Shown here: piece after piece, positions 1 to 64,000 of the stretch
How the letters are laid out: the number at the start of each line of letters is the position of its first letter
Numbering within the stretch: the stretch's first letter is position 1
NCBI GenBank assembly: GCA_024280035.1
Contig: JAJRQV010000009.1
Coordinates: 1 to 64,000 of the forward strand
Length of the DNA stretch: 64,000 nt
Reading direction: 5' to 3'
DNA from: Campylobacterales bacterium
GTDB lineage: Bacteria > Campylobacterota > Campylobacteria > Campylobacterales > Sulfurimonadaceae
Translations under genes and position numbers: made by a program
Notes under the pieces: model-generated
The model's input: only the letters and a program-made list of their open reading frames with translations
Databases searched by the model: none
What the model was told of the DNA's origin: nothing

Positions 1-96
1 AGCACCCTCTTCTCCTGGAACTTCAACAATAGCTGCGGGATAAAGTCGTGTTACTTTTGTTAAATCGTATTCTTCATTTTTATAGCTATATATCAT
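1..96 (-). CDS. Unknown protein, N-terminal fragment cut by the window edge
   Basis: An open frame begins with ATG at 96 on the minus strand and runs off the window edge after 32 codons. Visible residues start MIYSYKNEEYDLTKV and continue through PAAIVEVPGEEGA. There is no signal peptide or membrane segment in the visible part. I do not recognise the family. The 53 bases to the stop of the upstream MFS gene would allow co-transcription. Only the open frame and position support the call. Confidence 0.45.
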   Translation of the reverse strand, partial: MIYSYKNEEYDLTKVTRLYPAAIVEVPGEEGA

Positions 97-149
97 TACT
101 ATTTCTTTTATCTTTTTTCGTATAATACCCGAAGGTAATTTAAACTCTC

Positions 150-1343
150 CTAAATATCATAATGTTTTCGGACATATATATAATAAATTGCAGCAATATA
201 AAAAGCCGAACCTAAACTCATTAATACATTTGAAATATTCCATGAAAACTCAAGCAATAATCCCACTACCAAAGAACTCAGTGAAGCCGTTAAAAGGAAA
301 ACCATATCATTATAGGCAATAACACGTCCATAATATTCTTTGTCTGCATGGGTTTGTATAAGGGTATAGGTGTATGACCACAGCGTAGTTGTTGCTAAAC
401 CTGTTAAAAAAGCACCCCCTAAACTAAGATAAAAATTTTCAAATATACTTGCCCAAAGAATCATAGCAAAGCCTTGAAACAAAAAGAGATAAGTTAGACG
501 TGCACTACTAATCCATTTACCTAAGAAAACAGGTCCTATAACTAAGGCAAGCGCGCGTGTTGCATGAATAATACCTAAGGCTAATGGAACAGCTAAAATG
601 GAGGCATAATACTCTTTAGCCATTAAAGCAACTAAGGCATCAAAAACAGTTAAACCTACTGCCGCATGCATAAAAATAAGATGTACAATTTTTGGGTTCT
701 TTTTTAAATAATGAATGCCCTCTTTGAAGGTGGTGAAAAAACTCTCTTTTATTTTTTCAAATTCAATATTTATTTTTAAATTAAGAAGTAAAACAAAGGC
801 TAAAACAAACAAAAATCCATCAATTACAAATGCCATTTTCACACCAAATTCATAAACAAGAAAACCACTAACTGCCATACCTAAGGTATAAGAAACAGAC
901 CAAATAATAGAATGTATTTCATTCGCATATTGTAAAGATTTACCGTCTAAGATTTTTGGTAATAAAGACATCTCTAAAGTAAAATAAAAACTTGCTGCAC
1001 CCATACGAATAAAAACCAATATAAAGAGTAAAAAAATCCATTTATTTGAACTTACAAGTAAAAAAGAGAATGTTGCAAAAATTTCAATTATAATAAGGGA
1101 CAACATTAACTTTTTTGGTGAAAATTTATCTATAAGTACTCCCGAAACCGGTGCTTGTAAAACACCAGGAAGAAAATGAAAAGAAGCAACTAAAGCAATA
1201 ATAAAAGCAGATACATTCAGTTCAATGAGTAATGTATAAATCGCAATATTAGAAAACCATGCACCAAAATACGAGATGAGTTGAATCAGACTAAGTCGTC
1301 GAAGTACCTCTTGTGTTTTTAGTAGATGTATATAGTGTTGCAC
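150..1343 (-). CDS. MFS-family transporter
   Basis: A 397-residue integral membrane protein with about 12 hydrophobic segments and very few charged residues between them, the usual size and layout of the major facilitator superfamily. A cytoplasmic loop near the middle (around residues 195-215, INIEFEKIKESF) separates two six-helix halves. The N-terminal half has the FSPKKLM type of short basic loop between helices 2 and 3 that matches the MFS motif A position. It resembles the MFS_3/enterobactin-exporter-like group, so drug or metabolite export is plausible, but the substrate cannot be read from sequence. It is monocistronic or precedes the unknown gene at the window edge, and diverges from flaG. 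Confidence 0.8.
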   Translation of the reverse strand: MQHYIHLLKTQEVLRRLSLIQLISYFGAWFSNIAIYTLLIELNVSAFIIALVASFHFLPGVLQAPVSGVLIDKFSPKKLMLSLIIIEIFATFSFLLVSSNKWIFLLFILVFIRMGAASFYFTLEMSLLPKILDGKSLQYANEIHSIIWSVSYTLGMAVSGFLVYEFGVKMAFVIDGFLFVLAFVLLLNLKINIEFEKIKESFFTTFKEGIHYLKKNPKIVHLIFMHAAVGLTVFDALVALMAKEYYASILAVPLALGIIHATRALALVIGPVFLGKWISSARLTYLFLFQGFAMILWASIFENFYLSLGGAFLTGLATTTLWSYTYTLIQTHADKEYYGRVIAYNDMVFLLTASLSSLVVGLLLEFSWNISNVLMSLGSAFYIAAIYYIYVRKHYDI

Positions 1344-1428
1344 AAAATTTATCCAAAAGTTTTTTCAAAGTGTAGCAGGCTAGAGTTAAAATTAAGTAAT
1401 TTTTTAAACTAAGTTGCCCTATTTTAAA

Positions 1429-1457
1429 TTAAAGTATTTTTATTAAGTACCGATTAT
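1429..1457 (+). promoter_or_regulatory. Sigma-28-like (FliA) promoter for flaG
   Basis: TTAAAGTAT (1429-1437) and CCGATTAT (1450-1457) are separated by 12 bases and lie 31 bases before the flaG ATG. They resemble the -35 (TAAAGTTT) and -10 (CGATAT/GCCGATAA) parts of flagellar sigma-28 promoters in Campylobacter and Helicobacter. The flagellar gene downstream supports the call; it is inferred from pattern only. Confidence 0.5.
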
Positions 1458-1488
1458 AAAGATATAGCCTAAAACTAAAGGATTAGTT

Positions 1489-1863
1489 ATGGAAGTAAAT
1501 GCGAATGGAATCGTACAGCAAAACCCTCAGGTTCAAGAAAAAGTACAAAGTACACAGGTAAAAGTAACACCAGAACAAGAAGTAAAAACACAGGTTCAAG
1601 CAGCTCAGGAAAAGTCTAATCATGATAAACCCCTTATTAGTGAATCTGATATTCAAGACTTAGTAGATACTTTAAATAAGTCATTAAGCCCTTTTAACAC
1701 CTCAATACGTTTTGGTTTTGACAACAGTAGTGAAGTTTTTTATGTTTCAGTAATTGACACTAGCACCCAAGATTTAATACGCCGATTTCCAGCAGAACAA
1801 GCACAGAGTCTTGCCGGTAAAATGAATGAAATTGTGGGCATCATTTTTGATGAAAAAGGCTAA
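1489..1863 (+). CDS. flaG: Flagellar protein FlaG
   Basis: A 124-residue FlaG-family protein. The N-terminal half (about 1-50) is low complexity and rich in Gln, Val and Lys, as usual for the family. The C-terminal domain (about 53-124) carries the conserved pattern: LNKSLSPFNTSIRFGFD, then a short strand FYVSVIDT, then IRRFPAEQ. FlaG influences filament length and usually sits with fliD and fliS; here it stands alone. A sigma-28-like promoter lies just upstream, which fits late flagellar expression. The gene is followed by a 151-base gap holding the argG promoter. Confidence 0.88.
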   Translation: MEVNANGIVQQNPQVQEKVQSTQVKVTPEQEVKTQVQAAQEKSNHDKPLISESDIQDLVDTLNKSLSPFNTSIRFGFDNSSEVFYVSVIDTSTQDLIRRFPAEQAQSLAGKMNEIVGIIFDEKG

Positions 1864-1969
1864 AAAATAGAAGTTATTTTCATCAAAAAACACCCACTTA
1901 CTTTAAATTTCATTCCAATTTCTTTCTCCACCTTAAATCATTAATCTCTTTATCATCTTTTTTTAGCTA

Positions 1970-1975
1970 AAATCG
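1970..1975 (+). promoter_or_regulatory. Housekeeping -10 box for argG
   Basis: TAAAAT at 1970-1975 follows a T-rich tract and lies 40 bases before the argG ATG. Campylobacterota sigma-70 promoters usually have a strong -10 and T-rich upstream periodicity in place of a clear -35, which is what is seen here. Confidence 0.45.
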
Positions 1976-2014
1976 CGATATTAATTAAACCAAATCCTCA
2001 AAAGAAGGTCTTTC

Positions 2015-3249
2015 ATGAAAAAAGAAGTAAAAAAAGTTGTTTTAGCCTATTCTGGTGGTCTTGATACTAGTGTTATTTTAAAATGGTTACAAGATGAGTA
2101 TAAATGTGAAGTTGTGACATTTACAGCTGATTTAGGTCAAGGTGAAGAACTTGAGCCTGCACGAATTAAAGCCTTAGAACTTGGGATTAAACCAGAAAAT
2201 ATTTTTATTGATGACCTTAAAGAAGAGTTTGTAAAAGATTTTGTATTTCCAATGTTTCGTGCTAATGCTATATATGAAGGGGAATACCTTTTAGGAACCT
2301 CAATCGCTCGTCCTTTAATTGCAAAACGTCAAGCTGAAATTGCAAAAATCACAGGTGCAGATGGTGTTTCTCATGGTGCAACCGGTAAGGGAAATGATCA
2401 GGTACGTTTTGAGATGGGTTACTTAGGTCAAGACTCTAGCTTAACGATTATTGCCCCATGGAGAGAATGGGACTTAAATTCTAGAGAAAAACTTTTGGCT
2501 TATGCAAAAGACCATGGTATTTCAATTGATAAAAAACATTTAGATGAAAATGGAAATCCATCAGTAAGCCCTTATTCGATGGATGCTAATTTACTCCATA
2601 TCTCTTATGAAGGTCTACACTTAGAAGACCCCAATGCAGAACCCGAAGACTCCATGTGGTTATGGACAAATTCTCCGGAAAATGCACCTGATGAAGCTGA
2701 ATATATTGAAATTGGTTACGCCCATGGTGATCCAGTAACACTTAATGGTGAAACTATTTCTGCAGCAACGATGTTAAAAACACTTAATGATTACGGAAAT
2801 AAACACGGTATTGGACGTATTGATATTGTTGAAAATCGTTTTGTAGGGATGAAAGCACGTGGATGTTATGAGACTCCAGGTGGAACTATTATGCTAAAAG
2901 CACACCGTGCAATTGAATCAATTACCCTCGATAGAGAAGCTGCTCACCTTAAGATGAGATGATGCCTCGTTATGCAAAACTTATCTATAATGGTTTTTGG
3001 TTTGCACCTGAGAGAGAGATGATGCAAGCTGCTATTGACAAATCTCGAGAGTTTGTTAATGGTGTTGTACGTCTTAAACTTTACAAAGGAAATGTTATGG
3101 TTGTGGGAAGACAATCAGCTGACTCTTTGTTTAATGAAGAGTATTCAACATTTGAAGAAGATGAAGTGTATAACCAAAAAGATGCAGAAGGTTTTATTAA
3201 ACTCAATGCCCTTCGTTTTATTATTGCGGGAAAGGCACGCAATAAATAG
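2015..3249 (+). CDS. argG: Argininosuccinate synthase, frameshifted as sequenced
   Basis: ArgG joins citrulline and aspartate with ATP to make argininosuccinate in arginine synthesis. The first frame gives 315 residues with the PP-loop motif YSGGLDTS at 12-19 and the family motifs [13 protein letters not shown] and TPGGT. It ends at a TGA at 2960-2962. The second frame starts at 2959 and supplies the rest: [15 protein letters not shown] through LNALRF. Together they make the normal length near 406 residues. Family members read [11 protein letters not shown] across the junction; here one base is missing around 2950-2956, so the D-E codons are out of frame. Nothing else is degraded, so a base-calling error or a very recent deletion is most likely. 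A hairpin follows the stop. Confidence 0.93.
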
Positions 3250-3257
3250 TTTTCTCT

Positions 3258-3274
3258 AGGGCTGTTTCAGCCCT
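3258..3274 (+). terminator. Hairpin terminator after argG
   Basis: AGGGCTG (3258-3264) pairs with CAGCCCT (3268-3274) around a TTT loop, 9 bases after the argG stop. The T tract after it is weak (acttcattt), so termination may be only partial. Confidence 0.55.
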
Positions 3275-3303
3275 ACTTCATTTACATATTCAAACAAATC
3301 TGC

Positions 3304-3385
3304 TAAAATCACAAAAACAAATAACTTTAACACAGAATAAAATTTTAGCTAATTAAAATAAAGCACTACCTGTGCGGTTTTTTTT
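3304..3385 (+). promoter_or_regulatory. Promoter and leader hairpin upstream of rplI
   Basis: A TAAAAT -10 box lies at 3304-3309. The transcript would then carry GCAC-TACCT-GTGC (3363-3375) followed by GG and eight T (3378-3385), which looks like an intrinsic terminator placed about 85 bases before rplI. A second inverted repeat, GTAAATGAGC-TTT-GCTCACTTAC, covers about 3414-3436. This arrangement could be an attenuator for the ribosomal protein operon, but only the hairpins are visible. Confidence 0.4.
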
Positions 3386-3469
3386 AGAAAAGAAACCCTA
3401 GTGTTAAGGTGGGTAAATGAGCTTTGCTCACTTACTATAAAATTAAAAATAGAAAAAGAAAGAGAACGC

Positions 3470-3916
3470 ATGAAAGTATTATTAACAAAAGATGTAAAAG
3501 GCCTAGGAAAAGCAGGTGAGATTAAAGAAGTTAAAGATGGGTATGGTCAAAACTTTTTAATTGGAAAAGGTTTTGCAAAAGCAGCAACTAATGCCGTCAT
3601 TAATCAACACAATGCCCAAGAGAAGAAAAAAGCTGAAAATGATGCTGCTGAACTGGTACATCTTAAAGAGGTAAAAGAGAAGTTAACAGAACTCACCACT
3701 ACCATTAAGAAAAAAGTAGGTGAAAATGGGCATCTTTTTGGTTCAGTAACTAAAGATGAAATTGCACATGCTGTTAAAGGTCAGCATAATATAGAAATTG
3801 ATAAAAAACATATTATTCACAGACTCTCTATGAAAGAGACAGGGATGCACGAGATTGATTTGAAACTTGGTCATGGCTTACATGCGATGATGAAAATTGA
3901 TATTGTAGCTGAGTAA
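3470..3916 (+). CDS. rplI: Large ribosomal subunit protein bL9
   Basis: A 148-residue bL9. The N-terminal domain has the signature [19 protein letters not shown] and [13 protein letters not shown], followed by the long charged connecting helix (about 40-75) and the C-terminal rRNA-binding domain ([15 protein letters not shown]). I chose ATG 3470, preceded by AAAGAAAGAGA, over upstream frame extensions because bL9 begins MKVLLTKDV. It opens the run rplI-hslV-hslU-era, a typical Campylobacterota order. hslV follows after 2 bases. Confidence 0.96.
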
Positions 3917-3918
3917 TT

Positions 3919-4455
3919 ATGTTTGATGCAACCACAATCCTTGCTTATAAGGGTAAAAATAGAGCCGTCATCGGTGGAGATGGTCAAGTAACCTTTGGCG
4001 ACTCGGTTTTGAAAAACAATGCGACTAAGATAAGAACTCTGTATAAGGGTGAAATTCTTGCTGGTTTTGCAGGTTCAACGGCAGATGCTTTTAATCTTTT
4101 TGATATGTTTGAAGAGTTCCTTGCTAATCGTAAAGGCGACCTTATCAAAGCTGTTATTGACTTTTCAAAGGCATGGCGTAAAGACAAGGTTTTACGTCGC
4201 CTTGAAGCCATGATGATTGTACTTAACAAAGAACATATTTTTATCTTAACAGGTAATGGGGACGTGGTGGAACCTGAAGATGGGGAGATTGCTTCTATTG
4301 GAAGTGGTGGAAACTTTGCGATTTCTGCTGCACGAGCACTTAAACGCCATGCAAATATGGATGAAGAAGCACTGGTAAAAGAGTCTTTACTGATTGCTTC
4401 TGAACTGTGTATCTATACAAACAATAATATTAAACTTCTCTCTTTGGACAACTAA
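3919..4455 (+). CDS. hslV: HslV, peptidase subunit of the HslUV (ClpYQ) protease
   Basis: A 178-residue N-terminal-nucleophile threonine peptidase that forms the proteolytic core beneath the HslU ATPase. The start reads [12 protein letters not shown]. The conserved TTI is preceded by a short MFDA extension, so a four-residue propeptide must be removed to expose the catalytic Thr, unlike the E. coli form where only Met precedes it. GGDGQVTFG and the G-rich GSGGNFA motif are intact. Its stop overlaps the hslU start (TAATG at 4453-4457), pointing to coupled translation and fixed stoichiometry. Confidence 0.95.
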
Positions 4456-5783
4456 TGAACATGACACCTAAACAGACTGTAGCTTACTTAGATGAGTACG
4501 TTATTGGTCAAGATGATGCAAAAAAAACCATTGCAATTGCTTTAAGAACACGTTACCGTAGAATGCAACTTGAGGAAAAACTTCAAGATGAGATTATGCC
4601 AAAAAATATTTTAATGATTGGCTCTACAGGTGTAGGTAAAACAGAGATAGCACGACGTTTAGCTAAGCTTATGAACCTCCCTTTTATTAAGGTTGAAGCC
4701 AGTAAATATACTGAAGTTGGTTTTGTTGGACGTGATGTTGAGTCAATGGTACGGGACTTAGTTATGACTTCCATTGACATTGTTAAAAAAGAGCATCAAG
4801 AAAAAAGTATAGAACAAATTGGTAATTATGTTCTTGATAAAATTGTAGATAAGCTTCTTCCCCCTCTTCCTTTAATGGCAAGTGCTGAAAAAAAAGAAGA
4901 GTATAAAGTTTCACGAGAAAAGATGAAAGAACGTGTTATTAATGGAGATATGGATGAAAAGGTTATTGAAATTGAGATGCCTAGGGCAAGCATCGATTTT
5001 AATGATACCAACATGCCTCCAGAAATGGCAAAGGTTCAAGAATCTTTTTCTCAAATGTTTGCAGGGATGAACAAAGATGATCTTAAAAAAGAGGTTTCTG
5101 TTTTTGATGCCAAACATATTTTAAAAACAGAGGCTAATGATAAACTTTTAGATATGACTGCTGTTCATACCGAAGCCCTTAATCGCGCACAAACAGGTGG
5201 AATCATTTTCTTAGATGAAATTGATAAAATCGCGGTAAGTGCTAAAAATGATGGACGATCTGATCCCAGTAAAGAGGGAGTTCAAAGAGACCTACTTCCT
5301 ATTGTAGAGGGGTCAAATGTAAGTACAAAATTCGGACAAATAAAAACAGACCATATTTTATTTATTGCAGCCGGTGCTTTTCATGTCAGTAAACCCTCTG
5401 ACCTTATCCCTGAACTTCAGGGGCGTTTCCCTCTTCGCGTTGAGCTTAACCCTATGACAGAAGAGGCTCTGTACAAAATTCTCACCCAAACTAAGAACTC
5501 TCTACTTCGTCAGTATGAAGCACTATTAAAGGTAGAAGATGTAGAACTTAGTTTTGATGATAAAGCAATTAAAGCCCTTGCTAAACTCTCACATACAGCC
5601 AATGAAAAAACAGAAGATATTGGTGCTCGCCGTCTTCATACTGTAATTGAAAAAGTGATTGAAGACATCTCTTTTAATGCTGATGAAAGAGCAGGTGAAA
5701 AGATTGTTATTACCAAAGACCTTGTTCATGAAAAACTCGATATGCTTATTGAAGATGAAGATATCGCACGATATATATTATAA
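4455..5783 (+). CDS. hslU: HslU, ATPase subunit of the HslUV protease
   Basis: A 442-residue AAA+ unfoldase that recognises and feeds substrates to HslV. It starts [19 protein letters not shown]. The Walker A motif GSTGVGKT lies at 56-63 and Walker B IIFLDEID near 250. The intermediate (I) domain lies between them (about 110-230). GRFPLRVEL marks the sensor/arginine-finger region. The last residues, DIARYIL, are the family's C-terminal tail that inserts into HslV and activates it. Length and motifs are normal. era follows after 12 bases. Confidence 0.96.
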   Translation: MNMTPKQTVAYLDEYVIGQDDAKKTIAIALRTRYRRMQLEEKLQDEIMPKNILMIGSTGVGKTEIARRLAKLMNLPFIKVEASKYTEVGFVGRDVESMVRDLVMTSIDIVKKEHQEKSIEQIGNYVLDKIVDKLLPPLPLMASAEKKEEYKVSREKMKERVINGDMDEKVIEIEMPRASIDFNDTNMPPEMAKVQESFSQMFAGMNKDDLKKEVSVFDAKHILKTEANDKLLDMTAVHTEALNRAQTGGIIFLDEIDKIAVSAKNDGRSDPSKEGVQRDLLPIVEGSNVSTKFGQIKTDHILFIAAGAFHVSKPSDLIPELQGRFPLRVELNPMTEEALYKILTQTKNSLLRQYEALLKVEDVELSFDDKAIKALAKLSHTANEKTEDIGARRLHTVIEKVIEDISFNADERAGEKIVITKDLVHEKLDMLIEDEDIARYIL

Positions 5784-5795
5784 AAAAGGGATTAA

Positions 5796-6686
5796 ATGTC
5801 TGAAATAAAATCAGGTTTTGCTGCTATTGTTGGGCGTCCGAATGCGGGTAAAAGTACCTTAATGAATGCTCTTTTAGGTGAAAAAATTTCTATGGTTTCT
5901 CAAAAAGCAAATGCAACACGTAAACGTATTAACGCCATCGTTATGCATAAAAAGAACCAAATTATTTTTGTAGATACACCAGGGCTTCATGAAAAAGAGA
6001 AGATGCTCAATCAATTTATGTTAGAAGAGGCACTTAAAGCTATTGGTGATTGTGACATCATTCTTTTTCTTGCCCCTGTTACCGACTCAACTGAAGATTA
6101 TGAAAAGTTCTTAAAACTAACATCAAAAAGAAAACGCCCCCATATTGTTCTTTTATCTAAAATTGACCATGTTAGTAATGCTAAAATTTTAGAAAAAATC
6201 ACTGAGTATCAGAAGTTCCAAGATGAGTTCTTAGCTATTATTCCTGTTTCTGTCTCTAAGGGTGGCATTAATTTTGAAACTGTTTTAGATGAGACAGTTA
6301 AACACCTACCTGATTCTCCTTATCTTTATGATCCAGAAGATTTAACAACAGAAATGTTAAGAGATATCTACAAAGAGTTTATTAGAGAGGCTATTTTTGA
6401 CAATATTTCTGAAGAAATCCCGTATGAGTCTGATGTTTTAATTGATAAGGTTGAAGAGGGTAAAACCCTTGAAAAGATTCGTGCAACTATTATTGTTGAG
6501 AAACAGACTCAAAAAGGAATTATCATTGGAAAGGGGGGTTCTGCCATCAAACGTATTGGTCAGGGTGCACGTCTTCAAATTGAAAACCTTATTGGTAAAA
6601 AGGTCTTTTTAGATCTTTTTGTTTCTGTTAAAAAAGGATGGACAAATGATAAAAAATTCCTTGATGATATGGGCTATAAATTCTAG
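5796..6686 (+). CDS. era: Era GTPase
   Basis: Era, 296 residues, binds the 3' end of 16S rRNA and checks 30S assembly. G1 is GRPNAGKS (13-20), followed by DTPGLHE (G3, near 62) and SKID (G4, near 123). The C-terminal KH domain (about 200-285) has the GKGGSAIKRIGQGAR signature. Length is standard. The SD AAAAGGG lies 6 bases before the ATG. The stop TAG is followed immediately by the ATG of the next gene. Confidence 0.96.
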   Translation: MSEIKSGFAAIVGRPNAGKSTLMNALLGEKISMVSQKANATRKRINAIVMHKKNQIIFVDTPGLHEKEKMLNQFMLEEALKAIGDCDIILFLAPVTDSTEDYEKFLKLTSKRKRPHIVLLSKIDHVSNAKILEKITEYQKFQDEFLAIIPVSVSKGGINFETVLDETVKHLPDSPYLYDPEDLTTEMLRDIYKEFIREAIFDNISEEIPYESDVLIDKVEEGKTLEKIRATIIVEKQTQKGIIIGKGGSAIKRIGQGARLQIENLIGKKVFLDLFVSVKKGWTNDKKFLDDMGYKF

Positions 6687-7649
6687 ATGAAGATACTGTT
6701 TTATCTCTTCATTTCAAACCTTCTTTTTGCTGATAATTCTCTTATAGATTTATATCAGAAAAAAGGAATTAAAGCCATTGAAAAGAGCTTTGATGAAAAA
6801 TTAACGCAAGAGCAATATTGGACAGATAAACTTCAAAAGATTGACACTAAATTTGGGTATTTGGAGGATATCTATTATATTTTGGCCTGTAATAAAAGCG
6901 AAAAAAGCCTTAAACTTTATAGTAAAGATCAAAATAGTAGTTTTAAGCTTAATGTTGAGTTTTACGCATTTGTAGGAGAAAAAGAGGGTGATAAAGAAAA
7001 AGAAGGTGATTTAAAAACACCTATTGGTGTTTATAAAATATTACAAAGACTTGATAATGTTGACCCCTTTTATGGACCTCTGGCTTATGTTACTTCTTAT
7101 CCTAATACTTATGACAAGGTTCAAGGGAAAAAAGGGTCTGGAATATGGGTACATGGGCTTCCCTTGCATCAAGAACGTGATGATTATACCAAAGGATGTA
7201 TTGCTATTAATAACTCTAATATTGAAGATATAAAAGAAAAAATTGATTTTACAAAAACCTTGGTATACATCAATAAAGACAATTATCCTGAACTTAAAAA
7301 AGAGACCTTTTCCATTATCTTATCTCAACTTTTTCAATGGAGACAAGCGTGGAAATATAATAATATACAGACATACCTTAGTTTTTACGACAAGACATTT
7401 AAACGTCATGATGGTATGGTCTTAGAAAACTTTAAACGCTATAAAGAGAGAGTTTTTGCAAAATCTGAATCGAAACAGATAGTATTTTCTGATATCAATA
7501 TCATTCCTTATCCTAATAATAAACAAGAAAATATCTATTTCATCAGTTTTCATGAAGATTATTATTCAAGGTCATATCAATTTACTGGAGACAAAGAGCT
7601 TTATGTTCAACTTTCTGACAATATGTTAACTATATTGGCCGAAAAGTAG
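6687..7649 (+). CDS. csd6: Csd6/Pgp2-like periplasmic L,D-carboxypeptidase (YkuD fold)
   Basis: A 320-residue exported protein with a short signal peptide (MKILFYLFISNLLFA). A YkuD L,D-transpeptidase-fold domain spans about 75-200, with the catalytic stretch VHGLP and, 20 residues on, TKGCIAINN giving His and Cys. The C-terminal part (about 210-320) looks NTF2-like. This two-domain layout matches H. pylori Csd6 and C. jejuni Pgp2, which trim peptidoglycan tetrapeptides and set helical shape. Its direct neighbour is a Csd4/Pgp1-like enzyme, which supports the assignment. A true cross-linking L,D-transpeptidase is the alternative. Confidence 0.82.
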   Translation: MKILFYLFISNLLFADNSLIDLYQKKGIKAIEKSFDEKLTQEQYWTDKLQKIDTKFGYLEDIYYILACNKSEKSLKLYSKDQNSSFKLNVEFYAFVGEKEGDKEKEGDLKTPIGVYKILQRLDNVDPFYGPLAYVTSYPNTYDKVQGKKGSGIWVHGLPLHQERDDYTKGCIAINNSNIEDIKEKIDFTKTLVYINKDNYPELKKETFSIILSQLFQWRQAWKYNNIQTYLSFYDKTFKRHDGMVLENFKRYKERVFAKSESKQIVFSDINIIPYPNNKQENIYFISFHEDYYSRSYQFTGDKELYVQLSDNMLTILAEK

Positions 7650-8942
7650 ATGCGATATTTTCTTCTTTGTTTTCTTTTTTTTTCACTTTATGCAGATGAA
7701 AATTTCGATCTTTATAAACTGCACGGTAAAGAAAAAGGTCCTACTCTTTTAGTTTTTGGTGGTATTCATGGTAATGAACCTGGCGGTTTTTTTGCAGCCG
7801 CAATTTTAACACAACATTATAAAATAACTAAGGGAGCCTTATGGATTGTTCCTAATACTAATAAAGAGAGTATTATTAAGAACCGTCGGGGTTCTCATGG
7901 TGACCTAAACAGAAAATTTTCAAGTATCTTAAAATCTGATAAAGATATTTATATCATTAAAGATATTAAGTCTCTTATCACAGATAAAGAGGTTGACCTT
8001 GTTTTAAACCTACATGATGGACACGGTTTTTTTAGGCAAAAATACCAAAATACAATTTTTAATCCGGGAGCTTGGGGGCAGACCTGCGTTATTGATCAGA
8101 TGGAACTTGATCAAAATAGCAGTTTCGCGAACTTAGGCTGTATTGCACAACAAGTTAGTGATAAATTAAATAAACACCTTCTTCAAGACCATCATGGGTT
8201 TAATGTTAGAAATACAAAAACAAAAAAAAGAAAGAGTGAAATGCAACATTCTTTAACCTATTTTGCAATTAATAATTCTAAGCCAGCCTTTGCAATTGAG
8301 ACCAGTAAGGAGCTTCAAACGACTGCTTTAAAAGTCTATTATCAACTCCGTGCGATTGAAGCATTCATGCAAATTATGGGCATTTCCTACCAAAGAGACT
8401 TCGAGCTAGACTCACAAAATGTTAATAATTTGACAAAAAAGGGTGGAAAAGTAGTCATTAATAGCAATATATCCCTTAATTTAGACAACTTAAGAAAATA
8501 TTTAAGTTTTATTCCGCTACAATCAAATAAGAACGAGTTATACTTCTCGCACCCTCTAGGCGGTGCTGTGGAGAGTAATGGGTTTATTGATTTGTACATT
8601 GGACATAAAAAGATTTCACGTTTAAAAAAGGCAAAGTTTATCATACAAAAATGTGAAGGTCCTTTTGAAGCAATAATAGATGGAAAGAAAAAATCTATTC
8701 ATTTACCTTCAGAAGTTAAAATTATGGACGATATAGTCTTTAATGCACCAAGAGGATACCGATTAAATGTAATTGGATTTACGGACTCAAGGTACAAAAA
8801 TGAATTGGGAATAAAAATTGCTAGACCATTAAAACGATTCTCTTTAGATAAACAAGAGAATAGGTTTAGAGCTGAGTTTTATAAAGACAATGCTTTTTGT
8901 GGAATGGTAATTTTAAATTATGTAGCTAGGAAGAATGAATGA
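7650..8942 (+). CDS. csd4: Csd4/Pgp1-like periplasmic D,L-carboxypeptidase (M14 family)
   Basis: A 430-residue exported zinc carboxypeptidase with signal peptide MRYFLLCFLFFSLYA. Zinc ligands are visible as H40-x-x-E43 (GGIHGNEPGG) and H122 (LNLHDGHG), and GDLNRKF gives the substrate-binding Asn-Arg pair. C-terminal domains of about 180 residues follow the catalytic part, as in H. pylori Csd4 and C. jejuni Pgp1, which cut muropeptide tripeptides to dipeptides and are needed for helical shape. The gene abuts the Csd6-like gene and overlaps the next gene by ATGA, so peptidoglycan trimming and the secretion-like machine downstream share a transcript. Confidence 0.85.
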   Translation: MRYFLLCFLFFSLYADENFDLYKLHGKEKGPTLLVFGGIHGNEPGGFFAAAILTQHYKITKGALWIVPNTNKESIIKNRRGSHGDLNRKFSSILKSDKDIYIIKDIKSLITDKEVDLVLNLHDGHGFFRQKYQNTIFNPGAWGQTCVIDQMELDQNSSFANLGCIAQQVSDKLNKHLLQDHHGFNVRNTKTKKRKSEMQHSLTYFAINNSKPAFAIETSKELQTTALKVYYQLRAIEAFMQIMGISYQRDFELDSQNVNNLTKKGGKVVINSNISLNLDNLRKYLSFIPLQSNKNELYFSHPLGGAVESNGFIDLYIGHKKISRLKKAKFIIQKCEGPFEAIIDGKKKSIHLPSEVKIMDDIVFNAPRGYRLNVIGFTDSRYKNELGIKIARPLKRFSLDKQENRFRAEFYKDNAFCGMVILNYVARKNE

Positions 8943-10474
8943 AACAGAAGCAAGCATTCGCAAATACGATATCTGCTGATCCGTATAATAACAGTTATTA
9001 TACGAGTACTACAACACAGATAAAGATTGCAGACAAACCTCAATACCTAAAAGATCAATACGCCACTTCATATCTTAAAACTCAGGATTTTATTACAACA
9101 TCTATTGCTGTTAGTAAAAATATTCCTGAAGAAGATGTGGGTGATGTTATTGAGAACAAGATTTATGAAGAACTTGGTCTTGATATGGCAATTGAGTATC
9201 AGATTGATTATATTAAAGGTGCAGATTCAACAGATGAATCTAACAATAATTATCATGTTTTTGTAGTTGATCCACTCAGCATTGATGAAGCCTTTGCTGG
9301 TGTAGTTGAACAGATAAAATATCTTGATCAAATTACTCCAGTACCCCTTTTACTAAGAACCTTATATAAGAAAGAGATTATTGAAGAAAATGGAACTCAC
9401 TGTTTCATCTATTTTCAAGGGGATGATGCCTTCTTAACACTTTATGAAGACAGAGAGTTTTTATATACAAAATCACTTAAATATTCTTTCTCTCAAATGC
9501 ACGATCGTTTTTGTGAACTTTTAGGTGAACAGATAGAAGTAAATGAATTCACTAAAATGCTTTCAGAAGAAGGTTTACGAAGTAGTGAGAGTGAAAATCA
9601 ACAATTTCTCATTAAGCTTTTTGGAGAAGTATTTTTACATATTAATGATGTCATCACCTATTCTAAACGTGCCTTTGAATTAGAAAAAATAGATAAGGGT
9701 TATATCGGTTCAGAAATTGGTGCCATAGCGGGTATGGATGAATATGCTCAGACTTATTTAGGTCTTGATTCAAGCGATTTTGATTTTAATTATGGCTTTG
9801 AAACAGAAGAGTGGTATATTGATCAGATTCAACTGCTTATGCATCTTACCGCTCAACTTGAGGCTGAAGACAGATATGAGTGTAATTTTACACGATTTCA
9901 CCGTCCACCACCATTTATTAAACGTGCAAGTGGTCAACTGATTATGACCGTTGCTGCTGCTTCTGTAGTTGCCATGTTATATCCTGGGTTTTACTGGATT
10001 ATGGATGGTATTGAAGGGGTTAAAAAACTTGCAATGACTTCTGAATATCAAGAAGTACATATTCAACGTCTTGATAGAGAAAACCAGATTAAACACCACA
10101 CAAATGAGAGAGACAAGGTGAAAACCTTAGTTGATAATGAGATGCAAGCCTTAGAAGATAAGAAATCTGTTCTTTCTCAAATTCATGATGTTAAAGTTAA
10201 CTATCCGATGAAAGCAAAACGCATCACAAACTTAACAAAAGACTTAAACAAGTATCACGTTAAACTTGATGAGATTTTATTTTTAGAAGATAATGAAACG
10301 AAAGAGAAGATGTTTAAATTACATTTACTTTCAAAAAAAGATAAACGTATTACAAACTTAATTGAGTGGTATACAAAAACACAGTCATCTTTATATAGAT
10401 TTTCAATTGAAAAAATTGAATATGATGAAGAGAAAAAGATCTATTCAAGTGAGTTAAAGGTGGTACTAAAATGA
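8939..10474 (+). CDS. PilM/GspL-like inner-membrane assembly protein of the cts-type machine
   Basis: A 511-residue protein with no signal peptide. A large cytoplasmic N-terminal part (about 1-325) is followed by one membrane segment near 330-352 (IMTVAAASVVAMLYPGFYW), a coiled-coil-prone stretch (about 360-450), then a small periplasmic domain. This is the topology of GspL or a PilM-PilN fusion, which couples the ATPase to the inner-membrane platform. Its place directly before PilO-like, PilP-like and secretin genes fixes the role. Residue identity to named families cannot be judged here, so the call rests on topology and context. Confidence 0.6.
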   Translation: MKQKQAFANTISADPYNNSYYTSTTTQIKIADKPQYLKDQYATSYLKTQDFITTSIAVSKNIPEEDVGDVIENKIYEELGLDMAIEYQIDYIKGADSTDESNNNYHVFVVDPLSIDEAFAGVVEQIKYLDQITPVPLLLRTLYKKEIIEENGTHCFIYFQGDDAFLTLYEDREFLYTKSLKYSFSQMHDRFCELLGEQIEVNEFTKMLSEEGLRSSESENQQFLIKLFGEVFLHINDVITYSKRAFELEKIDKGYIGSEIGAIAGMDEYAQTYLGLDSSDFDFNYGFETEEWYIDQIQLLMHLTAQLEAEDRYECNFTRFHRPPPFIKRASGQLIMTVAAASVVAMLYPGFYWIMDGIEGVKKLAMTSEYQEVHIQRLDRENQIKHHTNERDKVKTLVDNEMQALEDKKSVLSQIHDVKVNYPMKAKRITNLTKDLNKYHVKLDEILFLEDNETKEKMFKLHLLSKKDKRITNLIEWYTKTQSSLYRFSIEKIEYDEEKKIYSSELKVVLK

Positions 10475-11097
10475 ATTTAGAGGACTTTTTAGGGGACATT
10501 GATAAATCTTTTGCGCAAAAGAAACAGCAAGAAATTTATATGACATATGGAATGGTTGCTGCTGTTCTTATTTTCTTATCTTATTTCTTATTTTGGGATA
10601 TGGCGGAGCAAGGGTATAAACAGACTGTAGCAGAAACTAAGGCTGTAGAAAAAAAACTTAGAGCTGATCAGAATTTTCTTAAGTTTAATACACTAGCTAA
10701 AATAGCACAACTTAAGGCAGAAACTATTGGTTATAAAAGTCAATTTATTGCACTAAAAGATCAGGCAGAATACATAAAGTATAAGATTGAACAGATTTCT
10801 AGTCTGTACTATGATGAGCAAGCATGGGGTGAATTTATTGATTCAATCTCAGAAAATGCCAAAAAATATGGATTAAGGTTAAGATATTTATCTAATGAAT
10901 ATTCAGATGATAAAAACACCTTTGGACATGTTCTTGATATTGAGGTAAAAACCGTAGGTAGTTTTCATCGAACAATGAAATTTATGAATTCACTTGAAAA
11001 GAGTTTTTTAGTTGTAGATATTCATGACTTAAACTTATCTGCAAGTCAAAAAGTAAAAACTAATTTGAAAATTTCTGTTTGGGGGATTACATACTAA
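10471..11097 (+). CDS. PilO/GspM-like inner-membrane protein
   Basis: A 208-residue bitopic protein: short cytoplasmic N-terminus, one membrane segment (about 27-44, GMVAAVLIFLSYFLFWDMA), then a coiled coil (about 50-110) and a small alpha/beta periplasmic domain (about 115-208). This is the standard PilO/GspM plan. It overlaps the upstream gene by ATGA and its stop overlaps the next start (TAATG), showing translational coupling in the secretion-like operon. Function is inferred from topology and neighbours. Confidence 0.6.
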   Translation: MNLEDFLGDIDKSFAQKKQQEIYMTYGMVAAVLIFLSYFLFWDMAEQGYKQTVAETKAVEKKLRADQNFLKFNTLAKIAQLKAETIGYKSQFIALKDQAEYIKYKIEQISSLYYDEQAWGEFIDSISENAKKYGLRLRYLSNEYSDDKNTFGHVLDIEVKTVGSFHRTMKFMNSLEKSFLVVDIHDLNLSASQKVKTNLKISVWGITY

Positions 11098-11621
11098 TGA
11101 AAACAAAATTATTACTTATATCACTGTGTGTATTATCTTCACAAATATATGCTGAACCTGTTAAAAATACTTTAGACACAAACCTTTCTAAACATGGAAA
11201 TGAAACAAGCTTTACAACAACAGATATGTCTTGGGTTGATCAAAAAATTGAAGAAATCAAACCCCAAAGAAATGGAATGAGTAACAGTCGTTTAGCTTCA
11301 ATAAAGAGCCCTTTTATTATCGTTAAAAAAGAAGTTAAAGATGATGGGAAAAAAACCAGTATAGCTAAAACTTCAACAAGAAAAAAAGATAATAAAAACT
11401 CACCTTTAAAAAAGGACATGAGTAAAGAGCCTTTAACCTTGCAAATGGTTTTAAATTCTTCTGCTTTAATCAATGGTAATTGGTTAAAAGAGAATGAAAA
11501 AACAAGAGGTTATACACTAACTCAAATTCAAAGTAGCTACGTTGTACTTGAGAAAAAAAAGAAAAAGATTAAACTCTTTATTTCTCAAAAAACTGATAAT
11601 CTAAATATCTCAACTAAATAG
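11097..11621 (+). CDS. PilP-like periplasmic protein, possible CtsR counterpart
   Basis: A 174-residue exported protein. I chose ATG 11097 (TAATG overlap with the gene before) because it gives a clean signal peptide, MKTKLLLISLCVLSSQIYA; an upstream frame extension would bury it. The mature part starts with a charged, likely disordered region and ends in a small beta-rich domain (about 120-174, INGNWLKENEKTRGY), like PilP or GspC domains that contact the secretin. It lies directly upstream of the secretin, the position held by ctsR in C. jejuni. Confidence 0.55.
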   Translation: MKTKLLLISLCVLSSQIYAEPVKNTLDTNLSKHGNETSFTTTDMSWVDQKIEEIKPQRNGMSNSRLASIKSPFIIVKKEVKDDGKKTSIAKTSTRKKDNKNSPLKKDMSKEPLTLQMVLNSSALINGNWLKENEKTRGYTLTQIQSSYVVLEKKKKKIKLFISQKTDNLNISTK

Positions 11622-11629
11622 GGAAGAAC

Positions 11630-13351
11630 ATGAAAACAATACTAACACCATTAAAAAAGACTATCTTAAGTAGTGTAGCTGCAACCATGCTAATGACATC
11701 ATCATTAAGTGCGGATTGTACCTACCAACTTTTTTCAATCTCATCTATAAAAGGGACACAGATTAATGAATTCGTTGATCAACTCAGTGATGAATGTTCT
11801 TTTACTGTAATTGTAACTGATCCTGAAGCAGAAAAACTCTTAAGTAAACAGTTAAATAAAACAAATTTAAAGAACCTCACTATTGATGAAGTATTAGATC
11901 TTGTTTTAAAAGAGAACAACCTTTTTTATAATCTAGAAAATAATATTTTACATATTTCGTATTTAGTCACTAAAACCTTTGATATTGATTATATTATTAC
12001 TACACGTAAGAGTACAGGAACTACAGGTGTAACTCTCAGTAGTAATTCTGGGCAGAGTCAAGCAGCTGCAGCAGGACAAGGTGGTGCTCAGGGTGGTGCT
12101 CAAGGTGGTGCTCAAAGTGGACAGTCTAGTGGTAATGACTCAGAAAGTGGTATTACCATTGAAACTATAGATGAAGTCTCTTTTTGGGAAAATTTGGACT
12201 TAGAATTTCAATCTATTTTAAACAGACCAGAAGATGACTACAGTGCAGATGCACCTATTATTAATAAAACAGCAGGTTTAGTTACTGTTTCAGCAACACC
12301 GCGACAATTAAAACGTTTAGAAACATATCTTACAGAGGTACAAAGAAAAGCGAAAGCACAGGTTCTTATTGATGTTAAACTTCTGGGTGTACAACTCGAT
12401 AATAAACATGAAACAGGTGTTGACTGGTCACAACTTTATGCACTTCAAAACTTTGATTTAAGCTTTGACTTTAAAGATATGAGAGGATCAGGAACCTTTG
12501 AATCACCCTCCACTATTACTGAACTTGGACCAGGGGAACGTTTTGATGGACATATTGTAACTGTTGCTGGTGGCGGAAGTATTGATGAAGTGATTAAATT
12601 TCTTAAAACACAGGGTAATGTAAAGGCTATTTCTAATCCTAAAATTATGACCTTAAATAATCAACCTGCTTTAATAAGTGTTTGTAACGAATATTTTTAC
12701 AAACTTGCACAAACAACTAATCAGCAAGGATCAGGTGGGGGTGTAGCTAATACCCTTCAAAATGACATTATTAACTCTGTTTTCGCAGGTATCTTATTAG
12801 ATATCACTCCTGAGATTGATGATGAAGGTCGAATAACTTTAAAAATCAACCCTTCATTAAGTGAAACAATTTTACCAATTGATGCTGCATCATCGGGAGC
12901 TGATCGTTCTGTTCCACCTGATTTGAATAAACGTCAGCTTTCTGCTGTTGTTACTGTTCAAGATGGGGAGCGCGTTATTTTAGGTGGGCTTATTCAGTCA
13001 AAAGATAGTATTAATGAGAATAAAGTCCCTTTATTAGGCGATATTCCAATTTTAGGTTGGTTATTTAAGTATGAGGAAAAAATCAATACTATTGAAGAGT
13101 TAGTTATTGTTGTTGAACCACATATTATTAAAAATGGTAAACAAACAATTTCCCTATCTGAACTTGGGTATAGTGGTCTAAATGAAGAGCAACTTGATTC
13201 TCAAGCCTTTATTCGTTCTGAAAATCAAGAAGGTCTTGAAGAGCTAGATGCTAAAAATGCAGAAATTGAGGCAGAACAAAAAGAACGTGAAGATGAGAGA
13301 AAAGAAGAAGTTATTGAAGAAGTTCAAGAAGAAACAAGCGATAAATTATAA
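11630..13351 (+). CDS. ctsD: Secretin, outer-membrane channel (CtsD/MshL/PilQ-like)
   Basis: A 573-residue secretin with a signal peptide ending near ASLSA/D. An N-terminal secretin domain (about 35-110, INEFVDQLSDECSFTVIVTD) is followed by a Gly-Gln-Ala-rich linker with repeated GGAQ units (about 150-170). The C-terminal secretin pore domain contains VKAISNPKIMTLNNQPALI, VPPDLNKRQLSAVVTVQDGE and the signature VPLLGDIPILGWLF. It forms the outer-membrane gate of the DNA-uptake or pseudopilus machine. The acidic tail (about 545-573) is Glu-Lys rich. The next gene starts 3 bases after the stop, as in the C. jejuni ctsD-ctsP order. Confidence 0.85.
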   Translation: MKTILTPLKKTILSSVAATMLMTSSLSADCTYQLFSISSIKGTQINEFVDQLSDECSFTVIVTDPEAEKLLSKQLNKTNLKNLTIDEVLDLVLKENNLFYNLENNILHISYLVTKTFDIDYIITTRKSTGTTGVTLSSNSGQSQAAAAGQGGAQGGAQGGAQSGQSSGNDSESGITIETIDEVSFWENLDLEFQSILNRPEDDYSADAPIINKTAGLVTVSATPRQLKRLETYLTEVQRKAKAQVLIDVKLLGVQLDNKHETGVDWSQLYALQNFDLSFDFKDMRGSGTFESPSTITELGPGERFDGHIVTVAGGGSIDEVIKFLKTQGNVKAISNPKIMTLNNQPALISVCNEYFYKLAQTTNQQGSGGGVANTLQNDIINSVFAGILLDITPEIDDEGRITLKINPSLSETILPIDAASSGADRSVPPDLNKRQLSAVVTVQDGERVILGGLIQSKDSINENKVPLLGDIPILGWLFKYEEKINTIEELVIVVEPHIIKNGKQTISLSELGYSGLNEEQLDSQAFIRSENQEGLEELDAKNAEIEAEQKEREDERKEEVIEEVQEETSDKL

Positions 13352-13354
13352 TCA

Positions 13355-14164
13355 ATGAAAAGCAGTTTTTACCTCTCTTCGAAAGAAGTTTTTCTTGACG
13401 TAGTAGACGCGAAAGAGTATGTCCAACTCGACCGCGTTTCAACCCTTTATCAATCACTTAAAGACTCTGTTAAAAAACCCCTTAAAATGATTTTACTTTA
13501 TGGTAAACCTGGAACAGGTAAAAGTATGATGCTTAACAAACTCTATGAAGATCTTAAAGAGACTCAAAAAATTGTTATGTATCATACACCTCTAGTAGAT
13601 GAAGAGGAATTTTTAAAATCTTTAGCACGTGACATTTATGGTGTTCGTCCTTTTGATGAATTAAATTTTACTCAATTTCATGAATTATCAGAACATTACG
13701 AATTTGATACAACACCTCTTGTTTTATTAGATGAGGCACAACTGTATTCAACTGCATTGATGGAAAAAATTCGTCTTATTTCAGATACAAGAAAAATAAA
13801 ATTTATTATTACACTACATAAAACAGAAAAAGAAGATATTATTGCGAAAGAGCATTTCCAAACCCGTATTTGGGAGAGTTTAGAGTTACATAATGCAAGT
13901 GCAGCAGAACTTAAAATATATGTGCAAAAAAAGCTTATGAAAAACAACTGTTTTGATGTTGCAAATATGTTTGATAATAAAAATATCAAATGTATTCATA
14001 ATATCACCAAAGGAAACTATAGAGATACTAATAAACTCTTAGACTCACTCTTTAGTATTTATGATTGGTATGAAGATAATCAACCTACTAAAATTAACTA
14101 TAGCAGTATTTCAAATAAAATCATTGAGATGGCTGCAATAAAAACAGGGTTCATTAATGCTTAA
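13355..14164 (+). CDS. ctsP: AAA ATPase of the MshM/ExeA type, CtsP-like
   Basis: A 269-residue cytoplasmic ATPase. Walker A is GKPGTGKS near 50-57 and Walker B is LVLLDEAQL near 126-134. The domain resembles the ATPase half of ExeA and MshM, which help place secretins in the cell wall, but no peptidoglycan-binding domain is attached. In C. jejuni the gene after the secretin ctsD is ctsP, a nucleotide-binding protein needed for natural transformation, so I take it as the counterpart. It overlaps the next gene by 8 bases. Confidence 0.72.
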   Translation: MKSSFYLSSKEVFLDVVDAKEYVQLDRVSTLYQSLKDSVKKPLKMILLYGKPGTGKSMMLNKLYEDLKETQKIVMYHTPLVDEEEFLKSLARDIYGVRPFDELNFTQFHELSEHYEFDTTPLVLLDEAQLYSTALMEKIRLISDTRKIKFIITLHKTEKEDIIAKEHFQTRIWESLELHNASAAELKIYVQKKLMKNNCFDVANMFDNKNIKCIHNITKGNYRDTNKLLDSLFSIYDWYEDNQPTKINYSSISNKIIEMAAIKTGFINA

Positions 14165-14972
14165 TATTCATGATTTAGAGCGTCGTTGGCTCCGTTATAA
14201 AATTAAAAGCTATTTACCTCTTGTTGGTGCAAGTGTTTTTGTAATTGCAGGTGTAATTGCCTTAAACTTGTTTTTACCTTTTACCCCTTTAAAAACAGAA
14301 AAAGCACCTCTTATTACTAGAACACCTCAAAATTTTGAAAAAGAAGTTCTCACTATTCAAAAAGAAACTGTTACAAGTGCTATTGAGGTTCCAGAAAATA
14401 CAGATAATCATTATAATGAAAATACATCTGTAGCATATTCTGTTCAATTAAAGCCAAAAGAGACTCTTGTTTTAAAACCTTCTCTTCATTTTATGGATAA
14501 TATAGAAGATGGTATTTCTCCATATATTCAAGATGAGTATATCAAACAAACCACTTCAACTCCTGAAAACACAACTCTAAATACACAAGAGTCTATTGAA
14601 ATTCCAACTCTAACCAACGAACTTGTACCTAAATCAAAAAAATCAAGTTTAAGCATTACAAGACATCAAGAAAAAGATGATTTAAAAGATGTTATTCGTC
14701 GTTTTAAAAAGAATAAAAATCCTGCCTTAAGTCTTTTTATTGCTAAACGTTATTATGCTGATGGAAAATATCAAAAATCATATAATTATGCTTTAATGAC
14801 AAATGAAATTGACAAAAATATTGAAGAGTCATGGATAATATTTGCAAAATCTTTAGTTAAATTAGGACAACATGAACTTGCTAGTAATACATTAAAGTCA
14901 TATTTAAAAACAACAAAATCATCAGCCGCAGATGTATTACTAAGAAAAATAGAAGGAGGGACATTTAGATGA
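14157..14972 (+). CDS. Bitopic membrane protein with C-terminal TPR-like region (MshN/CtsX-like position)
   Basis: A 271-residue protein with a short basic N-terminus, one membrane segment (about 22-44, VGASVFVIAGVIALNLFL), a long Thr-, Glu- and Pro-rich periplasmic linker, and helical repeats at the C-terminus (about 180-271, ALSLFIAKRYYADGKYQKS). This resembles MshN of the MSHA pilus system. It occupies the place of ctsX in the C. jejuni locus. It overlaps both neighbours, so it belongs to the same transcript. No enzymatic motif is visible. Confidence 0.5.
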   Translation: MLNIHDLERRWLRYKIKSYLPLVGASVFVIAGVIALNLFLPFTPLKTEKAPLITRTPQNFEKEVLTIQKETVTSAIEVPENTDNHYNENTSVAYSVQLKPKETLVLKPSLHFMDNIEDGISPYIQDEYIKQTTSTPENTTLNTQESIEIPTLTNELVPKSKKSSLSITRHQEKDDLKDVIRRFKKNKNPALSLFIAKRYYADGKYQKSYNYALMTNEIDKNIEESWIIFAKSLVKLGQHELASNTLKSYLKTTKSSAADVLLRKIEGGTFR

Positions 14973-15517
14973 AATTTTTATTCTTATTAAGTTCTCTTTT
15001 TTTAACACTTAGTTTTGCAGATATTAAAAGTTCTTTATATCCCCTCTATCAAGATAAAAATTATGAAAAAGCGTGTAAAGAAGGTCTTAAAGTATTTAAT
15101 ACCTACATAAAAGACGAAGAGTTTATCTCTTTATATGCTTTTTCTTGTTTAAATGCAGATTATATTGATCGCCTTGCTGTACCTATTACTATGCTAGATG
15201 GTTCTGAAGAGTCTCGTTCAAACGCTGCTTATTTCTCTGTTATTCTTATGCAAAAGAAACTCTTACAGCACTCCTTACTTGATGGTTATAAGTTAACTCA
15301 ACTTAAATTACCCAGTACAGATTATGTACTGTCTATTGTGTTTGATTTATATTCAAAAGCAGACCATTCGAGAAAAAGAAATCATTATATGTTACAAGAC
15401 TTAAATAACAAAAAAATTACTTATAACTTATATATAAAGAATAGTAATCAATCACAAACGATGGTCATAGAAGAATATTATGATACAATAATGACACATA
15501 GGCACACCTATTGGTAG
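14969..15517 (+). CDS. Periplasmic protein of the cts-type operon, function unknown
   Basis: A 182-residue protein with signal peptide MKFLFLLSSLFLTLSFA. The mature part is helical with one pair of Cys (EKACKEG and SCLNAD) that could form a disulfide. I do not recognise the family; TPR-like helices are possible (YEKACKEGLKVFNTYI). It overlaps the upstream gene by ATGA and sits between the MshN-like gene and the ATPase gene, so it probably serves the same machine. Confidence 0.5.
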   Translation: MKFLFLLSSLFLTLSFADIKSSLYPLYQDKNYEKACKEGLKVFNTYIKDEEFISLYAFSCLNADYIDRLAVPITMLDGSEESRSNAAYFSVILMQKKLLQHSLLDGYKLTQLKLPSTDYVLSIVFDLYSKADHSRKRNHYMLQDLNNKKITYNLYIKNSNQSQTMVIEEYYDTIMTHRHTYW

Positions 15518-15528
15518 GAGACATACAT

Positions 15529-17265
15529 ATGGATCGTATAACACAAGATCTTTTAGACAAAAACCATATTACTACCAAACAGATTGATAGGCTTACTACT
15601 CGTGGAGTAAAACCTGAAGACCTGCTTGAAATGCTTACAAAAGTTGGTGCTGTTTCAGCTAACTTTGTAAAACGTTTTGTGGTTGAACAAATTCGTCTGG
15701 GAAAATATGAACTAACGATTATACAACCTTATCATTTTTTAGCCGAGCATGATGTACTCGTTTATTTAGCCGAGGTCTTAAATTTTCCATTTATTGATTT
15801 AGACTCAGTTGATTTAGATTATCGACTTGCAGAGAGGGCTCCTTTTGTCCAACTAAAAAAAGCAGTTGCTATTCCTATTTCTCAATCTGATATGCATATT
15901 ACCGTTGTTTTTTCAGATCCTTTAAATGTTGCTGCCCAAGAAACACTCCAAAGAATTTATCCCCGTAAACCTCTTAATATTGCCGTAGCAACCTCTAAAC
16001 AGATTGAAGCTTATCTTACAAAAATGGAAATTAAAGATAGTGTTAAAGAGCTTGTAACAAATATTCGTCAAGAACTCAACTCAATTGGAAACGCTGAAGA
16101 GCAACAAGAAGCTTCTTCAATTTTACAACTTATTGATGTTGTTTTAAAACAGACAATTCATTCACGAGCCTCTGATATTCATGTTGAACCAACCGAAAAA
16201 AACTGTGTTGTACGTGGGCGTATTGATGGTGCTTTAACAGAAATTTTTATTTTTGATAAAGATATTTATCCCCCAATGGCATCACGACTTAAACTTTTAG
16301 CTAATCTTGATATCGCAGAAAAAAGAAAACCCCAAGATGGTCGTTTCTCTGCAAATGTGGGTAATAAAGAATTTGATTTTCGTATTTCTACCTTACCAAT
16401 TTTATATGGAGAATCCATTGTTATGAGGGTCTTAGATAAGGAAAAAGCCCTTGTTAAATTAGAAGAAGCGGGTATGGATTCAGCTAGTTATAAAAAACTT
16501 CATAAGGCACTTCAAACACCTTATGGGGTTATACTTGTTACTGGTCCTACCGGTTCAGGTAAAACAACCACTTTATATGGTGCGCTAAATGAACTTAGAT
16601 CTGTTGCAGAAAAAGTAATCACAGTCGAAGATCCTGTAGAGTATAGAATGAATCTTATTCAACAAGTTCAAGTAAATCCAAAGGTTGGTCTAAGTTTTGC
16701 AGCAGCTCTGCGTTCAATACTCCGTCAAGATCCTGACAAAATTATGATTGGGGAGATTCGTGATCATGAAACCTTAGAAATTGCTATTAAAGCAGCACTG
16801 ACTGGTCACTTAGTTATCTCTACTTTACACACCAATGATGCTATTAGTGCAATTCCACGTATGGTTGATATGGGTATTGAACCTTATCTTATCTCTGGTG
16901 CTGTTGTTGCCATACAAGCACAACGTTTAGTTCGAAAAATCTGTCTCTCTTGTAAAGAAGATATAAAACTACCCACTAATTTGTTAGAGCAATATAAAGA
17001 GTTTATTCCCGAACATGCAAGCTTTAAAGAAGGTAAGGGGTGTAGAGAATGCCAAGGCACTGGTTATCAAGGTAGAGAGATGATTTGTGAAGTACTTCCT
17101 ATTTCAGAAGAACTCTCAAGTATGATTGCAAAAGAAGCTTCTAAGGTTGATATGTTAGAACAAGCTATGCATGAGGGTTTTCAAAATCTCTTTTCTAACG
17201 GTATGCTTAAAGCAGCCGAAGGCGTTACAACATTTGAAGAAATTTTAAAGGTGGCAAAACAATGA
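15529..17265 (+). CDS. ctsE: GspE/PilB/MshE-type assembly ATPase (CtsE-like)
   Basis: A 578-residue secretion ATPase that powers pseudopilus assembly. ATG 15529 has an AGGAG box 8 bases upstream, a better start than the TTG at 15511. An N-terminal MshEN-like region (about 1-150) precedes the motor domain: Walker A GPTGSGKTTT near 338-347, Asp box TVEDPVEY, Walker B region IMIGEIRDHETLEIA and His box TLHTNDA. A four-Cys zinc site follows (CLSCKE and CRECQGTGYQGRE). All motor motifs are intact. It overlaps ctsF by ATGA. The order secretin, AAA, membrane protein, ATPase, platform matches C. jejuni ctsD-P-X-E-F. Confidence 0.88.
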   Translation: MDRITQDLLDKNHITTKQIDRLTTRGVKPEDLLEMLTKVGAVSANFVKRFVVEQIRLGKYELTIIQPYHFLAEHDVLVYLAEVLNFPFIDLDSVDLDYRLAERAPFVQLKKAVAIPISQSDMHITVVFSDPLNVAAQETLQRIYPRKPLNIAVATSKQIEAYLTKMEIKDSVKELVTNIRQELNSIGNAEEQQEASSILQLIDVVLKQTIHSRASDIHVEPTEKNCVVRGRIDGALTEIFIFDKDIYPPMASRLKLLANLDIAEKRKPQDGRFSANVGNKEFDFRISTLPILYGESIVMRVLDKEKALVKLEEAGMDSASYKKLHKALQTPYGVILVTGPTGSGKTTTLYGALNELRSVAEKVITVEDPVEYRMNLIQQVQVNPKVGLSFAAALRSILRQDPDKIMIGEIRDHETLEIAIKAALTGHLVISTLHTNDAISAIPRMVDMGIEPYLISGAVVAIQAQRLVRKICLSCKEDIKLPTNLLEQYKEFIPEHASFKEGKGCRECQGTGYQGREMICEVLPISEELSSMIAKEASKVDMLEQAMHEGFQNLFSNGMLKAAEGVTTFEEILKVAKQ

Positions 17266-18506
17266 AATATTATTCAGTTACAGTTATTAATCGTGGAAAA
17301 CGTGAAGCACATGGTTTACATGCAGAAGACAGAAAAGAAGCACACTACTTAGCTAAAGTAAAATTCCAAGGTATTATTTTAAAGGTTGTTGAAAGTGCAC
17401 CTCCTTTAGATCAACAATGGGACTCCTTTAAAAAGAATCTTACTAAAAACTTTAAAAAGAAAAAAATAAAACAAGATGCATTAATCGCAGGTATCCGTCA
17501 AATGGCAGTAATGACAAATGCAGGTATCTCTATTCATGATACCCTTAAAGAAATTGCTGACTCTACTGAAGATATTCGCTTAAAAGAAGTCTTTGGAAAA
17601 ATTGCTGAAGATATAAATGCCGGTCTGAGTATGTCTCAATCTATTGAGAACTTCCGTTATGAGATGGGAAATCTTACTCTGGCTATGATTCAATTGGGTG
17701 AAAAAACAGGTAATATGGCTGAAGCACTTTATGACTTAGCAGATATGCTTGAAGAAATTCGACGTAACTTTATTAAATTTAAAAAAGCAATGGCATACCC
17801 ACGTAATGTAATGATTGCTATGGTCGTTGCTTTTACAATTTTAATTTCTTATGTTGTACCTGAGTTTAAAAAGATTTTCGAACAACTTGGTGCAGAATTA
17901 CCGCTTCCAACACGTATTTTATTGGCATTAGAAGTTGCTGTTAATCAATATGGTGGATATGTACTTGCTGTTATTATTATATCCTTTCTAACTGCACGAT
18001 TTATGATTAATCATTATTTCCATATTAGATATAAGTTTCATGAACTTCTATTAAGAACCATAGTTATTAAAAAACTCATCCATTATGGAACTCTTAACCG
18101 GTTTATGCTTGTTTTTTCAGCCCTTGTCCATGCCGGTATTCCTATTGCAGATTCACTAGAAGCTGCAATAGATATGATTGACAATTTACCTTTAAAACAG
18201 AAGCTTCAAACGGTTAGAGGTGCTGTTGAAAAAGGTAATTCTTTAAATCAAGGGCTTAAAGATACAGGGCTTTTTGAAAATATGATTATTCAGATGGTTG
18301 CCGCCGGTGAACAAAGTGGTCAACTGGATGCCATGATGGAAAAAGTAACTGAATATTATAAAATGAAATTTGATGCCATTATTGATGGTTTATCTGAGGC
18401 TATTGAACCTATTATTCTTTTCTTTATTGCGGCTATGGTACTTTTACTTGCTCTTGGTATCTTCTTACCTATGTGGGATATGGGAAAAGCTGTTAACGGA
18501 CGCTAA
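17262..18506 (+). CDS. ctsF: GspF/PilC-type inner-membrane platform protein (CtsF-like)
   Basis: A 414-residue platform protein with two repeated T2SSF domains (about 75-200 and 275-400). The first has RQMAVMTNAGISIHDTL and the second FSALVHAGIPIADSLE; each is followed by LGEKTG- or AAGEQSG-type motifs. Three membrane segments are visible (near 190, 235 and 375-405). It anchors the ATPase and pseudopilus base. It closes the co-directional run that began at rplI. A strong bidirectional hairpin lies at its stop. No pseudopilin or prepilin peptidase gene is in this window. Confidence 0.88.
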   Translation: MKYYSVTVINRGKREAHGLHAEDRKEAHYLAKVKFQGIILKVVESAPPLDQQWDSFKKNLTKNFKKKKIKQDALIAGIRQMAVMTNAGISIHDTLKEIADSTEDIRLKEVFGKIAEDINAGLSMSQSIENFRYEMGNLTLAMIQLGEKTGNMAEALYDLADMLEEIRRNFIKFKKAMAYPRNVMIAMVVAFTILISYVVPEFKKIFEQLGAELPLPTRILLALEVAVNQYGGYVLAVIIISFLTARFMINHYFHIRYKFHELLLRTIVIKKLIHYGTLNRFMLVFSALVHAGIPIADSLEAAIDMIDNLPLKQKLQTVRGAVEKGNSLNQGLKDTGLFENMIIQMVAAGEQSGQLDAMMEKVTEYYKMKFDAIIDGLSEAIEPIILFFIAAMVLLLALGIFLPMWDMGKAVNGR

Positions 18507-18540
18507 GAGAAAGAGTTTTACTCTTTCTCCTCCCCTTTTT
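18507..18540 (+). terminator. Bidirectional terminator between ctsF and the helicase gene
   Basis: GAGAAAGAGT (18507-18516) pairs perfectly with ACTCTTTCTC (18520-18529) around TTT. On the plus strand CTCCCCTTTTT follows. It separates two convergent genes; the last codons of the helicase gene lie inside the stem. Confidence 0.75.
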
Positions 18541-20596
18541 CTACCATTCTTGTATAGTTTTCATCTTTTTTTAACAGACCTGCCTCATATAAAAACTGAG
18601 AAGGTACAAAATCAATCTTTTTAATCTTATCATTTTTTGCATATGATAAATAAAGAATATCTTTTGCTCGTGTTACGGCAACATAAAAGAGACGGCGTTC
18701 TTCATCTATTCCACCCCCTCCCCTACTCATCAGTTTTCGGTTAGGAAATCGTCCGTCCATTAAATCAACTACATAAACTTCTTTATATTCAAGCCCCTTA
18801 CTGGCATGTACACTTAAGAGATTTACCCCCTCCCCTTTAGTTAGGTCCTGAGAGCCTAAAACCATTGCATTAATATAACGTTCATGATTATTATAGGGTT
18901 TTGCTAAGTCGTACAATAAGGCACCCTTTCTTCGGATACGTTCTAATGATTCTGACTTTAGTTTTTCATCTATAGAACCATCTTTCAGTTGTCCTCGTTT
19001 CGATGCTAAAGAGTCTATAATGGTATTATAAAAAGCTGAGGCTCTAATTTTTTCCACCATTTTCCCGGGTTGGCTAATTTGACTAAGTGCCTTGGCTAGA
19101 GTATAAAAATCATAAAGGAACTGTCCACTATCTTTTGTTAATTTTGGATGTTTCAGTATAGGGTTTGTTAAGAAGTTTTTTTCAAAATGCAAAGAGATAA
19201 ATTTAGCCGTTGAGCCTAATTCAATAAAGTCATCAAAAAGCCCAAGTTGATGGTTCTGTTTACGTTTTTCAAAAGGATTATTTATACTTCTATCAGGATT
19301 AAAAATACCCTCAAAAAGTCTTCCATGACCCAGTTTATTAAAGGCAATAAATAACTCTTTTGCAGCAGCACTTCCAATACCTTTTGCATATTCAAAAATA
19401 TGAATAAAGGCCATCATATCACTACTATTTACAAAAAGTACATAAATATCTAATATCGCTTTGACCTCTTTAGCATCAAAAAAGCTTTTTCCACCCTTAC
19501 GTTTACAAGGAAGACCAATTTCACGTAAGGTTGCTTCAATACCATCTGCTGAAGCATTGTTTCTAAAGATAACAGCAATCTCTTCAGAGGGGGTATAAGA
19601 CTTTCTAATCATATGTGAAATTGCAGAGTATTGTTCAAACAGTTCATTATAAACAAGAAGTTTAGGTGCAGTTGCCTTAGCCTCACGTGTAAATTCTAGT
19701 TTTTTAGGATAAATTCTTTCATTATATTCAATTACCTTATTTGCAAGGGATAATATCGGCACGGTAGAACGATAATTCTTACTTAAGGTGTAAACCTTAG
19801 CATTAGGAAACTTTGTACTGTATGAGCCTATAATAGAAATATCTGCACCATTAAAAGCGTAAATACTTTGATCATAATCACCCACACAAAAAAGAGAGGG
19901 GGGATTCATTGCATCAACCACTGCTCCTTGGAGGGCATTTGTGTCTTGATACTCATCTACAAGAACCTCTTTATATGGCATTTCATGCGTCTGCATCTTC
20001 TCTTTCATTAAAATAAGAAGGTCATTAAAATTCACAAAACCGTACTCTTTTTTTAGTTCTTCAAACTCTTCACAAATATCAATATAGATATCCACATAAA
20101 CCATATGATCTGAGTTTTTTTCTTTCATCCATTCATCAAAACCACGTACCGTTTCTGTATTTTGAAATAAAGAATACACATCATAAAGATAATTTGCACC
20201 ATAAGGAGAAGTCTCATGATTAAAAAGATGAAAAGAGCGTTTATCATAAACAGAGCGAAAAAGTGTGTTTAATTCAGCAGGTTGTTTGAGAATAATTTTT
20301 CCATCAAACTTTTTTAACCATCGATACGAAACAGCATGAAAGGTTCCTGCTTCAATTTTATGTGCCACCTCTTTTGAAAAGTAACCCGCTAAACGTTCTA
20401 CCATTTCAGCAGCAGCTTTATTCGTAAAGGTTAAAAGAAGAATCTCTTCAGGTTTTACACCATGGGTCAGAAGATGACCAATACGACCTACAATCGTAGA
20501 TGTTTTTCCCGTTCCAGCACTCGCAATAATAAGGTTTTGACCAGTAGGGGCAGTAGCAGCAGAAAGCTGTTCTTCATTAAGACGAGTAAGGGGCAA
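18518..20596 (-). CDS. UvrD/PcrA/Rep-type superfamily 1 DNA helicase
   Basis: A 692-residue 3'-5' DNA helicase. The Q motif LNEEQLSAA, Walker A ASAGTGKTST (26-35), motif Ia TFTNKAAAEM, motif II VDEYQDTNALQ, motif III GDYDQSIYAFNGA, motif IV LSKNYRST and motif V/VI LLSVHASKGLEY and RLFYVAVTRAKD are all present. The start is a TTG at 20596. The family acts in nucleotide excision repair, mismatch repair and removal of RecA or stalled forks; which member this is cannot be settled from motifs. It is convergent with ctsF and follows fliW in the same direction with a 54-base gap. Confidence 0.92.
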   Translation of the reverse strand: MPLTRLNEEQLSAATAPTGQNLIIASAGTGKTSTIVGRIGHLLTHGVKPEEILLLTFTNKAAAEMVERLAGYFSKEVAHKIEAGTFHAVSYRWLKKFDGKIILKQPAELNTLFRSVYDKRSFHLFNHETSPYGANYLYDVYSLFQNTETVRGFDEWMKEKNSDHMVYVDIYIDICEEFEELKKEYGFVNFNDLLILMKEKMQTHEMPYKEVLVDEYQDTNALQGAVVDAMNPPSLFCVGDYDQSIYAFNGADISIIGSYSTKFPNAKVYTLSKNYRSTVPILSLANKVIEYNERIYPKKLEFTREAKATAPKLLVYNELFEQYSAISHMIRKSYTPSEEIAVIFRNNASADGIEATLREIGLPCKRKGGKSFFDAKEVKAILDIYVLFVNSSDMMAFIHIFEYAKGIGSAAAKELFIAFNKLGHGRLFEGIFNPDRSINNPFEKRKQNHQLGLFDDFIELGSTAKFISLHFEKNFLTNPILKHPKLTKDSGQFLYDFYTLAKALSQISQPGKMVEKIRASAFYNTIIDSLASKRGQLKDGSIDEKLKSESLERIRRKGALLYDLAKPYNNHERYINAMVLGSQDLTKGEGVNLLSVHASKGLEYKEVYVVDLMDGRFPNRKLMSRGGGGIDEERRLFYVAVTRAKDILYLSYAKNDKIKKIDFVPSQFLYEAGLLKKDENYTRMVEKGEEKE

Positions 20597-20650
20597 AAGG
20601 TAGACTCACTTTTTTTATGCAATCGTACCTTTTATTCACCCATAAAAAGA

Positions 20651-21031
20651 TTAAAGATAAGTGTTTAAACTTTCACTTAAGCCATATTCTTGATGATTAT
20701 TAACTTCAAGAACTGTTTGTGCCATAGTATTATTTACCTTATTAAAAATAAGAGGAGCTAAAAAATTAATTTTTGAGTTATCTAAAGGATTTTGAATCAG
20801 TACAATATTATAAACCATTAACTCATTTTCATCCGTAATTGCCAATGTTTTTTCTACCTCATCAGAAATATTAAAGTTATATTCACGAAGTTTATGGGGG
20901 TCAACTACTGTAAAAGAGATATTTTCATCATCTATTGAACTTAATGTTGAAAACATTTCATCAATTTTTGTCAGTTTTAGCTCTTTAAGATTTTCAAAAC
21001 CCAAAATCTCTGATTTTACTTCAAATGTCAT
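20651..21031 (-). CDS. fliW: Flagellar assembly factor FliW
   Basis: A 126-residue FliW. It has the family strands FEVKSEILGFENLKEL near the start, ISFTVVDPHKL, and VYNIVLIQNPLDNSKINFLAPLIFN. FliW binds flagellin and, when free, inhibits the translation regulator CsrA, so it links filament export to flagellin synthesis. In Campylobacterota it stands apart from the main flagellar operons, as here. It diverges from valS across a 161-base gap. Confidence 0.9.
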   Translation of the reverse strand: MTFEVKSEILGFENLKELKLTKIDEMFSTLSSIDDENISFTVVDPHKLREYNFNISDEVEKTLAITDENELMVYNIVLIQNPLDNSKINFLAPLIFNKVNNTMAQTVLEVNNHQEYGLSESLNTYL

Positions 21032-21151
21032 TGTACAGCCTTTATTTAATTACTTAAGTCCTCTAAACAGAGAGAATCTCTTCAGAAGTCTTAATTATAC
21101 TAAGCAAATTACATTCCATCTACTATAAGCCCTTTTTTACAAGTTTTTGAG

Positions 21152-21157
21152 TATAAT
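21152..21157 (+). promoter_or_regulatory. Housekeeping -10 box for valS
   Basis: A perfect TATAAT at 21152-21157 follows a T-rich stretch (CTTTTTTACAAGTTTTTGAG) and lies 35 bases before the valS ATG. The SD AGAGAGAAA precedes the start. Confidence 0.6.
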
Positions 21158-21192
21158 CGCGAATTATTAAAAGATGATTATAAAGAGAGAAA

Positions 21193-23819
21193 ATGGCTGA
21201 GACAAGCAATAGTTATAACCCAAAAGAGATAGAAACTTCTTATTATAAGACATGGGAAGAACGCGGTTATTTTGAAATAGACGGAAATAAGTCTATTCAA
21301 AAAGAAAATAAAAACTTTTCAATTATGATGCCCCCTCCAAATGTTACAGGTCGCTTACACATTGGTCATGCCTTAACCTTTACCCTTCAAGATATTATTG
21401 TACGTTATAAACGTATGGATGGTTTTAAAACTTTATGGCAACCCGGAACTGACCATGCAGGTATTGCTACACAAAATGTTGTTGAAAAACAACTTCTAGC
21501 AGAAGGCACAACAAAAGAAGAACTTGGTCGTGAGAAATTTCTTGAACGTGTATGGAAATGGAAAGAGTTAAGTGGCGGCGAGATGGTGAGTCAAATGCGT
21601 TCTCTTGGTGTTTCACCTGCGTGGAAACGTGAGCGATTCACTATGGATGCTGGGCTTAAATCTTCTGTAAAAGAGTCATTTGTACATCTTTATAACGAAG
21701 GCTTAATTGTTCGTGGAAACTACATGGTTAACTGGTGTACCCATGATGGTGCCCTTTCTGACATTGAAGTAGAACATGAAGAGCATCAAGGTAAGTTCTA
21801 CCATATGCACTACAAATTTGCAGATGGTTCAGGTCAAATTACTGTAGCAACTACACGTCCAGAGACCTATTTTGGCGATACTGCTGTTATGGTTCATCCT
21901 GATGATACCCGTTATAAAGATCTTGTTAGAAAGAAACTTCTACTTCCTCTTTTAGATAAAGAGATTGAAATTATTACCGACACTCATGTTGATATGGAGT
22001 TTGGTACGGGTATGGTTAAGGTAACTCCTGCTCACGATCAGAATGATTACGAGGTAGGGAAACGTCATAACTTAGAATTTATTACTGTTTTTGATGAAAA
22101 GGGTATCTTGAACCACCATGCAGGTGAATTTGAAGGTTTAGAACGCCTTGAAGCGCGTGAGACCATTGTTAAACGTTTAGATGAAGAGGGTTATATCGAG
22201 AAAATCGAAGATCATATGCACCAAGTGGGTCACTGTTATCGCTGTAAAAACATTGTAGAACCGTATATCTCTCGACAGTGGTTTGTACGTAATGAAATTG
22301 CTAAAAAATCTATTGAAAAAACAAATGAGGGCGAAGCACAGTTTTTCCCTTCTCATTGGATTAACTCATATAACTCTTGGATGGGTGAACTTCGTGACTG
22401 GTGTATCTCTAGACAACTGTGGTGGGGACATAGGATTCCTGTCTTTTATTGTGATGATTGTAATCATGAATGGGCATCTTTAGAAGATGAACCAACAGAC
22501 TGTCCTAAATGTGCTTCTAACAAATTTACACAAGACCCTGATGTTTTAGACACATGGTTTTCATCTGCATTATGGCCATTTTCAACCTTAGGATGGGGAA
22601 ATGGTGAAAATGGTGAAAACAAACTCTTTACTGAAGATGATTTAAAAGATTTTTATCCAAATTCACTTCTTATTACAGGTTTTGATATTCTTTTCTTTTG
22701 GGTTAAAGAATGATGATGATGGGTGAAACCTTCAACGGTAAACTTCCATTTAAGCACATTTACATGCATGCCCTTGTTCGTGATGAGCATGGGAACAAAA
22801 TGTCAAAATCAAAGGGAAATGTTGTTGATCCTCTTGATGTAGTTGAAGAACATTCAGCTGATGCACTTCGTTTTACCTTAGCTGTTTTAGCTGCTCAAGG
22901 TCGCGATATTAAATTAAGTGCTAAAAAACTAGAAGAGTCTAGGAACTTTACTAACAAGCTTTATAATGCTTCTCGTTTCTTACAGATGAATGTTGAAACC
23001 TTTACTAATCTAAACGAGATGGAAGTTAAAACACCACTGGGTCGTTATATGCTCTCTCGTTTTAACACGGCTGTTGTTGAGACACGTCGTAACTTAGATG
23101 AGTACCGTTTTAATGATGCGGCTACTGTACTTTACCGCTTTTTATGGGGAGAGTTTTGTGATTGGGGAATTGAACTTTCTAAATCTAGTAAAAAGAGTAT
23201 CCCTGAACTGGGTGCTATCTTTAAAGAGTCTATGAAACTGCTTCACCCTTATATGCCATTTATTACAGAGTATCTTTACCATTCACTTGATGGTACAAGC
23301 TTAGAAGAGGGTGAGTCTGTTATGGTTATGACCTATCCTGAAGCGGGCGAGCCTGATGCCCAAATTGAAAAAGAATTTGATGCAATTATGGACACTATTG
23401 TTGCTATTCGTCGTGCCAAAGCCTTAGTTGATCTTGGTAATCAAAAAATTGAAAAAGCTTTTATCAAACCAAATAAAGAGATGGATGAAAAACTTATTGC
23501 ACCCTTTATTGAAAAACTTGGAAAAGTTGAAAAGATTGACTTTGTTACTGCAAAGGTTGAGAACTCTATCTCTGATGTAAGTGATTATGTTGAAGTCTAT
23601 ATTCCAACCGATTCTATTGATCTTACTCCTATCATCTCTAGACTTGAAAAACAGTTAGAAAAACTTGAAAAAGAGACTGGTAAACTAAACGGTATGCTTA
23701 ATAACGAACGTTTCGTTACGAATGCTCCTGAAGATGTTATTGCTAAAAATCGTGAAGATTTAGCATCTGCTAAAGATAAAATGCAAAAAGTAAGTGAACA
23801 GCTTGCTTCACTCAAATAA
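21193..23819 (+). CDS. valS: Valyl-tRNA synthetase, frameshifted as sequenced
   Basis: ValRS charges tRNA-Val and is essential. The first frame (506 residues) has the HIGH motif in PPNVTGRLHIGHAL and the editing domain; it ends at TGA 22711-22713. The second frame, opening at the same point with four Met codons, carries KMSKSKGNVVDP, the anticodon-binding domain and the C-terminal coiled coil (about 810-876). Relatives read FFWVARMMMMGETF across the junction; here GTT is followed by AAAGAATG, one base short. The two parts make a normal 876-residue protein with no other damage, so a base-calling error is the likely reason. Confidence 0.94.
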
Positions 23820-23828
23820 GGAACCTTA

Positions 23829-25394
23829 TTGTTTAATATAAAAAATTATGCTTCTGATAATGTTAAAAATGACATTCTCTCAGGCCTCGTCGTTGCCGTT
23901 GCCTTAGTTCCTGAAGCTATCGCTTTTTCATTTATTGCAGGAGTCAGTCCGATTGTTGGGCTTTATACTGCTTTTATTCTTGGTCTAATCACCGCACTCA
24001 TTGGTGGTAAAGCAGGAATGATTTCAGGAGCTACTGGCGCGGTTGCTATTGTTTTTGTAGGTCTTGCAATCAAAGCAAGTGAACAGTTAAGTAATGCTGG
24101 TGTAACAGGAAATGCCATCGCAGAAGGGGTCTTACAGTATATTTTATTCGCTTCTATTATTGCAGGGCTTATTCAAATTTCTATTGGTCTTTTAAAGATG
24201 GGTAAGTTTATCCGTCTTGTTCCACAGCCAGCTATGTATGGTTTTGTTAATGGGCTTGCAATTGTTATTGCTATGGCACAATTTAAGTTTTTTGAAGGCT
24301 CTAATATCAATATGTATATTATTGTTCTTATTACCATGTCCATTATGTTTTTTCTGCCTAAGATAACAAAGGCTATTCCAGGTGGTCTTTTAGCTATTGT
24401 TACTTTAACCTTAGTTGTTTACTTTACAAACCTAGATACACTTACTATTGGTACCTTAAATACCATTCCAGAGTTTGCAAATATGCCAAACTTAAGTGAA
24501 TTTAAAGGTCAACTTCCCACCTTTAATGTTCCCGAAACCCTCTTCTCTTGGGACGCATTTTTTATGGTACTTCCTTACTCAATTTTAGTCGCACTTGTTG
24601 GGCTTATTGAGTCTCTGCTTACCCTTTCTGTTTTAGATGAAATGAGTGGTACCCGTGGCTCTGGAAATAAAGAGTGTATTGCACAAGGCATTGGAAATAC
24701 TACCTGTGGTTTCTTTGGTGGAATGGCAGGATGTGCAATGATTGGTCAATCTATTATCAACTTTACCTCAGGTGGTTTAGGTCGTCTCTCTTCTTTTGTA
24801 GCCGCTGTGGTACTTATTCTTTTAGTTGCTGTATTTACCGACTTAATTAACATGATTCCGGTGGGTGTTTTAGTAGGAATTATGTTTATGGTGAGTATTG
24901 GAACCTTTGAATGGGGAAGTATCGGTAGAATTAAACATATGCCCCGTTCTGATGCTCTTGTATTAATACTCGTTACGGTCATTACAATTATGTTTGACCT
25001 TGCTATTGCTGTTATCTCTGGTGTTATTATCTCTGCTCTTGTATTTGCTTGGAAACACGCACGTATTATTGCTAAAGAGTCCATGGAAGAAGATGGAACA
25101 AAGGTTTATGAATTGGATGGTCCACTTTTCTTTGGCTTAACCACTTCATTTATGGAAAATTTTGACTTTGTTAATGACCCTCCAAAGATTGTTATTGATT
25201 TTAAAAATGCCCGTGTTATGGATATTTCAGGGGTTGAAGCCGTTGACTCTTTAATTAAAAAATATGAAGAGAGTGGACGAAATATTCTTCTTCGTCATCT
25301 TTCCAAAGATTGTAAGGCGATTTTGAAAAACGCAGGGCCTTACTGTTCGTATGAGGAAGATGATCCTACTTACAAAGTTGCCTTTAATTACTAA
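23829..25394 (+). CDS. SulP-family anion transporter with STAS domain
   Basis: A 521-residue SLC26/SulP protein. About 12-14 membrane segments fill residues 12-415, with the N-terminal signature VVAVALVPEAIAFSFIAGV and SGATGAVAIVF. A cytoplasmic STAS domain follows (about 430-515, IVIDFKNARVMDISGVEAVD). The start is TTG 23829, with AAGGA 7 bases before it; no ATG fits. Members carry sulfate, bicarbonate or other anions by proton or sodium coupling; bicarbonate uptake would suit an autotroph, but the substrate is not readable. It lies 9 bases after valS. Confidence 0.88.
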   Translation: MFNIKNYASDNVKNDILSGLVVAVALVPEAIAFSFIAGVSPIVGLYTAFILGLITALIGGKAGMISGATGAVAIVFVGLAIKASEQLSNAGVTGNAIAEGVLQYILFASIIAGLIQISIGLLKMGKFIRLVPQPAMYGFVNGLAIVIAMAQFKFFEGSNINMYIIVLITMSIMFFLPKITKAIPGGLLAIVTLTLVVYFTNLDTLTIGTLNTIPEFANMPNLSEFKGQLPTFNVPETLFSWDAFFMVLPYSILVALVGLIESLLTLSVLDEMSGTRGSGNKECIAQGIGNTTCGFFGGMAGCAMIGQSIINFTSGGLGRLSSFVAAVVLILLVAVFTDLINMIPVGVLVGIMFMVSIGTFEWGSIGRIKHMPRSDALVLILVTVITIMFDLAIAVISGVIISALVFAWKHARIIAKESMEEDGTKVYELDGPLFFGLTTSFMENFDFVNDPPKIVIDFKNARVMDISGVEAVDSLIKKYEESGRNILLRHLSKDCKAILKNAGPYCSYEEDDPTYKVAFNY

Positions 25395-25533
25395 GGCAAA
25401 CATTTAGTACAAAGTGCTCTTTTTAGGGTACTTTATCTCCATATTCCCTTCTTTGTATCTATTAACCTCTTTCTTTTATAACTATGTAAGACTATTTACG
25501 TTACTTTTTGGTATATCATAAAAAGTAGGTTGA

Positions 25534-27501
25534 ATGTTAGAGTTTATAATACTGTATGTTAATAATGATGCTTTTGATAGTTCTATTCTTGAACTTCCTG
25601 AAAGCTCTCGTGTGATTTCTATTAACAATTCAGATGAAGCACTTTCAATTGCAACAGATCAACCCATTAAACTTATTATTTTAGCTGAACATCTTTCTAA
25701 AGGTATGAGTGGAAATGAGTTATGTGATAAGTTAGCAGTAAACGCTTTAACCGCTTCTATTCCTATTCTTTTTCTAAGTAATAATTTCACCTCTCAAAGC
25801 TGTGAAAACATTTCTAAAATCTTACCCACTAATGTTAGTAACAAAGAGCTTCAAAAACAAATTTTTTATATGTATACTCGGTGTAAACAAGAGTATGAAC
25901 TTCTGCATGATAAGAATCTTGTACTGTCTATTGTTAATAAAATTCATTCACCTATTTTTATTATTACAGGTAAAAATATCAGTTTTGCAAACCAATACTT
26001 TTTAGACTTTTTTAACATATCTGCCTTAGAAGACTTTAGTAAAAAATATCCAAATGTTCAAGATGTTTTTGAATATGAAGGAAAAGAGTCTTCTTTCTTT
26101 TCATGGATAAAACAAATTCTTGGTTTTAAAGAAGATCATAAGGTCATTATAAAAAATTTCAACCAAGAAAGAATGCATGTTAAAATAAGAGGGGAGCTTT
26201 TAAAACATTCAGATGAGTACCTCATAATAACACAAGATATTACTGCGGAGGAGTCGCATACTAAAGATTTAGAGCACTCTTTTAATACAGATCCTTTAAC
26301 CATGCTTCCTAACCGATTGCAATTGATTAAAGATCTAAAAAACCATAATGAACTTGCTTTAGCTATCTTAGATATTGACTCTTTTAAAGTTATTAATGAT
26401 TTTTATGGGCATATCATTGGAGACTTCGTTATTAAAGAGGTTGCCCTAAGAATTTCACGCTATATTTCACATGAAAACCTCTGCTTTTATCGTTTACATT
26501 CTGACAGTTTTGCTATCTTAAATAAAGAACATATTGAAAAAGAGTATTTTGAAATTATTATCATCTCTATTATTCAAATTATTGCAAAAAGCCCTTTTAT
26601 TTATAAAGAAAAAGACAAAGAAAAGGAGATTGAGATATTTACAAATCTCACAGCAGGACTGGTTTTTGAAAATGAATCTGTTTTAGCTCATGCTAACCTA
26701 GCATTAAGAGAGGATAAATCAACCCATCAAGACTATATTGTTTATCATCCTGACATGAAACAAGAGATTGCCTTTAAAAACAATATGGAGTGGGTACAAA
26801 AGATTAAAACAGCCATTGCCCATGATAAGATTGTGCCCTACTTTCAACCTATTATTAATAACTCTACGCAAGAGATAGAAAAATACGAATGTTTAGTACG
26901 GCTAATAGATGAAGAAGATAAGGTTATTTCACCCTACTTCTTTTTAGAGATTGCAAAACACTCTAAACTTTACGAATCTATTACTAAAATTATGATTAAA
27001 AAATCTTTTCAAACCTTTACCAATAGTGATTTAGAATTCTCAATTAACCTCTCTATTGAAGATATTGTTGATTATAATCTTTTTGGTTATATCAAAAGTA
27101 TGCTATCTATCTACCCACTTGCCGATCAGGTCTGTTTTGAATTATTAGAAACTGAAAGAATAGAAGACTATCGTGTTATTTCTGATTTTGTTACTGAGGT
27201 GAGAGCCTTAGGATGTAAGGTTAGTATTGATGATTTTGGTTCAGGGTATTCAAATTTTTCACACCTATTAAATTTAAATTTTGATTATTTAAAAATTGAT
27301 GCTTCTCTAATTAAAGGTATTCATGAGGATAAAAATAAACAGACTATTGTTAAGACTATTGTTACCTTTGCTAAAGAGTTAGGCATTAAAACAATAGCTG
27401 AATTTGTAGAATCAAAAGAGATATATGACCATGTTACACAGATGGGAATTGATTTTTCACAAGGTTATTACTTTTCAGTACCCGTTGAATCAATTAAATA
27501 A
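25534..27501 (+). CDS. c-di-GMP phosphodiesterase-like protein: pseudo-receiver, PAS, degenerate GGDEF, EAL
   Basis: A 655-residue cytoplasmic signalling protein. Residues 1-110 fold like a receiver (KLIILAEHLSKGMSGNEL) but lack the phosphorylatable Asp. A PAS-like region spans about 125-235. The GGDEF domain (about 250-410) reads HSDSF in place of GGDEF, so cyclase activity is unlikely. The EAL domain (415-650) has ECLVR for EALxR and keeps the metal and catalytic positions: SINLS, ELLETE, DDFGSGYS, LKIDASLI, AEFVES and QGYYFS. I infer c-di-GMP hydrolysis controlled by the degenerate domains. It overlaps the convergent gene by 34 bases. Confidence 0.85.
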   Translation: MLEFIILYVNNDAFDSSILELPESSRVISINNSDEALSIATDQPIKLIILAEHLSKGMSGNELCDKLAVNALTASIPILFLSNNFTSQSCENISKILPTNVSNKELQKQIFYMYTRCKQEYELLHDKNLVLSIVNKIHSPIFIITGKNISFANQYFLDFFNISALEDFSKKYPNVQDVFEYEGKESSFFSWIKQILGFKEDHKVIIKNFNQERMHVKIRGELLKHSDEYLIITQDITAEESHTKDLEHSFNTDPLTMLPNRLQLIKDLKNHNELALAILDIDSFKVINDFYGHIIGDFVIKEVALRISRYISHENLCFYRLHSDSFAILNKEHIEKEYFEIIIISIIQIIAKSPFIYKEKDKEKEIEIFTNLTAGLVFENESVLAHANLALREDKSTHQDYIVYHPDMKQEIAFKNNMEWVQKIKTAIAHDKIVPYFQPIINNSTQEIEKYECLVRLIDEEDKVISPYFFLEIAKHSKLYESITKIMIKKSFQTFTNSDLEFSINLSIEDIVDYNLFGYIKSMLSIYPLADQVCFELLETERIEDYRVISDFVTEVRALGCKVSIDDFGSGYSNFSHLLNLNFDYLKIDASLIKGIHEDKNKQTIVKTIVTFAKELGIKTIAEFVESKEIYDHVTQMGIDFSQGYYFSVPVESIK

Positions 27502-28904
27502 GGTTTAACACCTTTATACTTAGGCATACTCATTCCCACTCTAGCATTAACATAAGTGGGGTCTGCAAGTATATAATTTTCTTTATTAACCCTTATATAT
27601 TCGCCCTTAAGCTTTTCATCTATCTGTACTGCAGTTGCCATATGGTCACTGTACTTCACCCCAATGATATTTAGCTCTAAGAGTGTTTTAACAAGATAAG
27701 AAAAAAGAATTGCCCTGTCTTCACAATCTGAATAGGGATAAAAAAGTGTTTCACTTGAGAACATCACCTTCTCTCGTTTAAACTGCTCATTATCAACCTT
27801 ATATTTAAAGGCATTTTGTACAAAGTTTAACAGTATATCTAAGGCTTCACTTTGACTTTTTCCTTTTATTAAAGGAATAAAAGACTCTCTAATACTACTG
27901 TTTAAAAGAGCTGAGTCTAAAGAGCTAAAATAATTTTCATATGAAACTTGAGGGTAGGTCTGAAAAAAGTGTAAAAGGTTTTCATTATATGCCAAGTTAA
28001 TATTTATAAGGTCTTTATTTATTTTAAAACTAAATCTTTTTTCTACAGGTTTAAGAGCAAATGCGGGCAGATGATGCAGTGCAAAAGAGATACTCATATT
28101 TGCACCCTCATAACTCTTCTCATAGCTGATAACAGGTCCTAGTTTTCCTTTTGCATAATAATCAACCGCATAATATGTTTTTAAGCCAAATTTATAATAA
28201 GCAGTATTATAGATTTTTCCTTCAACAGGTAAAAGTAAGATAATCCTATGTTTAGCAAAGGCAAGACGGACATCATAATTCATTTTTAATAAAGCAAACC
28301 ATGAAAAAAGACTGGCTTCATTTTGATATTTAAAAAGTTGTGACGATACTGACTTAACTAAAAGATATTTTGCCCAATCATTTAACTTTAATTTTACACT
28401 AACATCATTAATCTCATTTATAATGGAATCATACTTACTCTTAGCTAAATCATCCCATGCCTGTTTAATACTCTGTTTACAGACGCTTCCTTTAGATATA
28501 AATAGAATTGAATTATCATAATGAAGTTCAAGTGCAACGCCAAAATATGAGAGATACAGTGTTCTTAATTTTTCTGACTCAGGAAAAATTATTATTTTTT
28601 TGTAAACCTTAGGTCTACTCTTTTTAAATTCTTTAATAAGAACAGGAGTTTTTGTTTTATTTGTATCGATTTCAGACTTTTTAGCAACAGGAATGCGCCT
28701 AGGTTTTTCTTCTTCATAAGCACTGAGTCCTTGAGACTCTTTATAAGTCTTCCACTTCTTATTTAAAAAAGAGGAGAACTCTTTATCTCGTTTTTGTTTA
28801 TAAGAAGAAAATGCTATTTCTTGTACTTCCAAGTACTCTTCATAGGTTTGGGCTAATAATAAAGAGCTATAAAGAGAAAAAATAAGAATATATTTCATAA
28901 ACAT
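27468..28904 (-). CDS. Exported transglutaminase-like protein
   Basis: A 478-residue protein with signal peptide MFMKYILIFSLYSSLLLA. Residues 15-110 are charged and helical. The C-terminal part (about 385-460) carries a transglutaminase/cysteine-protease-like triad: SDCEDRAIL (Cys), DHMATAVQ (His) and LADPTYVNARVG (Asp). Related bacterial proteins act as periplasmic proteases or amidases, but the substrate here is unknown. It is convergent with, and overlaps, the EAL gene and lies 48 bases downstream of flgH. Confidence 0.65.
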   Translation of the reverse strand: MFMKYILIFSLYSSLLLAQTYEEYLEVQEIAFSSYKQKRDKEFSSFLNKKWKTYKESQGLSAYEEEKPRRIPVAKKSEIDTNKTKTPVLIKEFKKSRPKVYKKIIIFPESEKLRTLYLSYFGVALELHYDNSILFISKGSVCKQSIKQAWDDLAKSKYDSIINEINDVSVKLKLNDWAKYLLVKSVSSQLFKYQNEASLFSWFALLKMNYDVRLAFAKHRIILLLPVEGKIYNTAYYKFGLKTYYAVDYYAKGKLGPVISYEKSYEGANMSISFALHHLPAFALKPVEKRFSFKINKDLININLAYNENLLHFFQTYPQVSYENYFSSLDSALLNSSIRESFIPLIKGKSQSEALDILLNFVQNAFKYKVDNEQFKREKVMFSSETLFYPYSDCEDRAILFSYLVKTLLELNIIGVKYSDHMATAVQIDEKLKGEYIRVNKENYILADPTYVNARVGMSMPKYKGVKPYLIDSTGTEK

Positions 28905-28952
28905 CCTAGGTGATTTTTTACATTATAGCAAGAAACATCACCTAAGTAAGCT

Positions 28953-29669
28953 TTAAAATGGCCATACCGCTTGAACTAACTTCGTTCCCCAACCCTGTTC
29001 TGTTGCCCGTTTAATATCACCCTCAGTTTGATACATTATTTTTGCTTCTGCCATTTGTTCAGAATTAACTCGGTTATTTTGGTCAATATCAAAAGGGCGA
29101 ATAACACCTGAAAGTTGAATAACCTGTTTTTGACCATCAATTAAAATTTCACGTCTACCTGAAATAAAATAATTGCCATTTTGAAGAATTTTTATCACAC
29201 GTGCAGATACAGTAGTCTGAAAGTTATTATTATGAGAAGCTACTCCTGAACCATCATAAGAAGAGCTTGAATTAGCCGCAAAACTCAGATCTGTTGCACG
29301 ATTTATTGTTCTGGCTGCACTACCCAATGTTCCCCCTGCCCCTGTGCCGGGTGTAAATACACCCCCACCTAAAGCAGAGGCATCTGTCTCCGCTAGTTTT
29401 TTAGTATTAGATGTTGATGATGTAGCCACTTCTGAAATAACCACCGTCACAATATCATGAACATGCATCGCTTTATGATCAGAAAAAAGAGGATTATCAC
29501 CCTTTCCAAATAAGCTACCTTGAGAATCAAAGTTTTCATCTATCTCTTTAGCAGGAAGTTGTTCAACATACTCAGGTGGTTTAAAGTCAATTACGGGGTC
29601 AACTACAGTCTGTGAACATCCAGAAAAAGCTATTATTGTAAAAAGTGTTGTTAGATATATTTTATTCAT
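28953..29669 (-). CDS. flgH: Flagellar L-ring protein FlgH (lipoprotein)
   Basis: A 238-residue outer-membrane lipoprotein that forms the L-ring of the flagellar basal body. The lipobox is AFSGC near residue 18. Family motifs include SLFGKGDNPLFSDHKA, VHDIVTVVI, the Ser-Thr-Asn-rich segment, SARVIKILQNGNYFISGRRE and QVIQLSGVIRPFDID. It stands without flgI or flgJ. A GG-N10-GC sigma-54-type promoter lies so close to the ATG that the transcript would be nearly leaderless, and no clear SD is present. Confidence 0.94.
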   Translation of the reverse strand: MNKIYLTTLFTIIAFSGCSQTVVDPVIDFKPPEYVEQLPAKEIDENFDSQGSLFGKGDNPLFSDHKAMHVHDIVTVVISEVATSSTSNTKKLAETDASALGGGVFTPGTGAGGTLGSAARTINRATDLSFAANSSSSYDGSGVASHNNNFQTTVSARVIKILQNGNYFISGRREILIDGQKQVIQLSGVIRPFDIDQNNRVNSEQMAEAKIMYQTEGDIKRATEQGWGTKLVQAVWPF

Positions 29670-29680
29670 GTATAATTCTA

Positions 29681-29697
29681 AGCAAAATGAGTACCAA
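29681..29697 (-). promoter_or_regulatory. Sigma-54 (RpoN) promoter for flgH
   Basis: On the minus strand TTGGTACTCATTTTGCT has GG (29695-29694) and GC (29683-29682) exactly 10 bases apart, the fixed sigma-54 spacing. Class II flagellar genes, including flgH, are RpoN-dependent in Campylobacter and Helicobacter. Confidence 0.6.
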
Positions 29698-29820
29698 AAG
29701 TAAAAGTGACGTCTAAAAACTCAGTTAGAGTATTGATATAGAAAGCGTTTTCTAAAATAGAACCTTTAGTTTTTCATATACGTCAGGTAAACTCATACTT
29801 AACATTAAATAAGGATAATT

Positions 29821-30267
29821 ATGTCAACTTTACGAGATCAAGTTAGTAATGATATGAAAGCAGCTATGAAAGCAAAAGAGACTAAAAAGCGTGATGCTTT
29901 ACGTCTCTTACTTTCTGCATTTAAACAGATAGAAGTCGATGAAAGAAAAGAGTTAACAGATGAAGATGTTTCTAAAATCATTCAAAAACAGGTAAAACAA
30001 CGCCAAGATTCAGCAGCACAATTTAAAGAAGCAGGACGGGATGACCTTCTGGAAAAAGAAGAATCTGAAATTGCATTTTTTATGGTTTATATGCCTGCCC
30101 AATTTGATGATGCAGAACTTGAGGCTGAATTAAAAAGTATTGTTGAAAAAGTAGGGGCAAGTAGTATGAAAGATATGGGCAAGGTTATGGGTGTTGCTTC
30201 TAAGACTTTAGCAGGTAAAGCTGATGGCAAACGTATTAACGAGTGTGTTAAAAAGCTACTGGTTTAA
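29821..30267 (+). CDS. GatB/YqeY-domain protein
   Basis: A 148-residue helical protein of the YqeY family. It starts LRDQVSNDMKAAMKAKETKKRDALR and has KIIQKQVKQRQDSAAQFKEAGR and the C-terminal MKDMGKVMGVASKTLAGKADG, all typical. The domain is shared with the tail of GatB, which binds tRNA in the amidotransferase; stand-alone YqeY proteins are common but their role is unclear. Its 3' end overlaps the convergent lipoprotein gene by 20 bases. Confidence 0.88.
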   Translation: MSTLRDQVSNDMKAAMKAKETKKRDALRLLLSAFKQIEVDERKELTDEDVSKIIQKQVKQRQDSAAQFKEAGRDDLLEKEESEIAFFMVYMPAQFDDAELEAELKSIVEKVGASSMKDMGKVMGVASKTLAGKADGKRINECVKKLLV

Positions 30268-31006
30268 TCTCCAAACAACTCTCTTCTTCTAACAAGAGAG
30301 TCTCTTTATCACTACTTTTAAAACGAACCCGACAAGGGTTTGAACTTGAAACATCATATTCATATCTTCTTTTCTGAACATTTTTATTAAAATTATCATA
30401 TTCATGTAAATGAAGTAATCTCTTAGGCTTATCATAATCTAATTGTGTATATAAGACTAATTCTTCCTTATAATCAACAAAGAGTGTCTTGTTCATTTCT
30501 TTTACTAAGACACTACTGCTGTGTACAGCACCATATAAAAAACCACCAATCGTACCTACAAGAGGAGCACTCAAAGCAATAGATAAGAAAACCAACTCAG
30601 CTTCAGTACTTCTCCCACCATGATTAGAACTGAGAGCTGATTGCGTAAAAGCAAGCCCTCCTTTAAAACCCGAAGAGGTATCTGAATAAATAATCTTCAT
30701 AGCCTCTGCATATTCGCCTTCAACCTCAAAGGTTTTAATTAAAAAGTAAGCGCGTACAAGTGAGTTTTTGTATTGAACAATATAATAAAGAACATCTGAT
30801 TCAGTAGGACGAAAAAGAAGAGGTTTTCTAAAAACAGGACGTCCATACGCGTCATATTCTAAATCTGCATAAAAAAGAGAATCACTTTTGAGATACTTTT
30901 TTGAAAAATTTTTAGGTTCTACTGTTTTAGCACAGCCAAGAAAAATACAAGAAGTAATAAAAAGTACAATTACCTGTGTTTTATACTGACCTCTTATCAA
31001 ACTCAC
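30248..31006 (-). CDS. Putative lipoprotein, unknown function
   Basis: A 252-residue protein with signal peptide and lipobox (VLFITSCIFLGC, Cys near 24). A hydrophobic stretch (about 140-165, VFLSIALSAPLVGTIGGFLYG) lies in the middle. I do not recognise the family. It lies 15 bases downstream of trpC in the same direction and may be co-transcribed, though a link to tryptophan synthesis is not evident. Confidence 0.6.
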   Translation of the reverse strand: MSLIRGQYKTQVIVLFITSCIFLGCAKTVEPKNFSKKYLKSDSLFYADLEYDAYGRPVFRKPLLFRPTESDVLYYIVQYKNSLVRAYFLIKTFEVEGEYAEAMKIIYSDTSSGFKGGLAFTQSALSSNHGGRSTEAELVFLSIALSAPLVGTIGGFLYGAVHSSSVLVKEMNKTLFVDYKEELVLYTQLDYDKPKRLLHLHEYDNFNKNVQKRRYEYDVSSSNPCRVRFKSSDKETLLLEEESCLEIKPVAF

Positions 31007-31021
31007 CCCTAAATAAAAGTA

Positions 31022-31810
31022 TTATTTCCCTGTTTTAAGTTTACGAATTGCACCTTCAACATCGTCTTGACGCATAAAAGATTCACCAACTAAAAAGGCA
31101 TCAACCCCTACTTTACGCATATCTTCAAGTTGCCCATGTTCATAAATTCCCGACTCAGCCACAATAATCTTTCCATTAGGAATAAGGGGAATAAGTTTAT
31201 GACACAACTCCATATCCATCTCAAAAGTCTCAAGGTTACGGTGATTAATTCCAATAATATCCGCACCTGAAAAAATAGCCTTGGTTAAGTCTGCCTTATT
31301 ATGAATTTCAACTAAAGGTTCCATTCCTAAATGACGTGAATAATTTAGAAGTTCTTTAAGTTCTGTACGGGTTAATGCCATTGCAATAAGTAAGATAAAA
31401 TCAGCCCCATATACCAGTGCTTCTAGAATTTGATACTTACTTACAATGAAATCTTTTCTAAGTAGTGGTGTTCCAACATAACGACGAATTCCAGCTAAGT
31501 ATTCTAAGTTACCTTGAAAGAAGTGGGGTTCTGTTAAGACAGAGATAGCATTAACCCCACCTTTTTCATAAGCTTGGGCAATAGCCAAGGGATCAAAGTC
31601 TTCACGAATAATTCCCTTTGATGGGCTTGCTTTTTTGACCTCAGCAATGATTCTATAAGGCTCATCATCGGTTGATTTTAGATACTCATGAATAGGACGA
31701 GGCTGTCTTGCATTAAAGGCCAAAGAGCGTCCTAACCAATCAAGCGTAAACTCTTTTTCTCGAATCTCTAAATCTTGTTTTGTTTTTTCTATAATATCAT
31801 CTAAAATCAT
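31022..31810 (-). CDS. trpC: Indole-3-glycerol phosphate synthase
   Basis: A 262-residue TIM-barrel enzyme that closes the indole ring in tryptophan synthesis. Signature residues are present: [58 protein letters not shown] and VAESGI. It is the stand-alone form, without the TrpF fusion of enterobacteria, and no other trp gene is in the window. It is downstream of the hairpin that ends the TPR-lipoprotein gene. Confidence 0.95.
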
Positions 31811-31861
31811 CTTACTTCTTCTTTCCTTTAATGGTATTCGTTTTAATGAGCAGAGCCCATC

Positions 31862-31886
31862 AAAAAGGCAGGGACTCTTCGTCCCT
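31862..31886 (-). terminator. Terminator of the TPR-lipoprotein operon
   Basis: On the minus strand AGGGAC-GAAGA-GTCCCT (31886-31870 region) is followed by GCCTTTTTG, a proper U tract. It lies between the TPR-lipoprotein stop and trpC, so trpC needs its own promoter. Confidence 0.65.
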
Positions 31887-31926
31887 ACAACCCCCTAAAG
31901 CTACAAAAAATAACTTTTTTGAGAGT

Positions 31927-33219
31927 TTACCTTTTCTTTCCTTTTTTCTTAATACATTTTTTAATGGCTTTTACATGTGAACTGACTTCTGGATCATCTT
32001 TGCCTAGATTAATACGCACTTTTTTCATTATTTTAAGTGCTTTTTTGCATTTTCCTTGTTTATAATAAGCCCAGGCTAAAGAGTCTAAATAAAAAGGCGA
32101 TTGACTTTCCACTTTTAAGGCCTCACGCACGTACAACATACCCTGCTCCACATCAATGTCATGATCAATTAAGAGATACCCTAAATAATTAAGGTACATA
32201 GGATTATCTGAAGATTTAATTACCGTCTCAAGCTTATGTATCACGGAGTTAATCATTTTTTTGCTATTTTTATCTTTAGCACCCTCATACTCAAAAATTG
32301 CCGACTGACCAAGATAATAAGGGTCGGCTTCTTTCTTGTAAAGTTTATTACTAAGACTTACTACCTTAGGATAGTTTTTTGTTCGGGTATAAAGCTGAAG
32401 AAGAAGTACATCATCTGTTCCACTCTCTTCTAAAAAACCAATAAGAGGAATAGTCTCTTTTTTATAAGTATACAATTTAACTACCGTCTGCGCATATTTT
32501 TTATCTTTTGTATTATAATACAAACGTGTATAAATACGCAGCATTCCATCAATATTATTTTCTTCACTATAAAAACTACCCAGACGCATACAGGTGATTT
32601 CAGAACATCCATGAAGACGCATATGTGTTTCTAAATAAGAGATAGCTTCTTGCTTACGATTTAAATTTACATATAAGATAATCGCCATTTTATCTAAGAC
32701 TTTTTCATTATAATCAATGGCATAAGCACTTTGCAAGTACTTTAATGCAATTTCATAACGTCCTTGAATTAAATATATTGATGCAACCTGTTGGTAGTCA
32801 GCCTCTTGTTTAGTATACTCTACTAAAGCAAGAGCCTTATCCTTAGCCTCATCAAATCGTTTTAATTCCATTAATGCAGTAATATTAAAACGTTCTAATT
32901 TCACATCAACCACACCTTCATCAAGTTCTGACCTATAAATAGCAATCTTTTTGAGGGCTCTCTCATTTTGATGAGACTGAATAAGGGTAATTATCTCTTC
33001 ATCCCTGTACTCTTTTTTACCAGACTTCTCATATAAGACTTCAAAAATAGAAATCGTTGAATTAGCATCTCCCTGTTGCGAAGCATACAGAGCAAAAATA
33101 GCAAGCCTGTCTTCATCTTCAAAACTTTTAACATTAGAAGGGAGTTTATTTTCATGCGTAGAACATGCAGAAAAAAGAAAGAGACTTAAAAGTAAAAGAG
33201 ATGATAATAGTTTAGACAT
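31927..33219 (-). CDS. TPR-repeat lipoprotein
   Basis: A 430-residue protein with a lipobox (SLFLFSACS, Cys near 19). Nearly the whole mature chain is helical repeats of the TPR type, for example AIFALYASQQGDANSTISI, ASIYLIQGRYEIALKYLQ and DSLAWAYYKQGKCKKALKI. The tail is very basic (KKCIKKKGKKR). It probably scaffolds an envelope complex; the partner is unknown. It overlaps the YkgJ-like gene by 8 bases, so the three minus-strand genes 31927-34293 form one operon ended by the hairpin near 31870. Confidence 0.75.
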   Translation of the reverse strand: MSKLLSSLLLLSLFLFSACSTHENKLPSNVKSFEDEDRLAIFALYASQQGDANSTISIFEVLYEKSGKKEYRDEEIITLIQSHQNERALKKIAIYRSELDEGVVDVKLERFNITALMELKRFDEAKDKALALVEYTKQEADYQQVASIYLIQGRYEIALKYLQSAYAIDYNEKVLDKMAIILYVNLNRKQEAISYLETHMRLHGCSEITCMRLGSFYSEENNIDGMLRIYTRLYYNTKDKKYAQTVVKLYTYKKETIPLIGFLEESGTDDVLLLQLYTRTKNYPKVVSLSNKLYKKEADPYYLGQSAIFEYEGAKDKNSKKMINSVIHKLETVIKSSDNPMYLNYLGYLLIDHDIDVEQGMLYVREALKVESQSPFYLDSLAWAYYKQGKCKKALKIMKKVRINLGKDDPEVSSHVKAIKKCIKKKGKKR

Positions 33220-33601
33220 TTTCTTCCTTGGTTGTAGTAAAAATTATTCCTGGGCATTCTGCTTGTAGCTCTTCTTTATGAGTTTTAAAATAACTCCAAA
33301 ATGGAAAGGTTCGACACTGTTGTGGACGAACTGGATAGATTCCGCACCCGTTAATCTTTCTATCAAAAAAGATACAATCGTGAGAAAGCCCTACAATCCG
33401 TTCTTTAAGAGAAAACTTATAAGCATTTTTAAAAAGATATTCTTCTTTAAACTCTTTTAAACTCATTTTTAAAAAGTCAGCAATGCCTTCCACCTCTTTT
33501 TGGTTTAAGTAGATATATCCACTCTCCCCCGTACAGCAGTTACCACCACAAGATTCACAAGCATTAGGGTTAAAAGAGTAATCATACCCTTTTTCATTCA
33601 T
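33212..33601 (-). CDS. YkgJ-family Cys-cluster protein
   Basis: About 129 residues with many Cys: CESCGGNCCTG near the start, then CIFFD, CGIYPVRPQQCRTFPFW and a C-terminal CPG. This is the YkgJ/CxxCxxCC pattern of putative zinc- or iron-chelating proteins. I prefer ATG 33601, which overlaps the stop of the gene before (TAATG), to the ATG at 33613. Function is unproven for the family. Confidence 0.85.
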   Translation of the reverse strand: MNEKGYDYSFNPNACESCGGNCCTGESGYIYLNQKEVEGIADFLKMSLKEFKEEYLFKNAYKFSLKERIVGLSHDCIFFDRKINGCGIYPVRPQQCRTFPFWSYFKTHKEELQAECPGIIFTTTKEENV

Positions 33602-34293
33602 TAAAGCATACATTTTATACTGTGTGTCCTTGCTTTTTTGTAAATTTCTTGTGTTCTATTAGAAAATTCTTCTTCATTAAAGGTAATAAAGGGCTCTCGT
33701 GTTTTCATTAAAGACTTCGAACCCTTACGTGCTTGCACCATTACTAAAGAGGCTTTTCTGTCTATTTTTGGATGAATAAACTGTACGGTTTCAATCGTTA
33801 ATTTCACCTTAGAAAGTTCCACACAGATACTTTGAAACTGTTGCGGATCATAACAAAAAACAAAATGACCACGATTTCTTAAAAGTTTTGAAACCTTTTT
33901 AAAGAACTTGCCCATAGGAAGATGTGTGTTATACCTTGCGGTATGGCGCATCTCATTTTCACTCTTCGCAGAACCTTCATGATAAAAAGGAGGATTTGAA
34001 ATAATCACATCAAAACCCTTCTCATCATTAAACTCTAAAAAATCACTCTCATGAAGTTTATAATCTATATTATTAACTTCTGCATTTTTCTTAGTATACT
34101 GAGTAAATGCCCACTGCTTTTCAACACCTTCAATCTGAACATTGTTGTCTCGTGCCACTAAAAGCCCAAGTACGCCACAACCTGTTCCTACGTCCAGCAG
34201 ACGTCCCTTAAGCTTAAAAGAGGAGATAAAATCATACAAATAAATAGAGTCACTGTTGTAACAATATCCCTCTTGCGGCTGATATAAAAGCAG
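33601..34293 (-). CDS. TrmN6-like class I SAM-dependent methyltransferase
   Basis: The SAM-binding motif is LLDVGTGCGVLGLLVA and the catalytic motif is ISNPPFY, the NPP[FY] type of N6-adenine methyltransferases such as tRNA1(Val) A37 TrmN6. The first standard start is TTG 34239, but the upstream frame encodes YQPQEGYCYNSDSIYLYDF, which aligns with the N-terminal part of TrmN6, so the true start lies upstream. The only candidates are CTG 34293 or ATC 34296, both behind AAGGA (34305-34301). This 5' end overlaps the divergent kdsB promoter area. Confidence 0.78.
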   Translation of the reverse strand: MLLYQPQEGYCYNSDSIYLYDFISSFKLKGRLLDVGTGCGVLGLLVARDNNVQIEGVEKQWAFTQYTKKNAEVNNIDYKLHESDFLEFNDEKGFDVIISNPPFYHEGSAKSENEMRHTARYNTHLPMGKFFKKVSKLLRNRGHFVFCYDPQQFQSICVELSKVKLTIETVQFIHPKIDRKASLVMVQARKGSKSLMKTREPFITFNEEEFSNRTQEIYKKARTHSIKCML

Positions 34294-34312
34294 GATGTCG
34301 TCCTTGTTTAGA

Positions 34313-34318
34313 TATAAT
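34313..34318 (+). promoter_or_regulatory. Housekeeping -10 box for kdsB
   Basis: TATAAT at 34313-34318 lies 28 bases before the kdsB ATG, behind a T-rich stretch. It sits inside the probable 5' region of the divergent methyltransferase gene. Confidence 0.5.
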
Positions 34319-34346
34319 TGCGATTATATCCAATAAAAGGTTAAAA

Positions 34347-35063
34347 ATGATTATTATCCCCGCACGACTTGCCTCTTCACGTTTTCCAAAAAAGGTTTTA
34401 GCTGACATTGGTGGGCTTCCTATGGTTATTCGAACCGCAAAACAGGTAGAACATCTTGATGATATTGCCATTGCAACAGATTCTCAAGAGGTAATTGATC
34501 TATGCGAAGAGTATGGGTATAAGGCAATGATGACCTCAGAAACACATAAAAGTGGAACAGACCGTATTAACGAAGCTGCACAACTTTTAAAGCTTAAAGA
34601 TGATGATATTATTGTAAATATTCAAGCCGATGAACCTTTTATTGAACCTGAGGTTGTAGGTGCAGTTATTGAACGTCTTAAAGAGTTAAAAGCACAAAAG
34701 AAAAAGTTTATTATGGCATCATGTTATAATGCAGTTAATAATGAGGTTGCTCAAGATCCTAACCTTGTAAAAGTTATTATGGATGTCAACCATAATGCCA
34801 TCTACTTCTCTCGTAATCCCATTCCTTTTAACCGTAGTGGTTCAGCAACTTATTTTGGGCATATTGGGATTTATGGTTTTACTAAAAAATCCTTACATGA
34901 CTTTTGTTCCCTTAATGATGCACCTATTGAAGATATTGCAAAACTTGAACAACTGCGTGCAATCTATCATGATAAGAAAATTTCAATGGTGAAAGTCGCC
35001 AGTACAGGATTTGGAATTGATACGGTTGAAGACTTAGAAAGAGCTAAACAAATCTTTCTTTAA
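34347..35063 (+). CDS. kdsB: CMP-KDO synthetase (3-deoxy-manno-octulosonate cytidylyltransferase)
   Basis: KdsB, 238 residues, activates KDO with CTP for lipopolysaccharide inner-core synthesis. It begins IIPARLASSRFPKKVLADI with the nucleotide-binding LxSSRxPxK pattern, then GLPMVIRTAKQ, VNIQADEPFIEPEV, and HIGIYGFTKKSL, all typical. The SD AAAAGG precedes ATG. It is monocistronic, convergent with nrdG. Confidence 0.95.
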   Translation: MIIIPARLASSRFPKKVLADIGGLPMVIRTAKQVEHLDDIAIATDSQEVIDLCEEYGYKAMMTSETHKSGTDRINEAAQLLKLKDDDIIVNIQADEPFIEPEVVGAVIERLKELKAQKKKFIMASCYNAVNNEVAQDPNLVKVIMDVNHNAIYFSRNPIPFNRSGSATYFGHIGIYGFTKKSLHDFCSLNDAPIEDIAKLEQLRAIYHDKKISMVKVASTGFGIDTVEDLERAKQIFL

Positions 35064-35075
35064 TAAGATAGTTAT

Positions 35076-35738
35076 TCATCTCCAAATCACTTCTAAATCT
35101 GAAGAGAGTTTTGAGATATTAAAACTACTTTTTGGACTTTTTACTCCCCCGATTGTCTTCACATTTTCCACAAATCTTTGTAGGTAATACCTCCCTTTAT
35201 AACCTTTATTCTTTAAGTTATTTATCATTTCATTAATATCATCTACATTTAGCAAATCATTGTGTAAGGTAGTTCGTACTTCAAAATAGATATTTTGTTT
35301 TACCAAGAGTTCTAATGAGTGTTCAAAAGAGGAAAAATTCTTATTCTTAGTGATTTCATAAAACTTCTCTAAGGGAGCCTTATAATCTAAGGCAATATAA
35401 TCTAAAAGTTTATTATCAAGAAGCTCTTTTATCACTTTAGGATGGGTTCCATTCGTGTCGAGCTTAATCTTATAACCTAAGTCTTTTATCTCTTTAGCAA
35501 AACCGACTAAATCCTCATATAAAGTCGCTTCTCCCCCTGAAAGTACAACTGCCTCCAGCCTACCCACACGTTTTTTCAAAAATTCCAAGGCAAAATCCAC
35601 TGACTTTGAACCTTTTGAAAAAACGATATCTCCATTGTAGCAGTATTCACAACGCATATTACACCCTCCAAACCAGATTATCGCAGACAAATGATCAGGA
35701 TAGTCTAATGTACTAAAGGGGGTAATATCATAAATCAT
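35076..35738 (-). CDS. nrdG: Anaerobic ribonucleotide reductase activating enzyme (radical SAM)
   Basis: A 220-residue radical SAM protein. The 4Fe-4S site is CNMRCEYC (CxxxCxxC) in WFGGCNMRCEYCYNG, followed by the SAM-binding VVLSGGEAT. Size and the PFSTLDYPDHLSAIIWFGG start match the NrdG2/activating-protein group, which makes the glycyl radical on NrdD. It follows the split glycyl-radical ORF by 11 bases and nrdD in the same direction, so its target is evident from context. Confidence 0.9.
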   Translation of the reverse strand: MIYDITPFSTLDYPDHLSAIIWFGGCNMRCEYCYNGDIVFSKGSKSVDFALEFLKKRVGRLEAVVLSGGEATLYEDLVGFAKEIKDLGYKIKLDTNGTHPKVIKELLDNKLLDYIALDYKAPLEKFYEITKNKNFSSFEHSLELLVKQNIYFEVRTTLHNDLLNVDDINEMINNLKNKGYKGRYYLQRFVENVKTIGGVKSPKSSFNISKLSSDLEVIWR

Positions 35739-35749
35739 AAGTAACTGAC

Positions 35750-35917
35750 TTAATCACTACAACGAGGCGACTCAACAAACTGCTTACGTTCACCATGCTC
35801 ACCTTTTTTACCAATATTAAAACTCTCTACTGGTCGGTGATAACCCATTACTCTTGTGTAAACAATACACTTAGCTCTTTGACTTTTAACTTTTAATAAT
35901 ATCTCTTGATTACTCAT
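35750..35917 (-). CDS. Separate glycyl-radical domain of anaerobic ribonucleotide reductase
   Basis: A 55-residue ORF missed by length filters. ATG 35917 has AGGA 7 bases upstream. The sequence YTRVMGYHRPVESFN followed by GKKGEHGERKQF matches the C-terminal end of fused NrdD proteins, where RVxGY holds the radical Gly (here Gly25) and GKxxExxxR follows. The NrdD chain next to it ends before this motif, right after its CPKC metal site. The ORF is in another frame from nrdD with an intact stop and SD between, so it is a separate cistron and not a frameshift product. I infer that it docks on NrdD and carries the radical, much as GrcA (YfiD) does for pyruvate formate-lyase. Confidence 0.82.
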   Translation of the reverse strand: MSNQEILLKVKSQRAKCIVYTRVMGYHRPVESFNIGKKGEHGERKQFVESPRCSD

Positions 35918-35928
35918 TTTATTTTCCT

Positions 35929-38058
35929 TTAGTTTCGTAGGGCTTCTTCACTCAAAGCCAAATTATCACGCTTGTAATTTTCAACAAGCTCCTCATCACA
36001 TTTTGGACAAAATTCATGCTCACCATTAAGATAACCATGTTGGTCACAAATTGAGAAAACAGGGGTCACAGTAATATACGGCAGTCTGTAGTTAGAAATA
36101 ACATTTTTCACTAACTTACGACACGCCTCAGCGGAACTTATCTTCTCTCTCATATAAAGGTGAAGTACAGTTCCTCCCGTGTATTTACACTGAAGTTCAT
36201 CTTGTAAGTCCAGCGCTTCAAAAGGATCATCCGTATGATTAGCAGGGATTTGAGATGAGTTGGTATAATAAATATTATCATCAAAACCAGCTTGCAATAT
36301 GTGGGGATAACGCTTTTTATCTTCTTTGGCAAACCTATAAGTAGTCCCTTCTGCCGGCGTAGCTTCAAGATTATAAAGATTTCCCGTAGCCTCTTGATAC
36401 TCCACCATACGAGAACGCATATGCTCTAAAATCTCAATAGCAAAAGATTCTCCTTTTTTATCCGTAATATAAAGTTTATTATCAAAAAAATTTCTTATCA
36501 TCTCGTTCATTCCATTAACACCAATGGTAGAAAAGTGGTTGTTAAAACCGGGAAGATAACGTGAGGTATAAGGAAAAAGCCCCCTATCATACATATCTTG
36601 AATAAAAACTCGTTTCTTTTCTAAGGTCTCTTTCGCCAGTTCCATCAAATGATCCACCTGTTCTAAAAGCGCTTTTTTATCTCCCTTGTAGATATAACCT
36701 AAACGTGCCATATTAATCGTAACCACCCCTATACTTCCTGTCATCTCTGCTGAACCAAAGAGTCCCCCTCCACGTTTAAGAAGTTCTCTTAAGTCTAACT
36801 GCAAACGACAACACATACTTCGTACGTGACCAGGTTTATATGCTTCAGGGTTTTCAACAAGTTTTCCATCAATCCCTCGTATATATTGAGACCCAATAAA
36901 ATTTTGAAAATAAGACGATCCTATTTTTGCTGAGTTTTCAAAAAGAAGGTCAGTGTTTTCACCATACCAATCAAAGTCTTCTGTAATATTTACCGTAGGA
37001 ATAGGAAAGGTAAAAGGCTGTCCTGTTTTATCCCCTTCCGTCATAATCTCATAAAATGCTCTGTTAATCACATTCATTTCTGCTTGAAAGTCTTTATACG
37101 TCATATTTGTAAAGTTTTCAAGCCCTCTCTTTTTTGCCTCAAGTTTTAAAGAAGGATCATCCAAGTCTAAAAACAGATGTTTCTGATTCCGTGTTGGAAT
37201 CTGATCTTTTAAGTCTGTTGGAACGGTCCAATCAATAGTAATATTAGTAAATGGAGACTGTCCCCAACGTGCAGGAACATTAAGGTTGTACACAAAAGAC
37301 CGAATTGCTTTTTTAGTCTCAGAATAAGAGAGTTTATCTTTAAAAAGGTAAGGTGCCAAGTAGGTATCAAACGAAGAGAAGGCTTGTGCCCCTGCCCATT
37401 CACTCTGTAAGATTCCCAAGAAGTTTGCCATCTGCCCAAGGGCTTCTCTGAGATGAGAAGGGGCTTCAGATTCCACACGACCACGTACCCCATTAAATCC
37501 TTCATCTAGAAGTACACGTAAGCTCCATCCTGCACAATAACCCGTTAAACAGTCTAAATCATGAATATGATAATCTCCATTTCTATGAGCATATCCCTCT
37601 TCTTTAGAATAAATTTTATCTAACCAATAATTTGCAATCACCTTACCTGCTGAGTTATTCACTAAACCTGCATTAGAATAGCCCGTATTAGAGTTAGCCT
37701 TAATGCGCCAATCTGTTCCATTAATATACTCTTCTACTGTTTGAACGGCATTAATGTAGGTAGTATCTTCATTAAACCCATGGGTATGCTCACGTTTCAT
37801 CTTATGCATCAAACGGTACAGCATAAAAGACTTCATTACTTCAAAATAACGTGCCTTATACAGCTCTTGTTCAATTAAATCTTGGATATCTTCTACCGCA
37901 GCTGCACGTTTGGATTTAAGTTTATCTATGACTCTAAAAAAGACAGACGTATCATAAGAGGTATTCTCACTCTTAAATGCTTTTTTAATGGCATCTTAAA
38001 TCTTATAAGGGGCAAACTCTTCACTCTGACCATTTCGCTTTAAAATTTGCTCTAACAT
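35929..38058 (-). CDS. nrdD: Anaerobic (class III) ribonucleotide reductase large chain, in-frame TAA at codon 21, lacking the glycyl loop
   Basis: 709 codons. From ATG 38058 the frame gives an ATP-cone start (LEQILKRNGQSEEFAPYKI), then TAA at codon 21 (37998-37996), then DAIKKAFKS and the rest of the cone and the reductase barrel without damage. Other ATP-cones have Glu, Gln or similar here, so a single G-to-T or C-to-T change explains the stop. Without readthrough, the first inner Met (37836) would lose the cone and its allosteric control. Reductase motifs include RSMCCRLQLDL and GSIGVVTINMARLGY. The C-terminus has a metal site (CDQHGYLNGEHEFCPKC) but no RVxGY radical loop, which lies in the next ORF. 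Confidence 0.88.
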
Positions 38059-38084
38059 TATTTTTCCTTGGCTTATATATCCGA

Positions 38085-38090
38085 AGTATA
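38085..38090 (-). promoter_or_regulatory. Possible -10 box for nrdD
   Basis: TATACT on the minus strand (38090-38085), 27 bases before the nrdD ATG and 10 bases from the proximal TGTCA pair, so bound regulator would overlap the -35 region. This is a weak prediction. Confidence 0.35.
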
Positions 38091-38100
38091 AAAAATAATT

Positions 38101-38116
38101 ATGTCACAAGATGTCA
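38101..38116 (-). promoter_or_regulatory. Tandem TGTCA direct repeat, candidate response-regulator site (proximal)
   Basis: ATGTCA at 38101 and again at 38111, exactly one helical turn apart, just upstream of the nrdD promoter. OmpR-type regulators bind such 10-base direct repeats. A lone TGTCA lies at 38145-38149. Confidence 0.55.
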
Positions 38117-38245
38117 ACTGAATTTAATGAATTTTGTTAGATATTGTCATAAGAGGATGTAGAGGTATATATCTTTAAACAGGTAGATAAATTTTGGGAA
38201 TGAACTACGCATATATACCCCACATAAGCAGTATAAGACCTTACC

Positions 38246-38261
38246 TTGTCAAACTGTGTCA
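38246..38261 (-). promoter_or_regulatory. Tandem TGTCA direct repeat, candidate response-regulator site (distal)
   Basis: TTGTCA at 38246 and GTGTCA at 38256, again with 10-base period and the same orientation as the proximal pair 145 bases away. It lies between the regulator gene and nrdD. Confidence 0.5.
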
Positions 38262-38305
38262 CCCTCTTTTATCAAATTAAAGATTTCAATAACACAAAGC
38301 CATTT

Positions 38306-38333
38306 TTTATAATAAATCTTTATTTATTATAAA
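38306..38333. repeat. AT-only inverted repeat at the regulator gene stop
   Basis: TTTATAATAAA (38306-38316) and TTTATTATAAA (38323-38333) are perfect reverse complements around six bases and include the regulator stop codon. No U tract follows on the minus strand, so it is at best a weak terminator or mRNA 3' end. Confidence 0.4.
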
Positions 38334-39006
38334 GAATATAACCCACACCATAAATACTTGCAATAGTATCTTCAGGAAGTTTTGGACGAAGACGTTTAAT
38401 CAAAGACGTAATCGAATTAGAGGAAAAATCACGTTCAGGTTGATCTTCATAAATATGGTTATAAATATCAATAGCAGAAACCGTTTGATTAGGATGTGAG
38501 CACATAAAGTCAAGTACTTTTTTCTCTTTCTCTTTAAGATCAACCTCATTCTCTTCATTAAAGAGAATTTTTCTTTTTTGATTCCAGTAAAAACCATTTT
38601 TCAAGGCTATATTGTCTGAATTTTTACGCAAATCTTCTACAATATTTAAGAGTAACTCTTTAAGCTCATCACTCTTTACAGGTTTAACAAGATAGGTGAC
38701 TAAATGCAGTTTAATCGCCTTAAACAGTTTCTCTTTTTCAGAATGTGCCGTGGTGATAATGATTTTTGTTGTTTTATCTTTTTCACGAATCTTTTCTATC
38801 ATCGACAAACCATCTAAATGCGGCATATTAATATCTGCAATAATAATGTTTGGTTTCTTATTTTCATACACAGACAAGGCACTTATCCCATCTCTAGCCA
38901 CATATACATGTTCAAAAAATATCTGAAGATATTCTGTCATAGAACTTAGTAACTGCTCTTCATCTTCAGCAATTAACACACTTATATCTTTTATTTTATT
39001 ATCCAT
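38320..39006 (-). CDS. OmpR/PhoB-type response regulator
   Basis: A 228-residue regulator. The receiver domain (about 8-120) has the acidic pocket AEDE (13-16), the phosphorylation site D58 in IIIADINMPHLDG and Lys near 107 (YLVKPVKSDE). The C-terminal winged helix (about 135-228) has CSHPNQTVSAIDIYNHIYE, RDFSSNSITSLIKRLR and IASIYGVGYIL, the trans_reg_C pattern. It overlaps the kinase gene by 8 bases. Its direct downstream neighbour is nrdD with tandem repeats in between, so I infer control of the anaerobic reductase. Confidence 0.9.
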   Translation of the reverse strand: MDNKIKDISVLIAEDEEQLLSSMTEYLQIFFEHVYVARDGISALSVYENKKPNIIIADINMPHLDGLSMIEKIREKDKTTKIIITTAHSEKEKLFKAIKLHLVTYLVKPVKSDELKELLLNIVEDLRKNSDNIALKNGFYWNQKRKILFNEENEVDLKEKEKKVLDFMCSHPNQTVSAIDIYNHIYEDQPERDFSSNSITSLIKRLRPKLPEDTIASIYGVGYILYNK

Positions 39007-40855
39007 TTATCTTCTCCATCTCTATACTAAACTTTGCACCACTGTTAACATTTTGAACACTTAACTTACCACTCATAGAATTTTCAATAATCATTTTAGA
39101 GATATACAGACCTAAACCTGTTCCCATAGACTTATGTTTTGTAGTAAAATAAGGCTCAAAAACCTTATGCAAGTTTTCTTCTTTTATTCCCCCTGCATTA
39201 TCTCGAATCTCTAAAATAACATTTTCATTATGTTCTATAATTTTAATTTCAATAAAAGCACCACTTACCCCTCTGTTTTTCAAGAGGTCTTTTGCATTGC
39301 TTAAGAGAGAAACTACTACTTGCGTATATTCATTAATAAAACCGTGTACATAAATTTCTCTCTTATCTTCAAAACGTATATCAAGGGCTTTAGGGTCAAC
39401 ACTAACACTAATAATCTCTATAGCATGTCGAACTGCCTCAGAAACACTAAAATTCTCTTTCTCTTTATTAGGACGATAAAAAGTCATAAAGTCATTAATC
39501 GTATTTGACATGTATTGAATATTAACTTCTACATCTTTTAACTTTATACCTAACTCTGTGGAAGCTAATATCTCTCGTGAGTTTTTCTCTTTTAAAACAC
39601 CTACAATAGAGTTTATAATCGCTAAAGGCTGTCTCCATTGATGGGCTATATTTCCAATCATCTCTCCCATGTCTGCCATCTTTGCTTTTTGAAAAAGAAG
39701 GGTTTCTTTCTCTTTTAACTCGGTTAAATCGATAACCGTGGTAATACGAACAGGAAGATTATCCCGATAAGAAGAGCGCCCACCTACTAAAGCAGGAAAG
39801 GCATTTCCATCATCTTTTAAAAGCCTAATTTCAAAAGGAGAAACCTGTTCTTGTTCAAGAGCCTTATTACACCTGCCCACAGAGTCACCACCCGTAATAT
39901 CAAGCAGTTTTAGTTTCAAGAACTCTTGTTTGGTATAACCAAAGATAAACTCTGCTGCGGCATTTAAGTCAATGATTTCTTGTTTTTCATTAGAAACAAT
40001 CACTGCCTCATGCATGGTGTCCATTAAAATCTGAAAATGACTTAAAGACTCTAAAAGGGCAATATCTTTTCGTTTAAGTTCATCAATCGTATTAATCAGA
40101 GCATCATGATACTCTTGCTCAATATAAAGACCACAATCCAATCCTTTCATTTGAGAAATTAGGTTAGCAATTCTCTCTTTTTCAATGATAGAGCCATGTT
40201 GGGGTGCGATAAGGTTTAAGTCTAACTTTTCTATCTTTGCAAGTGCATAATTAAAAATATCTTTACTAGGCATATACTCAGCATGAAACTGTCTTGCCTT
40301 ATAACAATAATCATCTTTTGCATAAAATTCCCATGACTCTGCTATTCCACCAAAAATATCTCCTGAAAAGAGAGTTTTTGTTTTAGGTTCATACGAAACA
40401 AAAGCACCAGGTGAATGACAATACGGGGTTGTATAAAATTCCAATTCTAAGTCCCCATCAATAAGTCTGTTCTCATTTTTATCTATGGCATAATAATCTG
40501 ATTTTATCATATAATGCTTTACCAAAGGAATCATACGCGAATGCGTAATGATACGTAAGTCATTACGGTTTATAAGTTTTTCCATTTCAGGAACAGACGC
40601 GGCTAAGTCAGGGTCTTGATGATGTAAAATAATATATTTAACATTTTTCATAGAAGAGATGGTATTAACTTTTTTAACTACCGCGTCAAATTCGAGCATA
40701 GAACCTGGGTCAACAAGTACACTAGCATCACCATTTTCTATAAAATAGGGATGACATTGAAAAGGATCATTTTCTAAATACATCCCCACCCAAAATAATT
40801 TGTCTGCTATTTCAATTGCTTTGCTAAAGTCCATTTCACTTCTGCTAAGGTTCAA
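38999..40855 (-). CDS. Hybrid sensor histidine kinase with diiron ODP (FprA-like metallo-beta-lactamase) input domain
   Basis: A 618-residue soluble kinase. Residues 1-250 are a metallo-beta-lactamase-fold ODP domain with ligands H79-x-D81-x-D83 (HQDPD), H147 (CHSPG), D166 (SGDIFGG) and H220 (PQHGS), the same spacing as the diiron site of FprA flavodiiron proteins but without a flavodoxin domain. A PAS domain follows (about 270-385), then the dimerisation/phosphoacceptor helix IGNIAHQWRQPLA (His near 405) and HATPase motifs NAGGIKEEN and GTGLGLYIS. ODP domains bind O2 or NO in other systems. The paired regulator overlaps it and anaerobic reductase genes follow. The start could also be ATG 40834. 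Confidence 0.88.
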   Translation of the reverse strand: MNLSRSEMDFSKAIEIADKLFWVGMYLENDPFQCHPYFIENGDASVLVDPGSMLEFDAVVKKVNTISSMKNVKYIILHHQDPDLAASVPEMEKLINRNDLRIITHSRMIPLVKHYMIKSDYYAIDKNENRLIDGDLELEFYTTPYCHSPGAFVSYEPKTKTLFSGDIFGGIAESWEFYAKDDYCYKARQFHAEYMPSKDIFNYALAKIEKLDLNLIAPQHGSIIEKERIANLISQMKGLDCGLYIEQEYHDALINTIDELKRKDIALLESLSHFQILMDTMHEAVIVSNEKQEIIDLNAAAEFIFGYTKQEFLKLKLLDITGGDSVGRCNKALEQEQVSPFEIRLLKDDGNAFPALVGGRSSYRDNLPVRITTVIDLTELKEKETLLFQKAKMADMGEMIGNIAHQWRQPLAIINSIVGVLKEKNSREILASTELGIKLKDVEVNIQYMSNTINDFMTFYRPNKEKENFSVSEAVRHAIEIISVSVDPKALDIRFEDKREIYVHGFINEYTQVVVSLLSNAKDLLKNRGVSGAFIEIKIIEHNENVILEIRDNAGGIKEENLHKVFEPYFTTKHKSMGTGLGLYISKMIIENSMSGKLSVQNVNSGAKFSIEMEKING

Positions 40856-40950
40856 GTCATTTCCTTTGTTAAGAGTATAGTAGAAATCAATATCTTTTCA
40901 AAATGATTATTATCAAGTTCAATCAAGATACAATACATAAATAAAAAGTC

Positions 40951-41010
40951 AAAAGTGAGCAAAGGTTTGCAAACGGACTTCAGAAAAATAAGCAAAGGCT
41001 TACAAAATAA
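40951..41010 (+). repeat. Two short palindromic repeats upstream of the flavoprotein gene
   Basis: GCAAA-GG-TTTGC within GTGAGCAAAGGTTTGC and TAAGC-AAAG-GCTTA lie about 30 bases apart, sharing AGCAAAGG. The GTGAGCAAAG core also appears, inverted, in the hairpin before rplI near 3420. Their role is unknown. Confidence 0.35.
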
Positions 41011-41029
41011 ACTTTAAAAAAAGAGCAAA

Positions 41030-42259
41030 ATGAGTGAAATAAAAAAGATAGCCATTATTGGTGCCGGTGCCTCAGGTTTAATGGCAGCTATTATTGCCGT
41101 AAAAGAGGGAACTGAGGTTCATCTGTATGAACAAAACACAAAGGCTGCTAAAAAAATCCTTGCCTCAGGTAACGGGCGGTGTAACATCACCAATACCCAT
41201 ACTTCCAGTCAAGACTATTTTGGAAACAACCCAAGTTTTGTTGATTACTCCTTAGAAACTTTTGGTTTTTCCCAAATTCAGAAGTTTTGTAAAAACATGG
41301 GTCTTTTGTTTAATGTTTTAGATGATGGTAGAGCTTACCCCTTATCAAATGAGGCAAGGTCTGTTGCTTTAAGTTTTGAAAGTTTTGCCTTATCAAAGGG
41401 TGTGCGTTTTTTTACAGACAGCCGTATCAATCGTATTGAAAAAAAAGGGAGAAAGTTTACTCTTTTTCATGAGAATCTTAGTTCAGAAGCTTATGATAAG
41501 GTTCTCATATCTACAGGTTCTGAAGCAGCTCCTCAATTAGGGGGATCTACTAGTGGTTATACGCTTGCTCTTTCTTTTGGGCACTCTTTAATTCCAACCT
41601 ATCCCTCTTTAGTTCAACTGCATCTGAACTCAAAGGTTCATGATAAGATGGCAGGAAGTAAAATTGACGGTGCGGCTACTCTTTACATTAATGGAAAAAA
41701 AGAGCAAAGTATTCATGGCGACCTTCTTTTTACTAAATATGGTATTTCAGGTTTTGCCATCTTAGATATTTCTCAACAGGCTTCACAATCAATACTGAAT
41801 TACCAAAGTGTAGATATTGGTCTTGACCTTTTACCTAAATTTGATAGACAAGCACTAAGTTCTTTACTTCTAAGTATGTGCCAAAACCTTCCTCATTTTG
41901 AAATCGAGACTATTTTAAGTGGTATGCTTCCCATAAAGGTGGCACACTATCTTTTAGAAGAGACAAAAATTAACCCCAACACCTTAGCCTCACATATCCA
42001 TACAAAAATGACAAAACAGATTGTTTCTAAAATTAAAGATTGGCGTTTTGAAGTTTGTGAAACACACGGTTTTAAACATGCTGAAGTTAGTGGGGGAGGC
42101 ATTAACACAGACGAGGTAAATGAAAAAACGATGGAATCTAAACTTTGTGAAGGGCTTTATTTTGCAGGAGAGATTCTCGATATTGTAGGACGTCGAGGTG
42201 GTTTTAATTTTGCCTTTGCCTTTGCAAGTGGTTTTATTGCAGGTAAAGAACTCTCTTAA
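41030..42259 (+). CDS. BaiN/HI0933-type FAD-dependent oxidoreductase
   Basis: A 409-residue flavoprotein. The dinucleotide-binding start is AIIGAGASGLMAAI, followed by the family motif KKILASGNGRCNITN and a C-terminal VSGGGINTDEVN and FAGEILDIVGRRGGFN. This is the HI0933/YhiN family, now including RdsA/BaiN-type enzymes that reduce unsaturated substrates, but the physiological substrate in this phylum is unknown. It is convergent with acyP, whose stop abuts its own. Confidence 0.88.
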   Translation: MSEIKKIAIIGAGASGLMAAIIAVKEGTEVHLYEQNTKAAKKILASGNGRCNITNTHTSSQDYFGNNPSFVDYSLETFGFSQIQKFCKNMGLLFNVLDDGRAYPLSNEARSVALSFESFALSKGVRFFTDSRINRIEKKGRKFTLFHENLSSEAYDKVLISTGSEAAPQLGGSTSGYTLALSFGHSLIPTYPSLVQLHLNSKVHDKMAGSKIDGAATLYINGKKEQSIHGDLLFTKYGISGFAILDISQQASQSILNYQSVDIGLDLLPKFDRQALSSLLLSMCQNLPHFEIETILSGMLPIKVAHYLLEETKINPNTLASHIHTKMTKQIVSKIKDWRFEVCETHGFKHAEVSGGGINTDEVNEKTMESKLCEGLYFAGEILDIVGRRGGFNFAFAFASGFIAGKELS

Positions 42260-42529
42260 TCATTCTCTAACAGTAAAATCACCACTAAAGTCTTCATTGC
42301 TTTCATATTGTTGTATGTTATCAACACGAGAAAGCATAGAGCCTTTTTCTAAGATAGAAATAAATTCAGCAAAATCATCATCTTCAACTTTAACCCTTAC
42401 TTCGACTGTACCATCTGCTAAATTTTTAACGTATCCACTAAATCCTTTTTTCTTTGCGTTTTCAGAAACTGTTTTTCGATACCAAACACCTTGGACTTTT
42501 CCAGATATTATAAATTGATAACTTTGCAT
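42260..42529 (-). CDS. acyP: Acylphosphatase
   Basis: An 89-residue acylphosphatase that hydrolyses acyl phosphates such as carbamoyl phosphate. The catalytic motif is SGKVQGVWYRKTV with the anion-binding Arg, and Asn appears in GYVKNLADGTVEVRV. Length is standard. It converges on the flavoprotein gene with no spacer. Confidence 0.93.
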   Translation of the reverse strand: MQSYQFIISGKVQGVWYRKTVSENAKKKGFSGYVKNLADGTVEVRVKVEDDDFAEFISILEKGSMLSRVDNIQQYESNEDFSGDFTVRE

Positions 42530-42624
42530 TTAAACTCCATTTCACTACCTAAAATGACTTTCCTTAGTTTTATGATATCATATAAGGTAAAATAATAAAA
42601 GAAGCACGCAGATAAAGGTCTTAG

Positions 42625-43406
42625 ATGCAATTTGTTGAAAATATAGGTTTTGCAACACTTCGTTTTTTAAATATATTTTATGAATCTTTCTATTTTACGT
42701 ATCAATGCCTTATTAAACTCTTTAAAAAAAACTCTTATAACTCTGCCACAAAAGATATTTTAGTTAAACAAATTTACTTTACTTCAGTAGAGACACTTCC
42801 TCTTCTTTTATTAATTGGAACTATATTTGGAAGTATTATTACTGCTTTAATTGTTAATTTAGCCTTTGAATATGGGCTTAAAGACCATATTGGAACACTT
42901 ATTATTAATATTATTGTTAATGAGTTTGCACCTTTAGCAACTGTTGTTATTATTGCTCTTCGTTCAGGCGCTGCTATAAGTACTGAAATCGCTGTTATGA
43001 AAGTCTCTAATGAACTTAACACCCTAAAGGCTTTTGATATTAATATTATTGAGTACCTCTTTCTTCCACGTATTATCTCTGGAATAATTTCTGTGGTTTT
43101 ACTCTCTTTTGTCTTAAGTATTATTATGCTTTTTAGCGGTTACCTCTATCTTCTGTTTTTTTTGAAACAGGCTTAGATTTTTATCTTAGAACCATTGTGC
43201 ATACTATAGACCTAAATGACTTCGCACTTTTATTTATTAAAAGTATCTTTTTTGGATTTTTTGTCACACTTATTCCTATCTACTCAGGATTAAAAACAAG
43301 CATGTCTTATACAGGAATTCCTATCTCTGTTTCAGCAGGAATGTTAAGGATTATTGTGACAATAACAAGTATTGAGGTGGCATCATTATTGATAATATAT
43401 CTGTAA
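42625..43406 (+). CDS. mlaE: MlaE-family lipid ABC permease (IamB-like), frameshifted as sequenced
   Basis: The inner-membrane permease of an Mla-type phospholipid transporter. The first frame gives 183 residues with MlaE motifs (VNEFAPLATVVIIALRSGAAISTEIAVMKVSNE is spread over 115-150) and ends at TAG 43174-43176. The frame continues one phase away as FETGLDFYLRT and IKSIFFGFFVTLIPIYSG to 43406. The break is a run of eight T (43156-43163); nine would restore a 260-residue protein. C. jejuni has the same gene order iamB-iamA-MCE-lipoprotein (Cj1646-1649). A homopolymer error or slip-strand phase variation are both possible. Confidence 0.85.
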
Positions 43407-43870
43407 AACTTTTTTCAAATATTGAAGAGATTATTGACTTTAGAAAAAGTATTTTATCGCAAAAAGAGTACCGGCTTGTTTCTAAATCCACACCTCTTCT
43501 TTCAAACCTAAATATGATTGAAAACATCTCCATCATTTTACAAATTCATGAGCATCAAAGTCGTAAACAAGCTCAACTTAACGCCTACAAAAGAATGAAG
43601 GTTTTAAACATTTTGCCTCTAGCGAGTTTACGATATGATGAGTGTAGCCAAAAAGAGATTTTTCTTATACAACTTATTCGTGCAGATATACAAAAAGATG
43701 TTAAGATAGTTATCGAACAACCTTTTACTTTTTTAGAACATGAGCCTGATTTAAACTTTATTACAGATACTTTAGATAAGTTATTAATCTCTTATGAAGA
43801 TGTTTTTATTGTTGACTTAAAGCATCAACAAGCACACTATAAGGAGACCGCATGTCATATAAAAAAATAG
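43385..43870 (+). CDS. Degenerate ABC ATPase-like protein of the Mla operon (IamA position)
   Basis: About 161 residues, clearly shaped like the second half of an ABC ATPase: PLLSNLNMIENISI matches the Q-loop region, YDECSQKEIFLIQLIRA the signature helix and KIVIEQPFTFLEHE the Walker B/D-loop, but the P-loop is absent and LSGGQ and the Walker B Asp-Glu pair are not conserved. No ATG, GTG or TTG opens the frame before Met 43514, which would cut a conserved part; ATC 43382 or ATT 43385 behind GAGGTGG (43374-43380) are the best starts. It overlaps mlaE and mlaD. Either it is a non-hydrolysing partner or the operon uses another ATPase. Confidence 0.55.
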   Translation: MIDNISVKLFSNIEEIIDFRKSILSQKEYRLVSKSTPLLSNLNMIENISIILQIHEHQSRKQAQLNAYKRMKVLNILPLASLRYDECSQKEIFLIQLIRADIQKDVKIVIEQPFTFLEHEPDLNFITDTLDKLLISYEDVFIVDLKHQQAHYKETACHIKK

Positions 43871-44787
43871 CACTCAGTGTTGGATTTTTTATTATCATCA
43901 GTTCTGTACTTATTATTATTTCTCTATTTTATGTTATTGAAAAAAAAGGTGTTTTTGTTTCTCACATCACCTATACTCTAATTGCTAAGAATGCCCAAGA
44001 CATTGAAGAGGGTATGCCCATTTTATTTTCTGGTTTTGAAATTGGTCAAGTTAAGCAGATGCGCCTTGATGAAAAAGGTGAGGTCTTAATCACCATTAGC
44101 ATACCTGAACATAATACAAAATGGATACGTTCGGACTCAGTTTTCACCTTAGAAAAGCCCCTTATTGGAAAAGCAAAGATCACCCTAACCTCTTCCATAA
44201 ACTCACGTTTTGTTAATCCTAAATCATTAATGCGAATGCATACAGATGATGGCATTAATGAACTCATAAGTAATGTAAGACCCCTTACCATTGAGTTAGA
44301 AAGTATTTTAAAAAATGTCTCTATTATCTTTTCTACCTTAGCTGATAAAAATGCTAGTTTTCAAGCATCTTTATCTCATATTGAACAATTTTCTAAACAG
44401 CTAAGTGATTCTGAAAATCTTTTGCACACCCTTACTGGAGATAAAAAAAGTGCTTCTGAACTCAGTTCAGCCATTAAAAAACTAAACCTCTCTATTGAAG
44501 AGTTTCGTAAACTTACAAAAAATACAGATGAGGGTATTAGTGAAATTCGCACAGATCTTGTTCAACCTAGTCATAAGAATTTACAAGAGTTAAACCTTAT
44601 GCTTAAAGATATCAATAATAAACTCAAAGAGATAGACAGCACCTTTAAAGTCATATCTAACTCAGATAAAGACATTGTTTATCTTAAAGATGAGATAAAA
44701 GTATGGTTAGAAGAGGTTACTGAACTTTCAGAACGTATTAACTCTATTATTGGAAAAGAGCAGAGAACGGAGATTATATTACCATGA
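43852..44787 (+). CDS. mlaD: MCE-domain lipid-binding protein (MlaD-like)
   Basis: A 311-residue protein anchored by one N-terminal membrane segment (about 6-28, SVGFFIIISSVLIIISLFY). The MCE domain covers about 38-115 (AQDIEEGMPILFSGFEIGQV and KPLIGKAKITLTSS). A long helical, coiled-coil-prone tail (about 140-300) follows, longer than in E. coli MlaD. It would form a periplasmic hexameric ring that receives lipids. SD AAGGAG precedes the ATG inside the end of the IamA-like gene, and the 3' end overlaps the lipoprotein gene. Confidence 0.86.
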   Translation: MSYKKIALSVGFFIIISSVLIIISLFYVIEKKGVFVSHITYTLIAKNAQDIEEGMPILFSGFEIGQVKQMRLDEKGEVLITISIPEHNTKWIRSDSVFTLEKPLIGKAKITLTSSINSRFVNPKSLMRMHTDDGINELISNVRPLTIELESILKNVSIIFSTLADKNASFQASLSHIEQFSKQLSDSENLLHTLTGDKKSASELSSAIKKLNLSIEEFRKLTKNTDEGISEIRTDLVQPSHKNLQELNLMLKDINNKLKEIDSTFKVISNSDKDIVYLKDEIKVWLEEVTELSERINSIIGKEQRTEIILP

Positions 44788-45425
44788 GAGCCATCCTACT
44801 GATACTTATTTTTCTTTTTAGTGCCTGTTCGACTACGCAACCTAAGAATAAATGGCAATATGAGGCCTGTGCTGCCCAAGGTGATTATCAAAAACATTTC
44901 TTACAAAACAGACGTTTACGTGCATCTTCTGATATTTTTCAAGCAAGAGAATTTGCCCTACAATCTGCAAACTTGAAAACAATAATAGATATTGAACTTA
45001 GTGTTTGTGCCTTAAATATTACTGTCTTAAAAAATAACAATTGTGAAAAAGCACAGGCATTACTTGAACTTGAACCCAATGCCAAACAGAGTGCCTACCT
45101 GCATTTTTTACAAAAAAACTATTCTCTAGAAGAGATAAGTTTATTGCCTAAGGCTTATCAAGAGCTTGCGCAAGCCAAACTCAAAAATAAAGAGATTAAT
45201 CCATTATTAATCACTCTAGAACCCCTAAGTTCACGTGCCGTTGCTTCAGCTTTATTCAAAAAACAACTTAATCAACAAAACATTCAAGACTTAATTGATG
45301 AACTCTCTTTTTATGGTTATAAAAATCCCATTATTGCTTGGTTAAAGTATCAAATCCAAGAGACTTCAGATGTAAAAGAAAAAAAACTTCTTCAAGCAAA
45401 ATTAAAAACATTAACCTTTAACTAA
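44784..45425 (+). CDS. Lipoprotein of the Mla-like operon (Cj1649-like position)
   Basis: A 213-residue lipoprotein with lipobox FLFSACS (Cys near 15). The mature part is helical, with Cys pairs (YEACAAQ, LSVCALN, NNNCEKA). It overlaps mlaD by ATGA. C. jejuni also has a lipoprotein gene at this place after the MCE gene, suggesting an outer-membrane partner of the transporter. No family name is offered. Confidence 0.65.
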   Translation: MRAILLILIFLFSACSTTQPKNKWQYEACAAQGDYQKHFLQNRRLRASSDIFQAREFALQSANLKTIIDIELSVCALNITVLKNNNCEKAQALLELEPNAKQSAYLHFLQKNYSLEEISLLPKAYQELAQAKLKNKEINPLLITLEPLSSRAVASALFKKQLNQQNIQDLIDELSFYGYKNPIIAWLKYQIQETSDVKEKKLLQAKLKTLTFN

Positions 45426-45471
45426 TCTTCTTAGACTATAATTATTTATTATTAAAAAAAAGGATCTATTT

Positions 45472-46026
45472 ATGACGGTATGGATTATTTTAGGTGTTGT
45501 TGGGCTTGTTCTTGTAATGATGTACAACACCCTTATCTCACGTAAGAACCAAGTTGAAAATATTTTTGGCTCTGTTGACGCTGTTCTTAAAAAACGTTTT
45601 GACCTTATTCCTAATCTTATCGCTTCGGTTCAACAATATATGACACATGAAAAAGAGCTTTTAGAAAAAATTACACAATGGCGTTCATCAGCAATGAAAC
45701 CCAATATCTCTGATGAGAAAAAAATAGACTTAGATAATAAAATGAGTGCTGCCTTAGGCTCTATTATGGTAGCTGTGGAAAATTACCCTGACTTAAAAGC
45801 CAATAAAAATATTATGCACCTTCAACGTACACTCACAGAGGTAGAAGCACAAATTTCTGCTGCAAGACGTGCCTATAACCAAGCCGTGACTGATTATAAT
45901 AACTCAATCGAGATGTTTCCTACAAATATCATGGCAAATATGCTGCATTTTACACGTAAGGCTGTATTTGAAACTGCGGAGGCAGAACGTAAAAATGTAA
46001 ATGTAAAAGAGTTGTTTAATTCATAA
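45472..46026 (+). CDS. lemA: LemA family protein
   Basis: A 184-residue LemA protein with an N-terminal membrane segment (MTVWIILGVVGLVLVMMYN), then the signature SRKNQVENIFGSVDAVLKKR and FDLIPNLIASVQQYM, and the helical ARRAYNQAVTDYNNSIEMFP. LemA proteins are membrane-anchored helical bundles of unclear role. SD AAAGGA precedes the ATG. It shares the TAATG junction with the DUF3137 gene, a pairing seen in many genomes. Confidence 0.92.
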   Translation: MTVWIILGVVGLVLVMMYNTLISRKNQVENIFGSVDAVLKKRFDLIPNLIASVQQYMTHEKELLEKITQWRSSAMKPNISDEKKIDLDNKMSAALGSIMVAVENYPDLKANKNIMHLQRTLTEVEAQISAARRAYNQAVTDYNNSIEMFPTNIMANMLHFTRKAVFETAEAERKNVNVKELFNS

Positions 46027-46991
46027 TGCTCAAAACTAGTGAACTCACCAAATTTTTTTATGATGAACTGCATCCTGATTTAAAAAGACTCGAAGATGAT
46101 AGAAAAGAACTTTCTCGTAAACTTGTTTATATAGCCATTACGCTCGCTGTAATTTCTAGCCTTATTACTGCTCTGATTTTCACCAATTCAATCTCTTTTT
46201 CTGAATTTGATTTTATTGCTTTTTTTATTGCTTTTACTCTTTTTTATTGGGCAAAAAAGCACTACTCAAAAGATTATGCCGCAGAGTTTAAAGATAAAAT
46301 CATTCATCCTCTGATTCAACAAATCGATAAGTCTTTACAATATTCTAAAAATTTATGTATTTCACAAACACATTTTAGAGACTCTAAACTTTTTCAAAAA
46401 AGTATAGACCGTTATAATGGAAATGATCTGGTTAAAGGTAAAATCGATGATGTTAAACTAAAATTTTCTGATATTCATGCAGAGTATGAAAGTCGTGATT
46501 CTAAAGGTAGAAGCTCTTGGCATACTATCTTTCAAGGTCTTTTCATAATGGCAGAATTCAACAAAGACTTTAAGGCTAAAACTGCAGTTCTTCCTGATAC
46601 AGCTGAAAAGCACTTTGGTAAATTAATTGGAGGATGGTTACAAAGTAAAAATATGAACAGAGATGATCTGGTTAAGATGGATAACCCTGAATTTGAAAAG
46701 CATTTTGTTGTTTACAGCAATGACCAAATTGAGGCACGATATATTCTTACCCATGCCATGATGAAGCGACTGCTTGACTTTAAAAAACGTTCAACTGTTC
46801 CTCTTTATGTCAGTTTTTCAAACCGTCAAATCTATCTTGCACTTGAGTATAACACAGATCTTTTTGAACCCACTATCTTCACATCTCTTCTAGAATATTC
46901 ACTGATTAAAGAATATATAAGCACCTTACAACTCGCAACGGGTATAATACATGAACTTAAACTTAATGAAAAATTATGGAGCAAACAATGA
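46026..46991 (+). CDS. DUF3137 membrane protein
   Basis: A 321-residue protein with two membrane segments (about 36-55 and 60-78) and a cytoplasmic C-terminal domain with SDIHAEYESRDSKGRSSWH and FQGLFIMAEFNKDFKAKT, the DUF3137 signature. It is commonly encoded next to LemA, as here, and the two may form a complex. Function is unknown. Confidence 0.85.
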   Translation: MLKTSELTKFFYDELHPDLKRLEDDRKELSRKLVYIAITLAVISSLITALIFTNSISFSEFDFIAFFIAFTLFYWAKKHYSKDYAAEFKDKIIHPLIQQIDKSLQYSKNLCISQTHFRDSKLFQKSIDRYNGNDLVKGKIDDVKLKFSDIHAEYESRDSKGRSSWHTIFQGLFIMAEFNKDFKAKTAVLPDTAEKHFGKLIGGWLQSKNMNRDDLVKMDNPEFEKHFVVYSNDQIEARYILTHAMMKRLLDFKKRSTVPLYVSFSNRQIYLALEYNTDLFEPTIFTSLLEYSLIKEYISTLQLATGIIHELKLNEKLWSKQ

Positions 46992-47497
46992 AATTAATCA
47001 CAACACTATTATGTACGGCGGTGTTAAGCTTTGGACTTGAAGTTGGACAGATACCTACAACACTTACACTTGAAGGTGACAAAGGTGCCTTAGTTACAGG
47101 AGATGCTTTTTCAAGCACAATGCTACGCGATAAGGTATATGTACTTTTTTATGTAGACCCTGATGAAAAAGATATGAATGAACATGTTACACTTGCACTT
47201 AAGGCAGAGAAGTTTGATAGACAAAACTACGGTTCTATTGCTATTATTAATATGGCAGCAACATGGTTACCTAACTTTGCAATTGCTTCTAAATTAGAAA
47301 AAAAACAAGAAGAGTTTCCTGACACAATTTATGCTAAAGATTTAGACTCTGTTTTAGTTAAAGAGTGGAACTTAGAAGATGACAGTTCAAACGTAGTTCT
47401 TTTTGGAAAAGATGGAAAAGTTTTATTTCTTGTTAAAGGAAAACTTACAGACGAAGACCTAAGTACACTAATCTCAACTATTAAAGAAAATCTATGA
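46988..47497 (+). CDS. YtfJ-family periplasmic thioredoxin-fold protein
   Basis: A 169-residue exported protein. ATG 46988 gives the signal peptide MKLITTLLCTAVLSFG; an upstream ATG at 46976 adds only four residues. The mature chain has a thioredoxin-like fold with KVYVLFYVDPDEKDMNEHV, as in YtfJ, and no CxxC motif, so it is not a disulfide reductase of the usual type. It overlaps both neighbours. Confidence 0.75.
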   Translation: MKLITTLLCTAVLSFGLEVGQIPTTLTLEGDKGALVTGDAFSSTMLRDKVYVLFYVDPDEKDMNEHVTLALKAEKFDRQNYGSIAIINMAATWLPNFAIASKLEKKQEEFPDTIYAKDLDSVLVKEWNLEDDSSNVVLFGKDGKVLFLVKGKLTDEDLSTLISTIKENL

Positions 47498-48360
47498 GTA
47501 TGATGAAAAAGAAAAATCTTTTTACCCTCAGTATTAAAGACTTTTTAACCCCTTATTTTTTAGGTTTAGCCTTAATGCCTCTTCTTTTAACCCTTGTTAT
47601 TTTATTTTCAGGTTTAGGTTATGGGATGAGTGTCTTAGACGATACCATGAAATCTGTTAAAATTGAAAAAACATCCAGCTCATATTCAGATGCTACAATC
47701 TCCCACTTCCAAAGTTCAGTAAATGTCTCTTATGATGATTCTAATATCACTTCAACTCCTTTGTATGAGATTAATCCTGTTAAACTATTTGAGTCCGTAC
47801 AAAGTTCTGAAATCCTTTCTAGTATGCTTGAAAATGATATTTTACGCTGGATTATTGAAAAAGTCATTCTCTTAGTCGCAGGTTATTTTATTTTCATAAT
47901 TGCTGTGATTATTGCCGTAATTATTGTTGGTTTTTTCACCCCTTTGGTTGTAAAAAAATTAAAATCACGACACTATCCTCCTTTTGAAATTAGAGGTCAT
48001 GGTTCAGTTCTTTCTGCCATTATTTATGCACTAAAGTCCCTGTTTATTATGATAATTTTATATATTATTCTTACGCCTATCTATTTTATTCCTTTGTTAA
48101 ATATTATCGCCTTTAATCTACCTGCTTACTATTTTTTCCATAAGATGCTGGTGTATGATGTGGGATCAGAAATTAATACTAAAAAAGAGTTTATACAGAT
48201 AAAAGCCCTTGTAGGTAATCAGATTAGAATACGTACCTTAGGTATGTATATGCTAACACTTATCCCTTTTGTAGGTATCTTTTTTCCAATTTTATTTGTA
48301 ATTTACCTCAGCCATATTTTCATTAATGAATCTTTAGAACTTCGAGCCGTTACAGGTTAA
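47494..48360 (+). CDS. EI24-domain membrane protein
   Basis: A 288-residue protein with about five membrane segments (near 25-48, 130-155, 180-210 and 250-275). The pattern DFLTPYFLGLALMPLLLTL and IPLLNIIAFNLPAYYFFHKM followed by GMYMLTLIPFVGIFFPI matches the EI24/CysZ-like family. CysZ takes up sulfate, but whether this one does is not shown. It closes the LemA-DUF3137-YtfJ group. Confidence 0.75.
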   Translation: MSMMKKKNLFTLSIKDFLTPYFLGLALMPLLLTLVILFSGLGYGMSVLDDTMKSVKIEKTSSSYSDATISHFQSSVNVSYDDSNITSTPLYEINPVKLFESVQSSEILSSMLENDILRWIIEKVILLVAGYFIFIIAVIIAVIIVGFFTPLVVKKLKSRHYPPFEIRGHGSVLSAIIYALKSLFIMIILYIILTPIYFIPLLNIIAFNLPAYYFFHKMLVYDVGSEINTKKEFIQIKALVGNQIRIRTLGMYMLTLIPFVGIFFPILFVIYLSHIFINESLELRAVTG

Positions 48361-48387
48361 CTCTCTAGTTTTCTTATAATGATGCGA

Positions 48388-48404
48388 CACAAAGGGACGC
48401 TTTG
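48388..48404 (+). terminator. Weak hairpin after the EI24 gene
   Basis: ACAAAG-GGACG-CTTTGT about 28 bases after the stop. No U tract follows, so termination would be weak or factor-assisted. Confidence 0.35.
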
Positions 48405-48536
48405 TATCTAAACTTAAGACATATATTTAAAAAACTTTCTCTCATTTATACATTTTTATAATAAAAGAAGCTTATCTCTGTAAATATTTTTCTTTTTTTG
48501 CCGATGCTACTTCACTAACTATCAAAAGAGCCTATT

Positions 48537-49067
48537 ATGAACACATCAACTGCCTTAAATGCGTATTAACAACATACACTCTCAATTGACATTCGAACCA
48601 GTAGTGGTGACCTTATTGAGCTTAATTTCAATAATGAGAAGTCTTTACAGTATGCTAAAGGAGATACAGAAGAGTTTCTTGCATTTTCTTCTTTAGAATC
48701 TTTCACTTATCGTTATGAAGGGGATGGCATTGATGCCCAAGATAAAAAAGAGATTGAAGCCTTTTTAAAACTTGCTCAACCCAATATTAATAATTTTGTA
48801 GCAGGGCTTAATGACGGTTCTTCTTTAAAAGAGCCTATCAATAAAATCACCTCAGATATTGCTAATATATTTGAGCCTATAACTAATAAAAAGGATGATA
48901 ATCTTTCAAACTTTGCTAAATCGGGTTTAATAAACAACTTTGATAATGCCTTTAAAAATGATATTGAACCCACCCCAGAGATAGATAAGATTTATGCCCA
49001 TGCCGAGCGTTTTTTAGAACAGTTAATGAAACAGCTTGACAAAACACAAGAAGAATTTTACCTCTAA
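48537..49067 (+). CDS. Unknown protein, in-frame TAA at codon 11
   Basis: From ATG 48537 the frame reads MNTSTALNAY, then TAA (48567-48569), then QHTLSIDIRTSSGDLIELNF and on to a stop at 49065-49067 that overlaps the next start (TAATG). The 165 codons after the TAA are fully open with normal composition, and no standard start codon lies just after it, so the gene was intact until recently or the TAA is an error for CAA or GAA. The protein is acidic, helical at its C-terminus (HAERFLEQLMKQLDKTQEEF), with no signal peptide. I do not recognise the family. Confidence 0.6.
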
Positions 49068-49477
49068 TGCTAAAAAAAGCAATTTTCATTAGCTTGGGCG
49101 TGATTTTCACATTATCTTTTAGTATTTATTTTTTTGTTTTTAAGGGTATTAATCAAATAATTGAAGACAAAATTGCTTCTAAAAAACCTCTTATTCTACT
49201 CTTTTCAGCCTCATGGTGTGGTTCATGTAACAAACAAAAACCTATCTTAAACAAGGTATTAGCTAATTATAAAGAGATATATTATTTTGAAATAGGTTCT
49301 GACTTAAATAAAGTAAGAAAAAAAATCCTCTTTAAAAAGTATAAAGTAAAAGGAATTCCTACACTTGTATTTTTTAAAGAAGGCAAAGAGCTACAACGAT
49401 TAACAGGGGTACAGACCCAAAAAGATTTAGAAAAATCTTTTTCAGCCTTGAAGGAGAAACAGTCGTCCACAGATTAA
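49067..49477 (+). CDS. Membrane-anchored thioredoxin-like protein
   Basis: A 136-residue protein with an N-terminal anchor or uncleaved signal (IFISLGVIFTLSFSIYFFVF) and a thioredoxin fold with active site SASWCGSCNKQKP (CGSC) and the cis-Pro in VKGIPTLVFF. It probably reduces or isomerises disulfides in the periplasm, or supplies electrons to an apoprotein there. It is translationally coupled to the interrupted gene upstream and converges on clpB. Confidence 0.85.
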   Translation: MLKKAIFISLGVIFTLSFSIYFFVFKGINQIIEDKIASKKPLILLFSASWCGSCNKQKPILNKVLANYKEIYYFEIGSDLNKVRKKILFKKYKVKGIPTLVFFKEGKELQRLTGVQTQKDLEKSFSALKEKQSSTD

Positions 49478-49504
49478 TTAACTTAATCTGTGTAGAATTA
49501 AACC

Positions 49505-52069
49505 TTATGAGATTTTAGCTATAAATTCATCATTTACAACATCAAACTCTACCTTTGAACCTTCTGTAATCTCACCAGAAAGAATCAAGTCAGCTAACTT
49601 ATCTTCAACCATCTCATATAAGGCACGTTTTAATGGTCGCGCTCCATATACAGGATCAAAACCACTTTGTGCAATAAACTCTTTTGCTGATGCACTCAAA
49701 CTTAAGCTAATATCTCTTTCTCTCACCTTAGCTTGAATCTCTGAAAAGAAAAGTTCAACAATCCCTTTAATCTGTTCTAAACCAAGAGCATTAAAAATAA
49801 CTATATCATCTAAACGGTTTAAAAACTCTGGTTTAAAGTGTGACTTTAACTCCATTAAAACCTCTTCATCTTCAGCCCCATTCATAATTTTGTCTGAAGC
49901 GATATTAGACGTTAAGATAATAATGGTATTTGTAAAGTCAACCACTACACCTTTGTTATCTGTTAGACGTCCATCATCTAAGACCTGAAGTAAGATATTA
50001 AAAACATCAGGATGTGCTTTTTAAATCTCATCAAGTAAAATAACAGAATACGGTTTACGTCTAACAGCCTCAGTGAGTTGACCACCTTCATCATACCCCA
50101 CATACCCAGGAGGAGCACCAACAAGACGAGATACAGAGTGTTTCTCCATATACTCACTCATATCTATTCTCACCATTGACTCACTTGAATCAAATAAGAA
50201 CTTCGCTAAGGCTTTTGCCGTTTGTGTTTTACCTACACCAGTGGGACCTAAGAAAAGAAATGAACCAATGGGTCTGTCCTTATCCGATAGCCCTGCTTTG
50301 TTTCGTTTAATCGCACGAGAAATTGCAAAAGTTGCTTTTTCTTGACCAATGACTTCTTTATCTAACTCCCCTTTAATATTAAGAATTTTCTCTTTTTCGC
50401 CCTGTAACATTTTCTTAATAGGAATTTTTGTCCACTTACTTACTACAGAAGCAATAGCATTTTCATCTACAGAGTTTCTTAACAGTGTGCCCTCATCTTG
50501 CATCTTACTCCAGATCTCTTGTTGGGCTTTTTCAGCTTCTACCAGAGCAGGCATATCACTGTATTCAATCTCAGCAGCCTTATTAAAGTCGCCACTGCTT
50601 TTGGCTTGTTCTGCTTCACGTCTTTTAAATTCTAACTCATTTTTAATAGCAGCAATTTTGTCAAACACTGCTTTTTCATTTTCAAACTGAGCTTCTAAAC
50701 TTCGCTGTTTTTCTTGAGCATCTGCAAGCTCTTTTTCTACCTCGGTAATACGCTTATCATTATTAACGCTTTTATCCATTTTCAAAGCTTCTTTTTCAAC
50801 TTGAAGCTCTGAAATGAGACGTTTTACATTTGAAAGAACATGAGGCTCTGACTCAATTTGCATCTTTAATTCAGCAGAGGCTTCATCAATCAAATCAATC
50901 GCTTTATCAGGAAGAAAACGATCACTAATATAACGGTCTGATAACTTTGCAGCCGAAACTAAAGCAGAATCAGTAATAGTAACATTATGATGTGTTTCAA
51001 GTCTCTCTTTTAGACCACGAAGTATCTGTAAGGTCTGATTTACACTTGGTTCAGGTACATCTACTGGTTGAAAACGTCTCTGTAAGGCAGTGTCTTTTTC
51101 AAAATGTTTTCTGTACTCCTTCAGTGTTGTTGCTCCAATGGTATGGAGTTCTCCTCTGGCTAATGCTGGTTTTAAAATATTTGCAGCATCCATTGAACCT
51201 TCACTTGCTACAGCACCTACTATAGTATGAATCTCGTCAATAAACAGAATAATATTTCCACTCTCTTTAACTTCATCAATAACAGCTTTAAGACGTTCTT
51301 CAAACTCACCACGGTATTTTGCACCTGCAATTAAGGCATTCATATCAAGCGCTATTAAACGTTTATTTTGAAGACTCGTAGGAACATCTCCATTATAAAT
51401 TCGTGTAGCAAGCCCTTCGGCTAATGCTGTTTTACCTACCCCAGGTTCACCTAATAAGATAGGATTATTTTTGCTTTGGCGAATAAGAATTTGCATCATT
51501 CTATTAATCTCTTCATCCCGTCCAATAACAGGAGAAAGTTTCCCTTCGCCTGCTGCTGCAGTTAAATCAATTCCATATTTTTCTAAAGACTCTAAGGTCT
51601 CATCTGATGATTGTGACTCAATTTTTTGCCCACCACGCATTGCTTCGAGATTTTTAGTTAAATCAACTAAATCAATGTATTTACCTAAGACTGATTTGAG
51701 TGGTTCTGTTTTTAAATTTCCCAAAAGCCATGCATCTACAGCAATAAAAGAGTCTCCATTTTGCACCATCCACGCATGTGCATTTTCTAAAGATGCTGCA
51801 AAGTTTTTAGAAAGACGAATATTCTCTTTACTTAGGCTTGAACTCGTTGGAAACTTATTAGTAGCACTTTTAATATCTAATTCAATTGCTGTTTTATCAA
51901 TACTCATTTTATTAAGTACCTGCGATAAAAGAGAAGATGAATTAGTTAGTTGCCCCCATAAAAAGTGTAAAATCTCAACCTCTGCATTTTTATTGTGCAG
52001 GGCTAAAGAGATAGCTGATTCTATGGCTTCATTCATTTGATGTGTTAGTTTTTCAAAAATATTATTCAT
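49505..52069 (-). CDS. clpB: ClpB disaggregase, in-frame TAA at codon 683
   Basis: ClpB rescues aggregated proteins with DnaK. From ATG 52069 the chain shows the N-domain, Walker A1 [13 protein letters not shown] (near 205), the coiled-coil M-domain (about 410-530), and Walker A2 [14 protein letters not shown] (near 605). At codon 683 (50023-50021), directly after Walker B2 LLDEI, TAA stands where relatives have the Glu of EKAHPDVF; the next codons read [12 protein letters not shown] and continue undamaged to 49505, total 854 codons. A single G-to-T change explains it. If real, the product loses its second motor's second half. Confidence 0.93.
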
Positions 52070-52207
52070 TATTAATTCCTTATCTTGATATGAATAGTAT
52101 TATACAACTTTAGTCACTTGATGTCAAGTATGACTCTTTTATTTTTCTCTATACCTATGAATTTTCAATAACCCTATACACTAATACCTTTTTCAGCCAT
52201 TGTTGAG

Positions 52208-52213
52208 TATAAT
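52208..52213 (+). promoter_or_regulatory. Housekeeping -10 box for ctpA
   Basis: A perfect TATAAT at 52208-52213, 31 bases before the ctpA ATG, with T-rich sequence upstream. It probably drives the ctpA-purSQ-plsC-crcB run. Confidence 0.55.
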
Positions 52214-52244
52214 CTCTCTTTAAAAATTCATACAACGAGAAAAT

Positions 52245-53573
52245 ATGAAAAAAACTAGATTTATTACCCTTGGTTTCGCAGCAACTGCCATCACAGGCGC
52301 ACTTGCTTTCACCCCTTCAGTTTTTGCTAAAGAGTCACATGCTAGTGCAAATGAAGTCTCTATTCAGCAATCTCGATTACAATCTTTAGCTAAATTTACA
52401 AAGGTTTTAGGTCTTGTAGAAAAATATAATGTTGACCCCGTAACTATTGAAGAGTTAATGGACAAGGCTTTAAGTGGAATGCTTACAAACCTTGATGCTC
52501 ACTCATCATTTTTAAATGCCAAACATTTTGAAAGTATGAAAATACAAACAGATGGTGAATTTGGTGGTCTTGGAATTACTGTTGGTATTAAAGATGGTGC
52601 TCTTACCGTAATTGCACCTATTGAAGGAACACCTGCAGATAAAGCAGGTCTTAAATCTTCAGATATCATCTTGAAAATTAATGACAAATCTACCTTAAGC
52701 ATGACTATTGATGAAGCTGTCGGCATTATGCGTGGGAAAAAAGGCACACCCATTACCCTTACGATTGTACGTAAGTCAGAACCAAAACCTTTAAGTATTG
52801 ATATTATTCGTGACACGATTAAGATTCAATCTGTATATGCAAAAAACATTGGTGACAATATTCTTTACCTTCGTGTAACAAGTTTTGATAAAAAAGTTGT
52901 TGAAGGTGTTGAAAAAGAGCTGTCTAAGTCTATTAACAAAGGTAAGGGTGTTGTTCTTGACCTTCGTAATAATCCCGGTGGGCTTTTAGATCAGGCTGTT
53001 GGACTTGTTGACCTTTTTGTTTCTGAAGGTGCTATTGTTTCTCAAAAGGGTCTGGATAAATCAGAAGATAAGGTTTATAACGCTACATCAGGAGGAACAT
53101 TTAGTGATCTCTCTTTAGTTGTTCTTGTAAATGAAGGTTCAGCTTCAGCATCTGAGATTGTTTCAGGTGCTTTACAAGACCATAAACGTGCTGTTATTGT
53201 TGGGCAAAATACTTTTGGTAAGGGTTCTGTTCAAGTTATCCTTCCTATTACAGAAACAGAAGCAGTTAAGTTAACCATTGCTCGTTATTATCTTCCAAGT
53301 GGACGTACTATTCAAGCAGTTGGTGTTAAACCTGATGTTGAAGTTAAACTGGGTGAAGTTAAGACTTATGACAATGACTATAGTATTAAAGAGGCTGACC
53401 TTAAGAAACATCTTGAGAGTGAACTTGAAAAAGTTGATGGTAAAAAACCTAAGATGAAAGATGAAAAGAAAGAAGACAAAAATCTAATTACACAAAAAGA
53501 TTTACGTAAAGACTTACAACTTAAAGAAGCGGTTGATATTACAAAAGCGCTTATGATAATTAAAGGAAAATAG
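52245..53573 (+). CDS. ctpA: C-terminal processing peptidase (S41 family, CtpA)
   Basis: A 442-residue exported serine protease. The N-terminus has a signal peptide (about 1-28, ending SVFA). A PDZ domain spans about 100-175 (GGLGITVGIKDGALTVIAP). The catalytic Ser lies in NEGSASASEIV (near 298) and the general base Lys in FGKGSVQ (near 325). It trims C-termini of periplasmic proteins. C. jejuni has ctpA-purC-purS-purQ (Cj0511-0514); here purC is absent from the second place. Confidence 0.92.
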   Translation: MKKTRFITLGFAATAITGALAFTPSVFAKESHASANEVSIQQSRLQSLAKFTKVLGLVEKYNVDPVTIEELMDKALSGMLTNLDAHSSFLNAKHFESMKIQTDGEFGGLGITVGIKDGALTVIAPIEGTPADKAGLKSSDIILKINDKSTLSMTIDEAVGIMRGKKGTPITLTIVRKSEPKPLSIDIIRDTIKIQSVYAKNIGDNILYLRVTSFDKKVVEGVEKELSKSINKGKGVVLDLRNNPGGLLDQAVGLVDLFVSEGAIVSQKGLDKSEDKVYNATSGGTFSDLSLVVLVNEGSASASEIVSGALQDHKRAVIVGQNTFGKGSVQVILPITETEAVKLTIARYYLPSGRTIQAVGVKPDVEVKLGEVKTYDNDYSIKEADLKKHLESELEKVDGKKPKMKDEKKEDKNLITQKDLRKDLQLKEAVDITKALMIIKGK

Positions 53574-53575
53574 AG

Positions 53576-53659
53576 ATGATAACAAGACTTTTATTAACAG
53601 GCACTACAAACAGATCAGGATTTGAAAATAACTTAACAGTATTTAAAGGAATAAATTAA
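53576..53659 (+). CDS. 27-residue ORF between ctpA and purS, possible scar of lost purC or a small protein
   Basis: ATG 53576 lies two bases after the ctpA stop, with AAAGGAAA as SD, and its stop overlaps the purS start (TAATG). The peptide MITRLLLTGTTNRSGFENN continues to LTVFKGIN. Both junctions look like translated operon junctions. It shows no evident similarity to PurC. It may be a remnant or filler that keeps purS coupled to ctpA after purC loss, or a real small protein. Confidence 0.4.
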   Translation: MITRLLLTGTTNRSGFENNLTVFKGIN

Positions 53660-53901
53660 TGAAAGCAATTATAAACATCTCTTTAAAAGCAGGCGTATTA
53701 GACTCTCAGGGTAAGGCAGTGCACCATGCTCTTGATGCACTTAAATTTGAAGGTGTTGAAGATGTTCGTGTTGGAAAACAGATTGTTCTTAAACTAAAAT
53801 CTACAGATGAGGCTACTGCTAAAAAAGAGGTGACCGAAATGTGTGAATCTCTTCTTGCTAATACCGTCATTGAAGATTATGAAATCGAGCTTGTAAAATA
53901 A
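53659..53901 (+). CDS. purS: PurS, FGAM synthase small subunit
   Basis: An 80-residue PurS. It has KAGVLDSQGKAVHHALDALKFEGVEDVRVGK in the standard place. PurS bridges PurQ and PurL in formylglycinamidine ribonucleotide synthase. AAAGGA lies 8 bases upstream; the stop overlaps purQ (TAATG). Confidence 0.94.
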   Translation: MKAIINISLKAGVLDSQGKAVHHALDALKFEGVEDVRVGKQIVLKLKSTDEATAKKEVTEMCESLLANTVIEDYEIELVK

Positions 53902-54572
53902 TGAAAGTTTCTGTAGTTCAATTTCCGGGTACAAACTGTGAGTATGATACTGAGTATGCTTTTAAAAAACTTGGTGCACAAGTAGAAATCATCTGGCATA
54001 AAGAGACAAAATTCTCTGAAGATACAGACTTAGTTGTTATTGCAGGTGGCTTCTCTTATGGAGATTACCTTCGTTCAGGTGCTATTGCACGTTTTTCTCC
54101 CGTAATGCAAGCCGTTCAAGCCCACGCTGAAAAGGGGGGCAAGGTGCTTGGTATCTGTAACGGTTTTCAAGTACTTACCGAAGCGGGGCTTCTTCCTGGT
54201 GCACTTAAACGTAATGAAGGTCTTCATTTTCTTTCTAAACATCATCATCTAAAAGTAGCCACAAACGCTAATATGTTTTTAGAAAAACTTTCTGTAAATG
54301 ATGTGGTAAATATTCCTATTGCTCACCATGATGGAAACTATTTTATTGATGAAGAGAAAAAACAAGCCCTGTATGATAATGATCAAGTTCTTCTTCATTA
54401 TTGTGACGAAAATGGAAATATTTCAAATCCCAATGGTTCAGTTGATGCAATTGCAGGTGTATGTAACAAGGCTAAAAATGTATTTGGTCTTATGCCTCAC
54501 CCTGAACGAGCACTAGAGTCTATTCTTGGTTCAGACGATGGTATTAAAATGTTAGAGGGATTTTTCGCGTAG
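53901..54572 (+). CDS. purQ: PurQ, FGAM synthase glutaminase subunit
   Basis: A 223-residue class I glutamine amidotransferase that supplies ammonia to PurL. It has VVQFPGTNCEYDTEYA at the start, the nucleophile Cys in GICNGFQVL (near 85), and His-Glu in MPHPERA near the end. It abuts the next gene with no gap. purL is not in the window. Confidence 0.95.
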   Translation: MKVSVVQFPGTNCEYDTEYAFKKLGAQVEIIWHKETKFSEDTDLVVIAGGFSYGDYLRSGAIARFSPVMQAVQAHAEKGGKVLGICNGFQVLTEAGLLPGALKRNEGLHFLSKHHHLKVATNANMFLEKLSVNDVVNIPIAHHDGNYFIDEEKKQALYDNDQVLLHYCDENGNISNPNGSVDAIAGVCNKAKNVFGLMPHPERALESILGSDDGIKMLEGFFA

Positions 54573-55778
54573 ATGCGATTACTTTCTCTCCTTCTTCTTA
54601 GTTTTACTCTGGCTTTTGCAATTACGCAAACAGGTTTCTACACAGATGAGATCAATAATAGTAATAATGATTTTTCTGCACTAAGAAATACGACTCTTCT
54701 AGAAAACTCTGAAGATATCAATACCAGCTCTTTTATGCTTGAAGATGAGATTGAAGTTCTTGAACCTGTAGTACAAGCAAAACTTCTTTATCAATCCTAT
54801 TTTGAGCCACCAAAAAAACTCTTTAAGGGGCAGATATTTACCCTTACCATTAAAACTATTTCTACTAAAAAAGATTTTGATGATTTAAGGTATGCCTTCA
54901 CTAATGCTTTGGGTCTCCGTCTTATCTCTAAAGACTATACTCGCCGTGTAGAGTTACCCTATTTTTATGACACCTTCTACTTTCAAGTTAAAGGAAGTCG
55001 TGTTAAAACACCTCATGTAACGACTTCTTTACTCTTTAATAATTATTCTGATATTCTTAAAGATGAACTTAATGGTATTAAAATTGATACCGTTCGTCTA
55101 AATCCTGAAAAAGACTTCTCAGGAATACTCGCAGATACATTTAAAATAATAGAATATAAAACAACCCAATATGATAATAAAAACAATATTGTTGTCTTTT
55201 CGGCTGAAGCAAAGATGGGAAACTTAAAAGACTTCTCTTTAAACATAGCAAAAAAAGAGAATATTGACTCTTATGAAGAGAAACTTCCTTATGCAAAAAT
55301 TACTTATTATGCGGTAGTATCTAAACAACTTGACGAATTAAAGTTTACTTATTTTAATCTCAAAACACGCCGTTTTGAAAATGTGATTGTTCCTATTATT
55401 GTACATAATGACAGGGTAAGCACACAAACAGATTTAGCACCTACTCAAAACATGCATATTGTGCCAAAACTTATCGCTTTTTCTATTGTATCTTTGTTAG
55501 CTTTGGCATTATTTATTTATAAACAAAATAGGTTCTTTTTACTTATTTTTATAATTCCCCTGTTTTTTATCGCTCAACTTCTTATTCCTAAAAAACAGAT
55601 CTGTATTAAAAAAGACTCAAGTATATATCTACTTCCCATGAATAATGGAACCATTTTTGAACAGGTACCCTACCAGTTCCGTACTGAAGCCTTAGGTGAG
55701 TCAAAAGGTTTCTCCAAAATTCGAATGCATAATAAGCAGATAGGATGGGTCAAAGATGACAACCTTTGCAAAAATTAG
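54573..55778 (+). CDS. Envelope protein with C-terminal SH3-like domain (Cj0515-like position)
   Basis: A 401-residue protein with a signal peptide (LLLLSFTLAFA), a large periplasmic part (about 20-290), two membrane segments close together (about 300-320 and 324-343), and a C-terminal part with KKDSSIYLLPMNNGTIFEQ and IGWVKDDNL, the bacterial SH3 pattern. The order purQ, this gene, plsC, crcB matches C. jejuni Cj0514-0517. Function unknown; BatD-like organisation is possible. Confidence 0.65.
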   Translation: MRLLSLLLLSFTLAFAITQTGFYTDEINNSNNDFSALRNTTLLENSEDINTSSFMLEDEIEVLEPVVQAKLLYQSYFEPPKKLFKGQIFTLTIKTISTKKDFDDLRYAFTNALGLRLISKDYTRRVELPYFYDTFYFQVKGSRVKTPHVTTSLLFNNYSDILKDELNGIKIDTVRLNPEKDFSGILADTFKIIEYKTTQYDNKNNIVVFSAEAKMGNLKDFSLNIAKKENIDSYEEKLPYAKITYYAVVSKQLDELKFTYFNLKTRRFENVIVPIIVHNDRVSTQTDLAPTQNMHIVPKLIAFSIVSLLALALFIYKQNRFFLLIFIIPLFFIAQLLIPKKQICIKKDSSIYLLPMNNGTIFEQVPYQFRTEALGESKGFSKIRMHNKQIGWVKDDNLCKN

Positions 55779-56457
55779 TTTTTATTACGCAGCAGCTATT
55801 ATTTTTCTTGCTGTTAGTTTTTTAATTTCATTTTTTAAGATTTTACCAAAACCTTTTGGTATCAAAGTTAGTTCAGGTATCGTCAATAAAGGGCTTTTTT
55901 ACACATTAAAATATTTTGGAAAAGAAGACCCCCAAGCACAGATGTTTATTGTAAACCATCAAAGTGGAATTGATATTCCCATCTTAGAAAGTGCCACAAA
56001 ACGAAATCTAGCTTGGGTAGCTAAACAAGAACTTTTTGATATGCCTTGGTTGGGTTTAGGCGTTAAACTTCCTAATGACATCCCTTTACAACGCGGTTCG
56101 AAAACAGCTATTATCTCTTTAATTAAAGAGTGTAAAGACCGTATTGAAAAGGGTCGTGTTGTTGCAATTTTCCCGGAAGGAACACGTTATAAAACACAAC
56201 GTATTGCGAAATTTAGACCCGGTGCTAAAATGGTTGCAGATAAGTTAAAATTACGTGTTCAACCTGTTGTTTTAGTAGGAACTTCACGTACTTTTGACTC
56301 AGGTCCAAGAATTTTTCACCCTTTTAATCAAGAATTACATGTTGTTTTTATGGACGCTTTTGATGCAGATAGAAATGATAAAGAGTGGTTAACAAACTTA
56401 CAAATTAAAATGCAAGAGGTATATGATGAACATGATGCTCTTATTAGCAATCGGTAG
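55756..56457 (+). CDS. plsC: 1-acylglycerol-3-phosphate acyltransferase
   Basis: PlsC, 233 residues, adds the second acyl chain to make phosphatidic acid. An N-terminal membrane segment (about 7-26) precedes the catalytic NHQSGID (NHx4D motif) and FPEGTR. Both neighbours overlap it, by 23 and 35 bases, keeping the C. jejuni gene order. Confidence 0.92.
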   Translation: MTTFAKISFYYAAAIIFLAVSFLISFFKILPKPFGIKVSSGIVNKGLFYTLKYFGKEDPQAQMFIVNHQSGIDIPILESATKRNLAWVAKQELFDMPWLGLGVKLPNDIPLQRGSKTAIISLIKECKDRIEKGRVVAIFPEGTRYKTQRIAKFRPGAKMVADKLKLRVQPVVLVGTSRTFDSGPRIFHPFNQELHVVFMDAFDADRNDKEWLTNLQIKMQEVYDEHDALISNR

Positions 56458-56818
56458 TGGTGGTTTTATAGGCGCTGTCTTACGCTACAGCATTAATAAC
56501 TATATCTCTCATCATTATGAGCACACTCTTCCTTTTGGTATTCTTTTTGTTAATCTCTTAGGAAGTTTTCTCATTGGTATAGTTTTTGCCATCTTTATCT
56601 TTAGCTCATTCTTCTCCCAAGATACAAAACTCTACAGTTTTATTGTAACCGGAGCATTTGGTGCTTTAACCACCTACTCAACCTTTGCCATGGACAGCTT
56701 TATGCTCATTCATTCAGGACATTACGGTATGGCAGCTATTAATATGACAGCAAATGTGTTAGGAACAGTTTTATTTGCGGGAATAGGTTTTATGAGTGTA
56801 AAATATATTTTAGCCTAA
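56423..56818 (+). CDS. crcB: Fluoride channel CrcB/Fluc
   Basis: A 131-residue four-helix fluoride channel. It has GSGGFIGAVLRYSIN, the Na-site/fold motif GAFGALTTYSTF and NLLGSFLIGIVF, all typical. It exports fluoride as a dual-topology dimer. I see no fluoride riboswitch; it is expressed from within the plsC overlap. The next hairpin ends the run. Confidence 0.93.
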   Translation: MMNMMLLLAIGSGGFIGAVLRYSINNYISHHYEHTLPFGILFVNLLGSFLIGIVFAIFIFSSFFSQDTKLYSFIVTGAFGALTTYSTFAMDSFMLIHSGHYGMAAINMTANVLGTVLFAGIGFMSVKYILA

Positions 56819-56887
56819 GTCTAAATTAAAACTCCTCTAAACTCTTGATAAGGAGTTATCATCAGACTAATCAATTAGACCAAGCAA

Positions 56888-56905
56888 AAACCTCTGTCGA
56901 GGTTT
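56888..56905. terminator. Bidirectional terminator between crcB and purC
   Basis: AAACCTC (56888-56894) and GAGGTTT (56899-56905) pair around TGTC, with A- and T-rich flanks on both sides, between two convergent genes. Confidence 0.6.
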
Positions 56906-56927
56906 ATTGTGTTGGTTATGATGACAT

Positions 56928-58031
56928 TTAATCTATAAGTTGGTACTGCTCACGTAAAATTTCTATAACTTCTGCTTTTGGATTGTCTGAAAGTACTATC
57001 TTTTCACCTGTAATTTTTTCTGCTATATCAATATATGTTTTTGAAACATTCATTAAGACCTCTGTAGATAGAGCATTATCACGTGCCAATGCTTCACGTT
57101 CATCCATACGTGACTTATTTAATAAAATATCAGGATCAGGAAAATGCTTTAATAATAACTGACGAAATCCCTCTTTAGACTTTTCTACTACCTTGCCCTT
57201 TCTATATTCTTCACCATCCCAAATACGTGAAGAATCTGGTGTTCCCACTTCATCCATATAAATGAGTTTATCATTACCTTGATTGTCTTTAACATAACCA
57301 AATTCAAATTTTGTATCCACAAAAATCTGATCAATGTTGGCAAGTTCTTTGGAAATCATATCAAAACCTTCTGTTAAAAGTTTTTCATAAAGTGTTATAT
57401 CATCAAGAGACTTAAAATTAAAAGCCTCATAATTATCTTCAATATTTTTACGCGTGATATTAACATCATCAACTTCAGGAACACCCGGAATACCTTTTAA
57501 GATTCCTTTCGTTGAAGGAGTTTGTAGTAATTCTGGCAGTTTAGAATCTTTACTAAGACCTTCTGCAATTTTAATCCCACAAAACTCACGTTCGCCTTTT
57601 TCATAAGCACGCCACATTGAACCCGTAATATACTGACGACAAATTGCCTCAATCATTACAGGCTTAGCTTTTTGTACTATCCAAACAAAAGGATGGGGGA
57701 TATCAAGGATATGACTATCCGCAAGACCATTTTGCTTAAATAACTTAAACCAATGATTTGAGATAGCATTTAAAGAAGCACCCTTACCCGGTACACCTTC
57801 CATTCCCCCTTTTCCCTTCCAGATACAATCAAAAGCAGACATACGGTCACTTATGACCATTATTGCTAAAGGAGTATCAAGAGGAACATCATAAGCCTTC
57901 TCTTTAATAAGACGTCTACTATCACTGTCTGTTAACCAATAGACCGAACGTACCTTACCACTATGTACGGGAGCATCCGTACGAATAGGGAGATCATTAT
58001 TTACTGCTAATACCTTGTCCGCTAAGTTCAT
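56928..58031 (-). CDS. purC: SAICAR synthetase, long gammaproteobacterial type
   Basis: PurC catalyses the aspartate-ligation step of purine synthesis. ATG 58031, behind AAAGGTG, gives 367 residues, the length of the long PurC of Vibrio and Shewanella, versus about 240 in the short form. The sequence follows that form closely as I recall it: [58 protein letters not shown] and [19 protein letters not shown]. Ancestral Campylobacterota have a short purC between ctpA and purS, absent here. I infer replacement by gene transfer from a gammaproteobacterium. Confidence 0.93.
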
Positions 58032-58123
58032 TATTTTCACCTTTATAGTCACTATTATTACTCAAATAGTTTAAAAATTTATTTTACCAAAACATAGTTT
58101 TACCTGAGCTTCTATAAGAAAGC

Positions 58124-58663
58124 TTAGCACATAAACTCTCGAATTTTTTCAAGGTACTCATTCAAATTCTCAAATCGATGATTACCCTCTTCTTGAATAA
58201 TTACTTCATATTTTTTATAAACAGCCTCTGCCTTAGTATAATCCAAGACTTCATCACCTTTTTGAAGTAAAACAAGTACAGGAGACTTAATACTATTATC
58301 AGCAATAGCATAAGACATAAGTTTCACAAGATGTTCTTTTTTCCATTCAAATTTTTCTCCTGTACAAAAATATTCATTTTCGCCTACATAAAAGGCTAAG
58401 GTAATAAAAGGCTGACTAGAGGGGTTTAATAAAACTGTTTTAATTTGAAACTTCTTTGCTAAATAAGCTGCATAAAAACCACCTAAAGAAGAACCAATAA
58501 TTAAGTCTATTTCATTGTCTACAATTAACTTTTGTAAAAAAGAGATAGCTTCATCAGGATCAAGAGGAACATCAGGTGCAAGTACCTCAGCAAAATGTTG
58601 TTTTAGCAGTTTTGTTTTATTGGAATTTCCACACGAGGCAAAGCCGTGAATGTAGAGTATCAT
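58124..58663 (-). CDS. YqiA/YcfP-type alpha/beta-hydrolase esterase
   Basis: A 179-residue small hydrolase. It begins [17 protein letters not shown], has the nucleophile elbow GSSLGGFYA and a C-terminal EGNHRFENL with the catalytic His; KGDEVLDY holds the likely Asp. This matches the UPF0227/YqiA esterase group. It overlaps the ABC ATPase gene by ATGA. Confidence 0.85.
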
Positions 58664-59229
58664 CTTAGTTCAATGATCTCATCAGAACACCATTTTGCTA
58701 GATCAAGTTCATGCGTAATTAATAACATTGCTGTGTGATCTAAATGTTTAAGTAGTAACTGCATCACATCAAGCTGAATAACATTATCTAAAGCAGAGGT
58801 TGGCTCATCTAATAAAAGGAGCTCAGGCTTCATTAAAAGCGCTCTGACAATAGAGGCACGTTGAAGTTGACCTCCTGAAAGTTCAAAAGGTTTTTTATCT
58901 AATAAATCTTTTTCTAAATTCATCTCTTTTAAAAAAAGATCTATTTCATCTAAGGATGCCACATCAGCAATTTGATTGATAATTGAGTAGGAGTTATGAA
59001 AAGAGCTATAAGGATCTTGAAAAACCTGAGAAATACGACCTGCTTTAATGCTTCCAGAAAGAGGGCTTAAGTTACCTACAATCAATTCTAAAAGTGTACT
59101 TTTCCCCGAACCACTTGCCCCAATAACTGTCTTAATCTCACCCTGTTTTAGGCTAAGTGAAAAGTTTTTATAAAGTAAAGTATCAGGCGTATACCCAAAA
59201 TCAAGATTTGAAATTTCTAATCGGTTCAA
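58660..59229 (-). CDS. Orphan ABC transporter ATPase
   Basis: A 189-residue ABC ATPase with Walker [12 protein letters not shown]-loop [11 protein letters not shown], signature [10 protein letters not shown], Walker [13 protein letters not shown] and His switch ITHELDL. It is similar to the peptide/nickel importer group but shorter, without the C-terminal oligopeptide extension. No permease or binding protein is next to it; its neighbours are an esterase and proA, both overlapping it. It may serve a permease elsewhere. Confidence 0.88.
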
Positions 59230-60461
59230 GAACGCACTTGCCCTGAACCATACAATTTAAATTTGTAGGTAGTGAGTCCTTCAATACCCATTGGTCCACG
59301 TACATGAAGTTTATTGGTTGAAATTCCAACTTCTGCACCAAAACCAAAGGCACCACCATCAGTAAAACGGGTTGAAGCATTCAGATAAACAGCTGCCGCA
59401 TCAACAGAATTTAAAAACTTCTCTGCATTCGCATAATTATCTGTTACAATCGCTTCTGAATGGCCTGAACCATACTTAATAATATGCTCTACCGCTTCAT
59501 CAACCCCCTTAACAATACGAATATTTAAAATATTATCTAAATACTCTGTATGAAATTCAGCCTCCCCTGCATGCTCAATAGAAATAATTTTTTGTGTCTT
59601 ATCACAACCTTTAAGCAGAGTTCCTTTTGCATCAAAAGCCATTTTTAATGAGGGGAGTAAATCATGTGCAATTTTTTCATCAACTAAAAGTGTTTCCATT
59701 GCATTACATACACCAGGTCTATCTGTTTTAGCATTAATAGCAATTTCAATCGCCATATCAAATTCTGCATCCGCATCAATATAGGTATGACACTGCCCTT
59801 TATCATGTTTAACCACAGGCACAGAAGCATTATCACATACATAATGAATCAATCCTTCACCCCCACGAGGAACAATTAAGTCAACATACTTGTCCATCTT
59901 AATAAGTTTTGCTACACCTTCTCGAGAAGAGTCAGGCAGAAGTGAAATTAAAGAAGAGGGTAGCTCGTTTTCAATCAGTACATCTTTTAAAACACTGGCA
60001 ATGGCTTTATTAGAATTTTCCGCCTCTTTACCACCTTTTAATATACAGATATTTGAGCTTTTAAAACATAAGGCAGCCGTATCAGAAGTCACATTCGGAC
60101 GTGATTCATAAATAATTCCAATCACACCAATAGGTACCGTAACTTTTTCAACCTTAATTCCATTATCTAAAACCCAACCATCAAGAACGCGACCAACAGG
60201 CTCTTTGAGGGCAGAAATCTCTCTTATACTTCTTGCCATATCTTTAATTCGTTTCTCATCCAATAAAAGTCTATCTTTAAGTGCTGGTGTTAAGTTATTT
60301 TTATCTGCATCTTCCATGTCAAGGGCATTTGCTTTAATAATTGTTTTTGTATTTATCTCTAAGGCATCTGCCATCTCATGTAAAATACGATTTTTATCTG
60401 CTCCACCTAATTCGGTAAAAACACGACTTGAAGCCTTTGCTTCAGCTAAAAATTTTTCCAT
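59226..60461 (-). CDS. proA: Gamma-glutamyl phosphate reductase
   Basis: ProA, 411 residues, reduces glutamyl phosphate to glutamate semialdehyde in proline synthesis. It has the catalytic Cys in [26 protein letters not shown] near the middle, and ends with [20 protein letters not shown] and [16 protein letters not shown]. No proB is near. The start overlaps nothing; the 3' end overlaps the ABC ATPase gene by ATGA. Confidence 0.95.
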
Positions 60462-60556
60462 AATAATCTCTTTTGAGTATCTTTAATTGTATTAGGGTAA
60501 TTATAACATAAGGTTTAGAGGAAAGTAGGAGATAAATTAGAGGGGTAAACCTCTTT

Positions 60557-61183
60557 TTATCGGCTTACAATACTTTGAAGAATAGAAATAGTACTTAACT
60601 CTTCAGCATCTTGTGCTTCTTCAAGGGCTGTATGACCATAAGCATTTCTGGCATGCGTGTCTGCTCCTTTTTCAACTAAAAGCTTAACTGCTTTTGCATT
60701 TCCGATATAAGCAGCGATATGCAGTGGCGTTGAAAAGTCATTTGTACGTGCATTAATTTTTGCACCATTAGCAAGAAGCATTTTTATTGTTTCTATATCA
60801 CCACCTTCTGCTGCTCTATGCAAAGGGCTAACTCCACTATTTCCTTGTGCATTAATATCTGCATTCGCACGTAAAAGGTATGAAACTGATTTCCTATCTC
60901 CATAAAATGCTGCAATATGAAGTGCTGTACGACCGTTCTTCATTTTAGAATTAACATTTGCACCCATTTCAATAAGCATCTTTACAATATTAGAGTTTTC
61001 ATGATAGGCGGCAATTTGCAGTGGTGTTTGTTTGTATTTAAGATTTTTTTCATTAATACTATTTCCTTTTGCAATCAGTTGTTTCACCTTTTTGATATCC
61101 CCTTTTTCAGCGGCATCATGTAAAGGAGAAGCAAAAACAGTTAAAGGAAGCAAAGCAAGTGCTAAGGTGTTAATTAGTTTCAT
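60557..61183 (-). CDS. Exported ankyrin-repeat protein
   Basis: A 208-residue protein with a signal peptide (LALALLPLTVFA) and about five 33-residue ankyrin repeats: SPLHDAAEKGDIKKVKQLI, TPLQIAAYHENSNIVKML, TALHIAAFYGDRKSVSYLL, SPLHRAAEGGDIETIKMLL and TPLHIAAYIGNAKAVKLLV. The repeats fill the mature chain with no other domain. Similar small periplasmic ankyrin proteins in Pseudomonas and Campylobacter (AnkB near KatA) support catalase; no catalase gene is in this window, so a link is speculative. Confidence 0.85.
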   Translation of the reverse strand: MKLINTLALALLPLTVFASPLHDAAEKGDIKKVKQLIAKGNSINEKNLKYKQTPLQIAAYHENSNIVKMLIEMGANVNSKMKNGRTALHIAAFYGDRKSVSYLLRANADINAQGNSGVSPLHRAAEGGDIETIKMLLANGAKINARTNDFSTPLHIAAYIGNAKAVKLLVEKGADTHARNAYGHTALEEAQDAEELSTISILQSIVSR

Positions 61184-61310
61184 AGAGTATAGACCTTGTA
61201 TAAATTTGACTTATACTAGCATAAAAAAGAAAACTGTCAAGTTCTAAATAATTAATTTCGTTAATTTTTAATTGAAGTGTGTAAATTATAGGATAATGTA
61301 GAAGTAAATC

Positions 61311-61333
61311 AGTTAGTCCACAAAGGACTAACT
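61311..61333 (-). terminator. Terminator of the grpE-dnaK operon
   Basis: AGTTAGTCC (61311-61319) pairs perfectly with GGACTAACT (61325-61333) around ACAAA, 10 bases after the dnaK stop. The U tract is poor on the minus strand. Confidence 0.6.
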
Positions 61334-61342
61334 TAAAAGGTA

Positions 61343-63220
61343 TTACTCGATTTCAGCATCAATAACATCATCATCAGCTTTTTTAGCTTCTTCTGGTGCA
61401 CCTTCACCCTGCTCTTTAGCATAAGCTTTTTCAGCCATTTTATGAGATGCTTCAGTTAAAGTTTTCACTTTTTCTTCAATCTGCTCTTTCGTTGCAGACT
61501 CATCTTTTAGAACTTCTTTAAGTTCAGCAATTGCCGTCTCAATTGCAGTTTTTTCATCTGCTTCAATCTGATCAGCCATTTCAGTTAATGTTTTCTCAGT
61601 CTGAGCCACAAGTGCATCTGCTTGATTACGTAAGTCAACCATCTCTTTACGTTTTTCATCATCTGCTTTGTGTTTTTCAGCATCTTGTACCATTTTTTCA
61701 ATCTCTTCATCACTTAGACCTGAAGAACCAGAGATTTTAATCTCTTGAGACTTACCTGTTGCTTTGTCTGCCGCAGAAACAGTAAGAACACCATTCGCAT
61801 CAATATCAAATGTTACTTCAATTTAAGGCACACCACGTGGAGCAGAAGGAATTCCTGTAAGCTCAAATAGACCTAAAGATTTATTATCTTTAGCGAACTC
61901 ACGCTCACCTTGACCTACAGAGATAGACACAGCAGGTTGGTTATCTTCAGCTGTTGAGAATACTTGAGATTTCTTAACAGGAATCGTAGTACCTTTCTCA
62001 ATTACTTTTGTCATAACACCACCTAAAGTCTCAATTCCTAGTGAAAGTGGCGTAACATCAAGAAGTAAAACATCTTTAACATCTCCACGTAAAACACCAC
62101 CTTGAATAGCAGCACCCGCAGCAACAACTTCATCAGGGTTAACTGACTTGTTAAGCTCTTTTCCACCAAAGTATGCAGAAACCATCTCTTGTGCTTTTGG
62201 AACACGGATAGAACCACCAACCATGATAATTTCTTTAATATCAGAGTTATCTAAGTCCGCATCTTTCATAGCCACTTTAATGTGATCAATTGTTTCATCA
62301 ACTAAATCTTCAATCATACCTTCAAATTTAGCACGAGTCAGCTTAACAACAAGGTGTTGTGGCCCTGCTTCTGTCATCGTAATAAATGGTAAATTAATTT
62401 CAGTCTCTGTTGAGCTTGAAAGTTCTTTTTTCGCATTTTCTGCTGCATCTTTTAGACGTTGTAGTGCCATCTTGTCATTTTTAAGATCAACACCTTGAGC
62501 ACTTTTGAAATCTTCTGCTAAGAAGTCAACAATTTTATTATCAAAATCATCACCACCTAAGAAGGCATTTCCATCTGTTGAAAGTACTTCGAAAGTACCA
62601 TCAGAGATTTCAAGTGTTGTTACATCAAATGTACCCCCACCTAAATCATATACAATAACAGTCTCTTCTTCTTTAGAATCAAGACCATAAGCAAGTGCAG
62701 ATGCTGTTGGCTCATTAATAATACGTAATACATTAAGCCCTGCAATCGTACCTGCTTCTTGAGTTGCCTTACGTTGTGCATCATTAAAATAAGCAGGAAC
62801 AGTAATAACTGCGTCTGTTACACTTGAGCCAATGTAAGCTTCTGCATCTTCTTTAAGTTTAGTCAAAATCTTCGCAGAAATTTCTTGTGGTGTATAAACC
62901 GTACCGGCTACATCAACTGCTGCCATACCATTTTTATCTACGATATTATATGTTACCTTATCGTGTGCCTCTTTTGCCTTATCTTCATTCATCATAAGAC
63001 CCATAATTCTCTTAATTGAAGAGATAGTCTTTTCTGGGTTTGTAATCGCTTGACGTTTGGCTGGATCACCAACAAGAACCTCACCTTTATCTGTAAATGC
63101 AACTACTGAAGGTGTTGTATTTTTACCCTCTTTATTCGGGATGATTTTTGCTTCACCACCTTCATAAACTGCCACACATGAATTTGTTGTTCCTAAATCT
63201 ATTCCAATTACTTTACTCAT
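61343..63220 (-). CDS. dnaK: Hsp70 chaperone DnaK, in-frame TAA at codon 466
   Basis: The start is ATG 63220, giving [20 protein letters not shown]; upstream frame residues are not part of DnaK. ATPase motifs [12 protein letters not shown] and [14 protein letters not shown] are intact. At codon 466 (61825-61823), inside the beta-sheet substrate domain, TAA replaces the Gln of [15 protein letters not shown]; the frame after it continues undamaged ([11 protein letters not shown] to the lid and the tail [10 protein letters not shown]). One C-to-T change explains it. Total 625 residues, normal length. grpE is 207 bases upstream in the same direction. Confidence 0.94.
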
Positions 63221-63427
63221 ATTAATTTCCTTAATTTTATTTGAACCATCTTTTTTATGCTCTAGCATAACTAAGATGATCTAAAATGACACAAAACCAG
63301 AAGAGACAAACACTTTTATCTCATTCTGAAAAGTCATTTTTTTATTTTTAAATTTGTTAAATGTTTTTAAACATCAACATTATAGTTTATTCACTTTTTA
63401 AACTCTGCCCCTTAAGTGGCACAAAAC

Positions 63428-64000
63428 TTAATTTGCAATAACCACCATAGCATCTCTTAACGTACGTCCCTTGTATTTATAACCTTTTTGAAAGGTTGAT
63501 ACAATTTCACCTGTTTCATGATTTTCTGAATCCATCTGCTGAACAGCATTATGAATATTAGGATCAAAAGGTTCTTCTTCACTTACTGGAGTGACTCCAT
63601 GTTTTTCTAAGATACTTAAAAATTGTTTCATTGTCAGCGCAACACCTTCGCTTACTTTTTCAAGTAAAACTTCAGCGTCTGCATCAGCATCTTTTGCTTT
63701 AATTGCACCTTCAAGGGCATCAAGTACAGGAATCAAGTCTTTAGCAAATTTTTCATTTGAATATTCTAAGGCTTGATATTTCTCTTTTTCAAGACGTTTT
63801 TTAATATTTTCAAAATCAGCATGAACTCGGTGGTATCTATCTTCACTCGCAGCCAAAGCCGTTTTTAAGGTATCTACTTCACTCAGCTCTTCCGCAACAT
63901 CTTGTGCCGCTTCTTGCGCTTCAATCTCTTCATTTTCTAAAGAACCATCGCTTTGTAACTGATGTGTACTATTTTCAGAAACTTCTTCAGTCTCAGATTG
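63428..64000 (-). CDS. grpE: GrpE nucleotide exchange factor, 5' end cut by window edge
   Basis: 191 codons are visible, ending at 63428; the start lies beyond 64000. The N-terminal visible part is acidic and coiled (SETEEVSENS, NEEIEAQEAAQDVAEE), then RVHADFENIKKRLEKEK forms the long helix, and the C-terminal beta domain has PFDPNIHNAVQQ and TFQKGYKYKGRTLRDAMVVI. GrpE releases ADP from DnaK. hrcA would be expected upstream, outside the window. Confidence 0.92.
   Translation of the reverse strand, partial: QSETEEVSENSTHQLQSDGSLENEEIEAQEAAQDVAEELSEVDTLKTALAASEDRYHRVHADFENIKKRLEKEKYQALEYSNEKFAKDLIPVLDALEGAIKAKDADADAEVLLEKVSEGVALTMKQFLSILEKHGVTPVSEEEPFDPNIHNAVQQMDSENHETGEIVSTFQKGYKYKGRTLRDAMVVIAN

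Follow-up and report, generated by a model that had tools for sequence, protein, structure and literature searches.

Where does a class III ribonucleotide reductase (RNR) keep its radical glycine when the catalytic chain stops short of the loop that should carry it? This question is raised by an nrdD gene on the minus strand of the window, i.e. the whole stretch of 64,000 nucleotides of Campylobacterales DNA analysed here. The large, catalytic subunit (35929..37836, minus strand; 635 residues from the first ATG past an upstream stop) matches PRK08270 with 1024 bits over model positions 78-655 of 684, and the Pfam family NRDD (PF13597) with 542 bits over positions 2-538 of 562. It has the catalytic core expected of the class: the invariant YC residues, the SMCCR finger-loop motif of the thiyl-radical cysteine region (residues 340-344, 36805..36819, minus strand; invariant in 32 relatives), and the residues of a Zn-ribbon motif of the form CxxH...CPKC (residues 597-613, 35998..36048, minus strand), for which the T. 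maritima motif CxxxHx6CxxC served as comparison (PMC4493059). As the preliminary description had it, the protein ends beyond this Zn site, 22 residues past CPKC, and it lacks the RVxGY loop that class III RNRs carry C-terminally in this chain; the PF13597 match stops accordingly at position 538 of 562.

The glycyl-radical loop, TRVMGYHRPVESFN, is instead encoded by a separate ORF (35750..35917, minus strand), the small-subunit gene, of which the position, strand and sequence proved exact on re-check. Its complete product of 55 residues is MSNQEILLKVKSQRAKCIVYTRVMGYHRPVESFNIGKKGEHGERKQFVESPRCSD, with Gly25 (codon 35843-35845) as the predicted radical residue. PF13597 is the only Pfam family matched by this product, at positions 531-562 and with 26.6 bits (cut-off 26.2); the Gly_radical family of the pyruvate formate-lyase type, PF01228, is not matched. 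The own ribosome-binding box, own ATG and different frame ascribed earlier to this ORF were all confirmed: it starts at ATG 35917, 11 nt from the nrdD stop and out of frame with nrdD, behind an AAGGA ribosome-binding site (35925..35929, minus strand, identified from the sequence). Since this box overlaps the nrdD stop codon (TAA, 35929-35931), translation of the two genes may be coupled. The next gene after the small ORF encodes the radical-SAM activase NrdG2 (35076..35738, minus strand; 220 residues, TIGR02495, 209.7 bits, above cut-off). A second complete nrdD, named beforehand as a finding that would speak against a two-part enzyme, was looked for, and no other NRDD match occurs anywhere in the window genome, a draft of 107 contigs. 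The class I large subunit NrdA is also present in this genome.

A feature missed in the preliminary description lies at the other end of nrdD. The reading frame opens upstream, at ATG 38058, and this 5′ extension (37837..38058, minus strand) encodes an ATP-cone (MLEQILKRNGQSEEFAPYKI*DAIKKAF...) that is broken at codon 21 by an in-frame TAA (37996-37998). Relatives show KIEDAI, KIKDAI or KIQDAI where the window has KI*DAIKKAF, codon 21 being mostly Glu, Lys or Gln in them. Given this stop, and the absence of nrdD from five sampled genomes of the window's own genus, the window copy is possibly decaying or erroneous: the interruption may reflect loss of the ATP-cone, decay, a nonsense mutation, use of an internal start or a sequencing error. 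The conclusion on the split is untouched by it.

The split itself is far from confined to the window. NRDD was found in 62 of 121 genomes of the same family, and the small piece is present in all 59 of those with a near-complete large chain, the remaining three being fragments at contig ends; in the family loci that were read directly, the two pieces are separate ORFs. Scanning named genomes yielded 582 relatives, of which the best 80 were examined; these were ranked against a reference that was itself a split protein, which favours split forms in the sample. A separate large nrdD stands beside the small gene in 78 of these 80 and a fused gene in none, with nrdG in the locus in 78 and directly after the small gene in 70. 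Most of the best 80 belong to Pseudomonadota (Pseudomonas, Stutzerimonas, Thiobacillus, Duganella, Ottowia, SUP05/Thioglobus), a few are MAGs from other phyla, and Cupriavidus is also among the named split loci. An even draw from the class of Pseudomonas yielded about 20 split forms in 25 matches. Six genomes (G067, G038, G059, G030, G062, G007) seemed to hold fused forms; the loci among them that were read directly (L010 of G059, L018/L202 of G067, L019 of G030, L021 of G038) are all split, the open-frame reading having run through stops. The search for the same split in related genomes, suggested in the preliminary description, was thus successful, and the outcome feared there, that all orthologues would be fused, turned out the opposite way, with the split conserved across a large clade. 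What has to be abandoned is the view of the split as something unusual: the layout is common, occurring in hundreds of bacteria, and the small gene is already known to databases: in NCBI annotation it appears as a second 'nrdD'.

Conservation extends to the small ORF as such. In the 39 relatives whose standalone small ORF was compared, the ATG is retained, and an AAGG-type box precedes it in nearly all. Values of pS 0.76 and pN 0.13 for the core of the ORF in these 39 relatives indicate that it is under purifying selection and represents more than a chance reading frame. RVMGY is retained in the small chain. Nearly all small chains (L003-L061, L070-L149) also share a conserved Cys located 8 residues ahead of the Gly (RxxC-x-V-[YW]-TRVMG); this Cys is missing from some fused and some viral forms.

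Nor is the small gene always found next to nrdD. In the Sulfuricurvum-like loci L150, L151, L152 and L157 it lies about 6 kb from nrdD-nrdG, adjoining nor or NnrS genes, and is separated from nrdG by genes for a cytochrome c, a TonB receptor, a Crp-type regulator and the cytochrome-cd1 nitrite reductase nirS. In L153 and L154 a single cytochrome gene stands between nrdG and the small gene, which in L155 lies upstream of nrdD. A Holosporaceae MAG (G427) has the large chain on one contig and the small gene with nrdG on another. Second, lone copies of the small gene occur in a Sutterella MAG and a gammaproteobacterium (L201, L195), and an Allochromatium vinosum plasmid (L066) carries the small gene without the large one.

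These displaced, upstream, other-contig and lone small genes bear directly on two explanations that would do without a separate subunit, and exclude both frameshift and read-through as a general explanation. An ordinary fused nrdD, split by a sequencing or assembly frameshift or broken as a pseudogene, would fit the draft state of the window genome with its 107 contigs, the shift between the two frames and the in-frame TAA in the ATP-cone of the same gene. It would not account for the occurrence of the same split in single-contig genomes and in many genera, for small ORFs lying kilobases away from or upstream of nrdD, for the ribosome-binding site of the small ORF and the purifying selection on it, or for its annotation by NCBI as a separate gene; with conservation and displaced genes both against it, error or decay as the source of the split is ruled out for practical purposes. 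The re-sequencing named in the preliminary description as a possible refutation has an indirect answer in complete genomes and in the displaced small genes. Synthesis of a single polypeptide, whether through read-through of the stop or through programmed frameshifting from one ORF into the other, would find some encouragement in L003, L005, L010 and L052, where the ORFs are in frame and separated by a single stop. However, genomes differ in how the ORFs are placed relative to each other (a different frame, one frame with 1-3 stops, an overlap or a gap), the intervening stops are TAA, TAG and TGA, sometimes two or three in succession, and a ribosome-binding site and ATG are kept at the small ORF in most loci, in addition to the small genes located elsewhere or upstream. 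On these grounds one-chain synthesis was rejected as very improbable.

In a tree of 59 large chains, the split enzymes from Campylobacterota and from Pseudomonadota share a clade (support 99), outside of which fall the fused enzymes of Chloroflexota and Actinomycetota. Fused L049, L050, L053 and L069 are nested within this split clade, a further fused row, L191, being basal with a placement not settled in the tree, and a grouping of the split rows as a single clade is rejected (AU test, p 5e-38). The nested fused forms and this rejection together indicate that the two pieces were joined or parted repeatedly while forming one enzyme. One old split with later re-fusions would be the simplest reading of the tree, and repeated independent splits the alternative. 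Two further arrangements were observed: a split small chain of another type (YSRVVGYLRPVQNWN, L244) occurs in Chloroflexota, and the Actinomycetota fused NrdD of L223 and L224 carry an extra C-terminal domain resembling glutaredoxin or thioredoxin (TRTCPNCKHAAAQMDEAGI).

We propose, with a probability of about 0.9, that these genes encode a two-chain class III RNR, composed of a large NrdD and a separate glycyl-radical chain of about 55 residues and activated by NrdG. The large NrdD would hold the barrel, the finger-loop cysteines and the Zn site, and the small protein would supply the C-terminal glycyl-radical loop, docking into the barrel presumably as the C-terminal loop of fused NrdD does. 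NrdG, acting in trans, would put the radical on Gly25 of the small chain and so start turnover. Oxygen cleaves glycyl-radical chains at the glycine, and a likely consequence of the split is that such damage would hit only the cheap 6-kDa chain, which could then be replaced by resynthesis or by supply from another gene copy or a phage. Of the two-part reductase advanced in the preliminary description, the core, two parts with the radical glycine on a chain of its own, is strongly supported by the single nrdD, the clade-wide split, and small genes that are transposed or stand alone in phages; radical, activation and exchange are parts that we continue to infer. An AlphaFold model of a pseudo-fusion, in which the stop of L010 was read through to give a single chain, has a mean pLDDT of 84 (81-93 in the small-chain region), and its best PDB matches are the class III RNRs of P. 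copri, T. maritima, S. thermophilus and T4. The predicted geometry is that expected from fused homologues and, coming from one chain, is silent on two-chain docking.

The small protein might instead be an accessory or rescue factor only, the truncated large chain using some other radical source. Stand-alone extra copies (L195, L201 and the A. vinosum plasmid L066) could be taken this way, as could the genome of L243, which has both a fused NrdD and a stand-alone small gene. Yet class III enzymes require a glycyl radical, and almost every split genome has a large chain devoid of a glycyl loop of its own, with the small ORF never missing, which leaves a purely accessory role improbable.

Comparison with known systems helps to place the two-chain enzyme. 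Fused NrdD (PRK08270/NF006126, PF13597; T4, E. coli, T. maritima) has the same core, SMCCR finger loop, Zn ribbon, RVxGY loop and NrdG activase, whereas here the loop forms a protein by itself, encoded by a gene that has its own start and ribosome-binding site. GrcA/YfiD and Y06I of phage T4, cofactors of pyruvate formate-lyase, are likewise small stand-alone glycyl-radical proteins, which serve a large enzyme in trans as the small chain would, and are also phage-borne (PMC12338860); the 55-residue ORF, a small protein with a glycyl-radical motif and a gene of its own, is GrcA-like in this respect. However, GrcA is of the pyruvate formate-lyase family and the small chain of the NrdD family, and GrcA rescues an enzyme possessing its own glycyl domain, whereas the large chain here has none, so that the small chain is expected to be indispensable. 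The class II NrdJa/NrdJb of Pseudomonas is also a two-polypeptide RNR (PMC4520616; PMC9669993), but of a different class, and NrdJb bears an IscU-like/zinc-finger C-terminus rather than a radical glycine. Phage nrdD genes divided into two or more coding parts (Aeromonas phiAS4, Lactococcus 949, c-st; PMC3653736) are cases of intron, intein or unexplained interruptions elsewhere in the gene, and not of a detached radical subunit conserved over hundreds of genomes. On plasmid pHG1 of Cupriavidus necator H16, the order of large gene, small gene and nrdG is the same (NCBI WP_011154155, WP_011154154 and WP_011154153), and nrdDG of the pHG1 type is not described as three-part: a paper on C. metallidurans gives NrdDG as Rmet_5137 plus Rmet_5139, with the intermediate number skipped. 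A review on the origin of RNR lists 'Glycine in enzyme' (PMC4390871), and searches of the openly accessible full-text literature found no description of a class III enzyme that is split or has its radical subunit apart.

The small ORF is easily overlooked, and reconstitution from such bacteria with NrdD and NrdG alone may therefore fail. A point against the two-chain reading is an early study that reportedly detected no class III activity in extracts of Pseudomonas. The nrdD of P. aeruginosa would itself be split, judging from its congeners; its NrdD is listed at 76 kDa (PMC12284477), and a plasmid with nrdDG complemented an nrdD mutant (PMC4860495). Functional support in vivo is indirect: C. 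necator H16 has the split form on pHG1, and nrdDG of this locus was reported as essential for complete denitrification (PMC2864759). With the radical on a dissociable chain, questions hidden in fused enzymes become accessible to test, such as how NrdG gains access to a buried glycine and how the loop travels from activase to barrel and back, as well as repair of oxygen damage by swapping a 6-kDa part.

The layout in bacteria, together with lone copies in phages, hints that this part may be swappable. IMG/VR gave 133 viral relatives of the small chain, and in the best 80 of these (L247-L326) each contig has a lone small ORF of 44-130 residues (e.g. L298:2636-2776, L294:5899-6141, L250:6001-6135), no large NrdD within 6 kb and no nrdG-like ORF in the locus. 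Whole viral records of 10-108 kb, possibly fragments, contain one small-chain match only, the large chain being absent from 47 of 47. Neighbouring genes encode portal, terminase, tape measure, integrase and head-tail adaptor proteins, and in L298, a phage of Campylobacterota type, holin and endolysin stand beside the small gene. The viral small chains, which belong to phrog_4132 (labelled 'unknown function'), resemble those of their likely hosts, with 35 of 37 residues identical for the SUP05 type and 36 of 37 for the Campylobacterota type. A separate viral scan that used the whole enzyme found other contigs encoding it, in complete fused form in 47 of 80 and as split sets of large and small genes in 17 of 80. 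Among GenBank phages, the small protein of the window found no match, and two phage-type queries only two weak ones. An N-terminal cysteine-rich extension (PCAHLIE...C...CxxCAAYSPGL) precedes the loop in viral L264, L266, L288, L291, L292, L294 and L300.

These lone genes suggest that the viral small subunit may be a GrcA-like spare part for host NrdD. It is tempting to go one step further, and we lean slightly towards a scenario in which an exchangeable radical subunit evolved and phages of denitrifying and sulfur-oxidising bacteria carry only this subunit to refresh the host enzyme, with activation by host NrdG, thereby sustaining dNTP synthesis in the infected cell under low or fluctuating oxygen. 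The phage small subunit would then be the RNR counterpart of T4 Y06I/GrcA, and the phage copies suggest viral use of the small part to control the supply of host DNA precursors in oxygen-poor habitats. A candidate for a true GrcA-like spare part in a bacterium is the stand-alone small gene YSRVVGYLRPVQQWN (L243:2291-2500) of Chloroflexota genome G851, the one with a fused NrdD; its neighbours are cysS and an unannotated ORF resembling a membrane protein.

Some peculiarities of individual loci were also recorded. Open frames of about 1000 residues, with a long in-frame insertion in the split large NrdD, occur in L130, L144, L209/L246, L210/L245 and L331, and these insertions are probably inteins. 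On plasmids of Thiothrix fructosivorans (L067, L160) and Bradyrhizobium (L064/W03), the large nrdD is frameshifted or broken with the small nrdD and nrdG intact, a second intact set being present in the case of Bradyrhizobium. Kistimonas (L104 / G429) has, besides a split nrdD set, a second, fused nrdD of the E. coli type, accompanied by a radical-SAM gene of its own, about 3 kb away.

Follow-up and report, generated by a model that had tools for sequence, protein, structure and literature searches.

The nrdD gene and an ODP two-component system flank a gap with two TGTCA pairs

The window, a 64,000-nucleotide stretch of a Campylobacterales contig, carries three minus-strand genes of interest: a soluble histidine kinase (38999..40855), an OmpR-family response regulator that we presume to be an activator (38320..39006), and nrdD, coding for a class III ribonucleotide reductase (35929..38058; identified by Pfam NRDD and NCBIfam matches). 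The kinase joins an ODP di-iron-type domain (Pfam PF19583, E 2e-58) to PAS, HisKA and HATPase domains, the arrangement of an ODP-type sensor, with the HisKA match at 26.7 bits lying just below the 26.9-bit Pfam cut-off. The regulator combines a receiver (Pfam Response_reg) with a winged-helix Trans_reg_C domain, as is characteristic of the OmpR/PhoB family. The window's copy of nrdD has an in-frame TAA at codon 21 (37996-37998, minus strand), within the ATP cone, where it reads YKI*DAIKKAF and its relatives read YKIEDAIKKAF; the next start codon in frame lies at 37836. This is either a nonsense mutation or an assembly error, and it counts against the control of nrdD that we propose below.

The gap between the nrdD start (38058) and the regulator stop (38320) is 262 bases long, contains no plus-strand gene start, and holds five TGTCA words, all on the plus strand (starting at 38102, 38112, 38145, 38247 and 38257); TGACA does not occur on the plus strand of the gap. 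A sequence-only reading had described these five same-strand words, four of them in two 10-base tandem pairs, and had expected far fewer than one by chance; both statements are confirmed. Dinucleotide shuffles of the gap contain 0.22 TGTCA on average, with five reached on either strand in 0 of 5,000, one 10-bp pair in 2 of 5,000, and two pairs in none of the 5,000, and the runner-up 262-base stretch within the window has two TGTCA words. Beyond the window, the genome was covered through searches and selected stretches. A genome-wide motif scan, which the same reading had proposed, found TGTCA-N5-TGTCA 14 times and the reversed pattern once; however, the N4 spacing occurs 13 times, so the raw count is little proof, and the weight of the pairs rests on their position and flanks. 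The fifth word (TGACA on the minus strand, 38145..38149) lacks both a partner at 10 bp and a -10 box at N11, and is probably a chance occurrence.

Both pairs are followed by a -10 box at a fixed distance

On the minus strand, the strand of nrdD, each pair reads TGACA-N5-TGACA and is followed after exactly 11 bases by TATACT, an orientation and a spacing that the sequence-only reading had overlooked. Site 1, TGACACAGTTTGACA, occupies 38247..38261, with two half-sites at a 10-bp period; its -10 box lies at 38230..38235, and the promoter 1 transcript is predicted to start near 38223. A counterpart of this site is kept after the regulator in relatives, as is the N11-TATAMT that follows it. Site 2, TGACATCTTGTGACA, occupies 38102..38116 and has a counterpart at nrdD in 12 genomes; its -10 box, at 38085..38090, leaves a short nrdD leader. 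The exact pattern TGACA-N5-TGACA-N11-TATACT is found at only two places in the whole genome, both in this gap, and among the 228 genomes of the window's family it has 31 matches compared to one for a reversed control.

The earlier suggestion of an OmpR-family direct-repeat layout is thus strengthened by the conservation of pairs and spacing across relatives, and the combination of pair and -10 box has the appearance of an OmpR/PhoB/CiaR-type activator promoter, in which an OmpR-family dimer would replace the -35 contact. A plain -35 TTGACA reading was rejected, as the distances from the half-site ends to the -10 box are 11 and 21 bases, and neither falls at 16-18. A literature search for a RacR-type motif found no paper that settles that question.

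We consider it quite probable that the TGTCA pairs are class II activator sites of the neighbouring OmpR-family regulator, driving nrdD and a hairpin RNA. The sites, their spacing and conservation, their linkage to the regulator, the unlinked nrdD copies and the RNA structure of relatives can all be read directly in the sequences; binding by the regulator, the direction of its effect, the signal and the small RNA targets are inferred. In our proposal, the ODP kinase would sense O2, iron or NO state and phosphorylate the regulator, which would then fill both half-sites and recruit RNA polymerase to a promoter without a normal -35 (TGACA-N5-TGACA-N11-TATAMT). Promoter 2 (site 38116-38102) would give the nrdD mRNA, and promoter 1 (site 38261-38247) a hairpin-led RNA that may continue into nrdD or terminate as a small RNA. 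The promoter 1 of relatives would yield a small structured RNA whose loops are mostly C-rich or of UCC type, and we expect this RNA to pair with the Shine-Dalgarno sequences of mRNAs for redox or respiratory functions.

The site is linked to the ODP regulator

Scanning genome contigs with the ODP part of the kinase yielded 80 loci, 21 of which were evaluable (regulator identity of at least 54%, and a contig allowing the test). Conservation in the same gap of relatives had been put forward as a check on the pairs, and in 20 of the 21 the site follows the regulator on its own strand; in 19 of these 20 it is 9-44 bp from the regulator stop, and in the other (L082) it is 915 bases past the regulator, behind one gene. 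The single evaluable locus without the site (L090) has a convergent gene that overlaps the end of the regulator. Counting against our main reading, most Sulfurimonas ODP regulators have no site, though the recognition helix is common to them; because that helix is nearly identical, we rejected recognition-helix differences as the cause of the missing Sulfurimonas sites.

OmpR-family regulators often autoregulate, and the sites sit in the 3′ gap of the regulator, so that the regulator-bound pairs might instead repress, or autoregulate the kinase-regulator operon, as the sequence-only reading had suggested for the ODP system. Autoregulation was not borne out: the gap is 3′ of the operon, and the ODP loci examined all lack such a site ahead of the kinase gene. 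Moreover, the fixed N11 to the -10 box is an activator geometry, whereas a repressor has no need of exact spacing. We regard repression or autoregulation as very unlikely, and return to activation by the linked regulator.

As to what the kinase may sense, the chemotaxis ODP protein of T. denticola is reported to have a di-iron centre that binds O2 (PMC7666581), and by analogy of the domain the signal here would be O2, iron or NO status.

The promoter is conserved upstream of nrdD

Control of nrdD, the other proposal of the earlier reading, gains support from the presence of site plus promoter upstream of nrdD in 12 genomes (G000, which is the window's own, G007, G009, G011, G017, G019, G024, G026, G036, G066, G072 and G073). 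In G017 and G007, nrdD and the regulator are on different contigs and the promoter is still at nrdD; its conservation there is therefore no by-product of closeness to the regulator. The promoter is absent at nrdD of G010, G018 and G022, all without a close ODP regulator, and the five sister genomes that make up the rest of the window's genus have neither nrdD nor the ODP system. G024 counts against our main reading: the promoter is present at its nrdD, yet a search of the assembly (94% complete) turned up no close ODP regulator.

Sulfurimonas-type nrdD genes (L249 in G006, L248 in G033 and L253 in G153) have a different arrangement upstream, TGACA-N6-TGACA with an 11-bp period and no -10 box at N11; G006 shows it despite having no close ODP regulator.

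Promoter 1 heads a predicted structured RNA in most relatives

A further feature missed by the sequence-only reading is the predicted structured RNA headed, in most relatives, by the first promoter. The regulator of Sulfurovum-type loci is followed by a convergent gene of ppx/gppA type, so promoter 1 drives no gene there. The exact promoter is present in 12 of 15 Sulfurovum-type genomes, and in ten of them it occurs once, beside the regulator. A second exact site-plus-promoter of one Sulfurovum-type genome (L265, G254:C30) lies upstream of nosZ.

The Sulfurovum-type RNA starts at or beside AAGAGGUG, ~6-8 bases past the -10 box, and has CACCUCU as its closing strand. The arms of the inner hairpin vary yet pair (AGUAUA/UAUACU, AGUGCA/UGCACU, AGUACA/UGUACU), and the loop is C-rich, typically with four to eight consecutive C. 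Of the 11 pairs of helix 2, six show compensatory change, and covariation is 0.221 compared to 0.123 when shuffled and 0.02-0.09 when slid. We built a covariance model, R1, on the Sulfurovum-type ODP-linked RNA; it recovers loci outside its building set (L096, 1e-7). Each genome has a single strong R1 match, located at the regulator, except G259 with two, one of which is on a short duplicate contig. Rfam 15 gave no relevant match in the window or its relatives, and a small open reading frame in place of the RNA was rejected, visual inspection of the Sulfurovum RNAs having shown no conserved frame. The RNA is apparently non-coding, and the putative small RNA of the relatives is previously undescribed. 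Separately, L088:166-241 has a near-threshold match to the c-di-GMP-I-GGC riboswitch (57.7 bits; gathering threshold, 59).

Three tandem promoters occur in L080, L081 and L095, which are closer relatives of the window; two hairpin RNAs come first and then nrdD. In L095, the stretch between the third promoter and nrdD contains an extended, almost perfect inverted repeat (8025-8140; z -7.6), which may be a small mobile element. In the window itself, the promoter 1 transcript is predicted to begin with a hairpin (38159..38223, minus strand) that has an end-to-end stem, an inner stem GUAG/CUAC, and UUCCC in the loop. Its place and plan are like those of the relatives' RNA; however, the fold (-12.5 kcal/mol) is weak against shuffles (z -1.3) and an R1 search of the window gave no match at 38159-38223, so the window's own RNA is a reasoned guess.

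The hairpin RNA could be a mere 5′ leader or terminator stem rather than a regulatory RNA. Readthrough into nrdD is conceivable at the nrdD-linked loci, and helix 2 of the Sulfurovum-type RNA abuts the convergent ppx/gppA-type gene and could serve as a two-way terminator. Against this, the Sulfurovum-type RNA has no same-strand gene following it and has a conserved 5′ domain and a C-rich loop, and in L080, L081 and L095 two RNA units precede nrdD. We regard a mere leader or terminator as the less likely reading.

In most Sulfurovum-type genomes no exact site other than the regulator-linked one occurs, and the small RNA may be the main output. We advance tentatively, at somewhat less than even confidence, that in Campylobacterota the di-iron O2/NO-type kinase acts mainly via one regulator-linked C-rich small RNA, with nrdD added in the lineages where it is present. 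So read, the system would be a convergent counterpart of SrrAB/ResDE with RsaE/RoxS, with a narrowness like that of GacA-RsmY/Z.

Other TGTCA pairs and a paralogous system

Eleven of the 14 TGTCA-N5-TGTCA occurrences in the window's genome are intergenic, two of them in the gap. The other nine lie near norBC, nosZ, ccoNOQP, ccoG, porins, cytochrome c and other genes (C29:4498, C61:20016, C99:12446, C104:27783, C71:12131, C72:2548, C45:8151, C14:61602 and C6:23056). None of these nine has a -10 box at exactly N11, the nearest being the C71 porin site, with TAAAAT; because the N4 spacing is nearly as frequent (13), the support for them is their intergenic placement. They may be further targets, or sites of a paralogue. 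A paralogous kinase-regulator pair in G015 (L235, contig C9) has TGACA-N5-TGACA-N11-TACAAT at 3529 and 6330, with one copy at its own regulator and one at a neighbouring gene; the site is thus not exclusive to the ODP regulator.

These observations bear on whether the ODP linkage is incidental and the sites belong instead to a general respiratory regulator or to an OmpR-type paralogue. The shared promoter of the G015 system would fit, as would the promoter at nrdD of G024 and the pairs upstream of norBC, nosZ, ccoN and ccoG in the window's genome, which have no -10 box at N11. Set against these are the adjacency of site and ODP regulator in nearly all evaluable loci, the absence of the site at nrdD in the three genomes without a close ODP regulator, and its absence from the ccoN upstream region in five sister genomes, which lack the ODP system. 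We judge ownership by another factor improbable; most likely, the ODP sensor system switches on nrdD and, in relatives, the small RNA.

Comparison with known regulatory systems

ODP sensor systems are present across many Sulfurovum- and Sulfurimonas-type metagenome-assembled genomes, and for an orphan system of this kind our reading would supply a protein target and an RNA output together with a DNA site and promoter architecture. Literature searches found no report of an ODP-linked promoter, nrdD and small RNA circuit.

SrrAB of S. aureus and ResDE of B. subtilis activate the C-rich small RNAs RsaE and RoxS (PMC4409812) and also nrdD (PMC12632269), with low O2 and NO as the conditions. The system described here is similar in that an OmpR-family regulator responding to O2/NO status would, as predicted from sequence, control nrdD and a C-rich small RNA, which suggests that joint control of a C-rich small RNA and of anaerobic dNTP synthesis by an O2- or NO-type OmpR system arose on more than one occasion. 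Unlike SrrAB/ResDE, the kinase is soluble, has an ODP metallo-beta-lactamase-type domain and belongs to a different phylum; unlike in the RsaE/RoxS circuit, the small RNA is beside the regulator, and site and small RNA have no evident sequence relation to theirs. Membership in the ResDE/SrrAB families was rejected: the kinase has an ODP domain, and the best families for the regulator were others, all far under cut-off.

The CiaRH system of streptococci likewise has a direct-repeat regulator site fused to a -10 box, where it drives the csRNAs, several of them clustered, much as proposed here for the hairpin RNAs; CiaR promoters, nearly identical in geometry, read TTTAAG-N5-TTTAAG-N10-TATAAT (PMC3091779). 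The two differ in motif, period and spacing (TGACA, 10 bp and N11 here; TTTAAG, 11 bp and N10 there), and in their sensors. A second likeness is to LisRK and LhrC of Listeria, where multicopy small RNAs depend on a two-component system and bind mRNAs by pairing through UCCC motifs; the C-rich motifs of RsaE, LhrC and others pair with Shine-Dalgarno sequences (PMC4132741). LisRK/LhrC differs in its envelope-stress signal and in having the LisR-responsive element further upstream.

The Pho box has TGTCA-type half-sites ~11 bases from the -10 box, at an 11-bp period and in a direction relative to the promoter opposite to that of the present site. PhoB and a Pho box were rejected for the window, where the regulator scores 65 bits against a cut-off of 296 and the period is 10.

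Follow-up and report, generated by a model that had tools for sequence, protein, structure and literature searches.

A candidate diiron sensor system predicted to control class III ribonucleotide reductase genes and a small RNA in Campylobacterota

The Campylobacterales DNA examined in this study (hereafter the window: the 64,000 nucleotides at positions 1 to 64,000, forward strand, of contig JAJRQV010000009.1, assembly GCA_024280035.1) encodes a histidine kinase and response regulator that probably constitute a cytoplasmic diiron sensor system for O2 (or NO), activating nrdD and a small RNA through a promoter box. Under the proposed mechanism, the ODP domain of the kinase would hold a diiron centre reacting with O2 (or NO), and the loss of O2 (or the binding of NO) would lead the kinase to phosphorylate the OmpR-type regulator encoded by the overlapping gene. 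The phosphorylated regulator would then bind tandem TGACA repeats with a 10-bp pitch, which stand where a -35 element would be, with an unvarying 11 bp between them and the -10 element, and would activate the nrdD transcript, with its split glycyl-radical ORF and nrdG2 behind, as well as one or two small structured RNAs lying between the regulator and nrdD. The proposal is built on sequence features, namely the protein domains, the invariant ligand residues, the gene overlap, the near-exclusive location of the box, the RNA-like folding in relatives and a fusion of the ODP domain to a winged helix. Relatives were collected by a genome scan that yielded 72 loci, mostly from Sulfurovum/Sulfurimonas-type Campylobacterota; the same scan found ODP proteins in Spirochaetes and other bacteria as well.

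The original prediction had placed the kinase and regulator at 38320-40855, and both open reading frames are found at the positions it gave:

38999..40855, minus strand: ODP-PAS-HisKA-HATPase sensor histidine kinase (ORF of 618 aa, TTG start; Pfam domains)
40193..40762, minus strand: ODP-family metallo-beta-lactamase-fold domain of the kinase, with predicted diiron site H79/D81/D83/H147/D166/Q219/H220 (PF19583, PDB homologues, conservation)
39719..40009, minus strand: PAS domain (PAS_9) of the kinase (Pfam)
39017..39670, minus strand: HisKA (H405 in AHQWRQPL) and HATPase_c catalytic core of the kinase (Pfam)
38320..39006, minus strand: OmpR/PhoB-type response regulator, with receiver (D58) and Trans_reg_C winged helix (ORF, Pfam)

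The Pfam domains of the kinase bear out the predicted fusion of a metallo-beta-lactamase-fold domain to PAS and kinase domains, in the order ODP (residues 32-221), PAS (283-379), HisKA (396-462) and HATPase_c (511-613). The ODP match is by far the strongest (PF19583, E=2.1e-58, 197.8 bits against a curated cut-off of 27.2), and HATPase_c is matched at 3e-16; the HisKA match of the window kinase (5.7e-6) lies 0.2 bits under the cut-off, which is exceeded in the relative at L014. The PAS domain is present in the window's close relatives, where 187 aa separate the ODP domain from the H-box, and missing from most other relatives, where this gap is about 67-81 aa. A PF19583 search of the window's genome returned this kinase as its sole ODP-family match, and no flavodoxin/FMN domain was found in the kinase by Pfam.

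Indexing of the translation recovered every ligand that had been predicted (H79-x-D81-x-D83, H147, D166 and H220), together with L84 and Q219. Alignment of the window with 70 relatives shows no substitution of H79, D81, D83, H147 or D166 (71/71), and Q219 and H220 are kept in 69 of 69; such invariance places the pattern far beyond chance. The kinase motif reads H-Q-D-P-D-L and not the flavodiiron H-x-E-x-D-H, position 84 is L or I throughout the alignment so that the third His of the flavodiiron-type motif 2 is absent, and the Gln at motif 5, which replaces the flavodiiron-type residue in all 69 sequences, is ODP-type. A previous study describes the ODP ligand set as unusual and the Gln as an ODP-specific replacement (PMC7785958). 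Among proteins of known structure, the closest are two sequences named oxygen-binding di-iron protein (6qrq/6qwo and 6qnm/6r9n, E about 1e-23 and 1e-21), with flavodiiron proteins scoring lower. These features suggest that the kinase binds a diiron centre and is a candidate O2/NO sensor. It is very improbable that the domain is instead a hydrolase-like metallo-beta-lactamase binding Zn or a small metabolite: the sequence does not reveal the identity of the metal, but the generic Lactamase_B family scores far below ODP, and the conserved HxDxD, L/I84 and Q219 match the ligand set reported for ODP proteins in the study cited above.

The regulator, composed of Response_reg and Trans_reg_C domains (Pfam), overlaps the kinase ORF by 8 bp and is followed by nrdD, as had been proposed; nrdD and nrdG2 lie on the same strand. 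A second layout was found in three genomes, in which ODP and Trans_reg_C are joined in a single 353-aa protein lacking both kinase and receiver:

L022 10001-11062, L023 2866-3927 and L024 9304-10365: one-component ODP-winged-helix fusion

Downstream of the fusion gene, L022 and L024 have the box and an RNA-like element, and the contig of L023 stops 23 bases past the gene. The fusion thus ties the ODP domain both to a DNA-binding domain and to the box, and its sequence describes a one-component version of the system. In other bacteria, ODP also appears as the input to GGDEF, GGDEF-EAL, SpoIIE and hybrid kinase proteins (L029, L055, L063, L067, L078, L080).

The nrdD genes downstream of the regulator are arranged on the same strand in the order nrdD, small glycyl-radical ORF, nrdG2:

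37837..38058, minus strand: N-terminal ATP-cone coding frame of nrdD, from the ATG at 38058 (in-frame TAA at 37996-37998)
35929..37836, minus strand: catalytic body of nrdD, class III ribonucleotide reductase (PRK08270, 1024 bits)
35750..35917, minus strand: 55-aa ORF of its own, carrying the glycyl-radical motif of NrdD (RVMGY)
35076..35738, minus strand: nrdG2 radical-SAM activase (TIGR02495, 2e-62)

A whole-genome search found one NrdD only. Its frame is broken at codon 21 by the TAA, where relatives have a sense codon and read through, and the annotated-type ORF starts at the ATG at 37836; the TAA may represent a real lesion, a restart at 37836 or an assembly error. The main nrdD ORF ends before the glycyl-radical motif in 35 of 35 nrdD loci (33 distinct genomes), and the separate small ORF was found in 30 of these, with or without the kinase, so that a split nrdD is apparently a fixed trait of the group. 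Since the split occurs whether or not a kinase is present, it says nothing about the kinase, and the co-occurrence of the two, which had been suggested as a source of evidence, proved uninformative. The RNA-like element and the ODP-winged-helix fusion had been missed by the original prediction, which also made no mention of the in-frame TAA or of the separate ORF for the glycyl-radical end.

That the kinase and nrdD would be neighbours in related genomes was borne out only in part. In addition to the window, nrdD follows the regulator in 8 related loci (L012, L013, L017, L036, L040, L041, L046 and L053), whereas in 30 of 70 loci the pair stands instead at the end of a nor-nir denitrification cluster, with a uroporphyrinogen-III methyltransferase (SUMT/nirE-like) gene overlapping the kinase start. 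These clusters encode a NirJ-like radical-SAM protein, two cytochrome-d1-domain proteins (NirS- and NirF-like), small cytochromes and a COX1-family (NorB-like) protein. Because the nor-nir end is commoner among relatives than the nrdD neighbourhood, the adjacency argument alone is weak. The ODP kinase is present in 14 of 71 family genomes, where it adjoins nrdD (G000, G007, G004, G020), lies close to nirS (G061, G025, G003, G039, G055, G053, G067, G059) or is near neither (G012, G002). NrdD was detected in 13 of the 14 kinase genomes and 19 of the 57 others (P=0.00006, phylogeny not corrected for), and NirS in 12 of 14 and 19 of 57, respectively (P=0.0006, likewise uncorrected for phylogeny). 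Kinase, NirS and NrdD are all missing from the remaining five genomes sampled from the window's genus.

A more direct link to nrdD comes from a strict promoter box, TGACA-N5-TGACA-N11-TATA(A/C)T, which occurs twice between the regulator and nrdD in the window:

38230..38261, minus strand: Box 1, TGACAcagttTGACA-N11-TATACT, predicted regulator-activated promoter of the small RNA
38085..38116, minus strand: Box 2, TGACAtcttgTGACA-N11-TATACT, predicted regulator-activated promoter of nrdD

About 27 nt separate the -10 element of Box 2 from the nrdD ATG at 38058. Within 1.07 Mb of related loci, TGACA-N5-TGACA was observed 29 times against 2.0 expected (first-order Markov model built on these loci), and the spacing to the -10 element was N11 in all 27 of the repeat copies that have one (27/27, with spacings of 8-14 allowed). 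The exact box was found 12 times in the 71 family genomes (reversed-pattern control: 1), with 3 further copies in 200 order-level genomes (control: 0), a set partly shared with the first, giving about 250 genomes together. Nine of these 15 boxes lie downstream of the orthologous regulator, five directly before nrdD and one elsewhere (G037). Where nrdD and the kinase are on different contigs (G012 and G002), nrdD still carries the box. The nrdD upstream regions of kinase-less genomes lack it in 18 of 19 cases, and no box was found at nrdD in seven nir-type genomes that have the kinase. The last result counts against the proposal, as do the broken nrdD frame of the window, the lack of an exact box at nor promoters and the weak folding of the window's own hairpin (both described below).

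Because the box stands both after the regulator and directly upstream of nrdD, including on separate contigs, the link to nrdD is better backed than by adjacency, and this operator evidence rescues the predicted control of nrdD despite the weak neighbour argument. Promoters activated by PhoB/OmpR-type regulators carry tandem direct repeats with helical pitch that replace the -35 element; as the repeats of the box occupy the same place, the direction of control is taken to be activation, with the phosphorylated regulator presumably binding the box. It is unlikely that the adjacency of nrdD is incidental, with the regulator controlling the small RNA only and the nrdD box belonging to another OmpR-type regulator. 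The one kinase-less exception, G018 (a 94%-complete assembly), has the box before nrdD with no detectable ODP kinase or orthologous regulator, so that the box may be used by a different regulator; there are paralogues of the OmpR type, at 33-37% identity, and similar imperfect repeats precede two porin-like genes of the window's genome. Exact boxes, on the other hand, are nearly confined to the regulator locus and nrdD, and almost no genome lacking the system has one.

Several other sites were considered. No exact box was found at nor/nir promoters; a regulator box there was rejected as a candidate, these promoters carrying instead a conserved FNR-like site, TTGAN6TCAA, whether or not the genome encodes the kinase. 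The region before the first nor gene holds an 11-bp-pitch TGACA pair in L035, L039, L044 and L047, and the FNR-like site together with a GTTTC-N5-GTTAC repeat in L161, L163, L164 and L166. Both patterns are confounded with phylogeny and are not claimed; the latter repeat, seen in some kinase-bearing genomes, was not found in the ten kinase-less genomes checked. The TGTCA-N4-TGTCA repeats of nir loci were discarded, as they lie inside the nirS coding sequence. In the window's own genome, TGACA-N5-TGACA is found at a distance of 55-132 bp upstream of two genes predicted to encode outer-membrane porins (L088 and L095; C71 and C72), with poor matches to a -10 element; these genes are possible further members of the regulon. 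The imperfect boxes of this genome, at porin-like and other genes, have one mismatch or a poor -10 element and are not claimed.

Most boxes beside the regulator, in the window and in relatives, are followed by a folding element, which in the window is as follows:

38157..38225, minus strand: predicted small RNA hairpin (ATGTGGGGTATATAT...ATATATACCTCTACAT; folding z-score -1.4, weak alone)

One large group of these elements combines an AGAGGUG/CACCUCU outer stem with an inner stem whose loop is rich in C (for example CUCCCCCCCCUUGUA), and a second group often contains GAUUCAAAGC. The ten sequences tested gave folding z-scores from +0.1 to -4.0. The inner-stem arms of six species are unlike in sequence, and pairing is 100% between the two arms of one species and 25-78% when arms of different species are combined; the arms were hand-picked from predicted folds, as MAFFT had misaligned the inner stem, and the pairing test therefore leans towards structure. 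Rfam gave no match at gathering score in 8 loci and none up to E 5 at positions 37700-38500 of the window. The element is predicted to be a small RNA. It could, with a rather low probability, be a leader, attenuator or small ORF and not a free small RNA, as most loci have no U-run terminator directly after the outer stem. Loci without nrdD, however, often have the next gene on the opposite strand, leaving nothing for a leader to lead into, and the order box-RNA-box-RNA-box-nrdD in L012, L013 and L017, where each of two tandem RNA-like elements has its own box, gives nrdD a promoter of its own.

The signal itself is somewhat more likely than not to be O2, which is favoured because the system is present in two genomes without NirS (G002 and G004) and because NrdD is O2-sensitive. 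It is possible, though doubtful, that the kinase responds instead to NO from denitrification, in which case the system would report nitrite reduction and adapt nrdD and the small RNA to nitrosative stress. Flavodiiron relatives reduce NO, one solved relative is annotated as a nitric oxide reductase, and both the overlap of the kinase with the SUMT/nirE-like gene in the 30 nor-nir loci and the frequency of NirS among kinase genomes would fit NO. However, the two genomes without NirS retain kinase, nrdD and box, the O2 sensitivity of the target fits O2, and the ODP protein studied in chemotaxis is described as an O2 sensor (PMC7666581).

The ODP family and two-component systems are already known. 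The ODP of Treponema denticola chemotaxis (PDB 6qnm/6r9n, 6qrq/6qwo) belongs to the same family and shares the metal-ligand pattern, including HQDPD and APQHG; it is a stand-alone protein feeding chemotaxis, whereas the domain described here is fused to a kinase or a winged helix and apparently controls transcription. Flavodiiron proteins (ROO, FprA, flavorubredoxin) share the fold and the order of the diiron motifs with the kinase domain, which differs in lacking a flavodoxin domain, in having HxDxD for HxExDH and a Gln before the last His, and in being a sensor module and not an oxidase. The box resembles PhoB/OmpR-type promoters in its repeats and differs from them in the 10-bp pitch of TGACA and the strict N11 to the -10 element. 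The open literature searched contained no description of an ODP kinase with targets, of the box, of the RNA or of the ODP-winged-helix fusion, and no diiron (ODP) transcription regulator with a known operator; the ODP papers found there concern chemotaxis. If the proposal is true, sulfur-oxidising Campylobacterota possess a sensor linking O2/NO status to the anaerobic supply of DNA precursors and to a small RNA, and how DNA binding is driven by a diiron site could be studied with the one-component fusion as a compact natural tool; the defined operator makes these claims directly testable.

The closest functional parallel is found in Firmicutes, where ResDE/SrrAB react to low O2 and to NO and regulate RoxS/RsaE (PMC4409812), and where srrAB mutants show altered nrdDG expression (PMC4956065). 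The likeness lies in a two-component system for low O2/NO, in nrdDG and in an NO-induced small RNA with C-rich regions, and it is one of wiring, not homology: the sensors are unrelated, with menaquinone redox proposed there and cytoplasmic diiron sensing proposed here, and the RNA-like element, having no Rfam match, is not homologous to RoxS/RsaE. The broadest reading, which we consider evenly balanced, is that a diiron O2/NO sensor controls expression directly through two interchangeable layouts, that it has a defined operator, targets a class III ribonucleotide reductase and is accompanied by small RNAs of a new family, many of which have C-rich loops, and that it forms a convergent counterpart of ResDE/SrrAB-RoxS in Campylobacterota.
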